From positions 1,638,894-1,702,893 of the forward strand of contig NZ_CP007446.1 of NCBI RefSeq assembly GCF_000600005.1: 64,000 bases of DNA, read 5' to 3'. The stretch comes from Snodgrassella alvi wkB2. GTDB taxonomy: Bacteria; Pseudomonadota; Gammaproteobacteria; Burkholderiales; Neisseriaceae. This document shows, one piece after another, positions 1 through 64,000 of this stretch. Position numbers and translations under genes: made by a program. Under the pieces are notes generated by a model. That model had not been told where the DNA came from and did not search any database. It was given only the letters and a program-made list of their open reading frames with translations. The stretch's first letter is position 1; every line of letters starts with the position of its first letter.

Positions 1-53
1 TGCGTGCCAAAGCACAAAGCCAGACAATTATACAAATTTTATCCGAAAAATAA
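1..53 (+). CDS. gmk: 3' end of a gene, probably guanylate kinase (partial)
   Basis: In the third forward frame an open frame enters from the left edge and encodes about 16 residues ([16 protein letters not shown]) before TAA at 51-53. The basic helical ending resembles the C-terminus of guanylate kinases, and gmk-rpoZ-spoT is a conserved order in proteobacteria. The call therefore rests mainly on context. Too little sequence is present to confirm it. Confidence 0.5.
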
Positions 54-75
54 TTTATTTACCTTTTATTACTTA

Positions 76-89
76 TCCTGATATCAGGA
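76..89. promoter_or_regulatory. 14-bp perfect palindrome upstream of rpoZ
   Basis: TCCTGATATCAGGA is self-complementary and lies 14 nt before the rpoZ start codon, inside the short gmk-rpoZ gap. It could be an operator or a small hairpin overlapping the ribosome-binding region. No family is recognised, and a 14-bp palindrome can occur by chance in this AT-rich DNA. Confidence 0.25.
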
Positions 90-103
90 ATGGAACTCAG
101 ATT

Positions 104-307
104 ATGGCTCGTATCACTGTAGAAGATTGTATCGGACGTATTCCGAATCATTTTGACCTGACCATGATAGCTGCTTTACGCGCCCGTCAGCTTGCCAACG
201 GCGCTACTGCACTGGTCGAAGAAGATCATGATAAACCGACTGTCATTGCCTTGCGCGAAATTGCCGGCGGACAAATCGGAACAGAATTACTTAACCAGCA
301 AAAATAA
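104..307 (+). CDS. rpoZ: DNA-directed RNA polymerase subunit omega
   Basis: This is the smallest RNA polymerase core subunit. It wraps the beta' C-terminus, aids assembly and, in proteobacteria, forms part of ppGpp site 1. The 67-residue product has the family signature: an N-terminal MARITVEDC, then the RFDL-like [16 protein letters not shown] segment, and an ALREIAGG motif near residue 50. The length matches neisserial omega, which is shorter than the 91-residue E. coli protein. It lies 15 nt upstream of spoT, so the two are probably cotranscribed. This joins a ppGpp receptor subunit to a ppGpp synthetase/hydrolase, as in many proteobacteria. Confidence 0.95.
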
Positions 308-322
308 TACAGGCAAACAGCC

Positions 323-2851
323 ATGTACCCCCCCAGCGTGCCTTATAAACCACCAGTAAACCAATGGCGGGATAATCTTTTCGCACATACAGAATATCTG
401 AATAAACAGGAACGCTGGGAATTGCTGGAACAGGCATGCGCCTATATATATTCTCTTGCAGACAAAACTGGCAAAACTGCATTACTGGAACGCAGTTTTG
501 CCATTACTACATCTCTTGCACAAAATCTGCACAGAGTACAGGCTCTTGCTGCCGTTTTAATCAAAATTGCTTTTGAAGATTTAGGTACTTCAGACTCTCA
601 CCTGCCAAGCCATGCATTAGGACAGGTGGGGATGAAAATTTTAAACGAAATTAATACCTCAGCATATACAGATATTGCTTCACAACTTAAATGCTGCGAG
701 CAGCAAATAGAAAACAGCTATCATGCCATTATTACCGAGGCACAGAATAAATTATTGCACACCGCATCCTACCTCGGAAAAGATGATCTGCGATTACTTG
801 GCAAAGCCTGCGAATTCGGTGCAACTGCACATCAGGGACAGTTTCGCAATAGTGGTCTGCCCTATATTACCCACCCCATAGCGGTGGCGACACAACTGGC
901 TGAATGGCATGTAGACATTCAGGCTTTATGCGCTGGTGTATTACACGATGTGCTGGAAGATACCGGTACCACCAAAGAAGAAATTATAGCCGTATTCGGA
1001 GAAACCATAGCCAATATGGTTGACGGTCTATCTAAACTGGAAAAACTGGAATATAACAGCCAGCAGGAAGCACAGGCTGAAAGTTTCCGCAAGCTTATTA
1101 TGGCAATGACTCAGGACGTACGGGTGATCATTGTCAAGCTGTCAGACCGGCTGCACAATATGCGCACACTGTCAGCAAAAAAACCAGCCAGCCGAAGACG
1201 TATTGCTCAGGAAACCATGGAAATCTATGCGCAGCTGGCCAATCGCATCGGATTAAACCATGTTTATCGCGAATTACAAGACCTGGCATTCAAGCATTTA
1301 TATCCGCATCGCTATGAAGTACTCGCCAAAGCTATTCAGTCATCCCGACGTAACCGGCGTGACGTTGTAGGAAAAGTACTGCGCGCATTCAGTCAGCGTC
1401 TGGTTAGTGCCAATATCGAGGCACAGGTAAGAGGCCGAGAAAAAAATCTTTATAGCATATATGAAAAAATGCGCCGGAAAAATCTCCATTTTGCCGACGT
1501 AATGGATATATATGCATTCAGAGTTATCGTTAATAATATACCAGCCTGCTATACCGCTTTAGGCGTACTGCATAATCTTTACAAGCCTAAGCCGGGAAGA
1601 ATCAAAGACTATATCGCCATCCCTAAAAATAATGGTTACCAGAGTCTGCATACCATACTGGTAGGCCCGTATGGTCTGCCAATTGAAGTACAGATTCGTA
1701 CACATGAGATGGATACCATTGCCGAACGCGGTATAGCCAGTTACTGGATGCACAAAGATGGTGAGCAGAATAGCTTTGATCAGGCTCAGATGCGTACTAA
1801 TCAATGGCTGCAAAGCATACTTGATATTCAGGCGCATAGTGCCAATGCCATTGAATTCTTTGAACATGTAAAAACTGATCTGTTTCCAAACGAGGTATAC
1901 GTTTTCACCCCTAAAGGCAAAATCATTACCTTACCGGAAGGTGCCACACCGGTGGATTTTGCTTATGCAGTTCACACCGGAATTGGTAATCGCACTGTTT
2001 CAGCACGTATTAATCACAATCTCATGCCATTACGTACCCGGCTGCACACTGGTGATACAGTAGAAATCATTACCTCCAGCAATGGTCATCCTACCCCGGC
2101 ATGGCTTGATTTTGCCGTTTCCAGCCATGCACGCAGTGCCATTCGCAGCCAGATTAAAAAAATGAATCGCTCAGATGCTATCCGTCTGGGTGAGAAGTTA
2201 TTACAAAAAGCACTCTCCAGCCTGTTACCGGAAAACGTTTTACTTTCAGACAGCCTGAAAGATAAATATCTGGCCGATTTACAACAGAAAAATACTTCCT
2301 TTGAAAATATCCTGTGCGAAGTTGGTATGGGATTGTTGCAACCGGTTTCCATAGCCATGCACATCGCAGAGCTGGCCGGAGAACACTTTAACAACACTAT
2401 TAAACTGGCACCCATTAATCTTACCGGTAATGAATCTACCCATATTCATCTGGCCAAATGCTGCCACCCTATTCCCGGCGATACTATTAAAGCCCTATTA
2501 ATCAAAGATCAGGGAATCATTATTCATCGTGACACTTGCAACACCATTCTGAAAACAGACCCTGAGCTTCAGCTTGATGCTAACTGGGATATTATGCAGG
2601 CAAGCAACTATCAAACAACACTGTGTCTGAATGCAATCGACAGTCATGGCTTACTGGCTACTATTGCTCAGGCTATTTCCTCCAATGGCGGAGATATCAA
2701 GTCGGTTGAAACAACATCGAAAAAACTTGAGGGAATTGAGGGATTTATCGAATTTCGCTTTGTTTTACAGGTAAAAGATTTAGACCAGCTGAACCAGATT
2801 ACACGGGATCTGCACTCTGTACCTCAGATTCGCCGCGTAAACCGCGTCTGA
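323..2851 (+). CDS. spoT: Bifunctional (p)ppGpp synthetase/hydrolase SpoT with a long N-terminal extension
   Basis: This is a long RelA/SpoT-homologue enzyme that makes and degrades (p)ppGpp in the cytoplasm. The order is: an N-terminal extension (residues 1-150); an HD hydrolase domain (about 160-320) with an intact HDVLED motif, so hydrolysis should be active; a synthetase domain (about 375-490) with the RIKDYIA loop typical of bifunctional enzymes and GYQSLHT; TGS (about 525-590); a Cys-rich segment (AKCCHPIPGD, about 708); and a C-terminal ACT domain (about 768-842). At 842 residues it is about 140 longer than E. coli SpoT. The extra part contains a helical stretch (WELLEQACAYI..., ALAAVLIKIA) that by eye resembles the region before and inside the degenerate HD domain of RelA. 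No later start lies in a comparable position, so the long start is kept. It follows rpoZ closely. Confidence 0.93.
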   Translation: MYPPSVPYKPPVNQWRDNLFAHTEYLNKQERWELLEQACAYIYSLADKTGKTALLERSFAITTSLAQNLHRVQALAAVLIKIAFEDLGTSDSHLPSHALGQVGMKILNEINTSAYTDIASQLKCCEQQIENSYHAIITEAQNKLLHTASYLGKDDLRLLGKACEFGATAHQGQFRNSGLPYITHPIAVATQLAEWHVDIQALCAGVLHDVLEDTGTTKEEIIAVFGETIANMVDGLSKLEKLEYNSQQEAQAESFRKLIMAMTQDVRVIIVKLSDRLHNMRTLSAKKPASRRRIAQETMEIYAQLANRIGLNHVYRELQDLAFKHLYPHRYEVLAKAIQSSRRNRRDVVGKVLRAFSQRLVSANIEAQVRGREKNLYSIYEKMRRKNLHFADVMDIYAFRVIVNNIPACYTALGVLHNLYKPKPGRIKDYIAIPKNNGYQSLHTILVGPYGLPIEVQIRTHEMDTIAERGIASYWMHKDGEQNSFDQAQMRTNQWLQSILDIQAHSANAIEFFEHVKTDLFPNEVYVFTPKGKIITLPEGATPVDFAYAVHTGIGNRTVSARINHNLMPLRTRLHTGDTVEIITSSNGHPTPAWLDFAVSSHARSAIRSQIKKMNRSDAIRLGEKLLQKALSSLLPENVLLSDSLKDKYLADLQQKNTSFENILCEVGMGLLQPVSIAMHIAELAGEHFNNTIKLAPINLTGNESTHIHLAKCCHPIPGDTIKALLIKDQGIIIHRDTCNTILKTDPELQLDANWDIMQASNYQTTLCLNAIDSHGLLATIAQAISSNGGDIKSVETTSKKLEGIEGFIEFRFVLQVKDLDQLNQITRDLHSVPQIRRVNRV

Positions 2852-2966
2852 ACAATCTTTCCTGATAAATATTCATATATATCCGTTAAATATCATCTTG
2901 ACGAACGATATTTAATCAGACATAATTCTGCCTTATTTTTAAAATAAACCTATGTCTGTTATTACT

Positions 2967-2995
2967 TTGTTTATTACAGATATAGCCATTATTTA
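2967..2995 (+). promoter_or_regulatory. Weak candidate promoter for rpsU
   Basis: TTGTTT at 2967-2972 and TATTTA at 2990-2995 are separated by 17 nt in the spoT-rpsU gap. Both hexamers are imperfect. If used, transcription would start near 3002, almost exactly at the orphan Shine-Dalgarno of the leader described next. Confidence 0.3.
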
Positions 2996-3060
2996 CACCT
3001 TAGGAGGTGATGTTGTAAACGGTTATGCGGTACCGTAAACACCGCCCTAGCCCTAAGTGG
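2996..3060 (+). promoter_or_regulatory. Structured rpsU leader with an orphan perfect Shine-Dalgarno
   Basis: AGGAGGTGAT at 3002-3011 is an ideal complement of the 16S rRNA 3' end, yet it lies 115 nt before the rpsU start. It can be partly closed by an outer stem, CTTAGG at 2999-3004 with CCTAAG at 3052-3057. This surrounds an inner hairpin, GCGGT at 3027-3031 with ACCGC at 3041-3045. An ATG at 3024 opens a 17-codon basic mini-ORF (MRYRKHRPSPKW...) ending at TAG 3075-3077, but its spacing from the SD (about 17 nt) is long. The layout suggests a leader that binds ribosomes or is regulated by S21, which sits next to the anti-SD. That function is inference. Confidence 0.45.
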
Positions 3061-3125
3061 CAATATTTAAATATTTAGCTGATTAATAGTAATCAGCATC
3101 AGAACTCATTTATTCAGGAAAAAAC

Positions 3126-3338
3126 ATGCCTTCTGTACGTGTAAAAGAAAATGAACCTTTTGAAGTTGCGATGCGTCGCTTTAAACGCTCTGTTGAAAAA
3201 ACCGGTCTAATGACCGAACTGCGTGCTCGTGAAGCTTACGAAAAACCAACTACTGAACGTAAGCGTAAAAAAGCAGCAGCCGTAAAACGTTTACAGAAAC
3301 GCTTGCGCAGCCAGCAATTGCCACCAAAATTCTATTAA
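3126..3338 (+). CDS. rpsU: 30S ribosomal protein S21
   Basis: S21 is a small basic 30S subunit protein at the platform, next to the 16S 3' end and anti-Shine-Dalgarno, and is needed for normal initiation. The 70-residue product begins [21 protein letters not shown], a near-invariant S21 N-terminus, and ends with the arginine/lysine-rich [17 protein letters not shown]. It heads the classical rpsU-(yqeY)-dnaG-rpoD macromolecular-synthesis cluster. An intrinsic terminator follows directly, so the downstream genes are probably reached by read-through or by their own promoters. Confidence 0.98.
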
Positions 3339-3393
3339 TTGGTAGCTCCGGTTTATCATTTTCTGGTAACCGGAAATAAATACAATTGAAAAC

Positions 3394-3428
3394 AATACCG
3401 CAGGCTATTGCTTGCGGTATTTGCATTT
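3394..3428 (+). terminator. Intrinsic terminator after rpsU
   Basis: AATACCGCA at 3394-3402 pairs with TGCGGTATT at 3413-3421 and is followed by a T-rich tract (TTGCATTTT). It lies 56 nt after the rpsU stop. In the E. coli macromolecular-synthesis operon a partial terminator between rpsU and dnaG sets the S21:primase ratio, and this hairpin is placed to do the same. Confidence 0.7.
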
Positions 3429-3511
3429 TACAGAAATAACTATCTGAAGCACCGCAATTTTAGCAGTATCATACTAAACTAATTTAATTTTTATTTATTG
3501 CGAGCAATATT

Positions 3512-3955
3512 ATGAGCCTGAAACAACAACTGCAAGAAGATATGAAAACTGCCTTGCGCAATCATGATTCAGCTACCCTGTCCACCATTCGAATGGCACT
3601 GGCTGCAATAAAACAGATCGAAGTAGATGAACGAATCGAAGTAGACGATACACGCTTCACAGCTATTATCAGCAAAATGGTTAAACAGCGCAAAGAGTCT
3701 GTACGCATGTATACCGAGGCTGGCAGAACTGATCTGGCAGAAAAAGAACAGTCAGAAATCGATCTGCTCCAGAATTATCTGCCCAAAATGCTCGACGAAG
3801 CTGAAATTGACGCAGCAATTAAAGAAGCCATAACCAGCACAGGCGCTGCGCAGCCAAGTGATATGGGTAAAGTTATGGGTGTACTGAAAAAAACACTGGC
3901 CGGTAAAGCTGACATGAGTGAAGTCAGCAAAAAAATCAAACAGCTTTTAAACTAA
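3512..3955 (+). CDS. yqeY: GatB/YqeY family protein
   Basis: This 147-residue helical protein belongs to the GatB/YqeY family, which is related to the C-terminal tRNA-binding domain of the amidotransferase subunit GatB. Its exact role is not established. Features seen are an N-terminal LKQQLQEDMKTALRNHD, the TIRMALAAIKQIEVD segment, a KQRKESVRMYTEAGR motif around residue 70, and the C-terminal TGAAQPSDMGKVMGVLKKTLAGKADMS signature (residues 111-137). The family sits between rpsU and dnaG in many bacteria, as here. The Shine-Dalgarno before 3512 is weak. Confidence 0.9.
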   Translation: MSLKQQLQEDMKTALRNHDSATLSTIRMALAAIKQIEVDERIEVDDTRFTAIISKMVKQRKESVRMYTEAGRTDLAEKEQSEIDLLQNYLPKMLDEAEIDAAIKEAITSTGAAQPSDMGKVMGVLKKTLAGKADMSEVSKKIKQLLN

Positions 3956-4037
3956 AAGTTATCTGCATTAACCATAACAGCAGATCAGAAAGACCATTTT
4001 CCAATCTTTCATATTGAAGATAGCAGGCATAGTTGGC

Positions 4038-5822
4038 ATGATTCCCAGTGAATTTATTGACGAATTATTAAATAAAATTGATGTCGTCGATGTAATTGAA
4101 GAGTTTGTACCGTTAAAAAAAAGCGGTGCCAACTACATGGCCTGCTGCCCTTTTCACAAAGAAAAATCTCCTTCCTTTTCTGTCAGCCCCAGCAAACAGT
4201 TTTATCATTGCTTTGGCTGCGGCGTACATGGTTCAGCCATTGGCTTTATCATGGAATATCAAGGATTAAGCTTTCAGGAAGCTGTGCAATTTCTGGCCGA
4301 CCGGATCGGAATGACCGTACCCAGACAGATTGGCAACAACAACTCACAGGCACATAAAGCCCTTAAACAGCAACAGCAGACACTGGAACAAACCACAGCT
4401 GATGCCGCCACCTTTTACCAGCAACAACTTAAAACCTCGCCAAGTGCTCAGAATTACTTACAGCAGCGCGGCCTGAGCGATGAAATCATTCTTCATTATG
4501 GTTTGGGCTATGCACCTGATGACTGGCAGGCACTGGCAAAAGTATTCCAGCCCTATCCAAGCAATGCACTAGTAAACAGCGGTATGGTCATTACCAAAGA
4601 CGACCGCCATTACGACCGGTTCCGTAACCGTATTATGTTTCCAATCCGCAGTACCCGTGGTCAGATTATCGGGTTTGGTGCGCGCATTCTGGATTCAGGC
4701 GAACCTAAATATCTTAATTCACCTGAAACTCCCTTGTTTGATAAAGGGCGTAATCTGTATGGCTTGTATGAAGCACGTGCTGCCATTAAAGAAGCACAGC
4801 GTGTACTGGTAGTAGAAGGTTATATGGACGTAGTTGCCCTGGCACAGTTTGGTCTGGGCTATGCAGTAGCCGCACTCGGTACAGCCACCACCGCCGAACA
4901 TGTGCGCTTACTGATGCGACAAAGCGACCATATCTATTTTTGCTTTGACGGCGACAGCGCAGGTAAAAAAGCAGCCTGGCGGGCTTTAGAAAATGCCTTA
5001 CCCCAGTTAAAAGACGACAAAATTTTACACTTTCTGTTCTTACCGGCAGAACACGATCCTGACAGTTATGTACGCAGCTATGGATTAAAACCATTTGAAG
5101 ATGCATTACTCAACCAGAGTCTGCCGCTATCAGCCTATTTCTGGCAGGTACTGACAGAAAATATTGATATGGATACACAGGAAGGCAAAGCGGAGCTGAT
5201 TAAAACCGCCAGTCCTTTACTGGCGCAAATCAAAGCACCGGCACTTTCTTTTCTGCTGCGTCAGGAACTTAGCCGGAAAGTAGGTATTGATGAACACAAT
5301 CTGGCACAACTGCTCGGGCAGGAACTGCCCAGACCTCAGACTATCAGACAGAAAAGTTATCAATTACCCCGCAATACTTTCCGGCAGCCGCCAGTCATGT
5401 CATTAGTGCAAAAGCAGATACGCGCGCTATTGATAAATCCGCAATGGGCCGTATATATAGAACTACCAGAATATCTGGACCTGCACGGCGATTATGCATG
5501 CCTCGCCGCGCTGGCTGAACGTATTCAAGCCTCCGTTACCCCGTTAAACAGTGGTGCCGTGCTGGAACTGATGCGTAATACTGAATTTGAACCCGTTATC
5601 CGGCAGATTATTCATGATTACATGGACTCACCGGATGTCATGCAGCCAGGCAATGAAGATGACTGCACCACATTCAGACAGGGCATGCAAAAATTACTGG
5701 ACAACCTTAAAACACAGCAGATTGATGCGTTGAAGCGCAAACTCCAGCATGAGCGACTAAGTGCCGACGAAAAACAGTTACTACTGCTACTTTTAAGTCC
5801 GTCCAAAATGCCGTCAGTATAA
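4038..5822 (+). CDS. dnaG: DNA primase
   Basis: DnaG makes RNA primers for leading- and lagging-strand synthesis and binds DnaB helicase through its C-terminus. The frame opens at a TTG (4014), but ATG 4038 gives MIPSEFIDELL, matching the usual primase N-terminus, with a better-spaced purine-rich stretch; this yields 594 residues. The CHC2 zinc finger is intact (C37, H40, C58, C61). The TOPRIM domain runs from about residue 256 (VLVVEGYMD) to about 330, with FDGD near 302 for metal binding. Residues from about 440 form the helical DnaB-interaction domain. It lies between yqeY and rpoD. Confidence 0.97.
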   Translation: MIPSEFIDELLNKIDVVDVIEEFVPLKKSGANYMACCPFHKEKSPSFSVSPSKQFYHCFGCGVHGSAIGFIMEYQGLSFQEAVQFLADRIGMTVPRQIGNNNSQAHKALKQQQQTLEQTTADAATFYQQQLKTSPSAQNYLQQRGLSDEIILHYGLGYAPDDWQALAKVFQPYPSNALVNSGMVITKDDRHYDRFRNRIMFPIRSTRGQIIGFGARILDSGEPKYLNSPETPLFDKGRNLYGLYEARAAIKEAQRVLVVEGYMDVVALAQFGLGYAVAALGTATTAEHVRLLMRQSDHIYFCFDGDSAGKKAAWRALENALPQLKDDKILHFLFLPAEHDPDSYVRSYGLKPFEDALLNQSLPLSAYFWQVLTENIDMDTQEGKAELIKTASPLLAQIKAPALSFLLRQELSRKVGIDEHNLAQLLGQELPRPQTIRQKSYQLPRNTFRQPPVMSLVQKQIRALLINPQWAVYIELPEYLDLHGDYACLAALAERIQASVTPLNSGAVLELMRNTEFEPVIRQIIHDYMDSPDVMQPGNEDDCTTFRQGMQKLLDNLKTQQIDALKRKLQHERLSADEKQLLLLLLSPSKMPSV

Positions 5823-5882
5823 ACCGGCGGTTATTGTAAACGCTTGCAGCGACAAAGTCGTTGTGAATACATCGAGTAAAAT

Positions 5883-7838
5883 ATGGCAAACTCCACACCT
5901 AAGAAATCCACTATTGATACCAGTCAGGAACAGGATGATACTCGCCCGTTAACCGCAGAAGAACAGCGTGCCCGCCTGCGTCAGCTGATTATTCAGGGTA
6001 AAGAGCGCGGTTATATTACCTACGCCGAAATCAATGATGCCCTGCCCGACGAAATGTCTGACGCCGATCAGATTGACAACATTGTATCGATGATCTCCGG
6101 TCTGGGTATTCAGGTTACAGAAGAAGCTCCTGATGCCGAGAGTCTGCTCATGGGCGACAACACCGCCAACATGACCGATGACGACGCAGTAGCAGAAGCA
6201 GAAGCAGCACTATCTAATGCCGACAACGAATTCGGACGAACCACCGATCCGGTACGCATGTATATGCGTGAAATGGGACAGGTAGACCTGCTGACCCGTG
6301 AAGATGAAATCATCATCGCCAAAAAAATCGAAAATGCCCTGCGTAACATGATTCAGGCCATTTCCGCATGTCCGGGATCAGTAGCAGAAATACTTGCTCT
6401 GATTGATGCCGTGCGCAAAGACGAAATCAAAGTAGACGAAATAGTCGAAGCCATTGTCGACCCGCATGAAGAGCTGCTGGATGAACTGGGCATTGGTCTG
6501 GATACCAAAAACGAAGACACCGAAATTACTGATGACAGTGATGACAGTGTAGACGTTGATGATGAAGAAAATGATGAAGAGAGTGCAGCACTGGCCGCTT
6601 CAGCCAACCTTGAAGAACTGCGCCAGAAAACACTCGAACATTTCGATGGTATTCAAAGCCTGTACGATACCATGGTTGCCACCTTACAGGAAAAAGGCAG
6701 TCACCATGACGATTACCTGAAATTACAGCAGGAAATCGCCGAACAACTGCTACAGGTGCGTTTCGCTACCCGTCAGATTGAAAGCCTGTGCGACAATCTG
6801 CGTATGCGCGTTAATCAGGTAAGACAGCTTGAACGCGAGATTCGCGATATTGCCCTGAACCGCGTCCACATGGAACGCGACTATTTTATTAAAAGCTTTA
6901 CCAATCGTACTACCGACCTGGGCTGGGTAGATGAAGAACTCTCCCTGAACCGCGTATGGAATGAAGCATTGCGCCGTTTTCAGTATGCCATCATCGAAAA
7001 ACAGACCGAACTGGCCAATCTGGAGCAGTCTGCCCAGATCTCACTGGATGAGCTTAAACAGATTAACAAAAATATGGTGAAAAGCGAGCAGGAAACTGCC
7101 GCAGCCAAACAGGAAATGATTCAGGCCAACCTGCGTCTGGTGATTTCCATTGCCAAAAAATACACCAACCGCGGTCTGCAATTTCTCGACCTGATTCAGG
7201 AAGGTAATATCGGCCTGATGAAAGCCGTAGATAAATTTGAATATCGCCGCGGCTATAAATTTTCCACCTATGCCACATGGTGGATCCGTCAGGCAATTAC
7301 CCGCTCTATCGCCGATCAGGCGCGTACCATTCGCATTCCGGTACACATGATTGAAACCATCAACAAAATGAACCGTATCTCCCGCCAGTATCTGCAGGAA
7401 AACGGCGAAGAAGCTGATTCTGCCAAACTGGCTGAGCTGATGGAAATGCCGGAAGACAAAATCCGCAAAATCATGAAAATTGCCAAAGAGCCTATTTCAA
7501 TGGAAACTCCGATTGGTGATGATGATGATTCTCATCTGGGCGACTTTATCGAAGACGCCAACAATGTTGCACCGGCAGATGCGGCCATGTACTCCAGTCT
7601 GCGCGAAGTAACCAAAGATGTACTTGAAAGCCTGACTCCGCGCGAAGCCAAAGTACTGCGCATGCGTTTCGGTATCGACATGAATACCGATCATACACTT
7701 GAGGAAGTGGGTAAACAGTTTGATGTTACCCGTGAGCGCATCCGTCAGATTGAAGCAAAAGCCCTGCGCAAATTGCGCCACCCTACCCGCTCTGACCGGC
7801 TGAAAAGCTTTCTTGATAGTGACGAAAACAAGCAATAA
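5883..7838 (+). CDS. rpoD: RNA polymerase housekeeping sigma factor (sigma-70)
   Basis: This is the primary sigma factor that directs core polymerase to -10/-35 promoters. It has 651 residues. Region 1.1 covers about 1-85. Region 1.2 begins at [21 protein letters not shown] (about 120-140). The non-conserved region contains a strongly acidic run around 210-240. Region 2 spans about 413-485, with [19 protein letters not shown], the [19 protein letters not shown] segment and the -10-recognising [10 protein letters not shown] helix. Region 3 follows, and region 4 (about 575-640) carries the helix-turn-helix [20 protein letters not shown]. It closes the rpsU-yqeY-dnaG-rpoD cluster and is followed by a strong terminator. 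Confidence 0.98.
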
Positions 7839-7860
7839 ACATTTTTTAGTTTAAAACCAG

Positions 7861-7889
7861 AATCATCCGCCAAGAGCGGATGATTTTTT
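7861..7889 (+). terminator. Intrinsic terminator of rpoD
   Basis: AATCATCCGC at 7861-7870 pairs perfectly with GCGGATGATT at 7876-7885 across a five-base loop and is followed by TTTT. It lies 22 nt after the rpoD stop codon. Confidence 0.9.
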
Positions 7890-7899
7890 ATGTAAAACC

Positions 7900-7928
7900 T
7901 TGCAATACCCATCTGTATTGGTTACAAT
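7900..7928 (+). promoter_or_regulatory. Promoter of the CAU-anticodon tRNA gene
   Basis: A -35 of TTGCAA (7900-7905), a 17-nt spacer and a -10 of TACAAT (7923-7928) place the start about 5 nt before the mature tRNA 5' end. The position, just after the rpoD terminator, supports separate transcription of the tRNA. Confidence 0.65.
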
Positions 7929-7939
7929 ATGCAGCTTAC

Positions 7940-8015
<76 letters not shown>

Positions 8016-8056
8016 AATAACCCATAAAATTCTGTATCAGAAAACAGAGTTTTTAT

Positions 8057-8085
8057 CAAAAAAGCCGCTTTCAGCGGCTTTTTTA
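8057..8085 (+). terminator. Intrinsic terminator of the tRNA transcript
   Basis: AGCCGCT at 8063-8069 pairs with AGCGGCT at 8073-8079 around TTC, flanked by an A-run upstream and a T-run downstream (8079-8084). The flanking A and T runs extend the stem. It lies about 45 nt past the tRNA. Confidence 0.9.
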
Positions 8086-8086
8086 T

Positions 8087-8838
8087 AGCTTATTAAAATA
8101 ATCTGCATAAATAATAAATACTATAAATTTTATTATACAGGCACGAATTTTCATTCAATACTCACTGAAAACATATCCTGTAAAAACTCTGAGCTAAAAA
8201 TTATATTTATAATATTCTACAAACAATATTTTAAACTATGGCTACCAAATAATTGTTTAATTATGATTTTTATCATCTGTCTAGCTGAATATATCTCAGT
8301 CCGAATGATATTTACATTAAAACAGTAACTTTTATTTAACATTTGTTCATCATAAAAAAGCAATTGGTTAATTTTACTTTATAACAGATACATTTCTCCG
8401 AATTTAGCTTTGGCAAATCAACTAATCATATTTTAAAAATTAACATAAATATAATAAATATTAGAATAAATTCATTTTTACATGCATATAGTTGCACAAT
8501 TAATACACTTATTTCTGATTTTTATATTTTTTTTAATTATCCGTAAATCTCACGTCAGTACTGGCTTTAAAACCGGTAATATTACTTAAGCATAAAACAC
8601 AAAAACTAATAAATAACAAAAACTTTTATTAACATTTATAATTCTACCCGTAACATCCAGCGTTATTAATCTGGAGAATGTTAGTTTATGAAATATAAAA
8701 CCTGCTCTTTTACACATCAAAATATCATATAGCATATTTGCTTTGTATTTTTATGAAAACACTTATTTTTCTAAAAAATTTTGATCAACTTTTCGGCAAT
8801 GCTATCCGCTAATGTTGTTATCATAAAGTTAACCTTAT
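8087..8838. other. AT-rich intergenic region before the autotransporter gene
   Basis: About 750 nt with no convincing gene. One local structure stands out: AACATCCAG near 8651 can pair with CTGGAGAATGTT near 8671-8682. It is followed by a 13-codon ORF at 8688 (MKYKTCSFTHQN...) with GGAG upstream. This may be chance or part of a regulatory leader or small RNA. Otherwise it is long A/T runs typical of regulatory DNA upstream of surface-protein genes. Confidence 0.5.
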
Positions 8839-8868
8839 TTGAATAGGATATAACATATCTTCTATAAT
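8839..8868 (+). promoter_or_regulatory. Promoter of the autotransporter gene
   Basis: TTGAAT at 8839-8844 and a consensus TATAAT at 8863-8868 are separated by 18 nt. Initiation near 8875 would give a 5' UTR of about 110 nt before the chosen start at 8984. Confidence 0.5.
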
Positions 8869-8983
8869 TATTTCGTATAGGATTATTTTTATTTGTTAAT
8901 TAGCAATTAGTGTGCAAATAAACAAATTTGTAAATTTACAGCTACTGTTTATTTTTAAATACCTGCATAATCAAGGAAAACCG

Positions 8984-11900
8984 ATGAATAACATTTATAA
9001 ATCCAAATGGAGTGAAGCAACACAGACATGGGTAGCCTGCTCGGAACTGGTACGTGGTAAAACTAAAAATAACTGTGTCAAAATCGCTGCAGCTGTTGCC
9101 CTTGCTTTAACCAGTTTAGGCTCATATGCTGCTGATACTGTTCCCTGTGACAATAACGCAGGAAGTGTTGTAGTTTCAGGACCTTCTACATGTTCGTTAC
9201 CTTCGTTACCAGACGGAACAACTTATACCGAAATTTCTGCATCAGATGGCGCAAAGTTAGAAAAGTTACCAGGTGAAGAAGATAAAAAAATTGAAGCCAT
9301 TGGAAAAAATAAAGTCAAAAAAGTAATTAATGTAAATGGAGAATCTACACTAGAAGCTACAAATATAAAGACTACAAGTAAAGGTAATTCATCAGACGCC
9401 AGCGCTTTAGCTATTGCAGGCAACTCAAAAGTAACAATTGATAGAAACCTGGAAGCAAATAGTTCCGGTAATTCAGCGAATGTTATTGCGAATTCAGACG
9501 GGTCTGTATTAAATGTTGCTAAAGGTAAAGATTATAAAGGTAGTATAAAAATTACTGATACAAGTAACAATGGTTTCACTAACGGTATAAAAAATGATAA
9601 TGGTGAGATATATGTTAATGGAGACATTACGATTACATCCAAAACTGAAGCTAGTAATTCAAACTCATCAATAGATAATATAAACGGTGGTAGTATTACA
9701 GCCGATAACATAACTATAGATCAAGGAGGTAAAAATTATGCAATTCATCAAACGTCAAAAAATTCATCTATAACTGTTAAGAATAATTTAACCATTACAT
9801 CCGGAAATATTCCTGAGGGAAATTCTGCGATTACAATCGAAGGCGGATCTATAGAAGTCAAAGGTAAAACTGATATTACGACTCATGTTGATTCAGAAAC
9901 TATCGAAGAACCTGAAAACGTATCTGCTATTTCTATCACAAACGGAAAATATACAGCTAACGGTGGAGCTGATATTAAAATTAAAGATGATGATGAAGAT
10001 AACTTTAAAGATGCTACAGGAGTCATCATTGGAAACGAAGGAATTTTTGAAAATAATGGTACTCTAACGGTAAATAATGGTCAAAATACTGTAATTTCAA
10101 CTGATACAAAATTAGGTGAAAACGCAACTTTTACAAACGAAGCAGCCGGGACTACAACGAGTAACGTTGATACCATTGTTCATAATTCATCTGGAATATT
10201 AAAAGTAACTAATTCTGGGAAATTAATTTCTGAATCTGATAAAAATTCAGTTTTAAAAAATAATAAAAATGGTATTATCAATGTTGATAACGATGGTACT
10301 GGTACTATTGCCGGTAACATTACTAATATAGATAACGGTACAGTTATTATCAATAACAGCGGTAATATACAGAAGAAGATTGAAACTTCCGATAATACCC
10401 AGAGCAAGACTGAAATTTCTGATAATACCCAGAGCAATACTGAACCGAACAAGATTGAAAATTCCGGTACAGGTTTGATAGATATTACTAATACGGATAC
10501 CGGTACTATAGACAGCGATATTCTTAATAAAGATAACGGTAAAGTTATTATCAAGAACAGCGGTGATATCAAGAAGAAAAAGATTGAAAATTCCGATAAT
10601 ACCCAGAGCAAGACTGAAATTTCCGATAATACCCCGCCGAAAAAGATTGAAAATTCCGGTACAGGTTTGATAAATATTACTAATACCGGTACTATAGACA
10701 ACGATATTCTTAATACAAATACTGGTACCATTAGCATTACCAATAACGATAACGGTACCCTTAATGGCTCTATCACAAATACCGGTGATGAAATAAAAGT
10801 AAATGATCCCAATGCAGAGATTCCTGCTAATATATTTATTGATAACAAGAAAAATTTAAACGGCAATATTAATAATGAAGGCAATGGTAGTATTGTTGTT
10901 AACAATAATACAGCCAGCTCTGTTATAAACGGTAATATTACTAATGCTAAGGATGGTAATATCGCTATTAATAACAGCGGTAAGGCTAATTCCTCTAAAA
11001 TTACTAATTCCAATGCTGGTAAGATTGACATTACCAATAACAAGGACGGTAATGTTAATAGTGAAATTACCAATGAGAATACTGGTGCTATTAAGATTAC
11101 CAATGATGGTACCATTAGTGGCTCTATCACCAATACCGGTAATGCAAGTACTGTCGCCGCCAACAATATTGATATCACCAACAATGGTGTTTTAAACAGC
11201 GATATTAATAATAAAGACAATGGTAATATCGCTATCAATAACAGCGGTAAGACTGATTCCTCTAAAAAAATTACTAATTCCAAAGATGGTAAGATTAACA
11301 TTACCAATACAGCGGTCGGCGATTTTCAAAGTGCCATTGATAACGATGCAACCAGTACCGGCATAATTACTCTGGATAATAAGGGTACTGTTAATAGTAC
11401 TATTACTAATCGGAATACTGGTGCTATTAATATTACCAATAACGATAACGGTAACCTTGGCGGCTCTATCACAAATACTGGTAATGCCGGTACTATTCAT
11501 ATTATCAATAACGATAAAGGTACCCTTGGCGGTTCTATCACAAATACCGGTGATCAAATAAATGATACTACTGCTAATATATTGATTGAAAACAATAATG
11601 ATTTAAACAGCACTATTAATAATGATGGCAATGGTACTATTGCTCTGGATAATAAGGAGGCGGGTACTGTTAATAGTACTATTACTAATCAGAATACTGG
11701 TGCTATTAAGATTACCAATACCGGTACCATTGGCGGCTATATCAAAAATAAGGGTACAGGCAGTATCTCTTTAACCAACAACAATATCATCGATAACAAT
11801 ACCTTTGGTACCTTTGACGGTTATATCGAAAATAATGGTACAGGCAGTATCTCTTTAATCAATAACGGTATCATTAGTGGCTCTATCACCAATACCGGTA

Positions 11901-14899
11901 CTAAAAATAATGTTGATAATATATTGATTGATAACAATAAAGAGTTAAAGAGCACTATTGAAAATCTCAATGGTAGTATTGTTGTAAACAACAATAAAAA
12001 AGGCTCTTCTTTTACCGGCGATATTCATAATAACAGTGGTTTTAATACAGGTAAGATTACTGTTAACAACAATGAAGAAAATACTAAAATTAATAGCCAT
12101 ATTACCAATGATAATGGTGATATTACTATTAACAACAAGGCATACAATTCTACTATTGAGGGCGATATTACTAACAAAAATCACGGCCGGGTTACTATCG
12201 AAAACAGCGGTAAGGTTGGTAAAACTGGTCAAAATGGTGAAGCTGATACCTTTCTAAAAATTACTAATTCCGGTGGTAGTATTACCATTAAGAATGATAA
12301 TGACGGCGATTTTCTAGGTAACATTGATAATGATAATGATGCAACTGGTACCGGCCGCATTGGTATTTACAATAATGGAAATACCTTTAAAGGCTCTATT
12401 ACCAATCAGAATACTGGTACCATTGATATTGCCAATAGAGGAAAGAACTTTGACGGCTCTATTACCAATCAGAATACTGGTAATATTAGTATTACTAATG
12501 ACACAACCTTAAACAGCACTATCACCAATACCGGTGATAAGCGTACTGATGGCTATAATATTGAGATCACCAACAATAAGGAGTTAAACGGCTCTATCAA
12601 AAATGAGGGAACAGGCGATATCCATATTAAAAATACCAAAGATACCAGTTCTATAATAAGCCGTATTGGCCGTATTACCGGTGAGATTACTAATAACAAT
12701 ACCGGTACTATCATCTTGGACAATGATGGTGAGATAGCCAACGCTATTCTTAATGGAGGTGCTGGTGCCATTAATATTGCCAATAACGGTACACTTAACG
12801 GTTCTATCACCAATACCGGTGATAAAATAAATGATACCACTGCTAATATATTGATTAAAAACAATAAAGACGGCTTTATTAATGGTGATATTACTAATAG
12901 TGGTGCTGGTAATATCACCATTACGAATCAGGATGAAGCTGTATTAAACAGCAATATTAATAATGATGGTTCCGGATCCATTATATTTACTAACAATGGT
13001 GATGTAGATGCTAATGTAGTTAATAATAATCCCAGTGTAAGGATTAACGATACTAGTCTGAGACAAATTCAGAATACTGGTAATGGCAAAATTACTATTA
13101 TCAATAATAAAACTTTGAACAGACCAATCAGCAATACTAGTGGTGGTATTATTGATATAACCAATAACAGTAGTATGGAAACGGATATAACCAATAATAC
13201 TGAAAGCAGTGAAGGCGGAATTACATTTAAAAATAAACAGGAATTCAAAGGTAAGCTGATTAACGCTAACTCAGGATCTATTTCTGCCACAAATACCGGA
13301 ACCTTTACCGGCGTGACAACAAATTCCGGTTCGGGGATATTAGATCTGGATAATCAGGGTATCTGGAACAATACTGGAAACTCTGTATTAACAAAGCTGA
13401 AAAACACTACCGGGACAATTATATTTCCGCAAGTATCTGAAGTTAATGCCGGAGACAAAGACCAGTACCATACTATCACTGTTAATGGTAACTATACCGG
13501 TGGCGGTTTGATGCGTGTTAATACTGTATGGAATAAGGATGGCACTTCTTATAGCGACCGCATTGATATTCATGGCGATGTAGACGGTGCCCCTACAACA
13601 GTGCGTACATTAAACGAAAAAGGTATCTATGGCGATGTAACCCTGAAAGAGATTCCTATTCATTCTGCAGTTGTGGTACATGTAGCCGGTAAGAGTAGCG
13701 GCAATGATTTTACCGGTTCCGCTCCGACTACTAATGCCGGCGAAGCTCAGCTTAAAAAAATAGATACTACTTCAGGAACTGATTATGCATGGACATTAAC
13801 CGCACAACCTAAAACACCTGATCCTGTTGTGCCTGTTCCACCCGGACCTACTGTTTCTGATAAGCCTGTTCCGCCAGCACCACCCATAAAAGAAGTACCA
13901 ATTTATGCAGAACCGGTTTCCGGTTATGTGCAGATGCCTACAGCAGATATGGAACTTGGCTTTACCACGGTTGGTACATTACATGAGCGCCGCGGTGAAA
14001 ACCAGACTTACAATATCACCGGCTCAAATAATACTGCTCTTGGTGATGATCAGCAGCAGACATGGGGCAGAGTTCTGGTTAAACATCTGGATAAAGATGG
14101 TAAAAAACGTCTGGATACCGCTGGTAATCAATCTGTATTACAGATTGGTCATGATTTTATTCTGGATGAAAATGAGAAAACCGGAACACGTCGGCATATT
14201 GGTGGCTATGTAGCTTATGGCCATAATGAAAATGATTTCCGCGATGAGTACCGTGCTAAGAATGGTTATATTGTTGATGACCATTACACGGGTAAAGGCC
14301 GTACGGATGCAGTAAGTGTTGGCGGTTATGGTACCTTCTACGGCAATAATGGCGGTTATGTGGATCTTGTTGGTCAGGTAACTTATCTGCGCAATAAATA
14401 CAATGCCCGTTCGAACGAATCTGTACATCAGAACGGCTGGGGTGCAGCTTTATCAGCTGAAACAGGTAAATCATTTATTGTTTATGGAAATAACTGGTTT
14501 GTAGAGCCGCAGGCTCAGCTGGTATACCAGTATCTGTCTCTGGATGATTTTAATGACAGGATCCGCCATGTTGACCAGCATGATCCGTCTGCACTGCGCG
14601 GTCGTGTAGGTATGCGTTTCGGCTATAATGGTGATACCCGTGATAACCTGCCGTCATCCTCTTTCTATGGTATCGCGAATATCTGGCATGATTTTGTTAA
14701 TCCAAAATCAGTTGATATTGGTCGTGACAGTCTGAAAGAAGAGTATGCGAAAACCTGGGGCGAACTCGGTCTGGGTATTCAGTTGCCAATCACCCGTCAA
14801 AGTGATTTCTACAGCGATATCCGTTACGAGAAAAATTTTGGCAGTGATAAACGCAAAGGCTTTAAAGGTACTATGGGTTATAAATATACCTGGTTATAA
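8984..14899 (+). CDS. Giant type Va autotransporter, Asn/Gly/Thr-repeat passenger with pertactin-like barrel
   Basis: This is a surface-anchored or secreted adhesin-type autotransporter of 1971 residues. The frame is open from GTG 8912, but ATG 8984 follows AAGGA and starts an extended signal peptide region (MNNIYKSKWSEATQTWVACS), then a hydrophobic core ending near GSYAA. The passenger (about 50-1590) is built of degenerate short beta-helix repeats such as ITNTGTGxINI and NNGTLNGSITNTG; few aromatic residues or cysteines occur there. A Pro-rich linker (PVVPVPPGPTVSDKPVPPAP) precedes a pertactin-like motif (GYVQMPTADMELGFTTVGTLHER) and the C-terminal 12-strand barrel from WGRVLV to the terminal KYTWL. 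Its substrate is not predictable; host or biofilm adhesion is inference. It is monocistronic, with its own promoter and terminator. Confidence 0.93.
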   Translation: MNNIYKSKWSEATQTWVACSELVRGKTKNNCVKIAAAVALALTSLGSYAADTVPCDNNAGSVVVSGPSTCSLPSLPDGTTYTEISASDGAKLEKLPGEEDKKIEAIGKNKVKKVINVNGESTLEATNIKTTSKGNSSDASALAIAGNSKVTIDRNLEANSSGNSANVIANSDGSVLNVAKGKDYKGSIKITDTSNNGFTNGIKNDNGEIYVNGDITITSKTEASNSNSSIDNINGGSITADNITIDQGGKNYAIHQTSKNSSITVKNNLTITSGNIPEGNSAITIEGGSIEVKGKTDITTHVDSETIEEPENVSAISITNGKYTANGGADIKIKDDDEDNFKDATGVIIGNEGIFENNGTLTVNNGQNTVISTDTKLGENATFTNEAAGTTTSNVDTIVHNSSGILKVTNSGKLISESDKNSVLKNNKNGIINVDNDGTGTIAGNITNIDNGTVIINNSGNIQKKIETSDNTQSKTEISDNTQSNTEPNKIENSGTGLIDITNTDTGTIDSDILNKDNGKVIIKNSGDIKKKKIENSDNTQSKTEISDNTPPKKIENSGTGLINITNTGTIDNDILNTNTGTISITNNDNGTLNGSITNTGDEIKVNDPNAEIPANIFIDNKKNLNGNINNEGNGSIVVNNNTASSVINGNITNAKDGNIAINNSGKANSSKITNSNAGKIDITNNKDGNVNSEITNENTGAIKITNDGTISGSITNTGNASTVAANNIDITNNGVLNSDINNKDNGNIAINNSGKTDSSKKITNSKDGKINITNTAVGDFQSAIDNDATSTGIITLDNKGTVNSTITNRNTGAINITNNDNGNLGGSITNTGNAGTIHIINNDKGTLGGSITNTGDQINDTTANILIENNNDLNSTINNDGNGTIALDNKEAGTVNSTITNQNTGAIKITNTGTIGGYIKNKGTGSISLTNNNIIDNNTFGTFDGYIENNGTGSISLINNGIISGSITNTGTKNNVDNILIDNNKELKSTIENLNGSIVVNNNKKGSSFTGDIHNNSGFNTGKITVNNNEENTKINSHITNDNGDITINNKAYNSTIEGDITNKNHGRVTIENSGKVGKTGQNGEADTFLKITNSGGSITIKNDNDGDFLGNIDNDNDATGTGRIGIYNNGNTFKGSITNQNTGTIDIANRGKNFDGSITNQNTGNISITNDTTLNSTITNTGDKRTDGYNIEITNNKELNGSIKNEGTGDIHIKNTKDTSSIISRIGRITGEITNNNTGTIILDNDGEIANAILNGGAGAINIANNGTLNGSITNTGDKINDTTANILIKNNKDGFINGDITNSGAGNITITNQDEAVLNSNINNDGSGSIIFTNNGDVDANVVNNNPSVRINDTSLRQIQNTGNGKITIINNKTLNRPISNTSGGIIDITNNSSMETDITNNTESSEGGITFKNKQEFKGKLINANSGSISATNTGTFTGVTTNSGSGILDLDNQGIWNNTGNSVLTKLKNTTGTIIFPQVSEVNAGDKDQYHTITVNGNYTGGGLMRVNTVWNKDGTSYSDRIDIHGDVDGAPTTVRTLNEKGIYGDVTLKEIPIHSAVVVHVAGKSSGNDFTGSAPTTNAGEAQLKKIDTTSGTDYAWTLTAQPKTPDPVVPVPPGPTVSDKPVPPAPPIKEVPIYAEPVSGYVQMPTADMELGFTTVGTLHERRGENQTYNITGSNNTALGDDQQQTWGRVLVKHLDKDGKKRLDTAGNQSVLQIGHDFILDENEKTGTRRHIGGYVAYGHNENDFRDEYRAKNGYIVDDHYTGKGRTDAVSVGGYGTFYGNNGGYVDLVGQVTYLRNKYNARSNESVHQNGWGAALSAETGKSFIVYGNNWFVEPQAQLVYQYLSLDDFNDRIRHVDQHDPSALRGRVGMRFGYNGDTRDNLPSSSFYGIANIWHDFVNPKSVDIGRDSLKEEYAKTWGELGLGIQLPITRQSDFYSDIRYEKNFGSDKRKGFKGTMGYKYTWL
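10372..10740 (+). repeat. Internal duplication inside the autotransporter passenger
   Basis: Two adjacent, non-identical copies of a segment encode K(K)IE-(T/N)-S-DNTQSKTEISDNT, followed by KIENSGTGLI(D/N)ITNT and a D-ILN unit. The first starts near 10372 and the second near 10570. The second copy has lost one DNTQSNTE piece. The charged Lys/Glu-rich insert interrupts the otherwise neutral Asn/Gly/Thr repeats, indicating expansion by slippage or unequal recombination. Confidence 0.7.
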
Positions 14900-14941
14900 T
14901 GCATTATCCGGCAGTAGCCATATGGTTACTGCTGCTTTCTG

Positions 14942-14979
14942 CAGGGCACAGCATTTAATGCTGTGCCCTGTTTCTGTTT
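14942..14979 (+). terminator. Intrinsic terminator of the autotransporter gene
   Basis: A 13-bp perfect stem, CAGGGCACAGCAT at 14942-14954 with ATGCTGTGCCCTG at 14958-14970, has a 3-nt loop and is followed by TTTCTGTTT. It starts 42 nt after the stop codon. Confidence 0.92.
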
Positions 14980-15014
14980 AAATATTCTTTGGTTTTCTTT
15001 TCAGCAAAACAGGC

Positions 15015-15045
15015 TTGACATTCAACTTAGGTGAAGGTTTAAGCT
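15015..15045 (+). promoter_or_regulatory. CueR-type copper-responsive promoter
   Basis: The -35 TTGACA (15015-15020) and -10 TAAGCT (15040-15045) are separated by 19 nt, the over-long spacer typical of MerR-family promoters. The spacer (15021-15039) carries an imperfect dyad, ACATTCA...TGAAGGT. The element lines up closely with the E. coli copA CueR promoter, sharing TTGAC, TTC, CTT and GAAGGTTTAA at matching positions. Transcription would start about 20 nt before the oxidase gene. CueR itself is not in this window. Confidence 0.8.
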
Positions 15046-15070
15046 GTTCTTTTTCTTCATAAGAATCATT

Positions 15071-16621
15071 ATGCACAGAAGAGACTTCCTCAGATATTCG
15101 GCCATGGTAAGCGCCGCAGCTACGCTACCGCTTTCTGCTTATGCTCTGAATACTTTGGATTTACCGGTACTGGCTATTCCGCCATTATTAGATACCGGTA
15201 AAGATAACAGGATTCAGCTCACTATTCAGCAGGGCACCAGCCGTTTTGGCAAATATCAGACGCAGACATGGGGCTATAATGGTGCTTTGCTTGGTCCTGC
15301 TATACGTATTTTCCGGGGCAAACCGGTACAGATAAAACTGCAAAACCAATTAACTGAAGCCACAACAGTACACTGGCATGGTCTGGAAGTACCGGGTGAA
15401 GCAGATGGCGGACCTCAGGCCTGTATCCCAGCCGGACAAGCACGAGTAATTGAATTTACCTCAAGCCAGCCTGCTGCAACATGTTGGTTCCACCCGCACC
15501 AGCATGGGCAGACCGGACGTCAGGTAGCAATGGGGCTGGCAGGTTTGCTGTTGCTGGAAGATACTGTCAGTACTGGTCTGCCTATCCCCAAAAACTGGGG
15601 ATTAGATGATATTCCTCTGATCGTACAGGATAAAAAATTTAATGCAGCCGGACAAATTGATTATCAGCTTGATGTTATGAGTGCTGCCATAGGCTGGTTT
15701 GGAGATACTCTGCTGTGTAATGGTCAGATATATCCGCAGCATAACGCGCCGCGTGGCTGGTTGCGATTACGTCTGCTTAATGGCTGTAATGCCAGAACAC
15801 TGAACTTTGCCTGTAGTGATGGCCGCCCTTTATATGTTATTGCCAGTGACGGTGGCTTTCTGCCTCAGCCGGTAACGGTGTCCAGCCTGTCGGTATTGCC
15901 CGGTGAACGTTTTGAAGTAATGGTTGACACCAGTAACGGTAAAGCATTTGATTTGCTTACTTTACCGGTAAAACAGATGGGCATGAATCTGCCGCCTTTT
16001 GATCAGCCCTGCCCGATAGTTCGTGTATCTGTACTTTCTTCGCGTAATGATGCATCTTTACCCGATCAGCTTACCAGCTCTCTGCCTGTATTACCGGCTC
16101 TGTCTCAGCTTGTACACCGCCATTTTCAGCTGTCTATGGATCCTGAGCTGGACAGTATGGGTATGCAGGCTTTACAGCAACTGGCGGGAAAATCAGCTAT
16201 GCCAATGGAGCATATGTCTATGCATCAGTCTCATATGGAAATGATGCATAATATGCACACGGATAAAAACGCATTAGATTTAATGCATGCCAACAGGATT
16301 AACGGACAGACTTTTGATATGAATAAGCCGGCATTTGCCGCCAGTAAAGGGAAATATGAGTGCTGGGAAATATCCGGTTTAGGCGATATGATGCTGCACC
16401 CGTTTCATATTCATGGTACTCAGTTTCGCATTCTTAATGAAAACGGACAACCGCCTGCTGCTCATCGCTCAGGCTGGAAAGATACGGTACGGGTAGAAGG
16501 TGGTGTAAGTAAGGTATTGGTGAAATTCAACCACAGTGCGCCAGCAAGTTTTCCTTACATGGCTCATTGCCACATACTGGAACATGAAGATACCGGGATG
16601 ATGCTGGGGTTTACTGTCTGA
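15071..16621 (+). CDS. cueO: Periplasmic multicopper oxidase, CueO-like
   Basis: A three-cupredoxin multicopper oxidase that probably oxidises Cu(I) to less toxic Cu(II) in the periplasm. It has 516 residues. The N-terminus [21 protein letters not shown] is a Tat signal with twin Arg, fitting export of a folded, copper-loaded enzyme. All four copper motifs are intact: HWHG (H101, H103), HPHQH (H141, H143), HPFHIH (H443, H446, H448) and HCHILEH (H499, C500, H501, H505), followed by a Met axial region. A Met/His-rich stretch near residues 375-400 ([19 protein letters not shown]) corresponds to the CueO methionine-rich Cu(I) gate. The CueR-like promoter immediately upstream supports copper detoxification. 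It is not laccase-specific by sequence. Confidence 0.92.
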
Positions 16622-16841
16622 ATATGCGTTCGTTACAAGCTGAATTTTTTCAGATATTTAAAAACTGAAGCTAATAATACTTATGGATTAATAAAACGTT
16701 AAATTAGCTGCGCCAATAAATATTTTTCCATAAGCCGAATTAGCATAAACAATGAAATTCTGGCATGAAAATATATGATCTTTTCAATAATATTCCATAA
16801 GTGTCATCGTATCAGGTCTGATAATATCCCGATAAAAATAT

Positions 16842-16874
16842 AAACCACTCAAAACGATTGGTTTTGAGTGGTTT
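16842..16874. terminator. Bidirectional terminator between the oxidase and ahpF
   Basis: AAACCACTCAAAAC at 16842-16855 pairs perfectly with GTTTTGAGTGGTTT at 16861-16874 around a 5-nt loop. Two convergent genes share it: the oxidase on + and ahpF on -. The ahpF stop is 14 nt away. Confidence 0.85.
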
Positions 16875-16887
16875 CTTATGTCAGTTA

Positions 16888-18456
16888 TTAATTAGCTGCA
16901 CTGGTACGAATCAGATAATCAAAAGCACTTAATGCCGCTTTAGCACCTTCACCGGCAGCAATAATAATCTGCTTATAGGGTACGTTTGTACAGTCACCGG
17001 CGGCAAAAACACCCGGCACACTGGTTTTACCAAAAGCATCGATTACAATCTCGTGCATTGGCTCAGTTAAGTCTACTGTACCTTGCAAAAATCCGGTATT
17101 CGGTAATAAACCAATCTGAACAAAAATACCTTCCAATGCCAGATGATGCTCTGTATTGCTTACCCGATCCAGATAATTCAGACCATTAACTTTGCCGTTT
17201 TCGCCGGTTACCTCTGTAGTCTGAGCATTCATAATAATCTGAACATTAGGCAGACTATGCAATTTTTGCTGTAATACTTCATCAGCACGCATTTTGCCGG
17301 AAAACTCCAGCAGAGTAACATGCTTAACAACGCCAGCCAGATCAATGGCAGCTTCTGCACCGGAATTACCACCACCAATTACGGCTACATCTTTGCCTTT
17401 GAATAACGGGCCATCACAATGCGGACAATAAGTCACACCTTTCGTACGGTATTCCTGCTCACCGGGCACATTCATTGAGCGCCAGTGTGCACCTGTAGAC
17501 AGGATAACTGTACGCGATTTTAAAACAGCACCACTTTCTGTATGTACTTCAATCAGTCCGCCTGTAGTTTTAGCCGGTACCAGCGCACTAACTCTTTGCA
17601 AATTCATAATATCGACATCATAACTGCGTACGTGGCTTTCCAGATCATGGGCAAAACGCGGACCGTCGGTACGTAAAACTGATATGTAATTTTCAATATC
17701 CAGCGTGTCGAGAACCTGACCACCAAAACGTTCGGCCACAATACCGGTACGAATACCTTTACGTGCTGCATATACAGCGGCAGCAGCACCGGCAGGTCCC
17801 CCGCCCACAATCAGCACGTCAAACGGTGCTTTTGCATTTAATTCATCAACTGCCGCACTGGCGGCATTGCTGTCCAGTTTAGCAACAATTTCCGCCAGTT
17901 CCATTCTGCCCTGACCAAATGGTTCACCATTCAGAAAAACGGCCGGCACACCCATAATCTGTTTCGCTTCAATTTCTTCCTGAAACAATGCTCCGTCAAT
18001 AGCTGTATGGCTGATATTCGGATTGAGAATAGACATCAGATTCAATGCCTGTATAACATCCGGACAATTGTGACAGGTAATAGAATAATAAGTTTCGAAG
18101 TGATAACTGCCCTGCAAATTTTTAATTTGTTGCTGTAATGATTCTGCTTCTTTAGATGGATGACCGCCCACCTGCAATAAAGCCAGTACCAGTGAACTGA
18201 ATTCATGCCCCATCGGATTACCGGCAAAAACCAGTCCTGTATGCACACCGGGATTAGTGATTTCAAAAGATGGCTTACGTTCAGACTGACCATCGGTACG
18301 CAGACTGACTTTATCGCTTAACGCCTCTACTTCCTGTAACAGTGCCAGCATGTCGCGAGCACCTTTACTTTCGTCCAGCGTAGCAATTATTTCAACCGGT
18401 CTGGTTACATATTCAAGATAAGCTTTTAGTTGGTTTTTCAAAGTGTCGTCTAACAT
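16888..18456 (-). CDS. ahpF: Alkyl hydroperoxide reductase subunit F
   Basis: A flavoprotein disulfide reductase that passes electrons from NADH to the peroxiredoxin AhpC. It has 522 residues, close to E. coli AhpF. The N-terminal double thioredoxin fold (about 1-195) carries the CHNC redox centre (C128, C131). The FAD-binding [15 protein letters not shown] follows near 213. The second redox centre CPHC is at C344 and C347, and the NAD-binding [10 protein letters not shown] follows it. The C-terminal [21 protein letters not shown] motif closes the FAD site. It lies 158 nt downstream of ahpC on the same strand, beyond a hairpin that may lower its expression relative to AhpC. Confidence 0.97.
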
Positions 18457-18534
18457 TTTACTGCTCCATTACATTAATAAAAATAAACTATAGATATTCT
18501 GTTTTTGATAGCCTGCATTTTTGTTTTAGTAAAA

Positions 18535-18564
18535 AGCCCGGATACCGCAGCCGGTATTCGGGCT
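18535..18564 (-). terminator. Hairpin attenuator between ahpC and ahpF
   Basis: Read on the minus strand, AGCCCGAATACCG pairs with CGGTATCCGGGCT (13 bp with one G-U) and is followed by TTTTTA. It lies in the ahpC-ahpF gap. A partial terminator here would give more AhpC than AhpF, as expected for a peroxidase and its reductase. Confidence 0.75.
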
Positions 18565-18614
18565 GAATGACTGTTTATTTAACAGTAAGTTTCTGATGTG
18601 TGTATTTAAGTGTG

Positions 18615-19181
18615 TTAGATTTTACCAACCAGTTCCAGAGAAGGAGCCAGAGTTTTTTCGCCTTCTTTCCATTTAGCAGGACAAACTTCACCCGGATGAG
18701 AAGCAACATATTGTGCAGCTTTAACTTTACGTACCAGATCTGAAGCTTCACGACCGATACCTTCAGCAGTTACTTCCACACACTGGATAATACCCTGCGG
18801 GTCAACCAGGAATGTAGCACGGTCAGCGGAACCCTGACCTTCACGCAGTACACCAAAATTAGTTGTCAGGGTAGCATTGCGGTCACCCAGCATAAAGTAT
18901 TTAATTTTGGCAATTGTGTCAGAAGCATCGTGCCATGCTTTATGAGTAAAATGAGTATCGGTAGAAACAGAGTAAACTTCTACGCCCAGTTTCTGCAATT
19001 CTTCATAGTGGTCAGCCAGATCACCTAATTCAGTAGGACAAACAAAAGTAAAATCTGCCGGATAGAAAAAGAATATAGACCATTTACCTTTTACGTCAGC
19101 ATCACTGATGTCTACAAATTTACCATTATGAAAGGCAGTGGTATTGAACGGTTTGATTTCAGTGTTAACATTAGCAACCAT
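18615..19181 (-). CDS. ahpC: Alkyl hydroperoxide reductase subunit C (peroxiredoxin)
   Basis: A typical 2-Cys peroxiredoxin that reduces H2O2, organic peroxides and peroxynitrite in the cytoplasm, recharged by AhpF. It has 188 residues, one more than E. coli AhpC. The peroxidatic cysteine C48 is in FTFVCPTEL and the resolving cysteine C167 is in GEVCPAKW. The start follows an AAGGAGATAT ribosome site. A -10-like TATACA lies about 40 nt upstream without a good -35, compatible with activator dependence (OxyR would be the usual one), but I could not define an OxyR site. It pairs with ahpF downstream. Confidence 0.97.
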
Positions 19182-19615
19182 GAAATATCTCCTTGAATGT
19201 ACAGGTTGAATTAATCGATGGATGTATAGTACACAAATTTACTCAATAAATATAATCAAATGATTTTATGTAATCGATAGTTTTTATTTTTCATAAAAAA
19301 CAATGTATTATATTTTCAGGATTATAAAAATAACTTACAAACCAGATAAATACACTAAATTCATATATAAAAACTATTATAAACAGCCATTAGCTGTATG
19401 GGAGTTACTCTGCCAAAATCTAAAATTGTTGTAACTAAACCGGTCACAGCTTGTATGCTGCACATTACTGATATTTGCCCTGTGCATTTATCAAGATTAA
19501 TATACAGATTATCATAAAAAAAGAAGTCAAATTAAGATTGATACCGGCAAAAAATTTTTTCACTTTTTAGTTTCAGTTTAATTCTGCTACTGAATATTTG
19601 CAGGTGATGTATGGT
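19182..19615. other. Intergenic region between divergent ahpC and the DUF2238 gene
   Basis: About 430 nt of AT-rich DNA carrying the regulatory regions of two divergent genes. Apart from the ahpC -10-like TATACA near 19225 (minus strand), I see no ORF, strong hairpin or repeat. Confidence 0.5.
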
Positions 19616-20215
19616 ATGAAAACACATATTCTGCAATTGATAATATTTATACTGGTACTCATATGGTCTGCTTATCAGCCGCATGACTACCCTACCTGGT
19701 GGCTTGAAGTTTTTCCGGCATTGCTAGGATTGATACTTCTTGTATTCACCTATTCCCGTTTTCGTTTCAGTCAGCTTATGTACTGGGTAGTTTTAGTTCA
19801 TGCAATTATATTACTGATTGGCGGACATTACACTTATGCCGAAGAGCCGGTATTTAATTATCTACGCGGTGTATTTGGCTGGACACGTAATAATTACGAT
19901 AAGCTTGGACATTTTTTTCAGGGTTTTTCACCAGCTATTATAGCCAGTGAATTACTATGGAGATTACAAATTGTACGCTACCGCGGCTGGGTGATATTTT
20001 TGAGTGGTTGTGTCTGCATGACGATTAGCGCCATATACGAATTGTTTGAGTGGCTGGTAGCCATACTGAGTAATCAGGAAGCTGTCACTTTTCTTGGCAC
20101 ACAGGGCGATGTATGGGATACACAGAAAGATATGCTTTGGTGTCTGATAGGTTGCAGCACCATGCTTATCTATCTTTATTTTAGTAAACGGCACTTACGG
20201 AGACCATCACGTTAA
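19616..20215 (+). CDS. DUF2238 (YjdF-like) inner-membrane protein
   Basis: A polytopic membrane protein of the DUF2238/YjdF family, whose function is unknown. The frame opens at TTG 19598; ATG 19616 is preferred because AGG lies 11 nt upstream and MKTHILQLII then leads into the first membrane helix, giving 199 residues. About six hydrophobic segments are visible. Family-like conserved polar motifs sit between helices: NYDKLGHFFQGFSPAI around residue 107 and ISAIYELFEWL around 140, followed by FLGTQGDVWDTQKDM. The charged or polar residues near membranes suggest a transport or enzymatic site. It stands alone on its strand. Confidence 0.8.
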   Translation: MKTHILQLIIFILVLIWSAYQPHDYPTWWLEVFPALLGLILLVFTYSRFRFSQLMYWVVLVHAIILLIGGHYTYAEEPVFNYLRGVFGWTRNNYDKLGHFFQGFSPAIIASELLWRLQIVRYRGWVIFLSGCVCMTISAIYELFEWLVAILSNQEAVTFLGTQGDVWDTQKDMLWCLIGCSTMLIYLYFSKRHLRRPSR

Positions 20216-20289
20216 AACCGCAGTTACCATTACAAGTAAAAATCAGATCGGATCCAACTGATAACAGCAAAGTATCTGATTAGTCTTGC

Positions 20290-20315
20290 ATGGCAGCTTT
20301 GACTAAAGCTGCCAT
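20290..20315. terminator. Bidirectional terminator
   Basis: ATGGCAGCTTT at 20290-20300 pairs with AAAGCTGCCAT at 20305-20315 around GACT and is followed on the plus strand by CTCTT. It lies between two convergent genes, DUF2238 (+) and the small membrane protein (-). Confidence 0.65.
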
Positions 20316-20333
20316 CTCTTAAAGCTCAGGTAA

Positions 20334-20621
20334 TCAGGCGGAAACAGATTGTGTTTTTTCCAGTTTGATTTTCAATTCTTTGATATCTTCTTCAAATATC
20401 ATAATTACGCCCAGATAGGCCATACCAAACATCATAGCCGTAATGAATGAGCTGGCAATTGCCATGGTATTCATCCAGACCAGACCCACAGCAAATACCA
20501 GAAAACACAAAGCAAATATGACGTTAAAATAGAACTTTACTCTTTTAAATTTTTGCTCTTTGTGTGCAAGCTGTACACTTAGTTCATTACTGTTTGTTGC
20601 AAATTCAGCAGTTTGGTTCAT
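20334..20621 (-). CDS. Small two-helix membrane protein, function unknown
   Basis: A 95-residue protein with a hydrophilic N-terminus (residues 1-28), two adjacent hydrophobic segments (about 30-53 and 56-76) and a charged C-terminal tail (EEDIKELKIKLEKTQ). The arrangement predicts an inner-membrane hairpin with both ends cytoplasmic. GGAG lies 9 nt upstream of the ATG, which supports translation. I do not recognise the family; it is distantly like YiaA/YiaB-type two-helix proteins in layout only. Confidence 0.65.
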   Translation of the reverse strand: MNQTAEFATNSNELSVQLAHKEQKFKRVKFYFNVIFALCFLVFAVGLVWMNTMAIASSFITAMMFGMAYLGVIMIFEEDIKELKIKLEKTQSVSA

Positions 20622-21040
20622 GTGTTCAAACTCCAGTAAATGTAAAGCTAATGAATATTATTGTAATGTCAAATTTCAAGACAAGGCTATTTTAACCGGT
20701 ATTACACTCGTAATGAAGTACTATTTTAACAAATTGATATAAGAGAATAACTCTGAAAAAATTTTGTTAACGCATATTTAATCAGATATACATCCGCAAA
20801 ATTATCAATTTATTTATATGACATATTCTAAATATTTTTAATTTATAACTAATATTCAAATATATATATAGTTTTAAAACTGCATAGCTTCAAAAATTTT
20901 ATTTACTGTCTGTTCAGATTACGGCTAACCTTTCATCAAATTTATATATACTTATTAGCTATAAGAACTGATTTATTTGCCACACTTTATTAGGTATAAA
21001 TAGAATAAAATGTTATCAGTCTGAATCTTAAAAAATTAAA
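20622..21040. other. AT-rich intergenic region
   Basis: About 420 nt between the small membrane-protein gene and the sspB terminator. It is dominated by A/T runs. No ORF of note, repeat or clear hairpin was seen. Confidence 0.5.
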
Positions 21041-21071
21041 AAGGCTGAAACCATCAGTCAGTTTCAGCCTT
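21041..21071 (-). terminator. Intrinsic terminator of sspA-sspB
   Basis: AAGGCTGAAAC at 21041-21051 pairs with GTTTCAGCCTT at 21061-21071. On the minus strand the stem is followed by TTTTTAATTTTTT. It lies about 60 nt after the sspB stop. Confidence 0.88.
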
Positions 21072-21131
21072 GTTTATCAATAAACAAATTACTTCTTATC
21101 TGCTAAGAAGATATTCTATTAATAACAATCG

Positions 21132-21581
21132 TTATTTAACTATTTTCAAACCTTTTTTCGCACCAGATTTATTACTGTCATCTGCAGGTAAACTCTCTGA
21201 TACAGAAGGCTGGCTTTCAGATACGGTGTTATCCTCGCCTGCTGTCGGGTGTTCACTGTTTTCAGTAAGAGGTTCTACATCAAACCCCATGCCGTCACCA
21301 GTTTCTCTGGCAAAAAGACTGATTACATGACCAACCGGAATCCATATATCATGAGAAACGCCGCCAAAACGGGCAGAAAAACTAACCCATTCATTATCTA
21401 TATTCAGATTATGTGCGGCTACAGGCCCGATATTAAGCACAATTTCATTGTCTTTTACATACTGAAGCGGTACCTGAGTTTTATCATTTACCCATACAGC
21501 AATATGCGGTGTATAACCACTATCCAGCGCCCATTCATACAGTGCCCGCAGAATATACGGTTTGGTGTTCAGCTTGTTCAT
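21132..21581 (-). CDS. sspB: ClpXP protease specificity-enhancing factor SspB
   Basis: An adaptor that binds ssrA-tagged and other substrates and tethers them to ClpX. It has 149 residues. The substrate-binding Sm-like fold spans about 4-110, with KPYILRALYEWALDSG, the TPHIAVW strand, VLNIGPVAAHNL and FSARFGGVSHDIWIPVGHV all visible. A disordered acidic linker (about 118-140) leads to a short basic tail (KKGLKIVK) matching the ClpX-binding peptide at the C-terminus. It lies 24 nt downstream of sspA, as in other proteobacteria, so the two form an operon. Confidence 0.96.
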   Translation of the reverse strand: MNKLNTKPYILRALYEWALDSGYTPHIAVWVNDKTQVPLQYVKDNEIVLNIGPVAAHNLNIDNEWVSFSARFGGVSHDIWIPVGHVISLFARETGDGMGFDVEPLTENSEHPTAGEDNTVSESQPSVSESLPADDSNKSGAKKGLKIVK

Positions 21582-21605
21582 TGTCCTCCCCTTTGTCAGG
21601 ATAAT

Positions 21606-22211
21606 TTAACGACGCATCGCTTTCTCGGCAGGTGTTAAGGCATCAATAAACGCTTCACGCTGAAAAATACGTTCCGCATATTTAAGCAATGGCGCAGCTG
21701 ATTTTGGCAGCTTAATATCATAGTGATCCAGACGCCACAAAAGCGGAGCCAGCGCCACATCAATCATGGAGAAATCATCACCGATAATATATTTGTTTTT
21801 AGTGAATGCAGGAGCCAGCATCGTTAAGCCCTGAGTAATGGCTTCGCGGGCTTTGTTCATTTCCTTATTACTTGATTCAGGATTTTCCAGCACCAGTACA
21901 TGACTGAACAGTTCTTTTTCCAGACGATATAAAACAAGACGGCCGCGACCACGCATAATCGGGTCTGCCGGCATTAGCTGCGGATGCGGAAACCGCTCAT
22001 CAATATATTCATTAATAATATTGGATTCATATAAAATTAGGTCACGTTCAACCAGAACAGGAACCTGATTATACGGATTCATCACGGCCAGATCTTCCGG
22101 CTTATTGAAAACGTCTACATCTTTAATTTCAAAATCCATGCCTTTTTCATAAAGCACAAAGCTGCAACGCTGACTAAACGGGCAAGTAATACCCGCATAT
22201 AATGTCATCAT
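21606..22211 (-). CDS. sspA: Stringent starvation protein A
   Basis: An RNA polymerase-associated protein with a glutathione-S-transferase fold. It acts in stationary-phase and stress transcription and in some species in virulence regulation. It has 201 residues. The N-terminal thioredoxin-like domain starts MTLYAGITCPFSQRCSFVLYEKG and includes NPYNQVPVLVERDLILYESNIINEYIDE; the helical C-terminal domain follows from about residue 85. The PHP-type surface is seen as FPHPQLMP. The start is a double ATG. It is the first gene of the sspA-sspB operon. Confidence 0.95.
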   Translation of the reverse strand: MMTLYAGITCPFSQRCSFVLYEKGMDFEIKDVDVFNKPEDLAVMNPYNQVPVLVERDLILYESNIINEYIDERFPHPQLMPADPIMRGRGRLVLYRLEKELFSHVLVLENPESSNKEMNKAREAITQGLTMLAPAFTKNKYIIGDDFSMIDVALAPLLWRLDHYDIKLPKSAAPLLKYAERIFQREAFIDALTPAEKAMRR

Positions 22212-22369
22212 AATTAGTTTCCCAGAATTACTGTATAATCAATACAGTGTGGTGTTTAAGAATTATCCAATTATAGACAAATGACTCTATTTTTACCAGA
22301 AAAATAGCTTAAGTTTATGTTTATTAAAATTTTTATTATATAAATTACCGCTAATCACACAAAATTCAT

Positions 22370-23122
22370 TTAAGCCGGATTAGGCTCGTCAAAAAACTGC
22401 TGAGTAATCCCGAATTCACTGGCTAATGCACAGGCAAGTGCCTGAATACCATATCTTTCGGTAGCATGATGTCCTGCCGCGATGAATACCACTCCGCATT
22501 CCTGAGCCAGATGGTATTGCGGTTCGGATATTTCACCTGTAATAAATGCATCAACCCCGGCATCAATAGCCTGCTGAAAAAAACTCTGGCCGCCGCCGGT
22601 ACACCAGGCCAGCCTGCGTACTGGTTGTTGTTTGTCAGCACATAACAATATGGGTTTGTGATTCAGGCCTAGCTCAATCCCCTGAGCCAGCTGTTCTGCA
22701 GTTTGCTCATAGGTTAAAGCACCGTACTGAATTAAATTCTGTTCACCGCCACAGCCGGTAATCTGCCAGCCTAAACGCTGAGCCAGCTGCACATTATTCC
22801 CTAAGCGCGGATGCGCATCCAGCGGTAAATGATAGCCAACCAGATTAATATTATTGGCTAATAATGTCTGAATACGGCGTTTTTTCCAGCCTGTAATTAC
22901 AGCCGCTTCATTTTTCCAGAACATACCATGATGAACCAGCAGCATATCTGCCTGCTGTTTTACGGCAAAATCAATAGCAGCCTGGCTGGCAGTGACAGCA
23001 CAAACAATAGTGCTAACTTCATCCCTGCCCTCTATCTGTAACCCATTCGGGCTGTAATCTCGAAACTGAGCAACCGCCAGCTCCTGAGCGCACCAGCCTA
23101 AAATTTCTTTTCTGAAAGCCAT
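22370..23122 (-). CDS. ybgI: Nif3-like dinuclear metal centre protein
   Basis: A member of the NIF3/YbgI family, hexameric ring proteins with a dinuclear metal site. Proposed roles are in GTP cyclohydrolase-like chemistry and in DNA repair context, but none is settled. It has 250 residues. Metal ligands are visible in LLVHHGMFW (about residues 61-69), YHLPLDAHP (about 97) and near the C-terminus in AAGHHATERYG (about 217). SPNGLQIEG near residue 25 is the usual N-terminal signature. It is a single gene, convergent with nothing and separate from sspA. Confidence 0.92.
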   Translation of the reverse strand: MAFRKEILGWCAQELAVAQFRDYSPNGLQIEGRDEVSTIVCAVTASQAAIDFAVKQQADMLLVHHGMFWKNEAAVITGWKKRRIQTLLANNINLVGYHLPLDAHPRLGNNVQLAQRLGWQITGCGGEQNLIQYGALTYEQTAEQLAQGIELGLNHKPILLCADKQQPVRRLAWCTGGGQSFFQQAIDAGVDAFITGEISEPQYHLAQECGVVFIAAGHHATERYGIQALACALASEFGITQQFFDEPNPA

Positions 23123-23396
23123 AAATTTCCTTTAATCGTGCAAAACATTGCAGTCTGCTTTGTTAATACATAGCTTTATTCTTATTTCAATAAAGTCATT
23201 ATACTAACAAGCACAGGGAGAAAGCTGAAAATGTCTGAATACAGCTGACTGAATATGAAATTATAAAAAATCATTATCTTTAAATAAAATATTTATATGC
23301 TTTGTGATTAACCAAATAAATGTTATTTTATATTAATATTTATTAAAATAATGTAGTACTAAATTTAAAAGCTCGCAGATTTTTTGGAATATCAAA

Positions 23397-24221
23397 ATGA
23401 AAACATTGTTTTTGTTATTAATTTTAAGTTTATGCGGATATCTTAACAGCAACAATGATCGTGCACAGGACAAAATTAAAAAATTGGAGGAACAACGGAT
23501 AATGACAGACACCACAGAGATTACTGTCCGTATTCCGTCAAAAGTATCGGATAAAAAGTTAGAAATTACACTTCCTCGCTGTTTCTTTGGTACAAATCTG
23601 AAACATCAAATTATTGATGGAAAGGTTGAAGAAATTGCTGTTAGCATTATGTACCAGTTACCTACATTTTCCGATTTCCCTAATAATGAAGAAGCAATTT
23701 ATCAATGTCCTGATTTTTCTAAACCAATTACAACATTAGGTATTTTCCCATTGTTTCCCATAGTAGGCAAAACTGAATTGGAATATGGAAATTACTGGTT
23801 AAAACAGCAATACTTTAGATTTTCTATTAAAGAACAAAAAAATAATTTGGCACTATATCGTGCTGGCATTGATAGGAAATTAGCCATATTTGCTAATCAA
23901 TCTGATCGTAGTCAACAAGATATTAGCATTGAATTTTGGCCTTTTGACTCGAATAATAAAGATGATTCATATCCACATCAGACTGATATACATTCTGTAT
24001 TATACGAAGAGTTTGGTTTAAGTTATACGATATATTCTTCAAGATATTTACATGGGAAGAATAAACCACTAGTAAGCCAGAACTATTTTGCTGATGGATT
24101 AATTCAAATATATATGCACAATGAAAGCTTACTTGATCACCCGGAAATTCAACTTGGTTTCATTCAGAATAATAACCGTATTCTGGATTATATCCATCAG
24201 CACAGTAAAGTCGTTGATTAG
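23397..24221 (+). CDS. Putative lipoprotein, first of two tandem paralogues
   Basis: A 274-residue protein of unrecognised family. The N-terminus is a short hydrophobic signal with a lipobox-like LSLC (C13), so it is probably an envelope lipoprotein, though the box is less canonical than in its neighbour. A charged helix (QDKIKKLEEQRIM, about 24-36) precedes a beta-rich body. Two cysteines (in ITLPRCFFG and AIYQCPDFS) are conserved with the paralogue and could form a disulfide. It is strikingly alike to the next gene at both ends but not in the middle. Low GC suggests accessory DNA. Function is unknown; toxin-immunity or envelope stress roles would be guesses. Confidence 0.75.
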   Translation: MKTLFLLLILSLCGYLNSNNDRAQDKIKKLEEQRIMTDTTEITVRIPSKVSDKKLEITLPRCFFGTNLKHQIIDGKVEEIAVSIMYQLPTFSDFPNNEEAIYQCPDFSKPITTLGIFPLFPIVGKTELEYGNYWLKQQYFRFSIKEQKNNLALYRAGIDRKLAIFANQSDRSQQDISIEFWPFDSNNKDDSYPHQTDIHSVLYEEFGLSYTIYSSRYLHGKNKPLVSQNYFADGLIQIYMHNESLLDHPEIQLGFIQNNNRILDYIHQHSKVVD

Positions 24222-24319
24222 CTAGTGCATTAGCTAAAAATTTTTAAAATTTTCAGATTTTATTTCAAACGTCTTAAAGCAAAATAAATTAATAAAATTA
24301 TATTATTACGGATAAAAAT

Positions 24320-25150
24320 ATGAAATATTGGCTTTGTATACTGCTTTTATGCTTAACCGGCTGCTTTAATGGCAGCAGTGAACAGGACAAAATTAAAAAA
24401 ATGGAGGAACAACGGATAATGACAGACACCACAGAGATTACTGTGCGCATTCCATCAAAAGTATCAGGTAAAAAACTGGAGATTACCCTGCCGCGCTGCA
24501 TGTTTGGTTTTAGTATAAAAAATAAAATTATTGATGGTATAGTCGAGCAAAAGGCAGCAGCAGTTATATTTGCCTTACCTACTTTATCAGGTTTTCCCAA
24601 TGATGAAGAAGCAATTCATCGATGTCCTGATTTTTCTAAGCCTGTTGTAGGCCTCAGTTTTGCACCGTTATATCGCAATATAAAAGCAGAAAAACTGGAA
24701 TATGGAAATCATTGGTTCAAACGGGAAAATTACCGATTCCGATTAAAAGAAAAGAAAAATAATCAGGAATTGTATTATATTGGTATTTCAGGAAAACAAA
24801 CTATGTTTATTAATAAATCCGAAACCAATCAACAAGATTTAAGAATTGATTTCTGGCCATTTGATGTTAAGGATGAATACAATGCTTTTCCGCATCAAAT
24901 TGATATTTATTCTGTTTTAGATAAAGAGTTTAGTGTTGCTTACACTGTATATTCCTCGAGATTTCTACATGGGAAGTATAAACCACCAGTAAGCCAGAAC
25001 TATTTTGCTGATGGATTAATTCAAATATATAAGCACAATGAAAGCTTACTTGATCATCCGGAAATTCAACTGGGTTTTATTCAGAATAATAACCGTATTC
25101 TGGATTATATCCATCAGCACAGTAAAGTAGTTACAGACCAGAATCATTAA
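24320..25150 (+). CDS. Putative lipoprotein, second of two tandem paralogues
   Basis: A 276-residue paralogue of the preceding gene with a clear lipobox LTGC (C15) after MKYWLCILLLC. It keeps the IKKMEEQRIMTDTTEITVRIPSKV segment, the two conserved cysteines (PRCMFG and IHRCPDFS) and an almost identical C-terminal third (SQNYFADGLIQIY...NRILDYIHQHSKV). Residues about 60-195 differ much more. The pair lies 98 nt apart on the same strand and ends before the carB terminator. The family is not recognised. Confidence 0.8.
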   Translation: MKYWLCILLLCLTGCFNGSSEQDKIKKMEEQRIMTDTTEITVRIPSKVSGKKLEITLPRCMFGFSIKNKIIDGIVEQKAAAVIFALPTLSGFPNDEEAIHRCPDFSKPVVGLSFAPLYRNIKAEKLEYGNHWFKRENYRFRLKEKKNNQELYYIGISGKQTMFINKSETNQQDLRIDFWPFDVKDEYNAFPHQIDIYSVLDKEFSVAYTVYSSRFLHGKYKPPVSQNYFADGLIQIYKHNESLLDHPEIQLGFIQNNNRILDYIHQHSKVVTDQNH

Positions 25151-25249
25151 GAATAGCCATATAGTTACTCTTGCTGATATTTGATTATAGAAAACACTAA
25201 AACTATTAATTCCTCACCATATAAAATTAATTTTTCAATATATTATTAA

Positions 25250-25295
25250 GATAAAAAGCTGCCGGTACTAATGATGCAACCGGCAGCTTTTTATC
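25250..25295 (-). terminator. Terminator of carB (bidirectional)
   Basis: A 17-bp stem formed by 25250-25266 and 25279-25295 (core AAAAAGCTGCCGGT) gives a T-run on either strand. It ends 10 nt from the carB stop and also closes the lipoprotein genes from the other side. Confidence 0.9.
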
Positions 25296-25304
25296 TTGAA
25301 ATAA

Positions 25305-28300
25305 TTAGTTTTGCAGAGCTGTCTTTATGCGCTGATGTAAATTCTGAATACTGTAAACATCAGTACGGGATAAACGGCTTACACCTTCACTCATCGCTAA
25401 AGCACCTGCGATAGTGGTATATAAAGGAATACGCATATTCAGTGCACTACGGCGGATTGAATGGCTGTCTTTAATAGACTGTACATCACTGCTGACAGTA
25501 TTAACAACCAGAGCAATCTCACCGTTTTTAATGGCATCCACAATATGCGGGCGCCCTTCAGTTACCTTATTCACCACTTGCACATTGATTCCGTGCTCAG
25601 CCAGAAAAGCTGCTGTCCCGCGAGTGGCACATAGTCCGTATCCGAGCGACTGAAAATTGGTTGCCACCTGAACAACAGCAGGTTTGTCTTCATTACGTAC
25701 AGCCAGAAACACTTTACCAATAGTCGGCATACGTTCACCCGCTCCGAGCTGGGCTTTTAAATATGCTTCGGCAAATGTTTCACCGACACCCATTACTTCA
25801 CCGGTAGAGCGCATTTCGGGTCCGAGAATAGTATCTACGCCGGGAAATTTAATAAAAGGAAATACGGCTTCCTTAACTGCAAAAAATTCAGGAATAACTT
25901 CTTGTGTGTAACCCTGTTCGGCCAATGAGATACCGGCCATAACCCTTGCTCCGATTTTAGCAAGAGACACACTTGTGGCTTTAGATACAAATGGAACAGT
26001 ACGTGAAGCACGCGGATTGACCTCAAGTACGTAAACGATATCATCCTGTACCGCAAACTGCACATTCATCAGACCAACTACATCTAAAGCCATTGCCATG
26101 GCTGCTGTCTGACGACGAATTTCATTCTGAATATCTTCACTTAGCGAATAAGGCGGAATGGAACATGCTGAATCGCCACTATGGACACCTGCCTGTTCCA
26201 CATGCTGCATGATGCCGCCGATAACCACCTGTTTGCCATCACATACACAATCTACATCTACTTCAATAGCGTGGCTGAGAAAGTAATCAAGCAATACTGG
26301 GCTATCATTGGATACTTGTACAGCTTCGCGCATATAAGTTTGTAATTCATTAGATGAATGCACTACCTGCATAGCTCGTCCGCCAAGTACATAAGATGGC
26401 CGTACTACCAGCGGATAACCAACTTCTTCAGCCAGTTGCAGTGCCTCTGCCTCTGTACGTGCTGTACGGTTTTCCGGCTGACGCAATCCCAGTTTGTGCA
26501 GAATCTGCTGAAAACGCTCACGGTCTTCTGCTGCATCAATGGCATCGGCTGAGGTACCGATAATATTGACACCATTAGCTACCAGTTCATTAGCCAGTTT
26601 TAAAGGTGTCTGACCGCCATAATGCACAATGAGACCGTCAGGTTGTTCGGTATGACAGATTTCCAGTACGTCTTCAAGGGTAAGCGGCTCGAAATACAAT
26701 CTGTCAGAAGTATCATAATCTGTCGAAACGGTTTCAGGATTACAGTTCACCATAATGGTTTCAAAACCGGATTCGCGCAATGCTAATGCAGCATGTACAC
26801 AGCAATAATCAAACTCAATACCCTGACCGATACGATTTGGTCCGCCACCAAGAATCATAATTTTTTTACGCTGTGTCGGTTCCGCTTCGCATTCTTCTTC
26901 ATAAGTTGAGTACAGATAGGCAGTATCGGTCGCAAATTCAGCTGCACAGGTATCTACGCGTTTAAAAACCGGATGCAGATTCATGGCATAACGATGCTGT
27001 CTGACACTGGCTTCATCCTGATTAAGCAATTGCGCCAGCCGTTTATCAGCAAAACCTTTGCGTTTGAGTTTACGCAGATAATTGTAATCGATATCTTCCA
27101 GTCTGATCGCTGTCAGTTTCTGTTCTTCGCTAACCAGATCAGCAATCTGTGCCAGAAACCACGGATCAATAGCACAAATTGTATAGATTTCCTCTAATGA
27201 AAAGCCGGCACGAAATGCATCAGCGACATACAGTATCCGTTCAGGACCGGGATTAGCCAGTTCACGCTGAATGGCTGCACGGTCACTGCTGCGGCAATCA
27301 AAGCCGCTCAGACCAACCTCCAGACCGCGCAGAGCTTTATGAACAGACTCCTGAAATGTACGGCCGATAGCCATTACTTCCCCGACTGATTTCATCTGTG
27401 TCGTCAGGCGATCATCTGCGGACGGAAATTTTTCAAAGGCAAAACGGGGAACTTTGGTTACCACATAATCAATGGAAGGCTCAAAGGAAGCTGGTGTGCG
27501 TCCGCCGGTTATATCATTTTGCAATTCATTCAGTGTATAGCCTATTGCCAGCTTAGCTGCGATTTTGGCAATCGGAAAACCGGTAGCTTTAGAAGCCAGA
27601 GCAGAAGAACGGCTGACACGCGGATTCATTTCAATCACAATCATTTCGCCGTTTTGCGGATTAACAGCAAACTGCACATTAGAGCCACCGGTATCCACAC
27701 CGATTTCACGCAGCACTGCCAGAGAGGCATCACGCATCAGCTGATATTCTTTATCCGTCAGTGTTTGTGCCGGAGCTACTGTAATCGAATCACCGGTATG
27801 TACGCCGCACGGATCAAAATTTTCTATTGAACAGATAATAATGCAATTGTCGGCACGGTCACGCACCACTTCCATTTCATATTCTTTCCAACCCAGTACA
27901 GACTGTTCGACCAGTAATTCATGAGTAGGTGAAGCATCGAAACCACGTTCACAAATAGTAATAAATTCATCTTTATTGTAGGCAATACCGCCGCCACTGC
28001 CGCCCATGGTGAAAGACGGGCGAATTAATGCAGGAAATCCAACCTGTGCCTGTGCCTCCAGTGCCTGCTCCATGCTATGGCAAATAAAGGATTTCGGGGT
28101 ATGCAGACCGATTTTATTCATTGCTTCTTTAAAACGGCCGCGGTCTTCTGCTTTATCAATTGCATCTTCGGATGCACCAATCAGTTCTACCTGATATTTT
28201 TTCAGGATACCGTTATGTGCCAGATCAAGGGCACAGTTGAGTGCCGTTTGTCCGCCCATCGTTGGCAAAATGGCATCGGGACGTTCTTTTTCAATAATTT

Positions 28301-28526
28301 TTGCCACTGTCTGCCACATAATCGGCTCAATGTAAGTAACATCAGCCATATCCGGATCTGTCATAATCGTAGCCGGATTGGAATTAACCAGAATGACTTT
28401 ATAGCCCTCTTCACGCAATGCCTTGCATGCCTGAGCTCCAGAGTAGTCAAACTCGCATGCCTGACCAATTACAATAGGACCGGCACCAATAATTAGGATA
28501 GATTTTAAGTCTGTGCGCTTAGGCAT
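25305..28526 (-). CDS. carB: Carbamoyl-phosphate synthase large subunit
   Basis: CarB makes carbamoyl phosphate from bicarbonate, two ATP and ammonia channelled from CarA, feeding pyrimidine and arginine synthesis. It has 1073 residues, the same length as E. coli CarB. It shows two homologous ATP-grasp halves: the first begins [22 protein letters not shown], and the second begins [22 protein letters not shown] (about 556). Matching [17 protein letters not shown] and [17 protein letters not shown] motifs are present. The C-terminal MGS-like allosteric domain starts near 935. The glutaminase subunit gene carA is 811 nt upstream, with a LeuE-like gene in between. Confidence 0.98.
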
Positions 28527-28598
28527 ACTGATACCTTTATCAAAAATTATCTGTTAATTTAGCGGTACGGCAGGATTGATTTTCTGGCAATCAATCGG

Positions 28599-29279
28599 TC
28601 ATTCGATACTTGCCGTCCATAATTTCAGTGCAAACGCAATAAACATCAGCCCGATTGTGGCTACTGCCCCGGCAGCCAGACGCTGATAGTGATGAAACCA
28701 CTTGACCAGCGATAAACCACTGAATATCAGTACGCTTAGATAAGTCAGGCTGAAAATTTGCAAAATAATAGCCAGCAGTAGAAAACTATAAGCCGGATGT
28801 GCGTAATGCGGATCAACAAACTGAACAAAAAAAGCCAGAAAAAACAAAATTGCTTTCGGGTTTAACAAACTGAGCAGCAAAGCATGCTGAAAGTAATGAC
28901 GTGCCGGAAGCGGTTTACTGGCTTGTGCCGGCTCACACAATGATTGTCTGAAAACATCTGCAGCAGCCTGCTGACGTCTGTTCCATTGCTTAAGAGCTGA
29001 ACGCAGCAACTGCCAGCCCAGATAAAACAAATACAAACCACCGACCAGTTTCAGTATTAAAAACAATGCAGGTATGGTTTTGATAATTGATGTTGCACCT
29101 GAAGCTGAAAGCAACATCAAAATACTGTCACCCAGAAATATTCCGGCAACCGCACAATAAGCAGCCCGTGCTCCATATTTTCCGGCCATGGCCAGACAAT
29201 ACATTGAATTTGGTCCCGGCAGCAGAACAATTGCTATGGCACCGACAATATACGTTCCCAGATCAGTAATACCAAACAT
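28599..29279 (-). CDS. leuE: LysE/RhtB-family amino-acid exporter, LeuE-like
   Basis: An inner-membrane exporter of the LysE/RhtB superfamily. It has 226 residues and about six hydrophobic segments. The family motif AIAIVLLPGPNSMYCL is near residue 15, followed by GIFLGDSILMLLSASG. SLLNPKAILFFLAFFVQFVDP (about 136-156) is closest by eye to E. coli LeuE, a leucine exporter; substrate assignment is inference. It is placed between carA and carB on the same strand (gaps 57 and 72 nt), so it is probably cotranscribed with them. The link to carbamoyl phosphate is not obvious. Confidence 0.85.
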   Translation of the reverse strand: MFGITDLGTYIVGAIAIVLLPGPNSMYCLAMAGKYGARAAYCAVAGIFLGDSILMLLSASGATSIIKTIPALFLILKLVGGLYLFYLGWQLLRSALKQWNRRQQAAADVFRQSLCEPAQASKPLPARHYFQHALLLSLLNPKAILFFLAFFVQFVDPHYAHPAYSFLLLAIILQIFSLTYLSVLIFSGLSLVKWFHHYQRLAAGAVATIGLMFIAFALKLWTASIE

Positions 29280-29336
29280 GGGGATTCCTGTACTTTTTTA
29301 CTATTCTCAATAAATGTAGTTCGTAATATCACGCAA

Positions 29337-30470
29337 TTAATTTTTATTTGCCGCCTGCATATGTTCGATAAAGCGGTCAAAAAGGTAGGCAACGTCGTGC
29401 GGGCCCGGACTGGCTTCCGGATGTCCCTGAAATGAAAAAGCCGGCTGACTGGTCATGCTAATACCTTGTAGTGAACCGTCAAACAGCGATTTATGAGTAA
29501 TACGAACATTTTCCGGTAAAGTATCTGCATCTACTTCAAAACCATGATTCTGACTGGTAATCACAACCCGGCCGGTATCCATATCCTGTACCGGATGATT
29601 GGCTCCGTGATGACCAAAAGGCATTTTGCGGGTTTTCGCCCCTAAGGCCAGACCAAGCAGCTGATGTCCCAGACAAATACCGAATAGCGGCAGTTTATGT
29701 GCCAGAATTTCCTGTACAGCTTTAATGGCATAATCACAGGGTTCCGGATCACCCGGTCCGTTAGACAGAAATACGCCGTCAGGATTCAATGCCAGTACTT
29801 CAGCTGCCGGTGTAGTAGCAGGAACCACAGTCAGACGGCAGCCCCGTGCACTCAGCATACGCAAAATATTGGTTTTTACCCCGAAATCGTAGGCAACCAC
29901 ATGATATCCGGCTTCCTGCGGCTGAACATAACCCTGCCCCAGCTGCCATTCACCCTGAGTAAATTCATATTTTGCAGAACAGCTTACTTCTCGTGCCAAA
30001 TCTTTTCCGGCCATACTGCCAAAAGCACGTGCAATTTCCAGAGCCTGTTCTTTATTTGCATCAGCGCCAGTCAGAATACAGCCGGCCTGTGAACCTTTAT
30101 CTCGCAGCAAACGGGTAAGGCGTCGGGTATCAATATCTGCGATTGCCACAGTATGCTGACGTTTCAGATAATCGGACAGGCTTTCTTGCGCACGAAAATT
30201 ACTGTGCAATAAAGGTAAGTCGCGAATAATTAATCCGGAAGCATAAATTTGTTTACTCTCAGTGTCTTCACTATTGATGCCGGTATTGCCGATATGCGGA
30301 TAAGTAAGAGTCACCATCTGCTGAGTATAAGACGGATCAGTGAGGATTTCCTGATAGCCAGTCATGCTAGTATTGAAGACTACTTCACCAACTGCCTGCC
30401 CGGCTGCGCCAATGCTGACACCATGAAATACGGAACCGTCAGCCAACACCAGAATTGCACTTGTAGTCAT
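29337..30470 (-). CDS. carA: Carbamoyl-phosphate synthase small subunit (glutaminase)
   Basis: CarA hydrolyses glutamine and delivers ammonia to CarB. It has 377 residues. The N-terminal small-subunit domain (about 1-150) starts [17 protein letters not shown]. The class I glutamine amidotransferase domain has the oxyanion [12 protein letters not shown], the nucleophile C266 in [10 protein letters not shown], and the catalytic His-Glu in [13 protein letters not shown]. It is the first gene of carA-leuE-carB. AGGAC precedes the start, and a terminator-like hairpin lies about 90-135 nt upstream. Confidence 0.98.
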
Positions 30471-30560
30471 GGATGAGTCCTGTGTATTTAATAGACCGTC
30501 AATAACGACAATCTGTTTTTTATGGATTAATAATCGTGCTTCCAGTTACCAGTTGCAGGC

Positions 30561-30606
30561 AAAAAAAAACACGCCACTTCACGCAAAAAGCGTGAGCTAC
30601 GTGCTT
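30561..30606 (-). terminator. Terminator-like hairpin upstream of carA: guaB terminator or carA attenuator
   Basis: On the minus strand a hairpin built from TCACGC-TTTTT-GCGTGA, enclosed by CACG/CGTG, ends in nine U (plus coordinates 30561-30569) 91 nt before the carA start. CACGC can also pair with the later GCGTG just before the U-tract, so two exclusive structures are possible. A second, weaker hairpin (30728-30743) lies nearer the guaB stop. The T9 hairpin may simply terminate guaB; if a promoter lies between guaB and it, it would be an attenuator for pyrimidine or arginine control. Confidence 0.6.
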
Positions 30607-30777
30607 GATTATGGCAGAGACATAATATCTGACACTGCCATGAAAGCAATGCATTTTAGCTAATCTTCTCTGCTTTGGCAATGCAGATATTACTAAATAA
30701 AAAAGAAAATTTTTATTAATCTGCTGAGCAGCCCGCCGGCTGCCCTTTAGACTGACTGCAAATTTTACAACATTATT

Positions 30778-32271
<1,494 letters not shown>

Positions 32272-32321
32272 TCAGATAAGGGAATTGGCGGGCAATTTTA
32301 ACAAATATACGACACACTCGC

Positions 32322-32349
32322 AAAATATACTTTTACATAAACCGGTCAA
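32322..32349 (-). promoter_or_regulatory. Candidate guaB promoter
   Basis: On the minus strand TTGACC (plus 32344-32349), a 16-nt spacer and TATTTT (plus 32322-32327) form a reasonable sigma-70 promoter. On the plus strand, a TATAAT (32376-32381) followed by AG probably serves the divergent DUF4124 gene, but its -35 is unclear. Confidence 0.5.
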
Positions 32350-32420
32350 TTGGCAAACATTGGTTTTTTTTATCGTATAATAGTCAAAACATATATTTTC
32401 AAACCCAAGGAAAAGTAAAC

Positions 32421-32867
32421 ATGCGTCACAAAATACTGAAAATGTCACTGGCAATGGTACTGATGGGCAGCACATTAATAGCAGGTGCTGTGGAGGTATA
32501 TACATGGCGTGATAACAAAGGCGTAAATGAATACTCAGACACCCCAGTTAATCTTTTACCTGCTAAAACTCAGCGTTTTAATGTGCGCACACAGGTTGCC
32601 ACACCTGTAGCCGCACCTCAGCCTAATGCTGAAGCCAGTTCTGATTCAATAGCAGAACAGCAGGCAAAACTTAACCGTAAAATTGAAGAACAGAACAAGC
32701 TGACAGATGAGCGGAACAAAAAAATTGAAGAACAAAACAAGAAAAACCGTGAAGCCGCCTGCAAAACTTCGCAGATGAACCGTCAAATGGCTGACAGTCT
32801 GCGCACCAATAATCGCGATGCGCTGATTAAACGTTATGATGAAGATGTACGACTGAATTGTAAATAA
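32421..32867 (+). CDS. DUF4124 domain-containing periplasmic protein
   Basis: A 148-residue exported protein. A signal peptide (residues 1-23, ending near AGAVE) is followed by the DUF4124 core VYTWRDNKGVNEYSDTPV (about 26-43), a common beta/gammaproteobacterial motif of unknown function. A charged coiled-coil-like stretch follows (about 75-110; repeated KIEEQNK), and two cysteines near the C-terminus (AACKTS and RLNCK) may pair. It has AAGGAAAAG before the start and its own terminator. No function is assignable. Confidence 0.88.
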   Translation: MRHKILKMSLAMVLMGSTLIAGAVEVYTWRDNKGVNEYSDTPVNLLPAKTQRFNVRTQVATPVAAPQPNAEASSDSIAEQQAKLNRKIEEQNKLTDERNKKIEEQNKKNREAACKTSQMNRQMADSLRTNNRDALIKRYDEDVRLNCK

Positions 32868-32896
32868 ATTTTTACTCTTGACTATTTTACTCCTTA

Positions 32897-32931
32897 TCCA
32901 TAAGTTGTTTACGCAGCTTATGGATTTTTTT
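32897..32931 (+). terminator. Intrinsic terminator of the DUF4124 gene
   Basis: TCCATAAG at 32897-32904 pairs with CTTATGGA at 32917-32924 and is followed by seven T. It is 30 nt after the stop codon and ends 40 nt before the uvrC start. Confidence 0.88.
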
Positions 32932-32971
32932 ATGGCTGCATACATAGTTGTTAACCAGATATACCATTACT

Positions 32972-34834
32972 ATGACCAATACCACAGCCACATCATCCAG
33001 CAATGCTGACAGTAATAAATTTGATATAGCTCTGTTTCTTAAAAACCTGCCTTTAGTGCCGGGTGTATACCGCATGCTCGATGCAAATGATAAAGTATTA
33101 TATGTGGGCAAAGCAGTGAATCTGAAACGCCGTGTCAGCAGCTACTTTCAGAAAACCGATTTATCGCCCCGGATTCAGCTTATGGTGAAACAAGTGGCGC
33201 GAATTGAAATTACAGCCACTCATTCAGAAACAGAAGCATTGATTCTGGAAAATAACTTTATTAAGGCATTATCGCCGAAATACAATATTCTGTTCCGGGA
33301 TGATAAAAGCTATCCTTATCTGATGCTGAGCGGACATCAGTTCCCGCAAATGGCGTATTACCGCGGCAGTCTGAAAAAAAATAACCAGTATTTCGGTCCT
33401 TATCCTAATGGCTATGCGGTACGTAACAGCATCCAGACATTACAGAAAGTATTCAGACTGCGTACTTGTGAAGATAGTGTGTTTGAGCATCGCGACCGTG
33501 CCTGTCTGCTTTATCAGATTAAGCGTTGTTCCGGTCCATGTACAGGGCATATCACAGTTGAAGATTATCAGAGCAGTGTTAAAGCTGCGATCAGCTTTCT
33601 GCAGGGAAAAACCAGTGAGCTGACTGCTTCTTTGCATACCAAAATGCAACATGCTGCTGAACAGCTGGATTTTGAAACGGCAGCACAGGTGCGAGATCAG
33701 ATTCAGGCACTGGGGCTAATGCAGTCTCAGCAATTTATAGACAGCAAACAGGCTCGTCACAATGACATTGATATTCTTGCGCTGGCTGAAGAAAATGATA
33801 TTGTATGTATTCACTGGGTTAGCATTCGCGGCGGCCGGCATGTCGGGGATAAAAACTTTTTTCCAGATACTCGCTACCGTGTTGCCGAAAAACTCAATCA
33901 CTATGGAGAGGCATTTGCTGCACAACACTATCTGGGTAAAAATAAGCCGGATATCATTATCAGTAATTTTCAGCTGCCCAAAAGCCTGTGTGAAGCACTG
34001 AACAACGAAAACGGTAAACAGATTCAGTTTATCCATAAAACTGTAGGTGAACGGCGCGTGTGGCTGAATATGGCGGAACGCAATGCACATATGGCTATTG
34101 AACAGCATCGTTTACAGCAGCATAGCCAGCAACACCGTATTGAAGCGCTGGCTCAACTGCTGGATATGGATGCAGAAAATCTCAACCGGATTGAATGTTT
34201 TGATATCAGCCATACTCAGGGCGAAGCTACTATTGCTTCATGTGTAGTATATGAAGATGAAGCTATGCAGCCTGCCAAATATCGTCGCTACAACATTACA
34301 ACCGCAAAGGCTGGTGATGATTATGCCGCCATGCGCGAAGTATTAACCCGTCGCTACGGACGACTGGCAGATAATGATGACAGTATCGGTGCGTGGCCGG
34401 ATCTGGTGCTCATAGACGGAGGCAAAGGTCAGGTACATATGGCTCTGGATGTATGGCAGGAACTGGGTATTCATATTCCGATAGTCGGCATTGCCAAAGG
34501 TCCGGAACGTAAAGCCGGACTGGAAGAGCTGATTATTCCGCATCAGCAGCGCAATATCAGGGTAGAACCGCACAATCCAGCTCTGCATTTGTTACAGACT
34601 GTCCGGGATGAATCTCACCGCTTTGCCATTACCGGCCATCGGCAGAAACGTGCGAAAGCAAGAGTCACTTCTTCACTCAACGACATACCGGGTATTGGCA
34701 GCAAAAGGCGTCAGGCACTATTAACTCGTTTTGGGGGTTTGCGCGGCGTGGTTGCTGCCAGTGTGCATGATCTGAGTCAGACGGAAGGTATTAGCCTTGC
34801 TCTGGCCGAAAAGATATATGATGCTTTACATTAG
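32972..34834 (+). CDS. uvrC: Excinuclease ABC subunit C
   Basis: UvrC makes both incisions in nucleotide excision repair after UvrAB damage recognition. The frame opens at TTG 32948; ATG 32972 gives the more natural MTNTTATSSSN and 620 residues. The GIY-YIG nuclease domain (about 22-105) has PGVYRMLDANDKVLYVGKA. The UVR motif for UvrB contact is near residue 200-235 (AAEQLDFETAAQVRDQI). The RNase-H-like endonuclease domain carries CFDISHTQGE (about 408) and LIDGGKGQ. The C-terminal tandem HhH domain ends the protein (LNDIPGIGSKRRQALL...). Confidence 0.97.
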   Translation: MTNTTATSSSNADSNKFDIALFLKNLPLVPGVYRMLDANDKVLYVGKAVNLKRRVSSYFQKTDLSPRIQLMVKQVARIEITATHSETEALILENNFIKALSPKYNILFRDDKSYPYLMLSGHQFPQMAYYRGSLKKNNQYFGPYPNGYAVRNSIQTLQKVFRLRTCEDSVFEHRDRACLLYQIKRCSGPCTGHITVEDYQSSVKAAISFLQGKTSELTASLHTKMQHAAEQLDFETAAQVRDQIQALGLMQSQQFIDSKQARHNDIDILALAEENDIVCIHWVSIRGGRHVGDKNFFPDTRYRVAEKLNHYGEAFAAQHYLGKNKPDIIISNFQLPKSLCEALNNENGKQIQFIHKTVGERRVWLNMAERNAHMAIEQHRLQQHSQQHRIEALAQLLDMDAENLNRIECFDISHTQGEATIASCVVYEDEAMQPAKYRRYNITTAKAGDDYAAMREVLTRRYGRLADNDDSIGAWPDLVLIDGGKGQVHMALDVWQELGIHIPIVGIAKGPERKAGLEELIIPHQQRNIRVEPHNPALHLLQTVRDESHRFAITGHRQKRAKARVTSSLNDIPGIGSKRRQALLTRFGGLRGVVAASVHDLSQTEGISLALAEKIYDALH

Positions 34835-35257
34835 TACAAATATATCAATCTGATTATTATAAGATTTATTAATATTACCAATAAACAATACCGGAATATC
34901 CAGAAATTTTATTTACAATACTGAATATACAATTATGGAATGCCTGAAACATTGCTGCCTGTGTTAAATATCATCTTTAGATAATACCGGGTATTTTCAG
35001 AAATTTGTCAAAATAATATTTATCTCTTCATTAAACTACATACTGATGACTGGAAACCAGAGATACCGGATATTATTAATAATTTCCGGTAATGTTACCA
35101 GTGTTACCAGCTTACAGACAGCGTACAGAAGGCAGAAAATTTTACCCAGAATCCAACTAAAATATTTTTTTTCTTTACATAAAAAGAATACATAAATATA
35201 ATTATCTTTGAATCTGTTAAATGAAATAATAAAAAAACGGAAATAATTCAAATTTCT
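34835..35257. other. AT-rich intergenic region after uvrC
   Basis: About 420 nt with no gene. One hairpin (TACCGGA at 35064-35070 with TCCGGTA at 35085-35091) lacks a T-run on the plus strand. The region marks the start of a low-GC accessory island that lasts to about 39.7 kb. Confidence 0.5.
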
Positions 35258-35703
35258 TTGCATAAAAAATTATCTAGAAATTATTTAATATTATTTGTCA
35301 GCTATTTTATATTTATACTGTGTTCAGTTGGAGTAATTTTATTTTTATGATGAATGTGAACGATCAGGCGCAAGTTTTTTTTTAGGTTTAATAGCACTGA
35401 TTAATTTTTTATTTTCTATAGTTATTAGAGCTTTAAAAGCAATTTTTTCCGAACTGAAAATAAACAATCACTTTCATTTAAATTTTTACTGTTTAATTTC
35501 ACACTATTTCTTATTACCTTTTTTATCAGTATTTTGGGTTATAGATTATTAAGTGCCTATTATAATCAAACAGATATTGTTTTAGTTAAATATTCTCTGC
35601 TGTTCTTTTTGTATCTTTATCTGTTTTTTAATTTTATTTTTCGCCAAAATAATCAAATGGCTTTTCTTACGTTCAGCTTAATGATAAAAATTTTAACTAA
35701 TTA
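35258..35703 (+). pseudogene. Decayed paralogue of the downstream membrane-protein gene
   Basis: Translating in pieces gives a hydrophobic protein broken by a TGA at 35348 and at least two frameshifts, near the T-run at about 35375 and near 35455. The segments LSRNYLILFVSYFIFIL, ALINFLFSIVIRALKAIF and QSLSFKFLLFNFTLFLITFF line up in order with the first half of the intact protein at 36123 (for example, TTKTIF...SSFKSLFFKLALNIGLI). It stops at TAA 35701-35703, so the C-terminal half is absent. It is interpreted as a dead tandem copy. Confidence 0.7.
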
Positions 35704-36122
35704 ATTCCGGAAAAAAGCAGATGAAATTCACTCAATACTTACTGCAAAATAAATATGATGACTTGTATCGTTATATATTTAATTAAGAATCAATATACTT
35801 ATTCCGTGTTCAATTATTTATAACATCAGCACCAAATGCAGCATTTTAATTAGAAATGTAATAGCCCGAGCCAGAATTAATTTTTAAACAGTCATTCATA
35901 ATATACAAACAGCTAGTGATAAATCTAAACATTTTAATGAGTTCAGCAGTAGATAATATTATTTTCCAGTCGCTGTAATTTAAGGCAATTAAGATAACTG
36001 ACTCATCAATATAATGATCAATTATATATATGATTTAAATCAAACCACAACATTTAAATATATTTAATTTAAAAAAGATTTATATATAATAAAATAATTT
36101 TTATTGACAATAAAATTTAAAT
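35704..36122. other. AT-rich region between the pseudogene and its intact paralogue
   Basis: About 420 nt. A 21-codon ORF at 35720 (MKFTQYLLQNKYDDLYRYIFN) may be chance or the remnant of another gene. No clear promoter, and no obvious Shine-Dalgarno before 36123. Confidence 0.4.
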
Positions 36123-37073
36123 ATGATTCAGCATTACTTAAATCGCAGAAAATTGATCAGATTTTTAATTAACTATTTAATATTTACAATAGTTTTTTTC
36201 ATTATACTCCAACTCCTTACTGGTTTTAGAGATATAAATGAATTTTTTACACGAGAGTCAGTTTTGGCTCTGATGGAAATAACTTTCATTCTCTTTTTAT
36301 ACTTCTTTTTTTTGTTCAAAACGACTAAAACTATTTTCATTCGCAACAGCAAAAATCAATTATCTTCTTTTAAATCTTTATTTTTTAAATTAGCACTTAA
36401 CATTGGTTTGATTTTGCTATTTCACTTTGTTGTTTATTTATTAGGTATCGACAGAGATTTAGCGTACACTATTTATGGTTTAATGATATATTTCATTTTA
36501 TATTGCTGGGCAGTCAGTTTTTTTATACTAATAAATATAAAAATCATAAAATATTTTTTACGGGCAGAAAAAAATGTTCAGATTTCTTCTTATAGACTTG
36601 TATCCGAAGATTTATTTATGTTTTTAACTAGTTACTCATTAGTTATAATCTGCATGATTGGATTTTACTATTCTATTGGTGATTATACTTACCAATTCAA
36701 GCTTTTGCTTGGAATCGGAAAATTAAACTTAATTCTGCTCGGAATTAATTTTTTAACTTTTATATTGATTATATCTGTTTCTACTATTAAACCTGTAAAA
36801 TATATTTTTTTTAATATTGAAAATAGTGAATCCTTTTCATTTATTTCTTTACTTAGCAGCTCCGGATTATCTCTGATAAACTGCCTCTTTTTGTTTTTTA
36901 TTAACGGTATATTATTTTTTATAGAATCTTCACAACTTATACAACTTGTTTTCATTTCAGGTGAAATTTTCTGCTTGTGTATCTTTATTCGTTTTTTTAT
37001 TTTACTTCTTGCCAAAATATTCAAATTACTTTTGTTTTATTCCGCAAATATAATAAAATTAATTAGTAAATAA
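36123..37073 (+). CDS. Polytopic membrane protein, function unknown
   Basis: A 316-residue, extremely hydrophobic protein rich in Ile, Leu and Phe, with roughly eight predicted membrane segments (about 15-33, 48-66, 85-108, 114-140, 162-182, 192-220, 242-262 and 270-305). No catalytic or transport motif is recognised. The ribosome site before 36123 is poor. GC is clearly lower than in the core genes, and a broken paralogue lies just upstream, pointing to an unstable or horizontally acquired locus. It faces the PEtN-transferase-like gene across a terminator; a shared envelope role is possible but unproven. Confidence 0.65.
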   Translation: MIQHYLNRRKLIRFLINYLIFTIVFFIILQLLTGFRDINEFFTRESVLALMEITFILFLYFFFLFKTTKTIFIRNSKNQLSSFKSLFFKLALNIGLILLFHFVVYLLGIDRDLAYTIYGLMIYFILYCWAVSFFILINIKIIKYFLRAEKNVQISSYRLVSEDLFMFLTSYSLVIICMIGFYYSIGDYTYQFKLLLGIGKLNLILLGINFLTFILIISVSTIKPVKYIFFNIENSESFSFISLLSSSGLSLINCLFLFFINGILFFIESSQLIQLVFISGEIFCLCIFIRFFILLLAKIFKLLLFYSANIIKLISK

Positions 37074-37320
37074 TTTTTAAAGTCAATAATCTAAATATTA
37101 AGTATAAGAATAGTCGAATTATCAGAAAATAATTTTCTATTCTACTAGCAAACATATTTTCTTCAATGCCAAAATTAATTTAAACATCTGTCAATTCTAC
37201 TTTTTAAAAAGGAAGTTTATAGAAAAATTCTGTCTTTTCTTTAACTATTTAGTGTATAGAGCCAGAGATATTAGGAATATTTCATTTATTTTGATTAGTA
37301 AATAGCTTTGGCTTTTTTTA

Positions 37321-37356
37321 AAACAAAATAACCTACTTTTGTAGGTTATTTTGTTT
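37321..37356. terminator. Perfect 16-bp bidirectional terminator
   Basis: AAACAAAATAACCTAC at 37321-37336 pairs perfectly with GTAGGTTATTTTGTTT at 37341-37356 around TTTT. It lies between the convergent membrane-protein gene (+) and the transferase gene (-). The upstream 37074-37320 is AT-rich with nothing else recognisable. Confidence 0.8.
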
Positions 37357-37369
37357 AAATTTATATTTA

Positions 37370-39277
37370 TCAATAAGATCTACAAATAATATAATTACCG
37401 TATTGATTTTTGTAACCAAAATAGATTTTATTTTGTGGATTAATATATTTCTTATCTAAATAACTTGATATCCCATAAAAACTACTTATTTCTTTCGGAA
37501 CTTCAAAATGTTTGTGAATATCAATTCTAGATTCTGGCTCTCCTTCTATAAAAATTATTTTATTATTATTTATAATAAAACTTCCAACTGTTCCAGATAA
37601 TGGCTTTATTTCTTTATCAGAAGCAGCCCATCCAGATATTCTATAAATCCTTTGATTTGATGGATAAGCAATCTCAACATCCTCAATAGACCCAAAACAC
37701 TTATCTGAAAGTTGAAGATTTTGGTCTAATTTTTTAACATTTTTCAAAATTAAATCCGCATCAATATCAGTTATAGCAGGTTGCTTCTTTTGTATACTCG
37801 AAATATGTTTGTATTTTTCCCAGTATATAATTGGGTCTGGATCATTTTGTATCTGATCTAATAATTTAAAACTATAATCACTATTGGTAACATTTGTTTT
37901 TACATTGATAAATGATGAATATATATCTAGTAAATTTAAACCACTTATCGTTTTATTAAAATTAATATGTTTTTCTTCTTTTGAATCTAAATAAAATAAA
38001 GGAACCTGATACTCTTCATATAAATCTACATCATGAAAAGAATGTTTTTTTTCAACAGACAGTCCATGATCAGAAAAATACATCAATTTATATTTTTTCC
38101 CTTTTAAATTTTCAGTTATGAGTTTAATAAATGAATCAAGCTTTTCTATTGTAGCTGCATAACAACCAGCTTCACTATTTATATTAAAACTAGGTTTAAA
38201 TTCTCCTAATCTTTTACATACTGGTTCATGAGAACCCATCATATGAATAAATATAACTTTCGAATTCTGATTTTTATTTATTATTTGTGAAAATACGGGT
38301 AACATTTCAATATCATCATTTGCACCAGAATCAAAATCGCCTTTTTTTAAAAAATGTGCCGAACTTGCTAATTTGGATAAGTTAAAAAGTAAATCATCAC
38401 CCCATCCATTTACTCCTTGATTACTAATCCAGTATGTTTCATATCCAGATTTATTTGCAAGAGAAATGACATTAATACCCCATAAAATTTGATTTTCATT
38501 TGGATTAGCTTTAAACAACATCCGTGATAATGAGGAAACTGTATTTGGCCCAGGTGATACAAATCCATTAATAAAAATACCTTTTGCTGAATTAAGAAAC
38601 GGAGTTGTGTTATTGGGATAACCATATACTGACATATAATCTCTACGTACCGACTCTCCAATAATAACTACCCTTATTTCTGTATCATCATTATTATCTA
38701 TTTTACCTTCTATTTTAATTGCTCTACTATCACCTAAATTTATTCGTTGTTCTTCTTTTTGTTTGCGAATAACTTTCCATGAATCTATTGAATTTTTTAA
38801 AAAGGCGTTTCTATTTATACCATGATGATTAACTGAGATACCAAATAAACTGACTATATATAAAAATATAAATGCGATGATAGTAAAGTATTTAAATTTA
38901 TATTTTTCTTTTTTTGTTATTTGATATATAAAAAATTGGATAATTATATATAAAACAGATAAAAATATTTCATATTTAATAGCCATTAAATAGCCAATAA
39001 CTTCTAATTTATTGGTTTGTATTAAGGATATTAAAATTGCTTCTGTCGGCTTGCCATAAATAATTCCAGTTGGAAAATAAAAAGATAAAACAGAAAAAGT
39101 AACCAATAAAATTATTGATGTAAATCTGTATTTAGTACCAAAGATATAACAACCCAAAAATATCAAACCAACAATTATATCTTTATTTTCCCAATTTTTT
39201 GTATAACCAAGCCCGAATAATAAAATGATAGATGATACAATATATAAAAAATATAATAATATATTCTTTCGTAACAT
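37370..39277 (-). CDS. Phosphoethanolamine-transferase-like membrane enzyme with extra C-terminal domain
   Basis: A 635-residue alkaline-phosphatase-fold enzyme of the EptA/EptB/OpgE type that probably adds phosphoethanolamine (or a similar group) to lipid A, LOS core or a glycan on the periplasmic face. Five N-terminal membrane segments (about 5-23, 32-48, 52-70, 98-120, 128-147) precede the sulfatase domain. Catalytic features: the metal-ligand Glu in IIGESVRRDYMSVYGYP (E208), the nucleophile Thr246 in SPGPNTVSSLSRM, HMMGSHEPVC, and SDHGLS with HSFHD near 405-420. About 110 residues after 525 form an added beta-rich domain (GWAASDKEI...) not present in EptA. It is much poorer in GC than its flanks. 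The substrate is unknown. Confidence 0.82.
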   Translation of the reverse strand: MLRKNILLYFLYIVSSIILLFGLGYTKNWENKDIIVGLIFLGCYIFGTKYRFTSIILLVTFSVLSFYFPTGIIYGKPTEAILISLIQTNKLEVIGYLMAIKYEIFLSVLYIIIQFFIYQITKKEKYKFKYFTIIAFIFLYIVSLFGISVNHHGINRNAFLKNSIDSWKVIRKQKEEQRINLGDSRAIKIEGKIDNNDDTEIRVVIIGESVRRDYMSVYGYPNNTTPFLNSAKGIFINGFVSPGPNTVSSLSRMLFKANPNENQILWGINVISLANKSGYETYWISNQGVNGWGDDLLFNLSKLASSAHFLKKGDFDSGANDDIEMLPVFSQIINKNQNSKVIFIHMMGSHEPVCKRLGEFKPSFNINSEAGCYAATIEKLDSFIKLITENLKGKKYKLMYFSDHGLSVEKKHSFHDVDLYEEYQVPLFYLDSKEEKHINFNKTISGLNLLDIYSSFINVKTNVTNSDYSFKLLDQIQNDPDPIIYWEKYKHISSIQKKQPAITDIDADLILKNVKKLDQNLQLSDKCFGSIEDVEIAYPSNQRIYRISGWAASDKEIKPLSGTVGSFIINNNKIIFIEGEPESRIDIHKHFEVPKEISSFYGISSYLDKKYINPQNKIYFGYKNQYGNYIICRSY

Positions 39278-39743
39278 AATAAAAACTTTACCTTTTGAAC
39301 AAAGAAAGATTAATCTTTACTTTCATATAAACTTTAAATTTTTTATTTTGTAATAAAATAATTTATTGAAATAACAATCAATAAAAACTTTCAAAATAAT
39401 CAATCAAATAAATCTTTTCTTAAATAAAATTTGACTGGGTTAATTATACCTGAATATATATGGTAAAGATAGCATATCATTCAATATCCTTTACATATAA
39501 AAACAATATCCTTTACATATAAAAACAATATAATTAACATACTAATAAATTAATATTTACTTTTTATATTAATAATGTTATAATTATCCATACATAAAAG
39601 CTTAATAAATATTTAATTTAAAAATAAATTTTATTAGCATTATCTATAAATTTAGATTAGTAAATAACAAATCTTTAATTACCAATATCTTATTCATACA
39701 AAATTAAACAAATTATCAATATAATATAAAGGAGAAAAATAAT
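39278..39743. other. AT-rich intergenic region before the amidase gene
   Basis: About 465 nt between two divergently oriented genes. It is dominated by A/T runs. It contains a 22-bp tandem repeat (listed separately) and ends with a strong AAGGAG ribosome site 10 nt before 39744. No gene was seen. Confidence 0.5.
39482..39525 (+). repeat. 22-bp direct tandem repeat, two copies
   Basis: The unit starting CAATATCCTTTACATATAAA occurs at 39482-39503 and exactly again at 39504-39525, with CAATA of a third copy following. It sits in the regulatory region between the transferase and amidase genes. Confidence 0.9.
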
Positions 39744-40520
39744 ATGCATCATATTGACTACAATAGCTATCGCTCTATAAACAGTTTTAACCAGCGTGTA
39801 CGTTTTTTAATATTGCATTATACTGCTGAAAATTTTGCTGATTCGATCAAATCACTCATCGGTCCAAATACGAGTATTCATTATCTGATTCCGGATGAAG
39901 CAGAAGCAAGCTATCAGGCAGCCGGCTTTAAAGAACTGCGTATTTTTAATCTGGTGGCAGAAACAGACCGGGCTTGGCATGCAGGTGTCAGTAGCTGGCA
40001 AGGTCGTAGTAATCTGAATGATACTTCCATAGGTATAGAAGTTGTTAATCTGGCTACCGATAATAACGGTATATTTACTTTTCCATCCTATGGAGTAAAT
40101 CAGATTAAAGCGCTCAAACAACTAGCTCTGAATATTCTCCAGCGTTATCCGGACATTACGCCAACTCATGTTATTGGCCATTCAGATATCGCACCACAAC
40201 GCAAAAGTGATCCGGGTGCGGCCTTTCCATGGAAAGAACTGTACAAAGCTGGAATTGGCGCCTGGTTTGATACAAAAACCAAATTAAATTATTTAAAGCA
40301 GTTCACAAAACAAGGGATACCTGATAATGCAACCATTTTAAAACAATTAAATCGTTATGGTTACGATATCACCGGTGCTGACGCTGATGCTGAACAATTC
40401 AACAAACTGATACGTGCTTTTCAACTGCATTTCCGTCCGACAGACTATAGCGGAAGAGTGGATTGCGAAACGGTTGCTATTTTATACGCTTTAATTGATA
40501 AATATTTTCCGGGGGCATAA
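39744..40520 (+). CDS. amiD: N-acetylmuramoyl-L-alanine amidase, AmiD-like, without signal peptide
   Basis: A zinc amidase of the Amidase_2 (AmpD/PGRP) fold that cleaves the MurNAc-L-Ala bond of murein or anhydro-muropeptides. It has 258 residues. The catalytic domain (about 1-165) shows Zn ligands H25 (LILHYT), H146 (VIGHSDIAPQRKSDPG) and D156. AWHAG (H79) and NDTSIGIEVVN are typical. A C-terminal peptidoglycan-binding-like helical domain (about 190-258) contains AFQLHFRPTDYSG, matching E. coli AmiD. Unlike E. coli AmiD, an outer-membrane lipoprotein, this one has no signal or lipobox. An in-frame TAA at 39705 and a strong ribosome site before 39744 rule out a hidden leader. It may act in the cytoplasm like AmpD, or use another export route. 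Confidence 0.88.
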   Translation: MHHIDYNSYRSINSFNQRVRFLILHYTAENFADSIKSLIGPNTSIHYLIPDEAEASYQAAGFKELRIFNLVAETDRAWHAGVSSWQGRSNLNDTSIGIEVVNLATDNNGIFTFPSYGVNQIKALKQLALNILQRYPDITPTHVIGHSDIAPQRKSDPGAAFPWKELYKAGIGAWFDTKTKLNYLKQFTKQGIPDNATILKQLNRYGYDITGADADAEQFNKLIRAFQLHFRPTDYSGRVDCETVAILYALIDKYFPGA

Positions 40521-40561
40521 AACTCTTACCTAAAAAGAAGCAGATGTTAAGCAGTTTGAAC

Positions 40562-40599
40562 AAGCCACGAACATAAGCATTAAGTCCGTGGCTTTTTCA
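40562..40599 (+). terminator. Intrinsic terminator after the amidase gene
   Basis: AAGCCACG at 40562-40569 pairs with CGTGGCTT at 40587-40594 and is followed by TTTTT. It lies between convergent amiD (+) and relA (-) and may serve both. Confidence 0.75.
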
Positions 40600-40648
40600 G
40601 ATGAATGATAAATAAACCGATAATTTATCCGCAGCGGATAGCAATTGC

Positions 40649-42856
40649 TTATAAACGGGTTACTGAGAGTACACCTTTAACATCGCTCAGGTGGCTAAGT
40701 ACCCGGGGTAAATCATTTACCTGCTGTACTTCAACAGTAAATCGCAACTGAGCTTCCATATCACGTGATAACGTCTGTACCGCAGTAACATTAAGCCGGT
40801 TGCGTGCCAGTGTTTCAGAAATATCGCGTAATAATCCACTGCGGTCTCTGGCACGAATTTCGATATCAATAGCAAAAACCTGCCCGGCTGAATCACTTGC
40901 CCAGGATGCAGGTAATACTTTATCCGGAGAAATCTGAGCCAGATATTGAAACGAAGAACAATTGCTGCGATGGATTGAGATACCACGTTCCCGTGTTACA
41001 AAACCAATAATTTTGTCTCCGAATGCCGGTTTGCAGCATTTAGCCAGTGTCGTAAATAAACCAGCCTCACCATCCACGAGAACACCACCAAAATTTTTCT
41101 TAATTTTACTTCGTTTGACTAAATGATTTTCTGTTACCGGTGCTTCCGGTTTTTCCAGTAAAGTATCGACTGCTTTCTGAATCATGCGACCGGAAACTTC
41201 ACCATGCCCCATAGAGAGATAAAAATCATCTGCACTGGAAAATCCCAGAGCTTCAGCCAGCTTATGAATATTTGGCTGCACCTGCATTTTTACTAACTGT
41301 TTTTCCAGCGCAGCACGTCCTGATTCCCGTATGGATTCACCGTTCTGCTGCCGGATAAACGCACGAATCTTACTAATGGCTTTATTACTTTTCACCCAGC
41401 CATCATGCAGCCAGTTAACCGATGGTCTACCTTCGCGTGCAGTAATAATTTCAACCCGCTGACCATTCTCCAATGGTGTGGATAACGGGACAATCTGTCC
41501 GTCTACTTTGGCACCACGACAACGGTTACCAATATCTGTATGTAATGCGTAGGCAAAATCAATCGGTGTGGCACCAGCCGGTAAAGAGAATACCTTGCCA
41601 TGCGGAGACAGAACATAAATAGTGTCGTTAAACAGTTCTGTCTGAAAAGCACGTGACAGATCTTCACGGCTACTATCGTTTTCGGCGATATTTTCGCGCC
41701 AGTCGAGCAACTGACGTAACCATGCGATTTTATGTTCATAGGCTTCATTACCCTTGCCACCCTCTTTATAGCGCCAGTGAGCGGCCACTCCAAACTCTGC
41801 ATAACGATGCATATCAAAAGTTCGAATCTGGATTTCCACACCTTTGTCTTCAGGCCCGACAACAACAGTATGCAAACTTTGATAATCATTGGGCTTAGGA
41901 TGAGCAATATAATCATCAAACTCACCCGGTATAGGCTGCCATAAGCTGTGCACGATTCCCAGAGTGGCATAACAGTCTGCTACTGTATCCACCAGAATGC
42001 GTACGGCCCGTATATCATACAAACCATCAAAGCTCAGTTTCTTTTTTACCATTTTACGGTAAATGGAATAGATATGCTTTGGTCGTCCGGCCACTTCAAA
42101 ATGCATGTTCAGGCGGCTCAGTTGCTGTCTGAGGGTATCAACAAAATGTTCAATATAGTCCAGACGCTCAGTACGCTTTTCATCCAGCAGACGGGCAATT
42201 TTCTTATATTCATCCGGATTCTGATAACGAAAACTTAAATCCTCAAGCTGCCATTTCAGCTGCCATACACCCAGACGATTGGCCAGAGGAGCAAAAACTG
42301 TCATGGTTTCTTTAGCTACGTCCTTTTTTAATTTTTCGTCTGTGACTTTACTCAGGTAACTCATGGTCTGGGCGCGCATAGCAAGTTTAATCAATACGAC
42401 CCGGATATCCGATACCATCGCCAGTAACATCTGTCGCATTGCTTCAGCCTGCTGCTGCCGTTCCTCCTGTGTAGCCAGCGGGCTGATGCTGACAAAATAA
42501 GTAAGCTTCTGTACCTGATACAAACCCGCAACCAGCTGCATCACACTGTCACCACATTCTTCTTTGACAATATTTTTCCAGTCAGTGACATAATTGGGCA
42601 GACAGCTCAGCATCGTGGCGGCAACAGCATCAGCCATCAAATCCATATCTGCTACCGATTTAGCAGCAGCCATTAAATTGATATACAGATCTTCACCGGC
42701 AAAGGTTACCGCGTCTTTGGGATAGCTGTTATTTACCAAACTCTGGGCATGCCGGAGCATTACTCCCATCGCCGCTGGTAAGGTGGCAATATAATCATCT
42801 AACCAGACACACGGTAAGCATGGATTGGTGACAAGAGCTTGATCAGGCGTGCTAAC
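40649..42856 (-). CDS. relA: GTP pyrophosphokinase RelA (synthetase-only)
   Basis: A ribosome-associated (p)ppGpp synthetase activated by uncharged tRNA. The frame is open to 42991, but ATG 42856 follows AGG with 8-nt spacing and gives MVSTPDQALV and 735 residues, close to E. coli RelA; ATG 42898 (MVAIIYTN) is an alternative. The HD-like domain is degenerate, with no HDxxED, so there is no hydrolase. The synthetase domain carries the EFDDYIAHPKPNDYQSLHT loop; the acidic EFDD marks monofunctional RelA, against RIKD in SpoT. TGS (YVLSPHGKVFSLPAGATPIDFAYALH), a Cys-rich segment (LAKCCKPAFGDK) and a C-terminal ACT domain follow. It pairs functionally with spoT at the window start. Confidence 0.95.
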   Translation of the reverse strand, partial: VSTPDQALVTNPCLPCVWLDDYIATLPAAMGVMLRHAQSLVNNSYPKDAVTFAGEDLYINLMAAAKSVADMDLMADAVAATMLSCLPNYVTDWKNIVKEECGDSVMQLVAGLYQVQKLTYFVSISPLATQEERQQQAEAMRQMLLAMVSDIRVVLIKLAMRAQTMSYLSKVTDEKLKKDVAKETMTVFAPLANRLGVWQLKWQLEDLSFRYQNPDEYKKIARLLDEKRTERLDYIEHFVDTLRQQLSRLNMHFEVAGRPKHIYSIYRKMVKKKLSFDGLYDIRAVRILVDTVADCYATLGIVHSLWQPIPGEFDDYIAHPKPNDYQSLHTVVVGPEDKGVEIQIRTFDMHRYAEFGVAAHWRYKEGGKGNEAYEHKIAWLRQLLDWRENIAENDSSREDLSRAFQTELFNDTIYVLSPHGKVFSLPAGATPIDFAYALHTDIGNRCRGAKVDGQIVPLSTPLENGQRVEIITAREGRPSVNWLHDGWVKSNKAISKIRAFIRQQNGESIRESGRAALEKQLVKMQVQPNIHKLAEALGFSSADDFYLSMGHGEVSGRMIQKAVDTLLEKPEAPVTENHLVKRSKIKKNFGGVLVDGEAGLFTTLAKCCKPAFGDKIIGFVTRERGISIHRSNCSSFQYLAQISPDKVLPASWASDSAGQVFAIDIEIRARDRSGLLRDISETLARNRLNVTAVQTLSRDMEAQLRFTVEVQQVNDLPRVLSHLSDVKGVLSVTRL

Positions 42857-43054
42857 CATGTTATCAACCTGTTGATTTGTGTAAATTATGGCGACCATTT
42901 TACCAAAACAGACCATTTTATGCTTCATATTAGGCTGTAGAAAAACAGGAATAGTGCTATTATGCGCAACTTTCGCATACACTATATGCAAATAACTTCG
43001 CTCGTCCCGCGTTTATAGCTTTCGCATATAGTCTTTATTTTTAAAGGATTTATA

Positions 43055-43621
43055 ATGCAGACTCATCCCGAAGTCATAGGTGTTGACGCGCTGGCCGAAA
43101 AAATTCGCAAAATTCCGAACTGGCCGCAGGAAGGAATTTTATTTCACGACATTACTCCGGTATTACAAAGCCCGCAGTACTTCCGTCTGCTGGTAGATTT
43201 AATGGTTTACCGGTATATGGATCAGAAAATTGATGTTGTAGCCGGTCTGGATGCACGCGGTTTTATTATCGGTGCTGCTCTTGCCTATCAGCTGAATGTC
43301 GGTTTTGTTCCTATCCGTAAAAAAGGCAAGCTTCCTTTTACTACTATTGCGGAAAGTTACGAACTGGAATACGGACATGCAACCATCGAAATGCACACTG
43401 ATGCGGTAAAACCGGGTACTCGTGTGCTGCTGGTAGATGATCTGGTTGCCACCGGAGGTACGATGAATGCCGGTGTAAAACTGATTCGTAAACTGGGTGC
43501 TGAAGTAGTAGAGGCAGCTGCCATTATCGAATTTACTGATTTGCCCGGCGGCAAAAAAATTCGAGATGAAGGAGTACCATTGTTTACGCTGTACCAGAAT
43601 TCCGGTTCTGTTGAGCAATAA
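43055..43621 (+). CDS. apt: Adenine phosphoribosyltransferase
   Basis: Apt salvages adenine to AMP using PRPP. It has 188 residues. The PRPP-binding loop [17 protein letters not shown] is near residue 127, [17 protein letters not shown] (about 64) and [10 protein letters not shown] (about 88) shape the active site, and the N-terminal [15 protein letters not shown] is the family hood. AAAGGA precedes the start. It is divergent from relA; the 198-nt gap contains an imperfect repeat of CTTTCGCATA. Confidence 0.97.
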
Positions 43622-43653
43622 AATCCTTCTGGTTGAACTTTTACCTGATCAAC

Positions 43654-43685
43654 AAAAAAGCAGAGCAAAACGCTCTGCTTTTTTA
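43654..43685. terminator. Bidirectional terminator between apt and kdsA
   Basis: AAAAAAGCAGAGC at 43654-43666 pairs with GCTCTGCTTTTTT at 43672-43684 around a 5-nt loop, giving a T-run on both strands for convergent apt (+) and kdsA (-). Confidence 0.93.
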
Positions 43686-43702
43686 TGCAAAAATATACTT
43701 AT

Positions 43703-44560
<858 letters not shown>

Positions 44561-44835
44561 TCAGTAAATTCGGGTGAATGGATAACATAATCCATATTAA
44601 CCTAAATTATTTATTCTACAAAAATGTCAGACATTCGTCCAAGTCAGTAAACAGCTTTGATGATTTAACATTTCAATAAACCTGTTATCATGACTTTAAA
44701 TTTGTTTGTACATTAATATAGAATATCTGTGTCATTCAAGGCATAGGATGAAATTTCAGTTTCACGCTACAATAGCAGATATAAACAGACTGCAAAAACT
44801 GACATATGTTTTAACTTTCTGAAACAGGACTGATT

Positions 44836-46719
44836 TTGGTATATTTCACGCAGAAGCGCTTGCAATGGCTGTTTTTAAGTATGTTACTGTCGTCCATTAC
44901 CTCCATGGTGTGGGCTGTGAGCCTGCCAGCAGACAGTGATGATACTGATGATGATGTTCCGCCACCCAAAACCGGCCTGCTGCACAGATTACTGCACGGA
45001 CAGGAATCTGAGGAAAAAAAACAGCCTCAGACACCAAAAAGTCCTCGAGTTCCTGTAACCATAGATATTAACAATTCATCCTTAAAAAAACTGATTAATG
45101 ATCATCTGCCTCTGATTACTCAGCAATTGATTGAAGATCTGGATGATGAGCAGCTCAGTTTTCTGGCAGAAGAAGCACCTCAGCAAACGCAAACCATGCT
45201 GGAAACTCAGGGATACTTCAATGCTGAAGTTAATCTGGAGAAACAAAGTAATAGTTACATTATCCATATAAAGCCCGGTCCGCTGACCCGTATTGAAAAT
45301 GTCGACGTTTCTCTGATTGGTGACGTAACCAGTGATGATAATCTGACCAACTATTACAAAACTGCTATTGATAACTGGGTGCTGCCTGTAGGTGACCCGT
45401 TTACTCAGAGTAACTGGTCTGCAAGTAAATCTTCTGTTCTCAGCGCTATTGTGCGCAAAAAATACCCGCTGGCAACCATTAACGCCAGCCGTGCGACTAT
45501 TGATCCGCAAAAAAATAAGGCAGAACTGTCTCTCACAATTGACAGTAAGCAGCCTGTATACTTTGGTGATATTCACGTTAGCGGAAATGAACGATATCCT
45601 GTTTCAATCGTCACTGGTATGGCCAGTTTTGCTTCCGGCTCTCCCTATGATTTGGACAAACTTCTGGACTATCAGCAGGCACTGGAACAGGACAGCCATT
45701 ATGGTAATGCCGTAGTCAGTGCAGATTTCGACCATATGGAAAATAATCAGGTGCCGGTTCTGGTGAAAGTCAGTGAAATGCGACGCCAGAAGCTGACCTT
45801 TGGTTTACGTTATGACACCAAAAACGGTCCGGGTTTTCGCGGTGGGTATGACCACTATAATGTTTTTCATAAAGGGTTTGTCGGCTCAACCTTGCTGGAT
45901 ACAGACCGCTATGAAACTACTTTCGGTTTAGGTCTGAGCCAGCCGCGTGACAATCGCGGTCACTACTGGACCAGCAATCTTAACTATACCTACTCTACTG
46001 TCCAGCATCTGGAAAGCCGCGCCTTATCCAGCGGGATGTGGAAGGTTCGAGACCGTGACGGAATTGATTCACGGATCGGGATTGAATACGTTACTGAAAG
46101 CAGCAAAATTGAAAATGGACCTGATCTCGGACACAGCTATGCCACTATGGTGACAGCTTCATGGAAACGTCAGAATATTGAAACCCAGCTGCGACCGGCT
46201 AATGGTTATTATCTGGAAGGTAAGGTAGGTACCACTCTGGGTAAACTGATTTCATCGGCATCCATGCAAAGAATTACAGCCAGTGGCGGCTACTATTTCA
46301 CCCCTGAAAACAAAAAATACGGAACATGGTTTTTACGCAGCCAGATTGGCTATGTACATACCGGTGATGCAGTAAACGTACCTTCTGTGCTGATGTTCCG
46401 TGCCGGTGGTGCCAATAGCGTACGTGGTTATGAAATAGACAGTATCGGTATTAAAAGCTCACATAATTCAGTGTTACCTAACCGTACACTGGCTGTAGCC
46501 AGTGTTGAATACCAGATTCCAGTGTATAAGGATTTTTCTCTGGCGCTTTTTCATGATGCCGGTTCGGTATCGAAAAACTTCAGCGACATGCAATGGCGTC
46601 ATGGCAGCGGATTCGGAGTACGCTGGTTTAATCCGGTTGCCCCGTTTGCCTTTGATATAGCCTATGGCCATCATGATGAAAAATGGCGCTGGTCTATCAG
46701 TTTGGGAACTAAATTCTAA
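44836..46719 (+). CDS. tamA: Outer-membrane translocation and assembly protein TamA
   Basis: An Omp85/BamA-family outer-membrane protein that works with inner-membrane-anchored TamB in envelope biogenesis (autotransporter assembly, phospholipid transport). It has 627 residues. The start is TTG 44836, preceded by AGGA with 6-nt spacing; a later ATG would cut the signal peptide (about 1-28, ending MVWA). Three POTRA domains span about 65-300 after a Pro-rich linker, and the 16-strand barrel from about 315 shows FGLRYDTKNGPGFRGGYDHYNVF and the conserved VRGYE (lid loop) near 527, ending in SLGTKF with a terminal Phe. The stop codon overlaps the tamB ATG by one base. The large autotransporter in this window is a plausible client. 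Confidence 0.94.
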   Translation: MVYFTQKRLQWLFLSMLLSSITSMVWAVSLPADSDDTDDDVPPPKTGLLHRLLHGQESEEKKQPQTPKSPRVPVTIDINNSSLKKLINDHLPLITQQLIEDLDDEQLSFLAEEAPQQTQTMLETQGYFNAEVNLEKQSNSYIIHIKPGPLTRIENVDVSLIGDVTSDDNLTNYYKTAIDNWVLPVGDPFTQSNWSASKSSVLSAIVRKKYPLATINASRATIDPQKNKAELSLTIDSKQPVYFGDIHVSGNERYPVSIVTGMASFASGSPYDLDKLLDYQQALEQDSHYGNAVVSADFDHMENNQVPVLVKVSEMRRQKLTFGLRYDTKNGPGFRGGYDHYNVFHKGFVGSTLLDTDRYETTFGLGLSQPRDNRGHYWTSNLNYTYSTVQHLESRALSSGMWKVRDRDGIDSRIGIEYVTESSKIENGPDLGHSYATMVTASWKRQNIETQLRPANGYYLEGKVGTTLGKLISSASMQRITASGGYYFTPENKKYGTWFLRSQIGYVHTGDAVNVPSVLMFRAGGANSVRGYEIDSIGIKSSHNSVLPNRTLAVASVEYQIPVYKDFSLALFHDAGSVSKNFSDMQWRHGSGFGVRWFNPVAPFAFDIAYGHHDEKWRWSISLGTKF

Positions 46720-49700
46720 TGGCTGAAACTACTATCAACTCAGGCGAAACACCAGTTCCCGCCACGCTGCCTTCCTTACCCCCGCGTAAACCACGCTGGA
46801 AATCATGGCTGAAAACCAGTCTGTATTCTCTGCTGGCTTTGTTTATTATTATTGTGGCACTATTATGCTGGCTGATTGGTACAGAATCCGGTCTGCGTTT
46901 TGGTGTACATACTGTCCCGAAATGGTTTGGGGTGCACATCCAGACAAAAAATCTGACCGGCACTATCTGGCGCGGGTTTTCCGGCACAGATATTCACGTC
47001 AGCCATCGCGATTTTGATTTATCCATAGATAAAGTACGTCTTGACTGGAATAATCGTGAATTATGGCGACGTCGCTTCCACGTACGGCTGCTCGATGTTG
47101 GTAAAATTAATTATATAGACCATAGTGTACCCAAACCCAAGCCCGTTCCTACCCTACCCAACAGCATCAGTCTGCCATTACAAGTTATTATTGATAACAT
47201 TCAGCTTGGTGGATTCACACTGGGTAAAAAAGAAACGCCAGTTTTGCTTGCCAGCCAGGCCAGTTACACTTTTGACTATCACAAACATCAGCTTATTCTC
47301 AGTGAGCTGAATACACCATGGCAGAACATCCACGGCAATGCAGCCATTACCACTCAGACACCCTTTATACTGAGCGGACAGCTGAACGGAAGCGGCACCA
47401 TTGATAAAACTGCGGTTGAAAGTGCTGCGCTCATCAAAGGTAGTCTGCAACAGCCAGATATATTTGCCCGCCTGGACGGCGGAAATATTCATTTCCGTAC
47501 CCATGCCATCATCAGACCGTATGCACTGCAACTCAATCATAAAATCATCAGCCTGAATCTTCAAAGCCGCCATATTAATCCGGCTGCTTTTAATGCAAAC
47601 TTACCATTTGCCGATCTGAATCTCAATTTAGATCTGGCACCCGTAAACAACGGCAAAGGTCAGCTTGCCGGACATATTAAGCTTGGGAATGAACAGCCAC
47701 TGGCCTACAACGATGCCAAACATGGCGGTTTACCTGTACGCAGTATTGAAGGTGACATTAACATCGATAATAACGGCAAACTTATCTTACCGGCATTAAC
47801 TACACGTCTGCTTCAGCAGGGACAAATCATCACCCGCGGAAATATCGATAGTGCATCCAGACAACTCGATATCAACAGCCAATTATTACGTATTTACGCC
47901 AGCGATGCTCTGGCTACACCACTACCCGGTTCACTTAATGGTCATATTCGTGTATCCGGCAGTTTCAACGGTCTGACTACCCAATGGCTTCTGTCCAGTG
48001 AAAAAGGCGACAGCGAGGGTTCGATTCAGATTATTACTGATGAACAGAAACATCAGCAAACCCTGATACTCGATAAACTGAACATCACCCCCAATGGCGG
48101 CGGCAGCTTTAATGCCAAAGGCAGTCTGGCACTGTATCAGAATAAAGCAATCCAGCTGGCCATTAACAGCAACAATTTTAATCCCGCCAAAGTTAATTCA
48201 GATTTTCCGGCAGGCAGTATCAACGGACATATCAACGTTAACGGACAATTGGCACAACAACCTGCCATTCAGGTTGACATGCTCTGGCATAACAGCATTC
48301 TTTCCGGTGCACCTCTTTCAGGCAAAGCCGTCATCCGCTATCGCAATCAGCATCTGGAACAGGCCAGTATTAACCTGAATGCCGGCCCGAACCGGATAGC
48401 TACCAATGGCAGTTTTGGTAAAAAAGGTGACAAGCTTAATCTTGATATCAATGCACCCAATCTGGGATTATTCGGATTAGGCATGAAAGGTTTGCTCAGC
48501 ACCAAAGGCTTTATCGCCGGAGAACCCAAAAAAATTACAGCAAATCTTACTGGTGCGGCACGCAACCTGCAAATTGCTCAACTACTTAACATTAATCAGC
48601 TGGATTTTAAACTTCTTGGATCACCTGATATTAATCAGCCATTACTGGTTAACCTGAATGCAGATCATATTAGCATCGCCGGCAGCACCAGCGAAAAACC
48701 CACAGTCATTAACAGCACCGACATTAAAATCAATGGCCGCGGCAGCCAGCATCAGCTTCAGGGTAGCAGCAATCTGACTCTGGATGGCAAAGCTTACCAT
48801 TTTAATCTCAGTGCGCATGGTGGTCTGGACCAGCATTATCAGTGGCGCGGACGAGTTAATGCTCTGGATATAAGTGGCGCACTTAATTTGAAACTGCTCA
48901 ATCCTATTCAGCTTGAGGCCGGAACCGAGCATGTCAGCATGCAAAATGCACGCTGGGCTGCATTGAACGGTAACTTAACTCTGAATAATCTGAACTGGGA
49001 TAAAGATAAAGGTCTGATTACCCGTGGTTCAGCCAGCAATCTGGCTTTGCACGAATTACACAACGTCATAGAATTACCCGTTGAGCAAAACCTGATCATT
49101 GGTGGTGACTGGAACTTCAGTTACAGTCGCCACATGCAGGGCTATCTGAAACTATACCAGCAGGGCGGTGACATTACCCTGCCACAGCATCAGCAGAAAC
49201 TTGGCTTACAAAATGTACGTCTGGATGCACAATTCCAGAACGGTCATATCAATAATCATCTGAGTGGTATTACCCGTTATGGAACTACAGATGCCACACT
49301 GGTTATTACTCCTGACAATAACGGCAAAGTCAGTACTGCCCCCATCAGCGGACGTATAAAACTTGATAGCCCTGATCTGAGCACTATTCGCAATCTTCTG
49401 CCCATTGGTATGCAGCTTAAGGGCAATATGCATGCCGAAGCCGGCATCAGCGGACATCTGAATGAACCTCTGCTTAATGGTACGCTTACCGGTAATAACC
49501 TTTACTACCGAGATCAGGCCAACGGCACTATTCTTGAAAACGGCAACCTTAAAAGCCACTTTCAGGGGCGGCGCTGGTTAATTGACAATCTTAGTTTTGC
49601 GCGCCGTGACGGAACTATTAAACTCAGTGGCGTAGTAGATATGACCAAACTCACTCCAGATATTAACGTTACTGCCCACTTTGACCATTACAATATATTT

Positions 49701-50612
49701 GATCAGATAAACCGTCGCCTTACCATAAGCGGAAATACTCAGCTACTGTATACTATTGCACACGGAATTGTTCTGAACGGCAAACTAAAAGTCGATAAAG
49801 GTCTCTTTGGTATGCAAAAATCAGGAATGCCACAGTTAGATGACGATGTTGTCGTACTGGGTCGCGAAAAGACAGCAGAACAGCAACGTCCTACACCGAT
49901 CCGGCTCAATCTTGATTTAGACATGAATGATGCTTTCCGTTTCAGTGCTGAAGGGATTGACGTTCTGCTTGGCGGTCAGCTTACTGCTACTGCCAATCCG
50001 GGCAGCACAGTTCAAATTGTAGGTACAGTAAACGTTGTCCGCGGACAATATAAAGCTTACGGACAGGATCTGGTTATTCAGCAAGGGAGTACCATTTCTT
50101 TCGTAGGTCCGATGGATAATCCCAATTTGAAAATACGTGCCAAACGCCGTTATTCACAGGTTGGTGCGGGTGTTGAAGCACTCGGACGGCTGGATAGCCC
50201 GCGTATTAATCTGATAGCCAATGAAGCCATGAGTGAAAAAGACAAACTATCGTGGCTGATACTCAATCGTCCCAGCAGCGGCAGCGCCGGTGACGAAGCC
50301 GCCATTGCAGCTGCGGCCAGTGCCTGGCTTGCCGGAGGCCTGAATGACAAGCTTGGTTTACTTGACGAAATCGGCCTTACCAGCCAGCAAACCCGAAATA
50401 GTCAGACTGGCGAAATGAATCCTGCAGAACAGGCCATCACAATCGGCAAACATCTGTCTAACAATCTTTATATCAGCTATCTGTATGGAATTGAAAGTGC
50501 GACCCAGACCGTCAGCATTACTTATCAGATTAGCCGTGCACTGCAAAGCATTGTGCGCGTAGGTACCGGATCGGCCGGAGGTGAAATCCGCTATACCCAC
50601 CGTTTTGATTAA
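46719..50612 (+). CDS. tamB: Translocation and assembly module inner-membrane component TamB
   Basis: An AsmA-like/DUF490 bridge protein that spans the periplasm as a long hydrophobic beta-taco groove and partners TamA. It has 1297 residues. One N-terminal membrane helix lies at about 30-52 (SLLALFIIIVALLCWLIG). A very long repetitive beta body follows, rich in NINGHINVNG-like turns. The C-terminal DUF490 domain (about 950-1297) includes LIANEAMSEKDKLSWLILNRP and ends in ALQSIVRVGTGSAGGEIRYTHRFD. It is translationally coupled to tamA (TAATG). Its last approximately 66 codons and terminator are duplicated twice downstream. Confidence 0.95.
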   Translation: MAETTINSGETPVPATLPSLPPRKPRWKSWLKTSLYSLLALFIIIVALLCWLIGTESGLRFGVHTVPKWFGVHIQTKNLTGTIWRGFSGTDIHVSHRDFDLSIDKVRLDWNNRELWRRRFHVRLLDVGKINYIDHSVPKPKPVPTLPNSISLPLQVIIDNIQLGGFTLGKKETPVLLASQASYTFDYHKHQLILSELNTPWQNIHGNAAITTQTPFILSGQLNGSGTIDKTAVESAALIKGSLQQPDIFARLDGGNIHFRTHAIIRPYALQLNHKIISLNLQSRHINPAAFNANLPFADLNLNLDLAPVNNGKGQLAGHIKLGNEQPLAYNDAKHGGLPVRSIEGDINIDNNGKLILPALTTRLLQQGQIITRGNIDSASRQLDINSQLLRIYASDALATPLPGSLNGHIRVSGSFNGLTTQWLLSSEKGDSEGSIQIITDEQKHQQTLILDKLNITPNGGGSFNAKGSLALYQNKAIQLAINSNNFNPAKVNSDFPAGSINGHINVNGQLAQQPAIQVDMLWHNSILSGAPLSGKAVIRYRNQHLEQASINLNAGPNRIATNGSFGKKGDKLNLDINAPNLGLFGLGMKGLLSTKGFIAGEPKKITANLTGAARNLQIAQLLNINQLDFKLLGSPDINQPLLVNLNADHISIAGSTSEKPTVINSTDIKINGRGSQHQLQGSSNLTLDGKAYHFNLSAHGGLDQHYQWRGRVNALDISGALNLKLLNPIQLEAGTEHVSMQNARWAALNGNLTLNNLNWDKDKGLITRGSASNLALHELHNVIELPVEQNLIIGGDWNFSYSRHMQGYLKLYQQGGDITLPQHQQKLGLQNVRLDAQFQNGHINNHLSGITRYGTTDATLVITPDNNGKVSTAPISGRIKLDSPDLSTIRNLLPIGMQLKGNMHAEAGISGHLNEPLLNGTLTGNNLYYRDQANGTILENGNLKSHFQGRRWLIDNLSFARRDGTIKLSGVVDMTKLTPDINVTAHFDHYNIFDQINRRLTISGNTQLLYTIAHGIVLNGKLKVDKGLFGMQKSGMPQLDDDVVVLGREKTAEQQRPTPIRLNLDLDMNDAFRFSAEGIDVLLGGQLTATANPGSTVQIVGTVNVVRGQYKAYGQDLVIQQGSTISFVGPMDNPNLKIRAKRRYSQVGAGVEALGRLDSPRINLIANEAMSEKDKLSWLILNRPSSGSAGDEAAIAAAASAWLAGGLNDKLGLLDEIGLTSQQTRNSQTGEMNPAEQAITIGKHLSNNLYISYLYGIESATQTVSITYQISRALQSIVRVGTGSAGGEIRYTHRFD

Positions 50613-50625
50613 ATCATCACTGATA

Positions 50626-50678
50626 AAAATGTTCAGAGTATACAACCGGCACATGGTTTAAAATACTCTGAACATTTT
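50626..50678 (+). terminator. Terminator of tamAB (original copy)
   Basis: AAAATGTTCAGAGTAT at 50626-50641 pairs with ATACTCTGAACATTTT at 50663-50678, a 16-bp perfect stem with a 21-nt loop. Weaker copies of the same hairpin lie at 51577-51629 and 52631-52677, which helps define the tandem duplication. Confidence 0.85.
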
Positions 50679-50761
50679 ATATATTGCTTTAATTATAAAA
50701 ATAAATAAATTATATTATTTAATTAATTTTATATGTAAATGTTTGTTATAATAGTTTTATT

Positions 50762-51211
50762 ATGGAAAAAATAGAAAAAATACTCTTGTCAGTGGCTGCC
50801 ATAGTTTTTAGCGTTTCGATTATAGTTTTAACTCTATCCGATGCGAAATTTATTTTCGGGCTTGCCAGACACGGGGAAGAAACATCAGCTACGGTAATAG
50901 ATACCAAATCCCATGACGAAGGACGTGGGCGAGTCGCCTATATACTGAAAGTCGAATATACCGATAAATATAATAAAACCTATATCAAAAATGATATTAA
51001 AACCTATAAAAACTTAAATCCCGGCGATAAAATTACAATTATCTATAATAAATTTTCTCCTCAGGTAGCCGATATCAAAGGCAACCATAACCGTAAAAAT
51101 AATTTTTCTGCAGAACTATTCGCCTCCTTTATGATTATCATTGCTGTAATTTATTATTATCAGGAATTTAAATCCAATCCAAATTATTGGAAATTTAAAA
51201 AAAGATATTAA
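50762..51211 (+). CDS. DUF3592-like small membrane protein, paralogue A
   Basis: A 149-residue protein with two membrane helices (about 7-27 and 117-137) flanking a beta-rich domain: ATVIDTKSH..., YILKVEYTDKYNKTY, and GDKITIIYNKFSPQVADI near 85-102. This fits the DUF3592 pattern (TM, OB-like domain, TM), of unknown function. First of three tandem paralogues located after the tamB tail. SARHGEE-like FGLARHGEETSATV is shared with copy B. No catalytic residue is apparent. It is followed closely by a lysR 5' remnant. Confidence 0.78.
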   Translation: MEKIEKILLSVAAIVFSVSIIVLTLSDAKFIFGLARHGEETSATVIDTKSHDEGRGRVAYILKVEYTDKYNKTYIKNDIKTYKNLNPGDKITIIYNKFSPQVADIKGNHNRKNNFSAELFASFMIIIAVIYYYQEFKSNPNYWKFKKRY

Positions 51212-51230
51212 TATCAGTTTTAGATAAAAA

Positions 51231-51365
51231 AATAGTGTATTGAATTTACTAACGAGAAACAATATCTTTTTTACTGAATAATTATTTCCTTTAAAGAAAC
51301 AGAATGGATACATTACAAAATGTATAGGTTTTTGGTTACCTAGTAGAGACAGAGCAGCTTTACTA
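51231..51365 (+). pseudogene. Remnant of the lysR 5' end and its upstream region
   Basis: AATAGTGTATTGAATTTACT at 51231 onward repeats the sequence at 53712 upstream of the intact lysR. ATG 51304 begins a copy of its first codons (MDTLQNV), then hits TAG and carries shifts. Homology ends near 51362, where DNA of the tamB tail begins. This fixes a duplication junction inside lysR codon ~20. Confidence 0.8.
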
Positions 51366-51563
51366 ATGAATCCTACAGAACAGGTCATCACAATCGACAA
51401 ACATCTGTCTGATAATCTTTATATCTGTTATCTGTATGGAATTGAAAGTGCGACCCAGATCATCAGCATCATCTATCAGATTAGCCGTGCACTGCAAAGC
51501 ATAGTGCGCATAGGTACTGGATCGGCCGGAGGTGAAATCCGCTATACCCGCCGTTTCGATTAA
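51366..51563 (+). pseudogene. Duplicated 3' tail of tamB, copy 2
   Basis: A 65-codon open frame matches the last 66 codons of tamB (MNPTEQVITIDKHLSDNLY... to RYTRRFD) with several substitutions, including Ile in place of core residues (QIISIIYQ for QTVSITYQ). There is no Shine-Dalgarno and no signal. Followed by a copy of the tamB terminator (51577-51629). It is a fragment, not an independent gene. Confidence 0.85.
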
Positions 51564-51576
51564 GTCATCACTGATA

Positions 51577-51629
51577 AAAATGTTCAGAGTTCACAACCGG
51601 CACATGGTTTAAAATACTCTGAACATTTT
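51577..51629 (+). terminator. Duplicated tamB terminator, copy 2
   Basis: AAAATGTTCAGAGT at 51577-51590 pairs with ACTCTGAACATTTT at 51616-51629. It has lost two base pairs at the apical end relative to the original. It lies between the tamB-tail fragment and DUF3592 copy B. Confidence 0.75.
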
Positions 51630-51713
51630 ATATACTACTTGAATTGTAAAAATAAATAAATTATATTAGTACAATGAATTTTATATATAAATATCTGTTA
51701 TTAACTCCTTATT

Positions 51714-52181
51714 ATGAAAAAAATAAACAAAATAATAATAATATCCTGCTATATCAGCTTTATAGTCCTTACCGCACTATATATGGCTGTAACTTTCTCC
51801 GATGCGAAAATTATTTTCGGACTTGCCAGACATGGGGAAGAAACATTAGCTACGATAGTAACTAGCGAATCCTATGTCTATAGAAATCGTGAATATTATT
51901 TAGTAACAGCCGAATTTACTGATAAATATAATAAAACTTATATTACAAATACTATCAAAACCGAAAATAGCTTGAAGCCTGGCGATAAAATTACAATTAT
52001 TTATAATAAATTTTCTCCTCAAGTTGCCGATCGCAAAGACAACAGTTTGCGCAAAAAGAAATTTAATATAAATTTATATATTTGCTTTATTTTTATTATT
52101 CTTACAATTCAAGGGTATCAGGAATTCAAATCCAGTCCAAATTTTTGGAGATCCAAAAGAAAATATAAGCATAAGCTTTAA
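51714..52181 (+). CDS. DUF3592-like small membrane protein, paralogue B
   Basis: A 155-residue paralogue of the 50762 gene with the same layout: TM about 6-28, beta-rich domain (FTDKYNKTYITNTIKTENSLKPGDKITIIYNKFSPQ, split here by the shared GDK motif) and TM about 117-135, ending in a Lys-rich tail. It shares FSDAKIIFGLARHGEET with A, but the first helix has diverged. It is intact despite decay around it, suggesting some selection or recent origin. Function unknown. Confidence 0.75.
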   Translation: MKKINKIIIISCYISFIVLTALYMAVTFSDAKIIFGLARHGEETLATIVTSESYVYRNREYYLVTAEFTDKYNKTYITNTIKTENSLKPGDKITIIYNKFSPQVADRKDNSLRKKKFNINLYICFIFIILTIQGYQEFKSSPNFWRSKRKYKHKL

Positions 52182-52552
52182 GTAAAAATTTAATACAAAA
52201 TAAATAATCTTTTTTCTAAAGATATTAGCTTATATTCTTGAAAAAAAATCCAATCTATTCCAATTTAACTTTTATCAGACATAATTCCAGGTTTATAATA
52301 ATTATTTCAGCAGATACATAAAATTATTACTGACACCTGTGTCTACTGAAAATGCCAATTAAGTAACAATCTGCAATTATTTAAACCTATTTTCTGTCTT
52401 AAAACGACCAACAACAGTAAACCACTCAGCCCGCACAAACAGACCCGTCAGCAACAGAAAATTTTCTAATCATTCCAGCATATCAGCAACACCTATTATC
52501 GAAATGCTATTGATCCAGTCTCGTCAGTTATAAAAATCGCCATTATCAGAAT
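52182..52552. other. Non-coding spacer, copy 1 of a repeated block
   Basis: About 370 nt with no gene. Most of it is repeated with differences after copy C (53218-53575). Shared landmarks include AACTTTTATCAGACATAATT, the GGTTTATAATAATTATTTC stretch and AAGTAACAATCTGCAATTAT. It is part of the tandem unit rather than unique DNA. Confidence 0.75.
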
Positions 52553-52614
52553 ATTGTGCGCATAGGTACCGGATCAGCCGGAATGAAATTCGTTATATCC
52601 GCCGTTTTGATTAA
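52553..52614 (+). pseudogene. Duplicated 3' tail of tamB, copy 3 (short, frameshifted)
   Basis: ATTGTGCGCATAGGTACCGG onward matches the last 20 or so tamB codons. One base is missing in the GGAGGTGAAAT region, breaking the frame. Followed by a third hairpin (ATGTTCAGAG at 52631-52640 with CTCTGAACAT at 52668-52677). It shows more decay than copy 2. Confidence 0.8.
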
Positions 52615-52764
52615 GTCATCACTGATAAAGATGTTCAGAGCACACAACCGACACATGGTTTGAAATACTCTGAACATTCTATATATTGCTTGAATTGTAA
52701 AAATAAATAAATTATATTATTTAATTAATTTAATATGTAAATATTTATTATTATTCTTTATATT

Positions 52765-53217
52765 ATGAGTAAAATAGAAAAAATACTTTTGTTAGTGGTT
52801 GCCATATTTTTTAGCTTTGAGATTATAGGTACAACTTTATATGATGCAAAATTACTTTTCATACTTTCCAGATACAGTGAAGAAACATTCGCTACGGTAA
52901 TAGATTCCAAAGAATCTATCTTTTCCTCAAGAAAAACTGGGGAAGTCTATATACTGACAGTTATATATACCGACAAACACAATAAAACTTATATTACAAA
53001 TATTCGTAGCGATTATCACTTATCTCCTGGTAATACAATTAAAATTATCTATAGTAAATTTTTTCCTAAAGTAGCAGATATCAAAGGCAATCATAGCCGT
53101 AAATTTGAGTTTTATTGTTATTTATTTTTATCTTTTATGATTATTATTACTGCAATTTATTATTATCGAAAATCTAAATCAACTCCGGATTATTGGAAAT
53201 CTAAAAAAAGATATTAG
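52765..53217 (+). CDS. DUF3592-like small membrane protein, paralogue C
   Basis: A 150-residue third paralogue: TM about 5-27, central domain (EETFATVIDSKES..., YILTVIYTDKHNKTYITN, GNTIKIIYSKFFPKVADIKGNHSRK) and TM about 115-135 ending KSKKRY. It is closer to A at the C-terminus (DIKGNHxRK and YWKxKKRY) and differs in the GLARHG motif (here ILSRYSE). Intact frame. Function unknown. Confidence 0.75.
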   Translation: MSKIEKILLLVVAIFFSFEIIGTTLYDAKLLFILSRYSEETFATVIDSKESIFSSRKTGEVYILTVIYTDKHNKTYITNIRSDYHLSPGNTIKIIYSKFFPKVADIKGNHSRKFEFYCYLFLSFMIIITAIYYYRKSKSTPDYWKSKKRY

Positions 53218-53784
53218 CATTAGTTTTAAATAAAAAAATTCAGTACAAAATAAATAATCTTTTTTCTAATGAAATTGGCATATATTCCTAAAAAATCCAA
53301 TCCAATTAAACCTTTATAACTTTTATCAGACATAATTCCAGGTTTATAATAATTATTTCAGCAGATACATAAAATTATCGCTAGCACCGGCATCTGCTTA
53401 AAATGCCATTTAAGTAACAATCTGCAATTATTGAAACCGATTTTCCGTCTTAAAAATGACCACCGCCGGCAACAGAAAACTTCCCAGTCATTCCTGCATA
53501 CCGGCAATACTTATTATCAAAAATAACACTATTGATCCATTCCCGTCAGTCATTGAAAATCGCCGCTATAAAAATTTTGCCGTGGCATGCTGTATGTATA
53601 AAAATGCTACGACTATACGTAGTAACCCCAAAGCAAACTCAGCCTCCATAGTATGAATCTTATCTATCTCAAACATAGTAATTTCTGCCATTCATTCATA
53701 AAAAACATGAAAATAGTGTATTGAATTTACTAAAAAGAAACGATATCATTTTTATTAAATAATTATTTCCTTAAAAGAAACAGA
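53218..53784. other. Non-coding spacer, copy 2, and lysR upstream region
   Basis: About 570 nt. 53218-53575 repeats the spacer after copy B. 53712-53784 is the lysR upstream block repeated at 51231. A short open frame around 53456-53656 has no coding character I trust. No strong promoter was identified. Confidence 0.65.
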
Positions 53785-54642
53785 ATGGACACATTACAAA
53801 GCATGTGGGTTTTCCGTTACGTAGTAGAGTTAGGCAGCTTCACTAAAGCAGCTGAATTTATGGATATTTCTACTGCGATGGCCAGTAAACACCTGCATCA
53901 TCTGGAAAAAAACATTCAGGCTAAACTACTCAACCGTACCAGCCGTCGCATCAGCCTTACCGAAGCCGGACAGGAATACTATCATCGCTGTGTAGAAGCA
54001 CTGGATACACTTACCGAAGCCAAACGTGTTGCACAGGCTGGTACGGTCAAACCGCAGGGCTTACTTAAAATTACCGCTCCTAACTGGTGTGCTTCACGCC
54101 AGTTTGGTGAAATTCTATCAGAATACCGGCAGCAATTTCCGGAGGTAAGTTTATCCATCAACCTGGACAGCCGGCGTACCGATCTGGTTGCAGAGGGTAT
54201 CGATCTTGCTTTACGTGTCACCAATAACCCTGAACCCAATCTCATTGTTAAACCCATTACCCGCATTGATTTTTTATGGGTAGCCAGCCCGAAATATCTG
54301 CAAAAATACGGCATGCCGCATACTGTAGCAGACCTGAAACAGCATTATGGTCTGTTACCACAATACGTTCATCTTGATTTACCGCTTATTCCTGCCTGTA
54401 CCAGTAACAGTGCTCTGCTAATACACAAGATGGCGCTTAATCATATGGGACTGGCATACTTGCCTGAATGGATGGTGAGAGAAGATATACAACAAAAACG
54501 TTTAGAAATCATCGAACACATCGCTTGTCCGGAAAGCCATACACTGTATGCAGCCTATATGAATCGTGAATTTCTCAGCGCTAAAGTGCGTAGTTTTATT
54601 GATTTTCTGGCAGAAAAATTTGAAACTACTAAAAACCGCTAA
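53785..54642 (+). CDS. LysR-type transcriptional regulator (CrgA-like)
   Basis: A 285-residue LysR regulator. The winged HTH lies at residues about 5-63 (FTKAAEFMDISTAMASKHLHHLE and RTSRRISLTEAG), and the effector-binding domain follows from about 90. By eye it belongs to the AaeR/CrgA/DsdC-like subgroup with the LLKITAP...FGE hinge. It lies 31 nt before a glycerate kinase gene on the same strand, so it may regulate it or be cotranscribed. Its first 20 codons and upstream region are duplicated in the tamB-tail array, so its promoter region has a decayed twin at 51231. Confidence 0.93.
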   Translation: MDTLQSMWVFRYVVELGSFTKAAEFMDISTAMASKHLHHLEKNIQAKLLNRTSRRISLTEAGQEYYHRCVEALDTLTEAKRVAQAGTVKPQGLLKITAPNWCASRQFGEILSEYRQQFPEVSLSINLDSRRTDLVAEGIDLALRVTNNPEPNLIVKPITRIDFLWVASPKYLQKYGMPHTVADLKQHYGLLPQYVHLDLPLIPACTSNSALLIHKMALNHMGLAYLPEWMVREDIQQKRLEIIEHIACPESHTLYAAYMNREFLSAKVRSFIDFLAEKFETTKNR

Positions 54643-54673
54643 AATCCAATATAAAGTCTAAGGGGAAAACAGT

Positions 54674-55942
54674 ATGCTCAGCCACGACAATGCCATCAGC
54701 TTTTTACAGCAATTATTTCGCTATACGATCGAAGAAGCCAGTCCGGTGAATAAAATGAGTAACTGGTTACCACAGACCAATCCATGCGGACGAGTGATAG
54801 TTGTCGGTGCAGGCAAAGCTGCTGCTGCCATGGCAGCTGAATGGGAAAGAATATGGCCGCAAGACTATCCGCCATTATCCGGTGTCGTTGTTACCCGCTA
54901 CGGACACACTACCCCTACAAAGCATATCAAAGTACTCGAAGCCAGTCATCCCCTGCCGGACTCTGCCGGACAGACTGCTGCTCAGGCCTTACTTAATGCT
55001 GTTAGCGGATTAAATCCGCAGGATCAGGTTTATTATCTCGTTTCAGGTGGCGCTTCCGCTCTGACCACACTGCCTGTTAGCAGCATCACACTGGCTGATA
55101 AGCAATATATTAACCGCCAGTTACTTAGTAATGGTGTTCCCATAGACGCCATGAATACACTGCGGAAACATCTTTCCCGCATCAAAGGCGGTCGACTGGC
55201 TGCCGCAGCAGCACCAGCACATATCACCACCCTGGCTATTTCAGATGTAGTTGGTGATGATATCAGTACCATAGGCTCCGGCGCAGGTGTGCCCGATCCT
55301 ACCACGCTGGCTGATATTAAACGTATCGTTAATCAATACAAAATCGACCTCCCTGCAAGTGTTATCGCCTATTTAAACAAAGCTGATGCAGAAACACCTA
55401 AAAATCTTCCAAACAGCAGTGCTCATATAATTATTAACCCTGATCAGGTATTTACTGCCGTGCAAAATTGGGCAATCAATCAGGAAGTTGAAGTACTGTA
55501 TCTGGGAGACCGTATAGGTGGCGAAGCACGGGAAGTGGCTCAGGTGATAGCCGGAATCGCTCTGTTTCAGCAAAACCGGCATCAGCGCAGTAAACCTTTG
55601 CTGATTCTCAGCGGTGGAGAAACCACTGTTACCCTAAACCGGCAACAAGGACGCGGTGGTCGTAACACTGAATTTTTACTGGCACTGGCTATTGCTCTGA
55701 ATGGAGCAAACAATATTTATGCACTGGCGGCCGATACAGATGGTATTGATGGCAGCGAAGATAATGCCGGAGCATGGATAACACCTGATACATTACTCCG
55801 TGCTGAACAGGGCGGAATATCAGCACAAGACATGCTGAATAATCATAATGCATATGATTTTTTTAGCACAACCGGACAACTACTGGTGACAACCCCGACA
55901 TTAACCAATATCAATGACTTTCGTGCGATCTTAGTGCTGTAA
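54674..55942 (+). CDS. Glycerate 2-kinase (MOFRL/GckA family)
   Basis: A 422-residue type II glycerate kinase, phosphorylating D-glycerate to 2-phosphoglycerate; older annotations call the family hydroxypyruvate reductase TtuD. The N-terminal MOFRL-associated domain has VGAGKAAAAMAAEWE (about 46-60) and YYLVSGGASALTTLP (about 119-133). MNTLRKHLSRIKGGRLA and AISDVVGDDISTIGSGAGVPDPTT follow. The C-terminal MOFRL domain has SGGETTVTLNRQQGRGGRNTEF, split here at about residue 315, and ALAADTDGIDGSEDNAGAW. AGGGGAAAA precedes the start. Likely to act in glycerate or tartronate-semialdehyde use; the partner genes are not in the window. Confidence 0.93.
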   Translation: MLSHDNAISFLQQLFRYTIEEASPVNKMSNWLPQTNPCGRVIVVGAGKAAAAMAAEWERIWPQDYPPLSGVVVTRYGHTTPTKHIKVLEASHPLPDSAGQTAAQALLNAVSGLNPQDQVYYLVSGGASALTTLPVSSITLADKQYINRQLLSNGVPIDAMNTLRKHLSRIKGGRLAAAAAPAHITTLAISDVVGDDISTIGSGAGVPDPTTLADIKRIVNQYKIDLPASVIAYLNKADAETPKNLPNSSAHIIINPDQVFTAVQNWAINQEVEVLYLGDRIGGEAREVAQVIAGIALFQQNRHQRSKPLLILSGGETTVTLNRQQGRGGRNTEFLLALAIALNGANNIYALAADTDGIDGSEDNAGAWITPDTLLRAEQGGISAQDMLNNHNAYDFFSTTGQLLVTTPTLTNINDFRAILVL

Positions 55943-56043
55943 ATTAAATAATAGTAAAAACTAACCTGATAAATTGTTGTTAATAAATAATATATTTTTA
56001 TCAGACATACAGTAGTTAATTGCTCTAAACTATACAGATTTAC

Positions 56044-56286
56044 TCATTTCTGAATTTTTCCGCGCGCAAAATCTACTGCCATAGTGATAGCTGCTTTGGC
56101 TTGCGGACTATTTTTCCAGCAGCTGCTGCCAACCAGACTGGCTGCCTGCTCAGTGATATCCTGCGGGTTTGCAAGGGCAAGCTTATCCAATGAATCAATA
56201 CCCATCTGCTCCAGACGCATAATTACCTTTTCTCCTACCCCTTTTACAGTAAGCAAAGCCGCTTTTTCAGTTTCAGTAAATGCCAT
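56044..56286 (-). CDS. Small helix-hairpin-helix protein
   Basis: An 80-residue protein with a HhH-type motif at the N-terminus (LLTVKGVGEKVIMRLEQMGIDSLDKLAL, with the GVGEK hairpin) and a second helical part. The layout resembles Cdd1-like or HhH proteins that bind DNA non-specifically. AAAGGGAAAT precedes the ATG. A WKNSPQAKAAI stretch closes it. No partner gene is evident; function unknown. Confidence 0.75.
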   Translation of the reverse strand: MAFTETEKAALLTVKGVGEKVIMRLEQMGIDSLDKLALANPQDITEQAASLVGSSCWKNSPQAKAAITMAVDFARGKIQK

Positions 56287-56470
56287 TTATTTCCCTTTTA
56301 TGAATATAATAACTTCAATATGATTTAAAATACTATAAATATCAGTCATAAAGCAAACTGAAAAATAATCAGATTCAATCTTAAAACAGTCAGTTCTTAA
56401 TACTCATTTTGATAAAAGTATTCAGGCAATAAAATCAGTATTTAGCTTGTCCCTGTCTGATTCAGACCTG

Positions 56471-56499
56471 AAAAAAGCGAGTACTCAACTCGCTTTTTT
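56471..56499 (-). terminator. Terminator of mgtA
   Basis: AGCGAGT at 56476-56482 pairs with ACTCGCT at 56488-56494 and is extended by flanking A and T runs. On the minus strand it is followed by a T-run. It lies 10 nt after the mgtA stop. Confidence 0.9.
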
Positions 56500-56508
56500 A
56501 CATAATAT

Positions 56509-59199
56509 TCAGAACCATTGTCCGAAACGGCGAATATACCAGCGTTTCACTATCTGAGTCACAACACAGTAACAACCCAGTGTCAGTACCAGCCAGGGGA
56601 AATATTGCCATGGCAGCGGTACCAGCCCGATCCAGCTGCTAATCGGCGAAAACGGAATATAAATACCAATAGCCATAATTAACCCTGTCATCAGCAATAC
56701 CGGTAAAGCAGCAGTACTTTGTACAAACGGTATTCTGCGGGTACGCAGCATATGTACTACCAGAGTCTGTGACAATAAACCTTCTACAAACCAGCCGGAA
56801 TGAAACAGATTCTGCACTTCCGGCGCATTAGCATGGAACACAAACCACATCAGCGCAAAAGTACTGATATCAAATATAGAGGAAATAGGACCGATAAACA
56901 GCATAAAACGGCTGATATTGGATACATCCCATTTACGCGGTTTACGCAAAAATTCCTCATCCATTTTATCCCACGGCAATGATAGCTGAGAAAAATCATA
57001 CAGAAGATTCTGAATCAGTAACTGAATAGCCAGCATAGGCAGAAACGGCAGGAACGCACTGGCAAACAATACTGAAAACACATTGCCAAAATTAGAGCTG
57101 GCAGTCATATTCAGATATTTAATAATATTGCCAAAGGTTTCACGTCCTTTGATTACCCCCTCTTCCAATACCATCAGACTTTTTTCCAGCAGAATAATAT
57201 CAGCCGATTCTTTGGCAATATCAGTAGCCGTATCCACAGAAATACCGACATCGGCATCGCGCAGAGCCGGAGCATCATTGATACCGTCACCAAGAAAACC
57301 GACTGTATGTCCGTTTTCCTGAAGCAGACGAATAATCCGTGATTTCTGTAATGGTGTTAGTTTGGCGAATACAGTATGTTTTTCCAGCAGAGGTTTCAGT
57401 ACCTCATCACTTAGAGCCTCAATTTCACTACCTAGTAAAGGCTGTCCGGCTTCAATTCCTACTTCATAACAAATCTTACGGGTAACAATCGCATTATCAC
57501 CAGTTAAAACCTTAACAGCCACACCATTTTCACTCAGCGCAGCAATAGCCTGTGCAGCACTGTCTTTCGGCGGATCAAGAAATGTCAGAAAGCCGAACAG
57601 AGTAAGCTCAGTTTCATCAGCAACTGCATATTGTTCTTTCTGGGCTTCAGCAGTAATGTATTTTTTACCAATCGCCAGTACCCGAAAGCCTTCCTTATTA
57701 TAGCTTTCAGCTAAAGCCAGCAATTGTTCCCGCCGCGCTGCATCTAATGGCAAATATTCTCCGTGCTCATAAACACGGCTGGAAATAGACAGCATTTCTT
57801 CCACTGCGCCCTTACAAATCAGCACATGGCGCTGTTCTTCATCCTGTAAAACCACAGATAAACGCCGGCGAATAAAATCAAACGGTAATTCATCAATTTT
57901 ATGATAACCACCATCGCTGATACCCGCCCTGTTTTCAGGCTCCTGTGCAAAACGCACAATGGCTTTATCCATCAGATTTTTCATACCGCTCTGATAGGAA
58001 CTGTTTAACCAGGCCAGTTGCAAAACTTCACTATCATTATTGCCATGAATATTCGTGTAATGCTCAAGAATAATTTTATCCTGAGTTAATGTACCGGTTT
58101 TATCTGTACATAAAATATCCATTGAACCGAAATTCTGAATAGCACTCAGGCGTTTTACCACTACCTTACGCCGTGCCATGGCCATAGCACCTTTAGCCAG
58201 ATTGGCACTGACAATCATGGGCAGCATCTCAGGAGTCAGCCCGACAGCAACAGCAAGTGCAAACAGGGCAGCATCACCCCAGTCCCCCTTAGTGAAGCCA
58301 TTAATCAGCAACACCACCGGTACCAGAACCAGCATAAAACGAATCAGCAGATGGCTTACACTGTTTACACCGCGATCAAACGCAGTCTGGCTGCGTGTAC
58401 CGACAATGGATTTGGCCAGAGAGCCAAAATAGGTATCATTTCCTGTTGCCACAACCACAGCTTTAGCCGTACCACTGACAATATTAGTACCCATAAAGCA
58501 GATGTTTTCTGCATCCAGCGGATCAGCTGATAATGGCTGCTCTTCAATAGCTAGCGAGCTATTCATACCAAGAGTATCAGATTTCTCTACCGGAATAGAC
58601 TCACCGGTCAGTACAGCCTGACTGATAAACAAATCACGTGATTCAATCAGACGCACATCAGCCGGTACCATATCGCCGGCAGATAACAAAATAATATCTC
58701 CCGGTACTACTTCTTTAATCGGTACTTCAAGCTGTTCTGCATTGATATCTCTATGGCTGCGGCGCACTACTGTGGCAGTGGTGCTGATCATAGATTTCAG
58801 CGCCTGTGCAGCTTTATTGGAACGATATTCCTGCCAGAAACTGAGTACACCACTGAGCAGAACCATTACCAGAATTATTGTAATACCGCTTACACTGGTT
58901 TCTTCGCCATTATGCAAAGGAATCAGATAATCAGTGAAAAAGCTTACCAAAGCCAGCGCCAGTAAAACAAAAATAAACGGATTTTTAAAGGCTAGTAATA
59001 ATTGCAGCCAGACTGATGGTGCTTTATCGTGCGCTACATCATTATTGCCAAAACTGATCAGTCTTTCTTTAACATCCTGCTCAGTCAGACCATTTAAACT
59101 GGTCTGTAAATTAGACAGCGTACGGTCAAGACTATTGCGGGACTCCAGCACAGCCTTGATTACTACTGGTTGAGAAATGATTTTTTTAAATTTTTTCAT
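56509..59199 (-). CDS. mgtA: Magnesium-importing P-type ATPase
   Basis: A P3B-type ATPase that imports Mg2+ across the inner membrane. The frame is open to ATG 59220 (MVGEVLF), but ATG 59199 (MKKFKKIIS) follows GGTGAGG with 8-nt spacing and is preferred, giving 896 residues like enteric MgtA. The N-terminal cation-transporter domain is followed by the actuator motif TGES (in VLTGESIPVEK). The P-domain DKTGTLT has the phosphorylated D366, and TGDNAIV and GDGINDAPAL follow. About ten membrane helices are present, including PEMLP in the fourth helix. A 255-nt leader with a small ORF and a hairpin precedes it (see below). Confidence 0.95.
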   Translation of the reverse strand: MKKFKKIISQPVVIKAVLESRNSLDRTLSNLQTSLNGLTEQDVKERLISFGNNDVAHDKAPSVWLQLLLAFKNPFIFVLLALALVSFFTDYLIPLHNGEETSVSGITIILVMVLLSGVLSFWQEYRSNKAAQALKSMISTTATVVRRSHRDINAEQLEVPIKEVVPGDIILLSAGDMVPADVRLIESRDLFISQAVLTGESIPVEKSDTLGMNSSLAIEEQPLSADPLDAENICFMGTNIVSGTAKAVVVATGNDTYFGSLAKSIVGTRSQTAFDRGVNSVSHLLIRFMLVLVPVVLLINGFTKGDWGDAALFALAVAVGLTPEMLPMIVSANLAKGAMAMARRKVVVKRLSAIQNFGSMDILCTDKTGTLTQDKIILEHYTNIHGNNDSEVLQLAWLNSSYQSGMKNLMDKAIVRFAQEPENRAGISDGGYHKIDELPFDFIRRRLSVVLQDEEQRHVLICKGAVEEMLSISSRVYEHGEYLPLDAARREQLLALAESYNKEGFRVLAIGKKYITAEAQKEQYAVADETELTLFGFLTFLDPPKDSAAQAIAALSENGVAVKVLTGDNAIVTRKICYEVGIEAGQPLLGSEIEALSDEVLKPLLEKHTVFAKLTPLQKSRIIRLLQENGHTVGFLGDGINDAPALRDADVGISVDTATDIAKESADIILLEKSLMVLEEGVIKGRETFGNIIKYLNMTASSNFGNVFSVLFASAFLPFLPMLAIQLLIQNLLYDFSQLSLPWDKMDEEFLRKPRKWDVSNISRFMLFIGPISSIFDISTFALMWFVFHANAPEVQNLFHSGWFVEGLLSQTLVVHMLRTRRIPFVQSTAALPVLLMTGLIMAIGIYIPFSPISSWIGLVPLPWQYFPWLVLTLGCYCVVTQIVKRWYIRRFGQWF

Positions 59200-59220
59200 A
59201 AACAGTACCTCACCGACCAT

Positions 59221-59261
59221 GATGTTTCCCAGTCGGCAGATACTGTTAACCCGGAAACATC
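59221..59261 (-). promoter_or_regulatory. Hairpin in the mgtA leader, overlapping the leader-ORF stop
   Basis: GATGTTTCC at 59221-59229 pairs perfectly with GGAAACATC at 59253-59261 (9 bp). The stem's 5' arm on the mRNA overlaps the stop codon of the leader ORF, and the hairpin ends 21 nt before the preferred mgtA start. CCGGGTTAA in the loop side can also pair, with one bulge, with TTAACCGG upstream of the leader ORF, so two alternative folds are possible. A ribosome on the leader ORF would decide between them. Confidence 0.6.
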
Positions 59262-59322
59262 AACGGCCTTGTTGCAGTTGTTGTTTTAATAAAATAAACG
59301 GTCGACTCGAATCTTCTTCCAT
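59260..59322 (-). CDS. Putative 20-residue mgtA leader peptide
   Basis: On the minus strand ATG 59322 starts a 20-codon ORF (MEEDSSRPFILLKQ... ending QQGR, TGA at 59260-59262), with GGGA 8 nt upstream. It opens with Glu-Glu-Asp and a proline at position 8. In enterics, MgtL (MEPDPTP...) has an acidic/proline N-terminus that destabilises ribosomes at low Mg2+ and raises mgtA read-through. The composition here is similar in character; the sequence is not homologous. It is too short for certainty, but its placement in the leader of mgtA is suggestive. Confidence 0.5.
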   Translation of the reverse strand: MEEDSSRPFILLKQQLQQGR

Positions 59323-59460
59323 TGTTTTATTCCCGGTTAAATAATCAGATACCTAATAAATAGAATTAAGCACACCTTACTGAAATAACAGCCTTCCCTT
59401 CTTTATTCCGTCTGAATAACTAAAAAATCTGAAAGACAGCAATATTTCAGCAAGATAGCG

Positions 59461-59489
59461 TTTATACATATTTGTGATGTCAGCGTCAA
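59461..59489 (-). promoter_or_regulatory. mgtA promoter
   Basis: On the minus strand TTGACG (plus 59484-59489), a 17-nt spacer and TATAAA (plus 59461-59466) form a strong promoter. Transcription near 59454 gives a leader of about 255 nt before 59199, similar to the long mgtA leaders of enterics. The rest of 59323-59639 is AT-rich and otherwise unremarkable. Confidence 0.7.
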
Positions 59490-59639
59490 TTATATTTACG
59501 CTATACAAAACAAAAAACAATATTATTCACAATATATAATATTAATAACAATAATACGCACATAAAACAGACAAATTTAAAAAATAAATTTACGCAGCAA
59601 AATAGCGGTTAAAATTATACTATTAGCATGATAATCAAA

Positions 59640-60713
59640 TTAGAAAAGACTGCTCTGTTTTACGTTCAGATAATCATATAACGGTTTAGGGATACCATAC
59701 GCATTCAGATTATCAGCTGATACCCACTCACTAGCAATTGCAGAAGATGCAGCATTCTGCCCGGTATTTATCTGAGCAGCAAAAGGCAGAATAAGCAATT
59801 GACGATGAGTTAAACGATGACTGAATTCAATACCTTCAGTTAAATCTTCAGCAGTACAACCAAACTTTGCAGCAAGTTTATACAAATCATCCAGACTGTC
59901 TGCACATGGTACACACCATAAACCACCCCATATTCCTTTGGCAGGACGTTTATGTAAAAATATCGCACCATCGCAGTTACGTAAAACCAGCCAATATAAC
60001 GATAAATTTTTTACACTTACAGCTTTTTTCTTACGCGGTAATTCAGCAATACGGTTCTGGGCATATGCCTGACACAGATCGTTCATTGGACATGAACAGC
60101 ATATTGGCTTACTGCGCTTACATACCGTTGCACCCAAATCCATCAGCCCCTGAATATAAGCCGGCATATCTACAGCATTAAGTGGCAGCAAAGCTTCTGC
60201 TTTGCGCCAGAGCTGATCTTCAAAAGCTTTATTCGCAATATCACCGTCCAGAGCAAAAACCCGGCACAATACCCGCTTTACATTACCATCCAGAATGGTT
60301 TCGCGTGCATCAAAGCAAAATGCAGCAATCGCTGCTGCCGTACTGCGACCTACACCACATAAAGATTGTAATTCCACACGACTGTGTGGAAAATTTCCCG
60401 AAAATTCAGATATAACTTGCCTGGCAGCCTTATGCAAATTGCGTGCACGACTGTAGTAGCCCAGCCCTTGCCACAAACCCAGCACTTCATCTTCATCAGC
60501 CGCCGCCAGTGCTCGGACATCAGGAAATGCAGCCAGAAAGCGCGGATAATAATCAAGTACCGTGGACACCTGCGTTTGCTGCAACATAATTTCCGATAAC
60601 CATACCTTATATGGTTCACGACACTGCCATGGCAGACCATGCCGGCCATGCTGACGCTGCCAGCTTACCAGGCGAGGAGCAAACTCCGCTTCCTGCACTG
60701 CTTGTTTATTCAT
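59640..60713 (-). CDS. mutY: A/G-specific adenine DNA glycosylase
   Basis: MutY removes adenine mispaired with 8-oxoguanine. It has 357 residues. The catalytic E41 is in SEIMLQQTQ, the HhH motif LQSLCGVGRSTAAAI is at about 116-130, and D142 is in LDGNVKRVL. The [4Fe-4S] cluster ligands C198, C205, C208 and C214 follow the C-x6-C-x2-C-x5-C pattern. The C-terminal NUDIX-like domain (about 235-350; GAIFLHKRPAKGIWGGLWCVP) recognises 8-oxoG. GGGTG precedes the start. Monocistronic. Confidence 0.97.
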   Translation of the reverse strand: MNKQAVQEAEFAPRLVSWQRQHGRHGLPWQCREPYKVWLSEIMLQQTQVSTVLDYYPRFLAAFPDVRALAAADEDEVLGLWQGLGYYSRARNLHKAARQVISEFSGNFPHSRVELQSLCGVGRSTAAAIAAFCFDARETILDGNVKRVLCRVFALDGDIANKAFEDQLWRKAEALLPLNAVDMPAYIQGLMDLGATVCKRSKPICCSCPMNDLCQAYAQNRIAELPRKKKAVSVKNLSLYWLVLRNCDGAIFLHKRPAKGIWGGLWCVPCADSLDDLYKLAAKFGCTAEDLTEGIEFSHRLTHRQLLILPFAAQINTGQNAASSAIASEWVSADNLNAYGIPKPLYDYLNVKQSSLF

Positions 60714-60983
60714 AACACCCTAATTTAACATAAAAAAATCATGATCAGCCTGAATAATTCAGGTAATAAACTAATATGGGTGATTATAGACATAAAACAA
60801 GAATCTGCTTTAGAAAAGCAAAATTATTTCATAAGCATAAACAGAAAAATATTATCAATAGGGTTAAATTTCATGATATAAAATTTAAATAATAGTGACT
60901 ACTTATTAAAATCTACTGTAAAAAAATTTCAGAATTCATAGTTTTAAAATGAAAAAATAATATCCATGATAACCAATATGGTT

Positions 60984-62378
60984 TTATTTCAATTGATTGT
61001 ATATTTCACATGCTTCCTGATTACCATTTTTACAGCTCTTACCGAATAATTCTTTAGCTATCCGTTTATTTTGTTTGACACCGGTACCATTCAAAAACAT
61101 ATAGGCCAGATTATACTGAGCATCTGCATTTTCCTGTTTAGCCGCCAGCTGATAATATCTGGCTGCTTTTGCAAAGTCCTGTTTCACTCCTTCACCATTC
61201 TCATACATATTAGCTAAGCTATTTTGTGAGAACGAATCTCCCTGGTCGGCAGCCAATTGGTAGTATTTTAATGATTTTATATAATCTTGTTTAACACCCT
61301 CTCCCTCACTATACAAATACCCCAAATGAGCCTGAGCACCAATTTTTCCCTGATCTGCCGCTAATTGAAAATATTTGACAGCCTCTTCATAATTCTGTTC
61401 TATCTCTGTACCTTTGAAATACATTAATCCCATATTATATTGTGCAGCTGCCAATCCCTTTTTAGCAGCAAGACGATAACACTGAGCAGCTCTCTGATAA
61501 TCTTGTTCAATACCCTTACCATTAAACAGCATCAGCCCTAAATTATAGATAGCGTAAGAATACCCTTTTTTGGCTGCCAGTTTATAATATTTAACTGATT
61601 TAGAATAATCAGCCGGGACAATCTGACCAAACTCATAAATTACGCCCAGATTATATTGTGCAATTGCATTACCCTGATCAGCCGCTAATTTATAATATTT
61701 AATAGCTTCGGTATCATTTTGTTCAATACCACCATAGCCATATCTGTAATATGCACCAAGATTAAATAGTGCTTCCGGACTATTCTTTAAAGCTGCAATA
61801 TGAAAGTACTTTAAGGCTTGTTTGTGATTCTGTTTGACGCCTGAACCTTCGCTATACATCATACCCAGATTAGTCAGAGCATCGGCATGTCCTTGTTTAG
61901 CAGCCAGTTGATAATACTTAAATGCCTGCGCAAAATTTTGTTCTACCCCTATACCATTATAGTAAACATATCCTAAATGAAACTGTGCATTTATATTTCC
62001 TCTATCAGAGGCTAGCTGATAATAATATATAGCTTTATCATAATCCTGCTGAAGACTATTACCTTTTTCATACATGTTTGCCAGACTGAGCAAAGCATCT
62101 TCATTCCCTTGTTCAGCAGATAACCGGCAATAATAAAATGCCTTTGTAAAATCCTGTTTTACTCCTTCTCCATAGTAATACATCACGCCTAAATTATATT
62201 GAGCACCACTATCACCTTGTTCAGATGCTAACTTAAAATAGTTAAAAGCATTAATATAATTCTGCTCAACGCCTGCACCCTTGTAATACATTAATCCAAT
62301 AGTAAATTGGGCATTAACATCTCCTTTTTTTGCAGCTTCCAGAACACATAAAAAATTATCTGAACTTTTTGTTTCCAT
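60984..62378 (-). CDS. Sel1-like repeat protein, 464 residues
   Basis: About twelve Sel1-like (TPR-related) repeats of 36 residues, each with the pattern A-x-Y-x-L-G-x-M-Y-x-x-G-x-G-V-x-Q-x-Y-x-x-A. No signal peptide or membrane segment is seen, so it is predicted cytosolic or secreted by a non-classical route. The C-terminal capping segment IAKELFGKSCKNGNQEACEIYNQ has two Cys. Sel1 proteins scaffold protein-protein interactions; in bacteria some modulate host contact or act as immunity proteins. First (from the left) of at least three tandem genes read on the minus strand. Confidence 0.9.
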   Translation of the reverse strand: METKSSDNFLCVLEAAKKGDVNAQFTIGLMYYKGAGVEQNYINAFNYFKLASEQGDSGAQYNLGVMYYYGEGVKQDFTKAFYYCRLSAEQGNEDALLSLANMYEKGNSLQQDYDKAIYYYQLASDRGNINAQFHLGYVYYNGIGVEQNFAQAFKYYQLAAKQGHADALTNLGMMYSEGSGVKQNHKQALKYFHIAALKNSPEALFNLGAYYRYGYGGIEQNDTEAIKYYKLAADQGNAIAQYNLGVIYEFGQIVPADYSKSVKYYKLAAKKGYSYAIYNLGLMLFNGKGIEQDYQRAAQCYRLAAKKGLAAAQYNMGLMYFKGTEIEQNYEEAVKYFQLAADQGKIGAQAHLGYLYSEGEGVKQDYIKSLKYYQLAADQGDSFSQNSLANMYENGEGVKQDFAKAARYYQLAAKQENADAQYNLAYMFLNGTGVKQNKRIAKELFGKSCKNGNQEACEIYNQLK

Positions 62379-62555
62379 CTTCTTATTATTCCTTTTACAG
62401 TAAGCTTTTAAACTTTTTCAGAATATTTTTATCTGCAAATATAAACAACCTCAACCATAGAGATCAATAATAAAAAAGTTATATAGCATTCAGACATCAT
62501 CAAAGATTTTTGTACTACTTTTTTATAAATTTTCTGAAAATACTTTTATTTCTTT
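62367..62555. repeat. Recently duplicated intergenic block, copy 1 (other copy 63733-63920)
   Basis: From the first Met codons of each Sel1 gene through the intergenic DNA into the 3' end of the next gene, 62367-62555 and 63733-63920 are nearly identical by eye, including TCCATCTTCTTATTATTCCT and AGAGATCAATAATAAAAAAG. Only a few substitutions and a T-run length difference are seen. It marks a recent tandem gene duplication. Confidence 0.85.
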
Positions 62556-63744
62556 ATTCCAAAACCATTTTCTTCATAAGCTCCAGATTATGCTGAGCTC
62601 CAGAGTGTCCTTGTTCTGCCGCCAGATTAAAGTACTCATATGCCTCTGCATAATTTTGCTCTGCTCCTTCACCATTTATATACATAAAACCCAGAGCAAA
62701 TTGTGCATCACTATTTCCTTGTTCCGCAGCTGGCTTATAATATTCAAGACTTTTAATGAAGCTTTGTTCTACACCTTTACCATAATAATACATACTACCT
62801 GCATAATATTGAGCAATAGGATTCCCTTGCTCAGCGGCAGCTAGATAATACTCAAATGCTTTTGCATAATTCTGTTCTACACCATCACCGTTTTCATATA
62901 AAATACCTAAATTAATTTGTGCATCACTATTTCCCTGTTCTGCAGCCAGCTTATAATATTTATATGCCTCCGCATAATCCTGAGCAACACCTTCACCAGT
63001 TTTATAAATATATCCTAAAGTAAATTGTGCCTTACTATTACCCTGTTGCGCTGCTAACTGATAGTATTCAATACTTTTAGTATAATTTTGTTCTACGCCT
63101 TTTCCATAGTAATATAAATTAGCTAAGTTATACTGGGCAGTAACATCTCCTTGCGCAGCTGCAGCTGAATAATACTCAACCGCCTTTTCATAATTTTGCT
63201 CTACACCATAGCCGTTGTAATATAAAAATCCTAATTTACTTTGGGCAATATCAACTCCCTGTGCAGCTGCAGCCAAATAATACTCAGCTGCCTTTTCATA
63301 ATTCTGCTCTACACCATAACCATCTTCATACAATATACCTAAATTACTCTGAGCATTTGCATTTCCCTGTGCAGCTGCAGCTGAATAATACTTAGCTGCC
63401 TTTTCATAATTCTGCTCTACACCATAACCATCACTATACAATATACCCAGATTACATTGAGCGGCTGCATCCCCCTGTGCAGCTGCAGCCGCATAATATT
63501 CAGCTGCCTTTTCATAATTCTGCTCTACGCCATAGCCCTCGCTATACAATAAACCTAAATTGAATTGTGCATCGATATTTCCCTGTTCGGCAGCCAATTT
63601 ATAGTATTTATATGCTTCTACATAATTTTGCTCTGTTCCTTCTCCATCCTCATACATAACACCCAGAGCAAATTGTGCATCCGCATTCCCCTTTCGAGCC
63701 GCTTCCAGAGTATTTAAAAATTTATCTGATTTCTTCGTTTCCAT
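62554..63744 (-). CDS. Sel1-like repeat protein, 396 residues
   Basis: A close relative of the 60984 protein with about ten Sel1 repeats; starts METKKSDKFLNTLEAARKG, and the neighbour starts METKSSDNFLCVLEAAKKG. Middle repeats are highly alike (AQGDAAAQCNLGILYSDGYG and AQGNANAQSNLGILYEDGYG). It has no signal peptide. The last codons read LELMKKMVLE, where the homologous end at 63913 reads LELMQENGFGIKK; a missing base near 62574 explains the difference. Function unknown. Confidence 0.9.
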   Translation of the reverse strand: METKKSDKFLNTLEAARKGNADAQFALGVMYEDGEGTEQNYVEAYKYYKLAAEQGNIDAQFNLGLLYSEGYGVEQNYEKAAEYYAAAAAQGDAAAQCNLGILYSDGYGVEQNYEKAAKYYSAAAAQGNANAQSNLGILYEDGYGVEQNYEKAAEYYLAAAAQGVDIAQSKLGFLYYNGYGVEQNYEKAVEYYSAAAAQGDVTAQYNLANLYYYGKGVEQNYTKSIEYYQLAAQQGNSKAQFTLGYIYKTGEGVAQDYAEAYKYYKLAAEQGNSDAQINLGILYENGDGVEQNYAKAFEYYLAAAEQGNPIAQYYAGSMYYYGKGVEQSFIKSLEYYKPAAEQGNSDAQFALGFMYINGEGAEQNYAEAYEYFNLAAEQGHSGAQHNLELMKKMVLE

Positions 63745-63912
63745 CTTCTTATTATTCCTTTTACAGTAAGCTTTTAAACTTTTTCAGAATATTTTTATCT
63801 GCAAATATAAATAACCTCAATCATAGAGATCAATAATAAAAAAGTTATATAGCATTCAGACATCATCAAAGATTTTTGTACTACTTTTTTTATAAATTTT
63901 CTGAAAATACTT

Positions 63913-64000
63913 TTATTTCTTTATTCCAAAACCATTTTCTTGCATAAGCTCCAGATTATGCTGAGCTCCAGAGTGTCCTTGTTCTGCCGCCAGCTTATAG
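63913..64000 (-). CDS. Third Sel1-like repeat gene, partial (C-terminus only)
   Basis: The open frame enters from the right edge on the minus strand and encodes ...YKLAAEQGHSGAQHNLELMQENGFGIKK before TAA (plus 63913-63915). The sequence matches the end of the 62554 gene except for one extra base. Only the last 28 codons are in the window. Confidence 0.88.
   Translation of the reverse strand, partial: YKLAAEQGHSGAQHNLELMQENGFGIKK

Follow-up and report, generated by a model that had tools for sequence, protein, structure and literature searches.

The window, a 64,000-nt stretch of the Snodgrassella alvi wkB2 genome, carries on its minus strand (56509–59199) a gene for a Mg2+-translocating P-type ATPase of 896 aa, counted from the ATG at 59199; another in-frame ATG lies at 59220. 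All features described below are on this strand. The protein scores 1601 bits against NCBIfam PRK15122 (NF011702; cut-off 975), which we take to be the family built around Salmonella MgtB, and 1393 bits against TIGR01524. Judging from the PRK15122 score and the pump tree, it belongs to the MgtB-type clade with which mgtQ is associated, and the name mgtA given in the first-pass annotation has been corrected to MgtB-type. The most similar pumps are those of Gilliamella (73–74%). The pump gene and a match to its leader are each found in 11 of the 14 Snodgrassella genomes; the other three, one of them only 60% complete, have neither. No MgtC-family match was found in any of the 14, and a Serratia pump of the same clade has an MgtC-family gene adjoining it. 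The Shine-Dalgarno sequence of the pump gene, GGTGAGG (59208–59214), stands 8 nt before ATG 59199. The gene upstream of the leader in S. alvi wkB2 is mutY; a weak snoRNA hit inside it, away from the leader, is the sole Rfam match up to E = 1 in 58000–61000.

The promoter (59461–59489) consists of TTGACG (59489–59484), a 17-nt spacer and TATAAA (59466–59461), so that the RNA is expected to start near 59454 with a leader of about 255 nt, as originally described. It is missing from a simple promoter scan because the rule used there requires a T at the last -10 position; both hexamers are present in 14 of 14 rows of the leader alignment (A1, in which three rows are apparently repeats of others). 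Direct reading also confirms the leader ORF at 59260–59322, which comprises 20 codons and a TGA (MEEDSSRPFILLKQQLQQGR; ATG at 59322, stop codon at 59262–59260) and is preceded at 8 nt by its own Shine-Dalgarno sequence, GGGA (59334–59331). An alignment of relatives' leaders, as had been proposed with the original description, bears this ORF out: its start and the N-terminus MEEDSS are kept in all 11 species loci, each with the acidic codons Glu2, Glu3 and Asp4 within the first five.

Competing hairpins in the leader

Four stem segments take part in three pairings, of which one (2:3) excludes the other two (1:2 and 3:4). Segment 1 (TTAACCGGGAA, 59330–59340) holds the Shine-Dalgarno sequence of the leader ORF and can pair with segment 2 (TTTCCGGGTTAA, 59246–59257), leaving one bulged G, in pairing C (1:2), which had been noticed from the start. 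So had hairpin B (2:3, 59221–59261), a putative anti-sequestrator overlapping the leader stop codon, whose 9-bp core joins GATGTTTCC (59261–59253) to GGAAACATC (59229–59221) and can be extended by GGCCGT (59268–59263) with ATGGTC (59220–59215). It is kept in the 11 pump-bearing genomes, with a mismatch in most: 6 of the 10 distinct rows have A opposite G at one of its pairs, which counts against a switch. Hairpin A (3:4, 59201–59247), the predicted and conserved sequestrator, is built of AACAGTA (59247–59241) with TACTGTT (59207–59201) and TGCCGAC (59238–59232) with GTCGGTG (59217–59211); it forms a cage around the pump Shine-Dalgarno sequence in all 8 distinct sequences from the genus. Two more conserved hairpins lie 5' of the ORF: P1 (59378–59452, found by RNAalifold), at the 5' end of the leader, pairs TGCTGAAAT (59452–59444) with ATTTCAGTA (59386–59378), and P2 (59349–59373) stands just 5' of the leader ribosome site, retaining its pairing while its sequence varies. 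Hairpins A, P1 and P2 had all been overlooked in the first-pass annotation.

Covariation of the stems, the check originally proposed, gave a divided answer. In P2, 3 of the 10 pairs have changed on both sides and 97.3% of cells are paired; P1 has 96.0% of cells paired and no such change, and the joint score of P1 and P2 was reached by 0 of 500 shuffles. For A, B and C, one pair each has changed on both sides among the 10 distinct rows (with 98.5%, 96% and, over the 11 pairs of C, 100% of cells paired), and of 500 shuffles 43, 52 and 114, respectively, attained their scores, a point we count against a switch; covariation in these three does not suffice for a strong statistical statement.

Against 500 shuffles in each of five species, the part forming hairpin B was more stable than all of them in three and was reached by 1 of 500 and 5 of 500 in the other two; in four of the five species tested, no more than 1 shuffle in 500 matched the stability of the A or the B part. 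In all 11 species the predicted energies of the two hairpins differ by no more than 6 kcal/mol. Transcripts ending before the 3' arm of A were folded with a ribosome placed on the leader ORF: at codon 1 or 2 it gave B a probability of at least 0.85, at codon 20 or the stop codon one of 0.00, each time in all 11 species. At equilibrium in the full-length RNA, with the ribosome at codon 1, B exceeded A in only 6 of 11 species, and with the ribosome at codon 3, 4, 5 or 10, A dominated (at least 0.90) in all 11; both observations count against the switch, and the second implies that a stall past codon 2 would favour B only if folding order decides the outcome. The role of pairing C is uncertain because the ribosome-free truncated RNA is also predicted to form B in 10 of 11 species. 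In these models, switching is supported for all 11 species while the RNA is being transcribed and for 6 of 11 at equilibrium.

Leaders of related pumps

Pumps of the MgtB-type clade come with acidic leader ORFs in Enterobacterales, Pseudomonas and Rhizobiales too, and in a second genus of the family to which Snodgrassella belongs. Across 152 pump loci, 48 of 120 upstream ORFs with a Shine-Dalgarno sequence were acidic, compared with 0 of 59 from the opposite strand and, at 148 loci, 3 of 46 taken from farther upstream. N-termini similar to that in Snodgrassella, such as MEEASSRF, MDEPPSRP, MDDYPSRP, MDDDPSRS, MDDDPRPL and MDEHPR, precede pumps of this clade in other Proteobacteria, and in a protein alignment of 13 leader peptides only the first residues align. 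The leaders of Pseudomonas and Rhizobiales share with Snodgrassella an ORF beginning M[DE][DE], with SR or RR shortly after, as well as a two-tier hairpin caging the pump Shine-Dalgarno sequence; they differ in stem sequences and in ORF length (12 or 43–46 codons in those found, versus 20). The cage occurs in 35 of 43 distinct sequences of a group that takes in, besides these leaders, two sequences of genus g6, neither of which has it, though such counts are only descriptive because the cage rule was written after viewing the sequences and the relatives are not independent. Within a 70-nt context, 68 of 95 leaders have a predicted Shine-Dalgarno pairing above 0.5, the folding z averaging -1.5; the pairing value for S. 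alvi wkB2 is only 0.35, B being the winner in that context.

Two groups speak against the switch. In Gilliamella, none of 10 loci has an acidic leader ORF and none of 7 distinct sequences has the cage, and in one Pseudomonas subgroup (11 rows) the ORF reads MN-x-SSSS, its acidic residues lost. The Gilliamella loci also led us to reject joint transfer of pump and leader from that genus; the deep MgtB-type branches have no firm order in the pump tree, which therefore points to no donor. It had been suggested that the Snodgrassella leader might have converged on enteric logic with unrelated sequence. An independent origin is not the most economical reading, since leader ORFs with a comparable acidic pattern are found with this pump clade in several groups, and we have dropped that view. 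The accompanying statement that no neisserial counterpart is known to have been described agrees with our literature search, which found none; nor did it find a description of the MgtB-type pump leaders of Pseudomonas and Rhizobiales, or of the P. aeruginosa mgtA gene's own leader. According to the accessible part of one report, the Salmonella leader has been used as a sensor in P. aeruginosa (PMC11218974).

A candidate switch and its alternatives

We consider it probable, with clear reservations, that the Snodgrassella leader acts as a switch of the mgtQ type, controlling an MgtB-type Mg2+ importer, its output likely being at the level of translation. Hairpin A would hide the pump Shine-Dalgarno sequence, and hairpin B would remove the 5' half of A and so set it free. 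With ample Mg2+, ribosomes translating the leader would pass acidic codons 2–4, reach the stop codon and cover the 5' arm of B, whereupon A would form and pump translation would be off. At low Mg2+ they may stall or drop off at Glu2-Glu3-Asp4, keeping open segment 1, otherwise held in pairing C, and never reaching B; left uncovered, B would form and the pump would be made. Ribosomal protein L31, which acts on acidic leader ORFs of this sort in Salmonella, is encoded in all 14 Snodgrassella genomes, a point in favour of the switch.

The first-pass annotation had likened the leader to MgtL. The acidic ORF and exclusive pairings before a Mg2+ ATPase hold and are conserved in the genus, whereas MgtL as the nearest model is not supported. 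In MgtL-like control, finished leader translation would expose a Rho site and terminate transcription at high Mg2+, the hairpins serving only that end. The likeness is that a leader ORF starting with acidic residues stands ahead of a Mg2+ P-type ATPase gene, which is also the arrangement at mgtA of E. coli and Salmonella (Magnesium-II region, Rfam RF01056; accessible parts of PMC11282234 and PMC11552253). Yet RF01056 has no match up to E = 1 in 58000–61000, nor in locus L002, and does match, at 120.5 bits, a locus with an MgtL-like ORF (L152). The leader is C-poor (14.5% C, 22.7% G; C exceeds G by at most 2 in any 80 nt), and the missing match and this composition led us to reject MgtL/Rho as a first model. 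Moreover, the leader ORF is without the alternating acidic/Pro pattern of MgtL, the pump falls outside the clade of MgtL-bearing pumps, and its Shine-Dalgarno sequence is caged directly by a hairpin, which suggests translational output; we regard Rho-dependent control as unlikely. Direct binding of Mg2+ or some other ligand by the RNA, with the ORF incidental or only setting ribosome loading, would fit the strongly structured leader and the clear covariation of P2. It appears improbable, as an incidental ORF would not account for finding this kind of peptide N-terminus, encoded by other codons, in genera far apart; a riboswitch from any known family was rejected, no such Rfam family being matched up to E = 1 in 58000–61000. 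If the pump were instead to start at ATG 59220, its GGGA would lie in hairpin B, and the polarity would be reversed, with B off and A on. That ATG is in frame, kept in all 11 species and has the GGGA 6 nt upstream, but ATG 59199 has the better Shine-Dalgarno sequence, with an AGG core in all 11, and gives an N-terminus about as long as in one Gilliamella pump (L033, compared by eye), making the alternative start very improbable.

Comparison with known systems

A broader proposal, which we put forward tentatively and hold to be possible rather than probable, is that an acidic ORF with a Shine-Dalgarno-hiding hairpin is an old and widespread control of MgtB-type importers across alpha-, beta- and gammaproteobacteria, and the main Mg2+ sensor, through ribosome stability alone, in lineages where no PhoQ domain is found, such as Snodgrassella (no PhoQ sensor domain was found in the S. 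alvi wkB2 genome). If so, Mg2+ sensing by ribosome instability would go generally with one pump clade rather than being an enteric speciality bound to PhoPQ. Snodgrassella, Pseudomonas and Rhizobiales would provide a ready test set with natural variants, among them one group with the acidic residues lost and one without the ORF.

The closest known device to the Snodgrassella leader is Salmonella mgtQ, not MgtL/Rho termination. As described in the accessible part of Choi et al. 2021 (PMC8092293), mgtQ is an acidic, translation-aborting ORF before mgtB, whose acidic codons are experimentally required and whose stems 1:2 and 3:4, with the ribosome site hidden, compete with 2:3, which leaves it free. 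This is the topology found here, with C as 1:2, A as 3:4 and B as 2:3. The two also have in common a short ORF with acidic start codons and its own Shine-Dalgarno sequence, its position 5' of an mgtB-type gene, the pump clade and, as predicted for Snodgrassella, translational output. They differ in ORF length (20 codons versus 8 in mgtQ), in what segment 1 covers (the leader Shine-Dalgarno sequence here, codons in mgtQ) and in the extra hairpins P1 and P2 of Snodgrassella. The Snodgrassella ORF lies in a 5' leader, that of Salmonella between mgtC and mgtB; we do not treat the latter location as defining the mgtQ type because, in the same source, an mgtQ-like ORF is reported before Brucella mgtB, with mgtC downstream.

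A conserved leader before a probably accessory Mg2+ pump

The RNA that precedes the Mg2+ pump gene is a real, conserved regulatory leader. All of the locus lies on the minus strand: mutY (60713-59640) comes first, and after it a promoter at 59489-59461 (TTGACG-17-TATAAA), a leader of about 255 nt with a 20-codon ORF (59322-59260, MEEDSSRPFILLKQQLQQGR), and the gene for a Mg2+-translocating P-type ATPase, whose start is at 59199. The promoter hexamers are kept in all 14 aligned rows, three of which appear to duplicate others; a simple promoter scan of the sequence did not list this promoter because its rule demands T at the last -10 base. Overlapping the -35 hexamer is an inverted repeat, AGCGT-N11-ACGCT (59482-59502, minus strand), possibly a repressor site, which is found in the window and in the pump loci L007 and L008, has both arms altered in L009 and L010 (AACGT/ACGTT) and is not conserved in the remaining rows. 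Upstream of mutY, on the same strand, two neighbouring genes (60984-62378 and 62554-63744) encode proteins of many short repeats that are similar to each other in sequence and presumably Sel1-like; NCBIfam gave only matches below cut-off for the former.

Leader and pump are both present in 11 of the 14 Snodgrassella genomes and both missing in three, one of which is merely 60% complete. Two genomes with neither pump nor leader, G011 and G012, are 99% complete. The ORF start and MEEDSS are retained in all 11 species loci, the changes being Arg7 to Leu in one locus and variation at codons 13, 14 and 18. Mean column identity is 95% from the leader ribosome site to the pump start, and 72% in a longer alignment reaching back past the promoter. 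Since CorA is encoded in 12 of the 14 genomes and L31 in all 14, the pump probably serves as an accessory importer at low Mg2+.

The NCBIfam model PRK15122 (cut-off 975 bits) gave 1601 bits for the window's pump. Six other pumps were scored: five of the same clade, from Gilliamella, Entomohabitans, P. aeruginosa, Serratia and another genus of the same family (g6), reached 1642-1746 bits; L015, which belongs to the other clade, reached 1267 bits, likewise above cut-off, and is fitted better by TIGR01524. A FastTree phylogeny of 149 pumps, three of the 152 loci having been excluded as too divergent or short, placed 95 in a single MgtB-type clade with support 100, comprising Snodgrassella, Gilliamella, Enterobacterales, g6, Rhizobiales, Pseudomonas and Alcaligenes; pumps having MgtL-like leaders fall in the other clade. 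An MgtC-family gene, identified by HMM, lies immediately upstream of the Serratia pump L065, and L068, L062, L049 and L164 have an upstream gene that resembles this family by eye.

Competing pairings and ribosome position

The first-pass annotation had proposed a Mg2+-sensing switch built on a stop-codon hairpin and a competing pairing, and both exist where it placed them. The hairpin, B, pairs GATGTTTCC with GGAAACATC across the leader stop codon and is extended by GGCCGT/ATGGTC; in pairing C, TTAACCGGGAA, which contains the leader's own Shine-Dalgarno, pairs with TTTCCGGGTTAA. A third element, unmentioned there, is hairpin A (AACAGTA/TACTGTT and TGCCGAC/GTCGGTG), which encloses the pump Shine-Dalgarno. 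Over 10 distinct rows, 98.5%, 96.0% and 100% of pair cells are kept in A, B and C, respectively, with one pair apiece changed on both sides; sliding by 1-3 columns lowers retention to 66.3% or less. Their covariation scores were matched by 43, 52 and 114 of 500 shuffles, a weak control, and B carries an A-G mismatch in 6 of the 10 rows. For the two hairpins 5' of the ORF, P1 (59378-59452) and P2 (59349-59373), 96.7% of cells are jointly paired in 11 rows, none of 500 shuffles attains the covariation score, and all three pairs changed on both sides are in P2, which is the leader's best supported RNA element.

In three of the five species tested, the A and B parts each exceeded all 500 shuffles in stability; for L009, 1 (B) and 0 (A) of 500 shuffles reached the same stability, and for L007, 5 (B) and 37 (A). 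Folded alone, A and B differ by no more than 6 kcal/mol in any of the 11 loci. When the RNA ends before the 3' arm of A, a ribosome at codon 1 or 2 gives B a probability of at least 0.85 in 11 of 11, and one at codon 20 or the stop codon gives 0.00 in 11 of 11; B also forms on this RNA free of ribosomes in 10 of 11. In the full RNA, A dominates throughout (11/11) both without ribosomes and with one at codon 3, 4, 5 or 10. A ribosome at codon 1 raises B above 0.5 in six loci (the window, L003, L004, L005, L007 and L008) and leaves it at 0.07 or less in the other five. The pump Shine-Dalgarno is unpaired at 40% versus 16% in the window's strain, the gain elsewhere being small or nil. These predicted folds point to a terminating ribosome as a robust off signal, and to an on state that would either require a ribosome right at the ORF start or hinge on folding order. 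The predicted switch mechanism is likely.

Acidic leader ORFs and caged ribosome sites in other lineages

Leader ORFs (ATG, 8-60 codons) were sought before the pumps of 152 distinct loci, out of 175, that had 250 nt or more of upstream sequence, leaving out duplicates, short upstream stretches and matches without a pump start; an ORF was called acidic with at least two acidic residues in codons 2-4. Where a Shine-Dalgarno preceded the ORF, 48 of 120 upstream of pumps were acidic; for comparison, the opposite strand had 0 of 59 and a region farther upstream (148 loci) 3 of 46. For ORFs lacking a Shine-Dalgarno the corresponding figures were 9 of 343 before pumps, 5 of 436 on the opposite strand and 6 of 442 farther upstream. 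The 48 with a Shine-Dalgarno come from 41 of 95 MgtB-type-clade loci and 7 of 57 others, the latter seven being MgtL-like, M[DE]PDP[TS]P. None was found in the 10 Gilliamella loci. The pattern M[DE][DE] followed by SR or RR recurs with differing codons, which points to the peptide itself mattering, and not the RNA alone. Counter to a strict acidic rule, a Pseudomonas subgroup (11 rows) has MN-x-SSSS, making these leaders a natural experiment for the acidic-codon model. This sequence stands in place of MDEASSS, with the serine run retained and the acidic residues gone, about 250 nt ahead of the pump's conserved part (L073, L074, L077 and L080 among others). By eye, a further shared motif, AAACCGA(T/C)CG, which may begin another hairpin, was seen between leader and pump in L074, L077, L085, L067, L076 and L093; its hosts are Pseudomonas, Phyllobacterium and some Enterobacterales in which the acidic ORF was not found.

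By a rule written after inspection, and among related sequences whose counts are hence not independent, a two-tier hairpin caging the pump Shine-Dalgarno was present in all eight distinct Snodgrassella sequences, where shuffling would give 2.4. Pseudomonas, Rhizobiales and g6 together have it in 35 of 43 sequences (shuffle expectation 11.1), neither of the two from g6 being among them. It was found in none of the 27 sequences of Enterobacterales and Alcaligenes (expectation 3.1) and in none of the 7 distinct Gilliamella sequences (expectation 0.5). The pumps of Gilliamella, the gammaproteobacterial bee-gut partner (L033-L041, L066), are the most similar to that of Snodgrassella (73-74%), and despite this their leaders have neither cage hairpin nor acidic ORF.

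Comparison with mgtQ and MgtL

A search for Snodgrassella together with mgtA gave no literature match, and mgtQ is named in a single paper of the literature covered; neither result implies absence in print, as subscription papers were mostly outside its reach. The MgtL comparison draws on PMC11282234 and PMC11552253. According to Choi et al. 2021 (PMC8092293), Salmonella mgtB is preceded by mgtQ, an 8-codon ORF carrying Asp2 and Glu5; stems 1:2 and 3:4 compete there with 2:3, and 3:4 hides the mgtB ribosome site. Translation of mgtB requires the acidic codons and start codon of mgtQ, and is opposed by the L31 of rpmE1, that of rpmE2 acting the opposite way. Relatives of mgtQ are described there in Erwinia, Yersinia and Serratia, with a similar ORF before Brucella mgtB.

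Set against that account, the Snodgrassella leader is like mgtQ in stem topology and pump clade, and differs in its position and ORF length, in the lack of MgtC (0 of 14 genomes) and of a PhoQ sensor domain (none in the one genome searched), and in having the leader's own ribosome site as segment 1. The last of these differences suggests that the switch would be held open by occupation at or near initiation, adjoining acidic codons 2-4. The leader is most likely an mgtQ-type switch whose lineage and setting are new.
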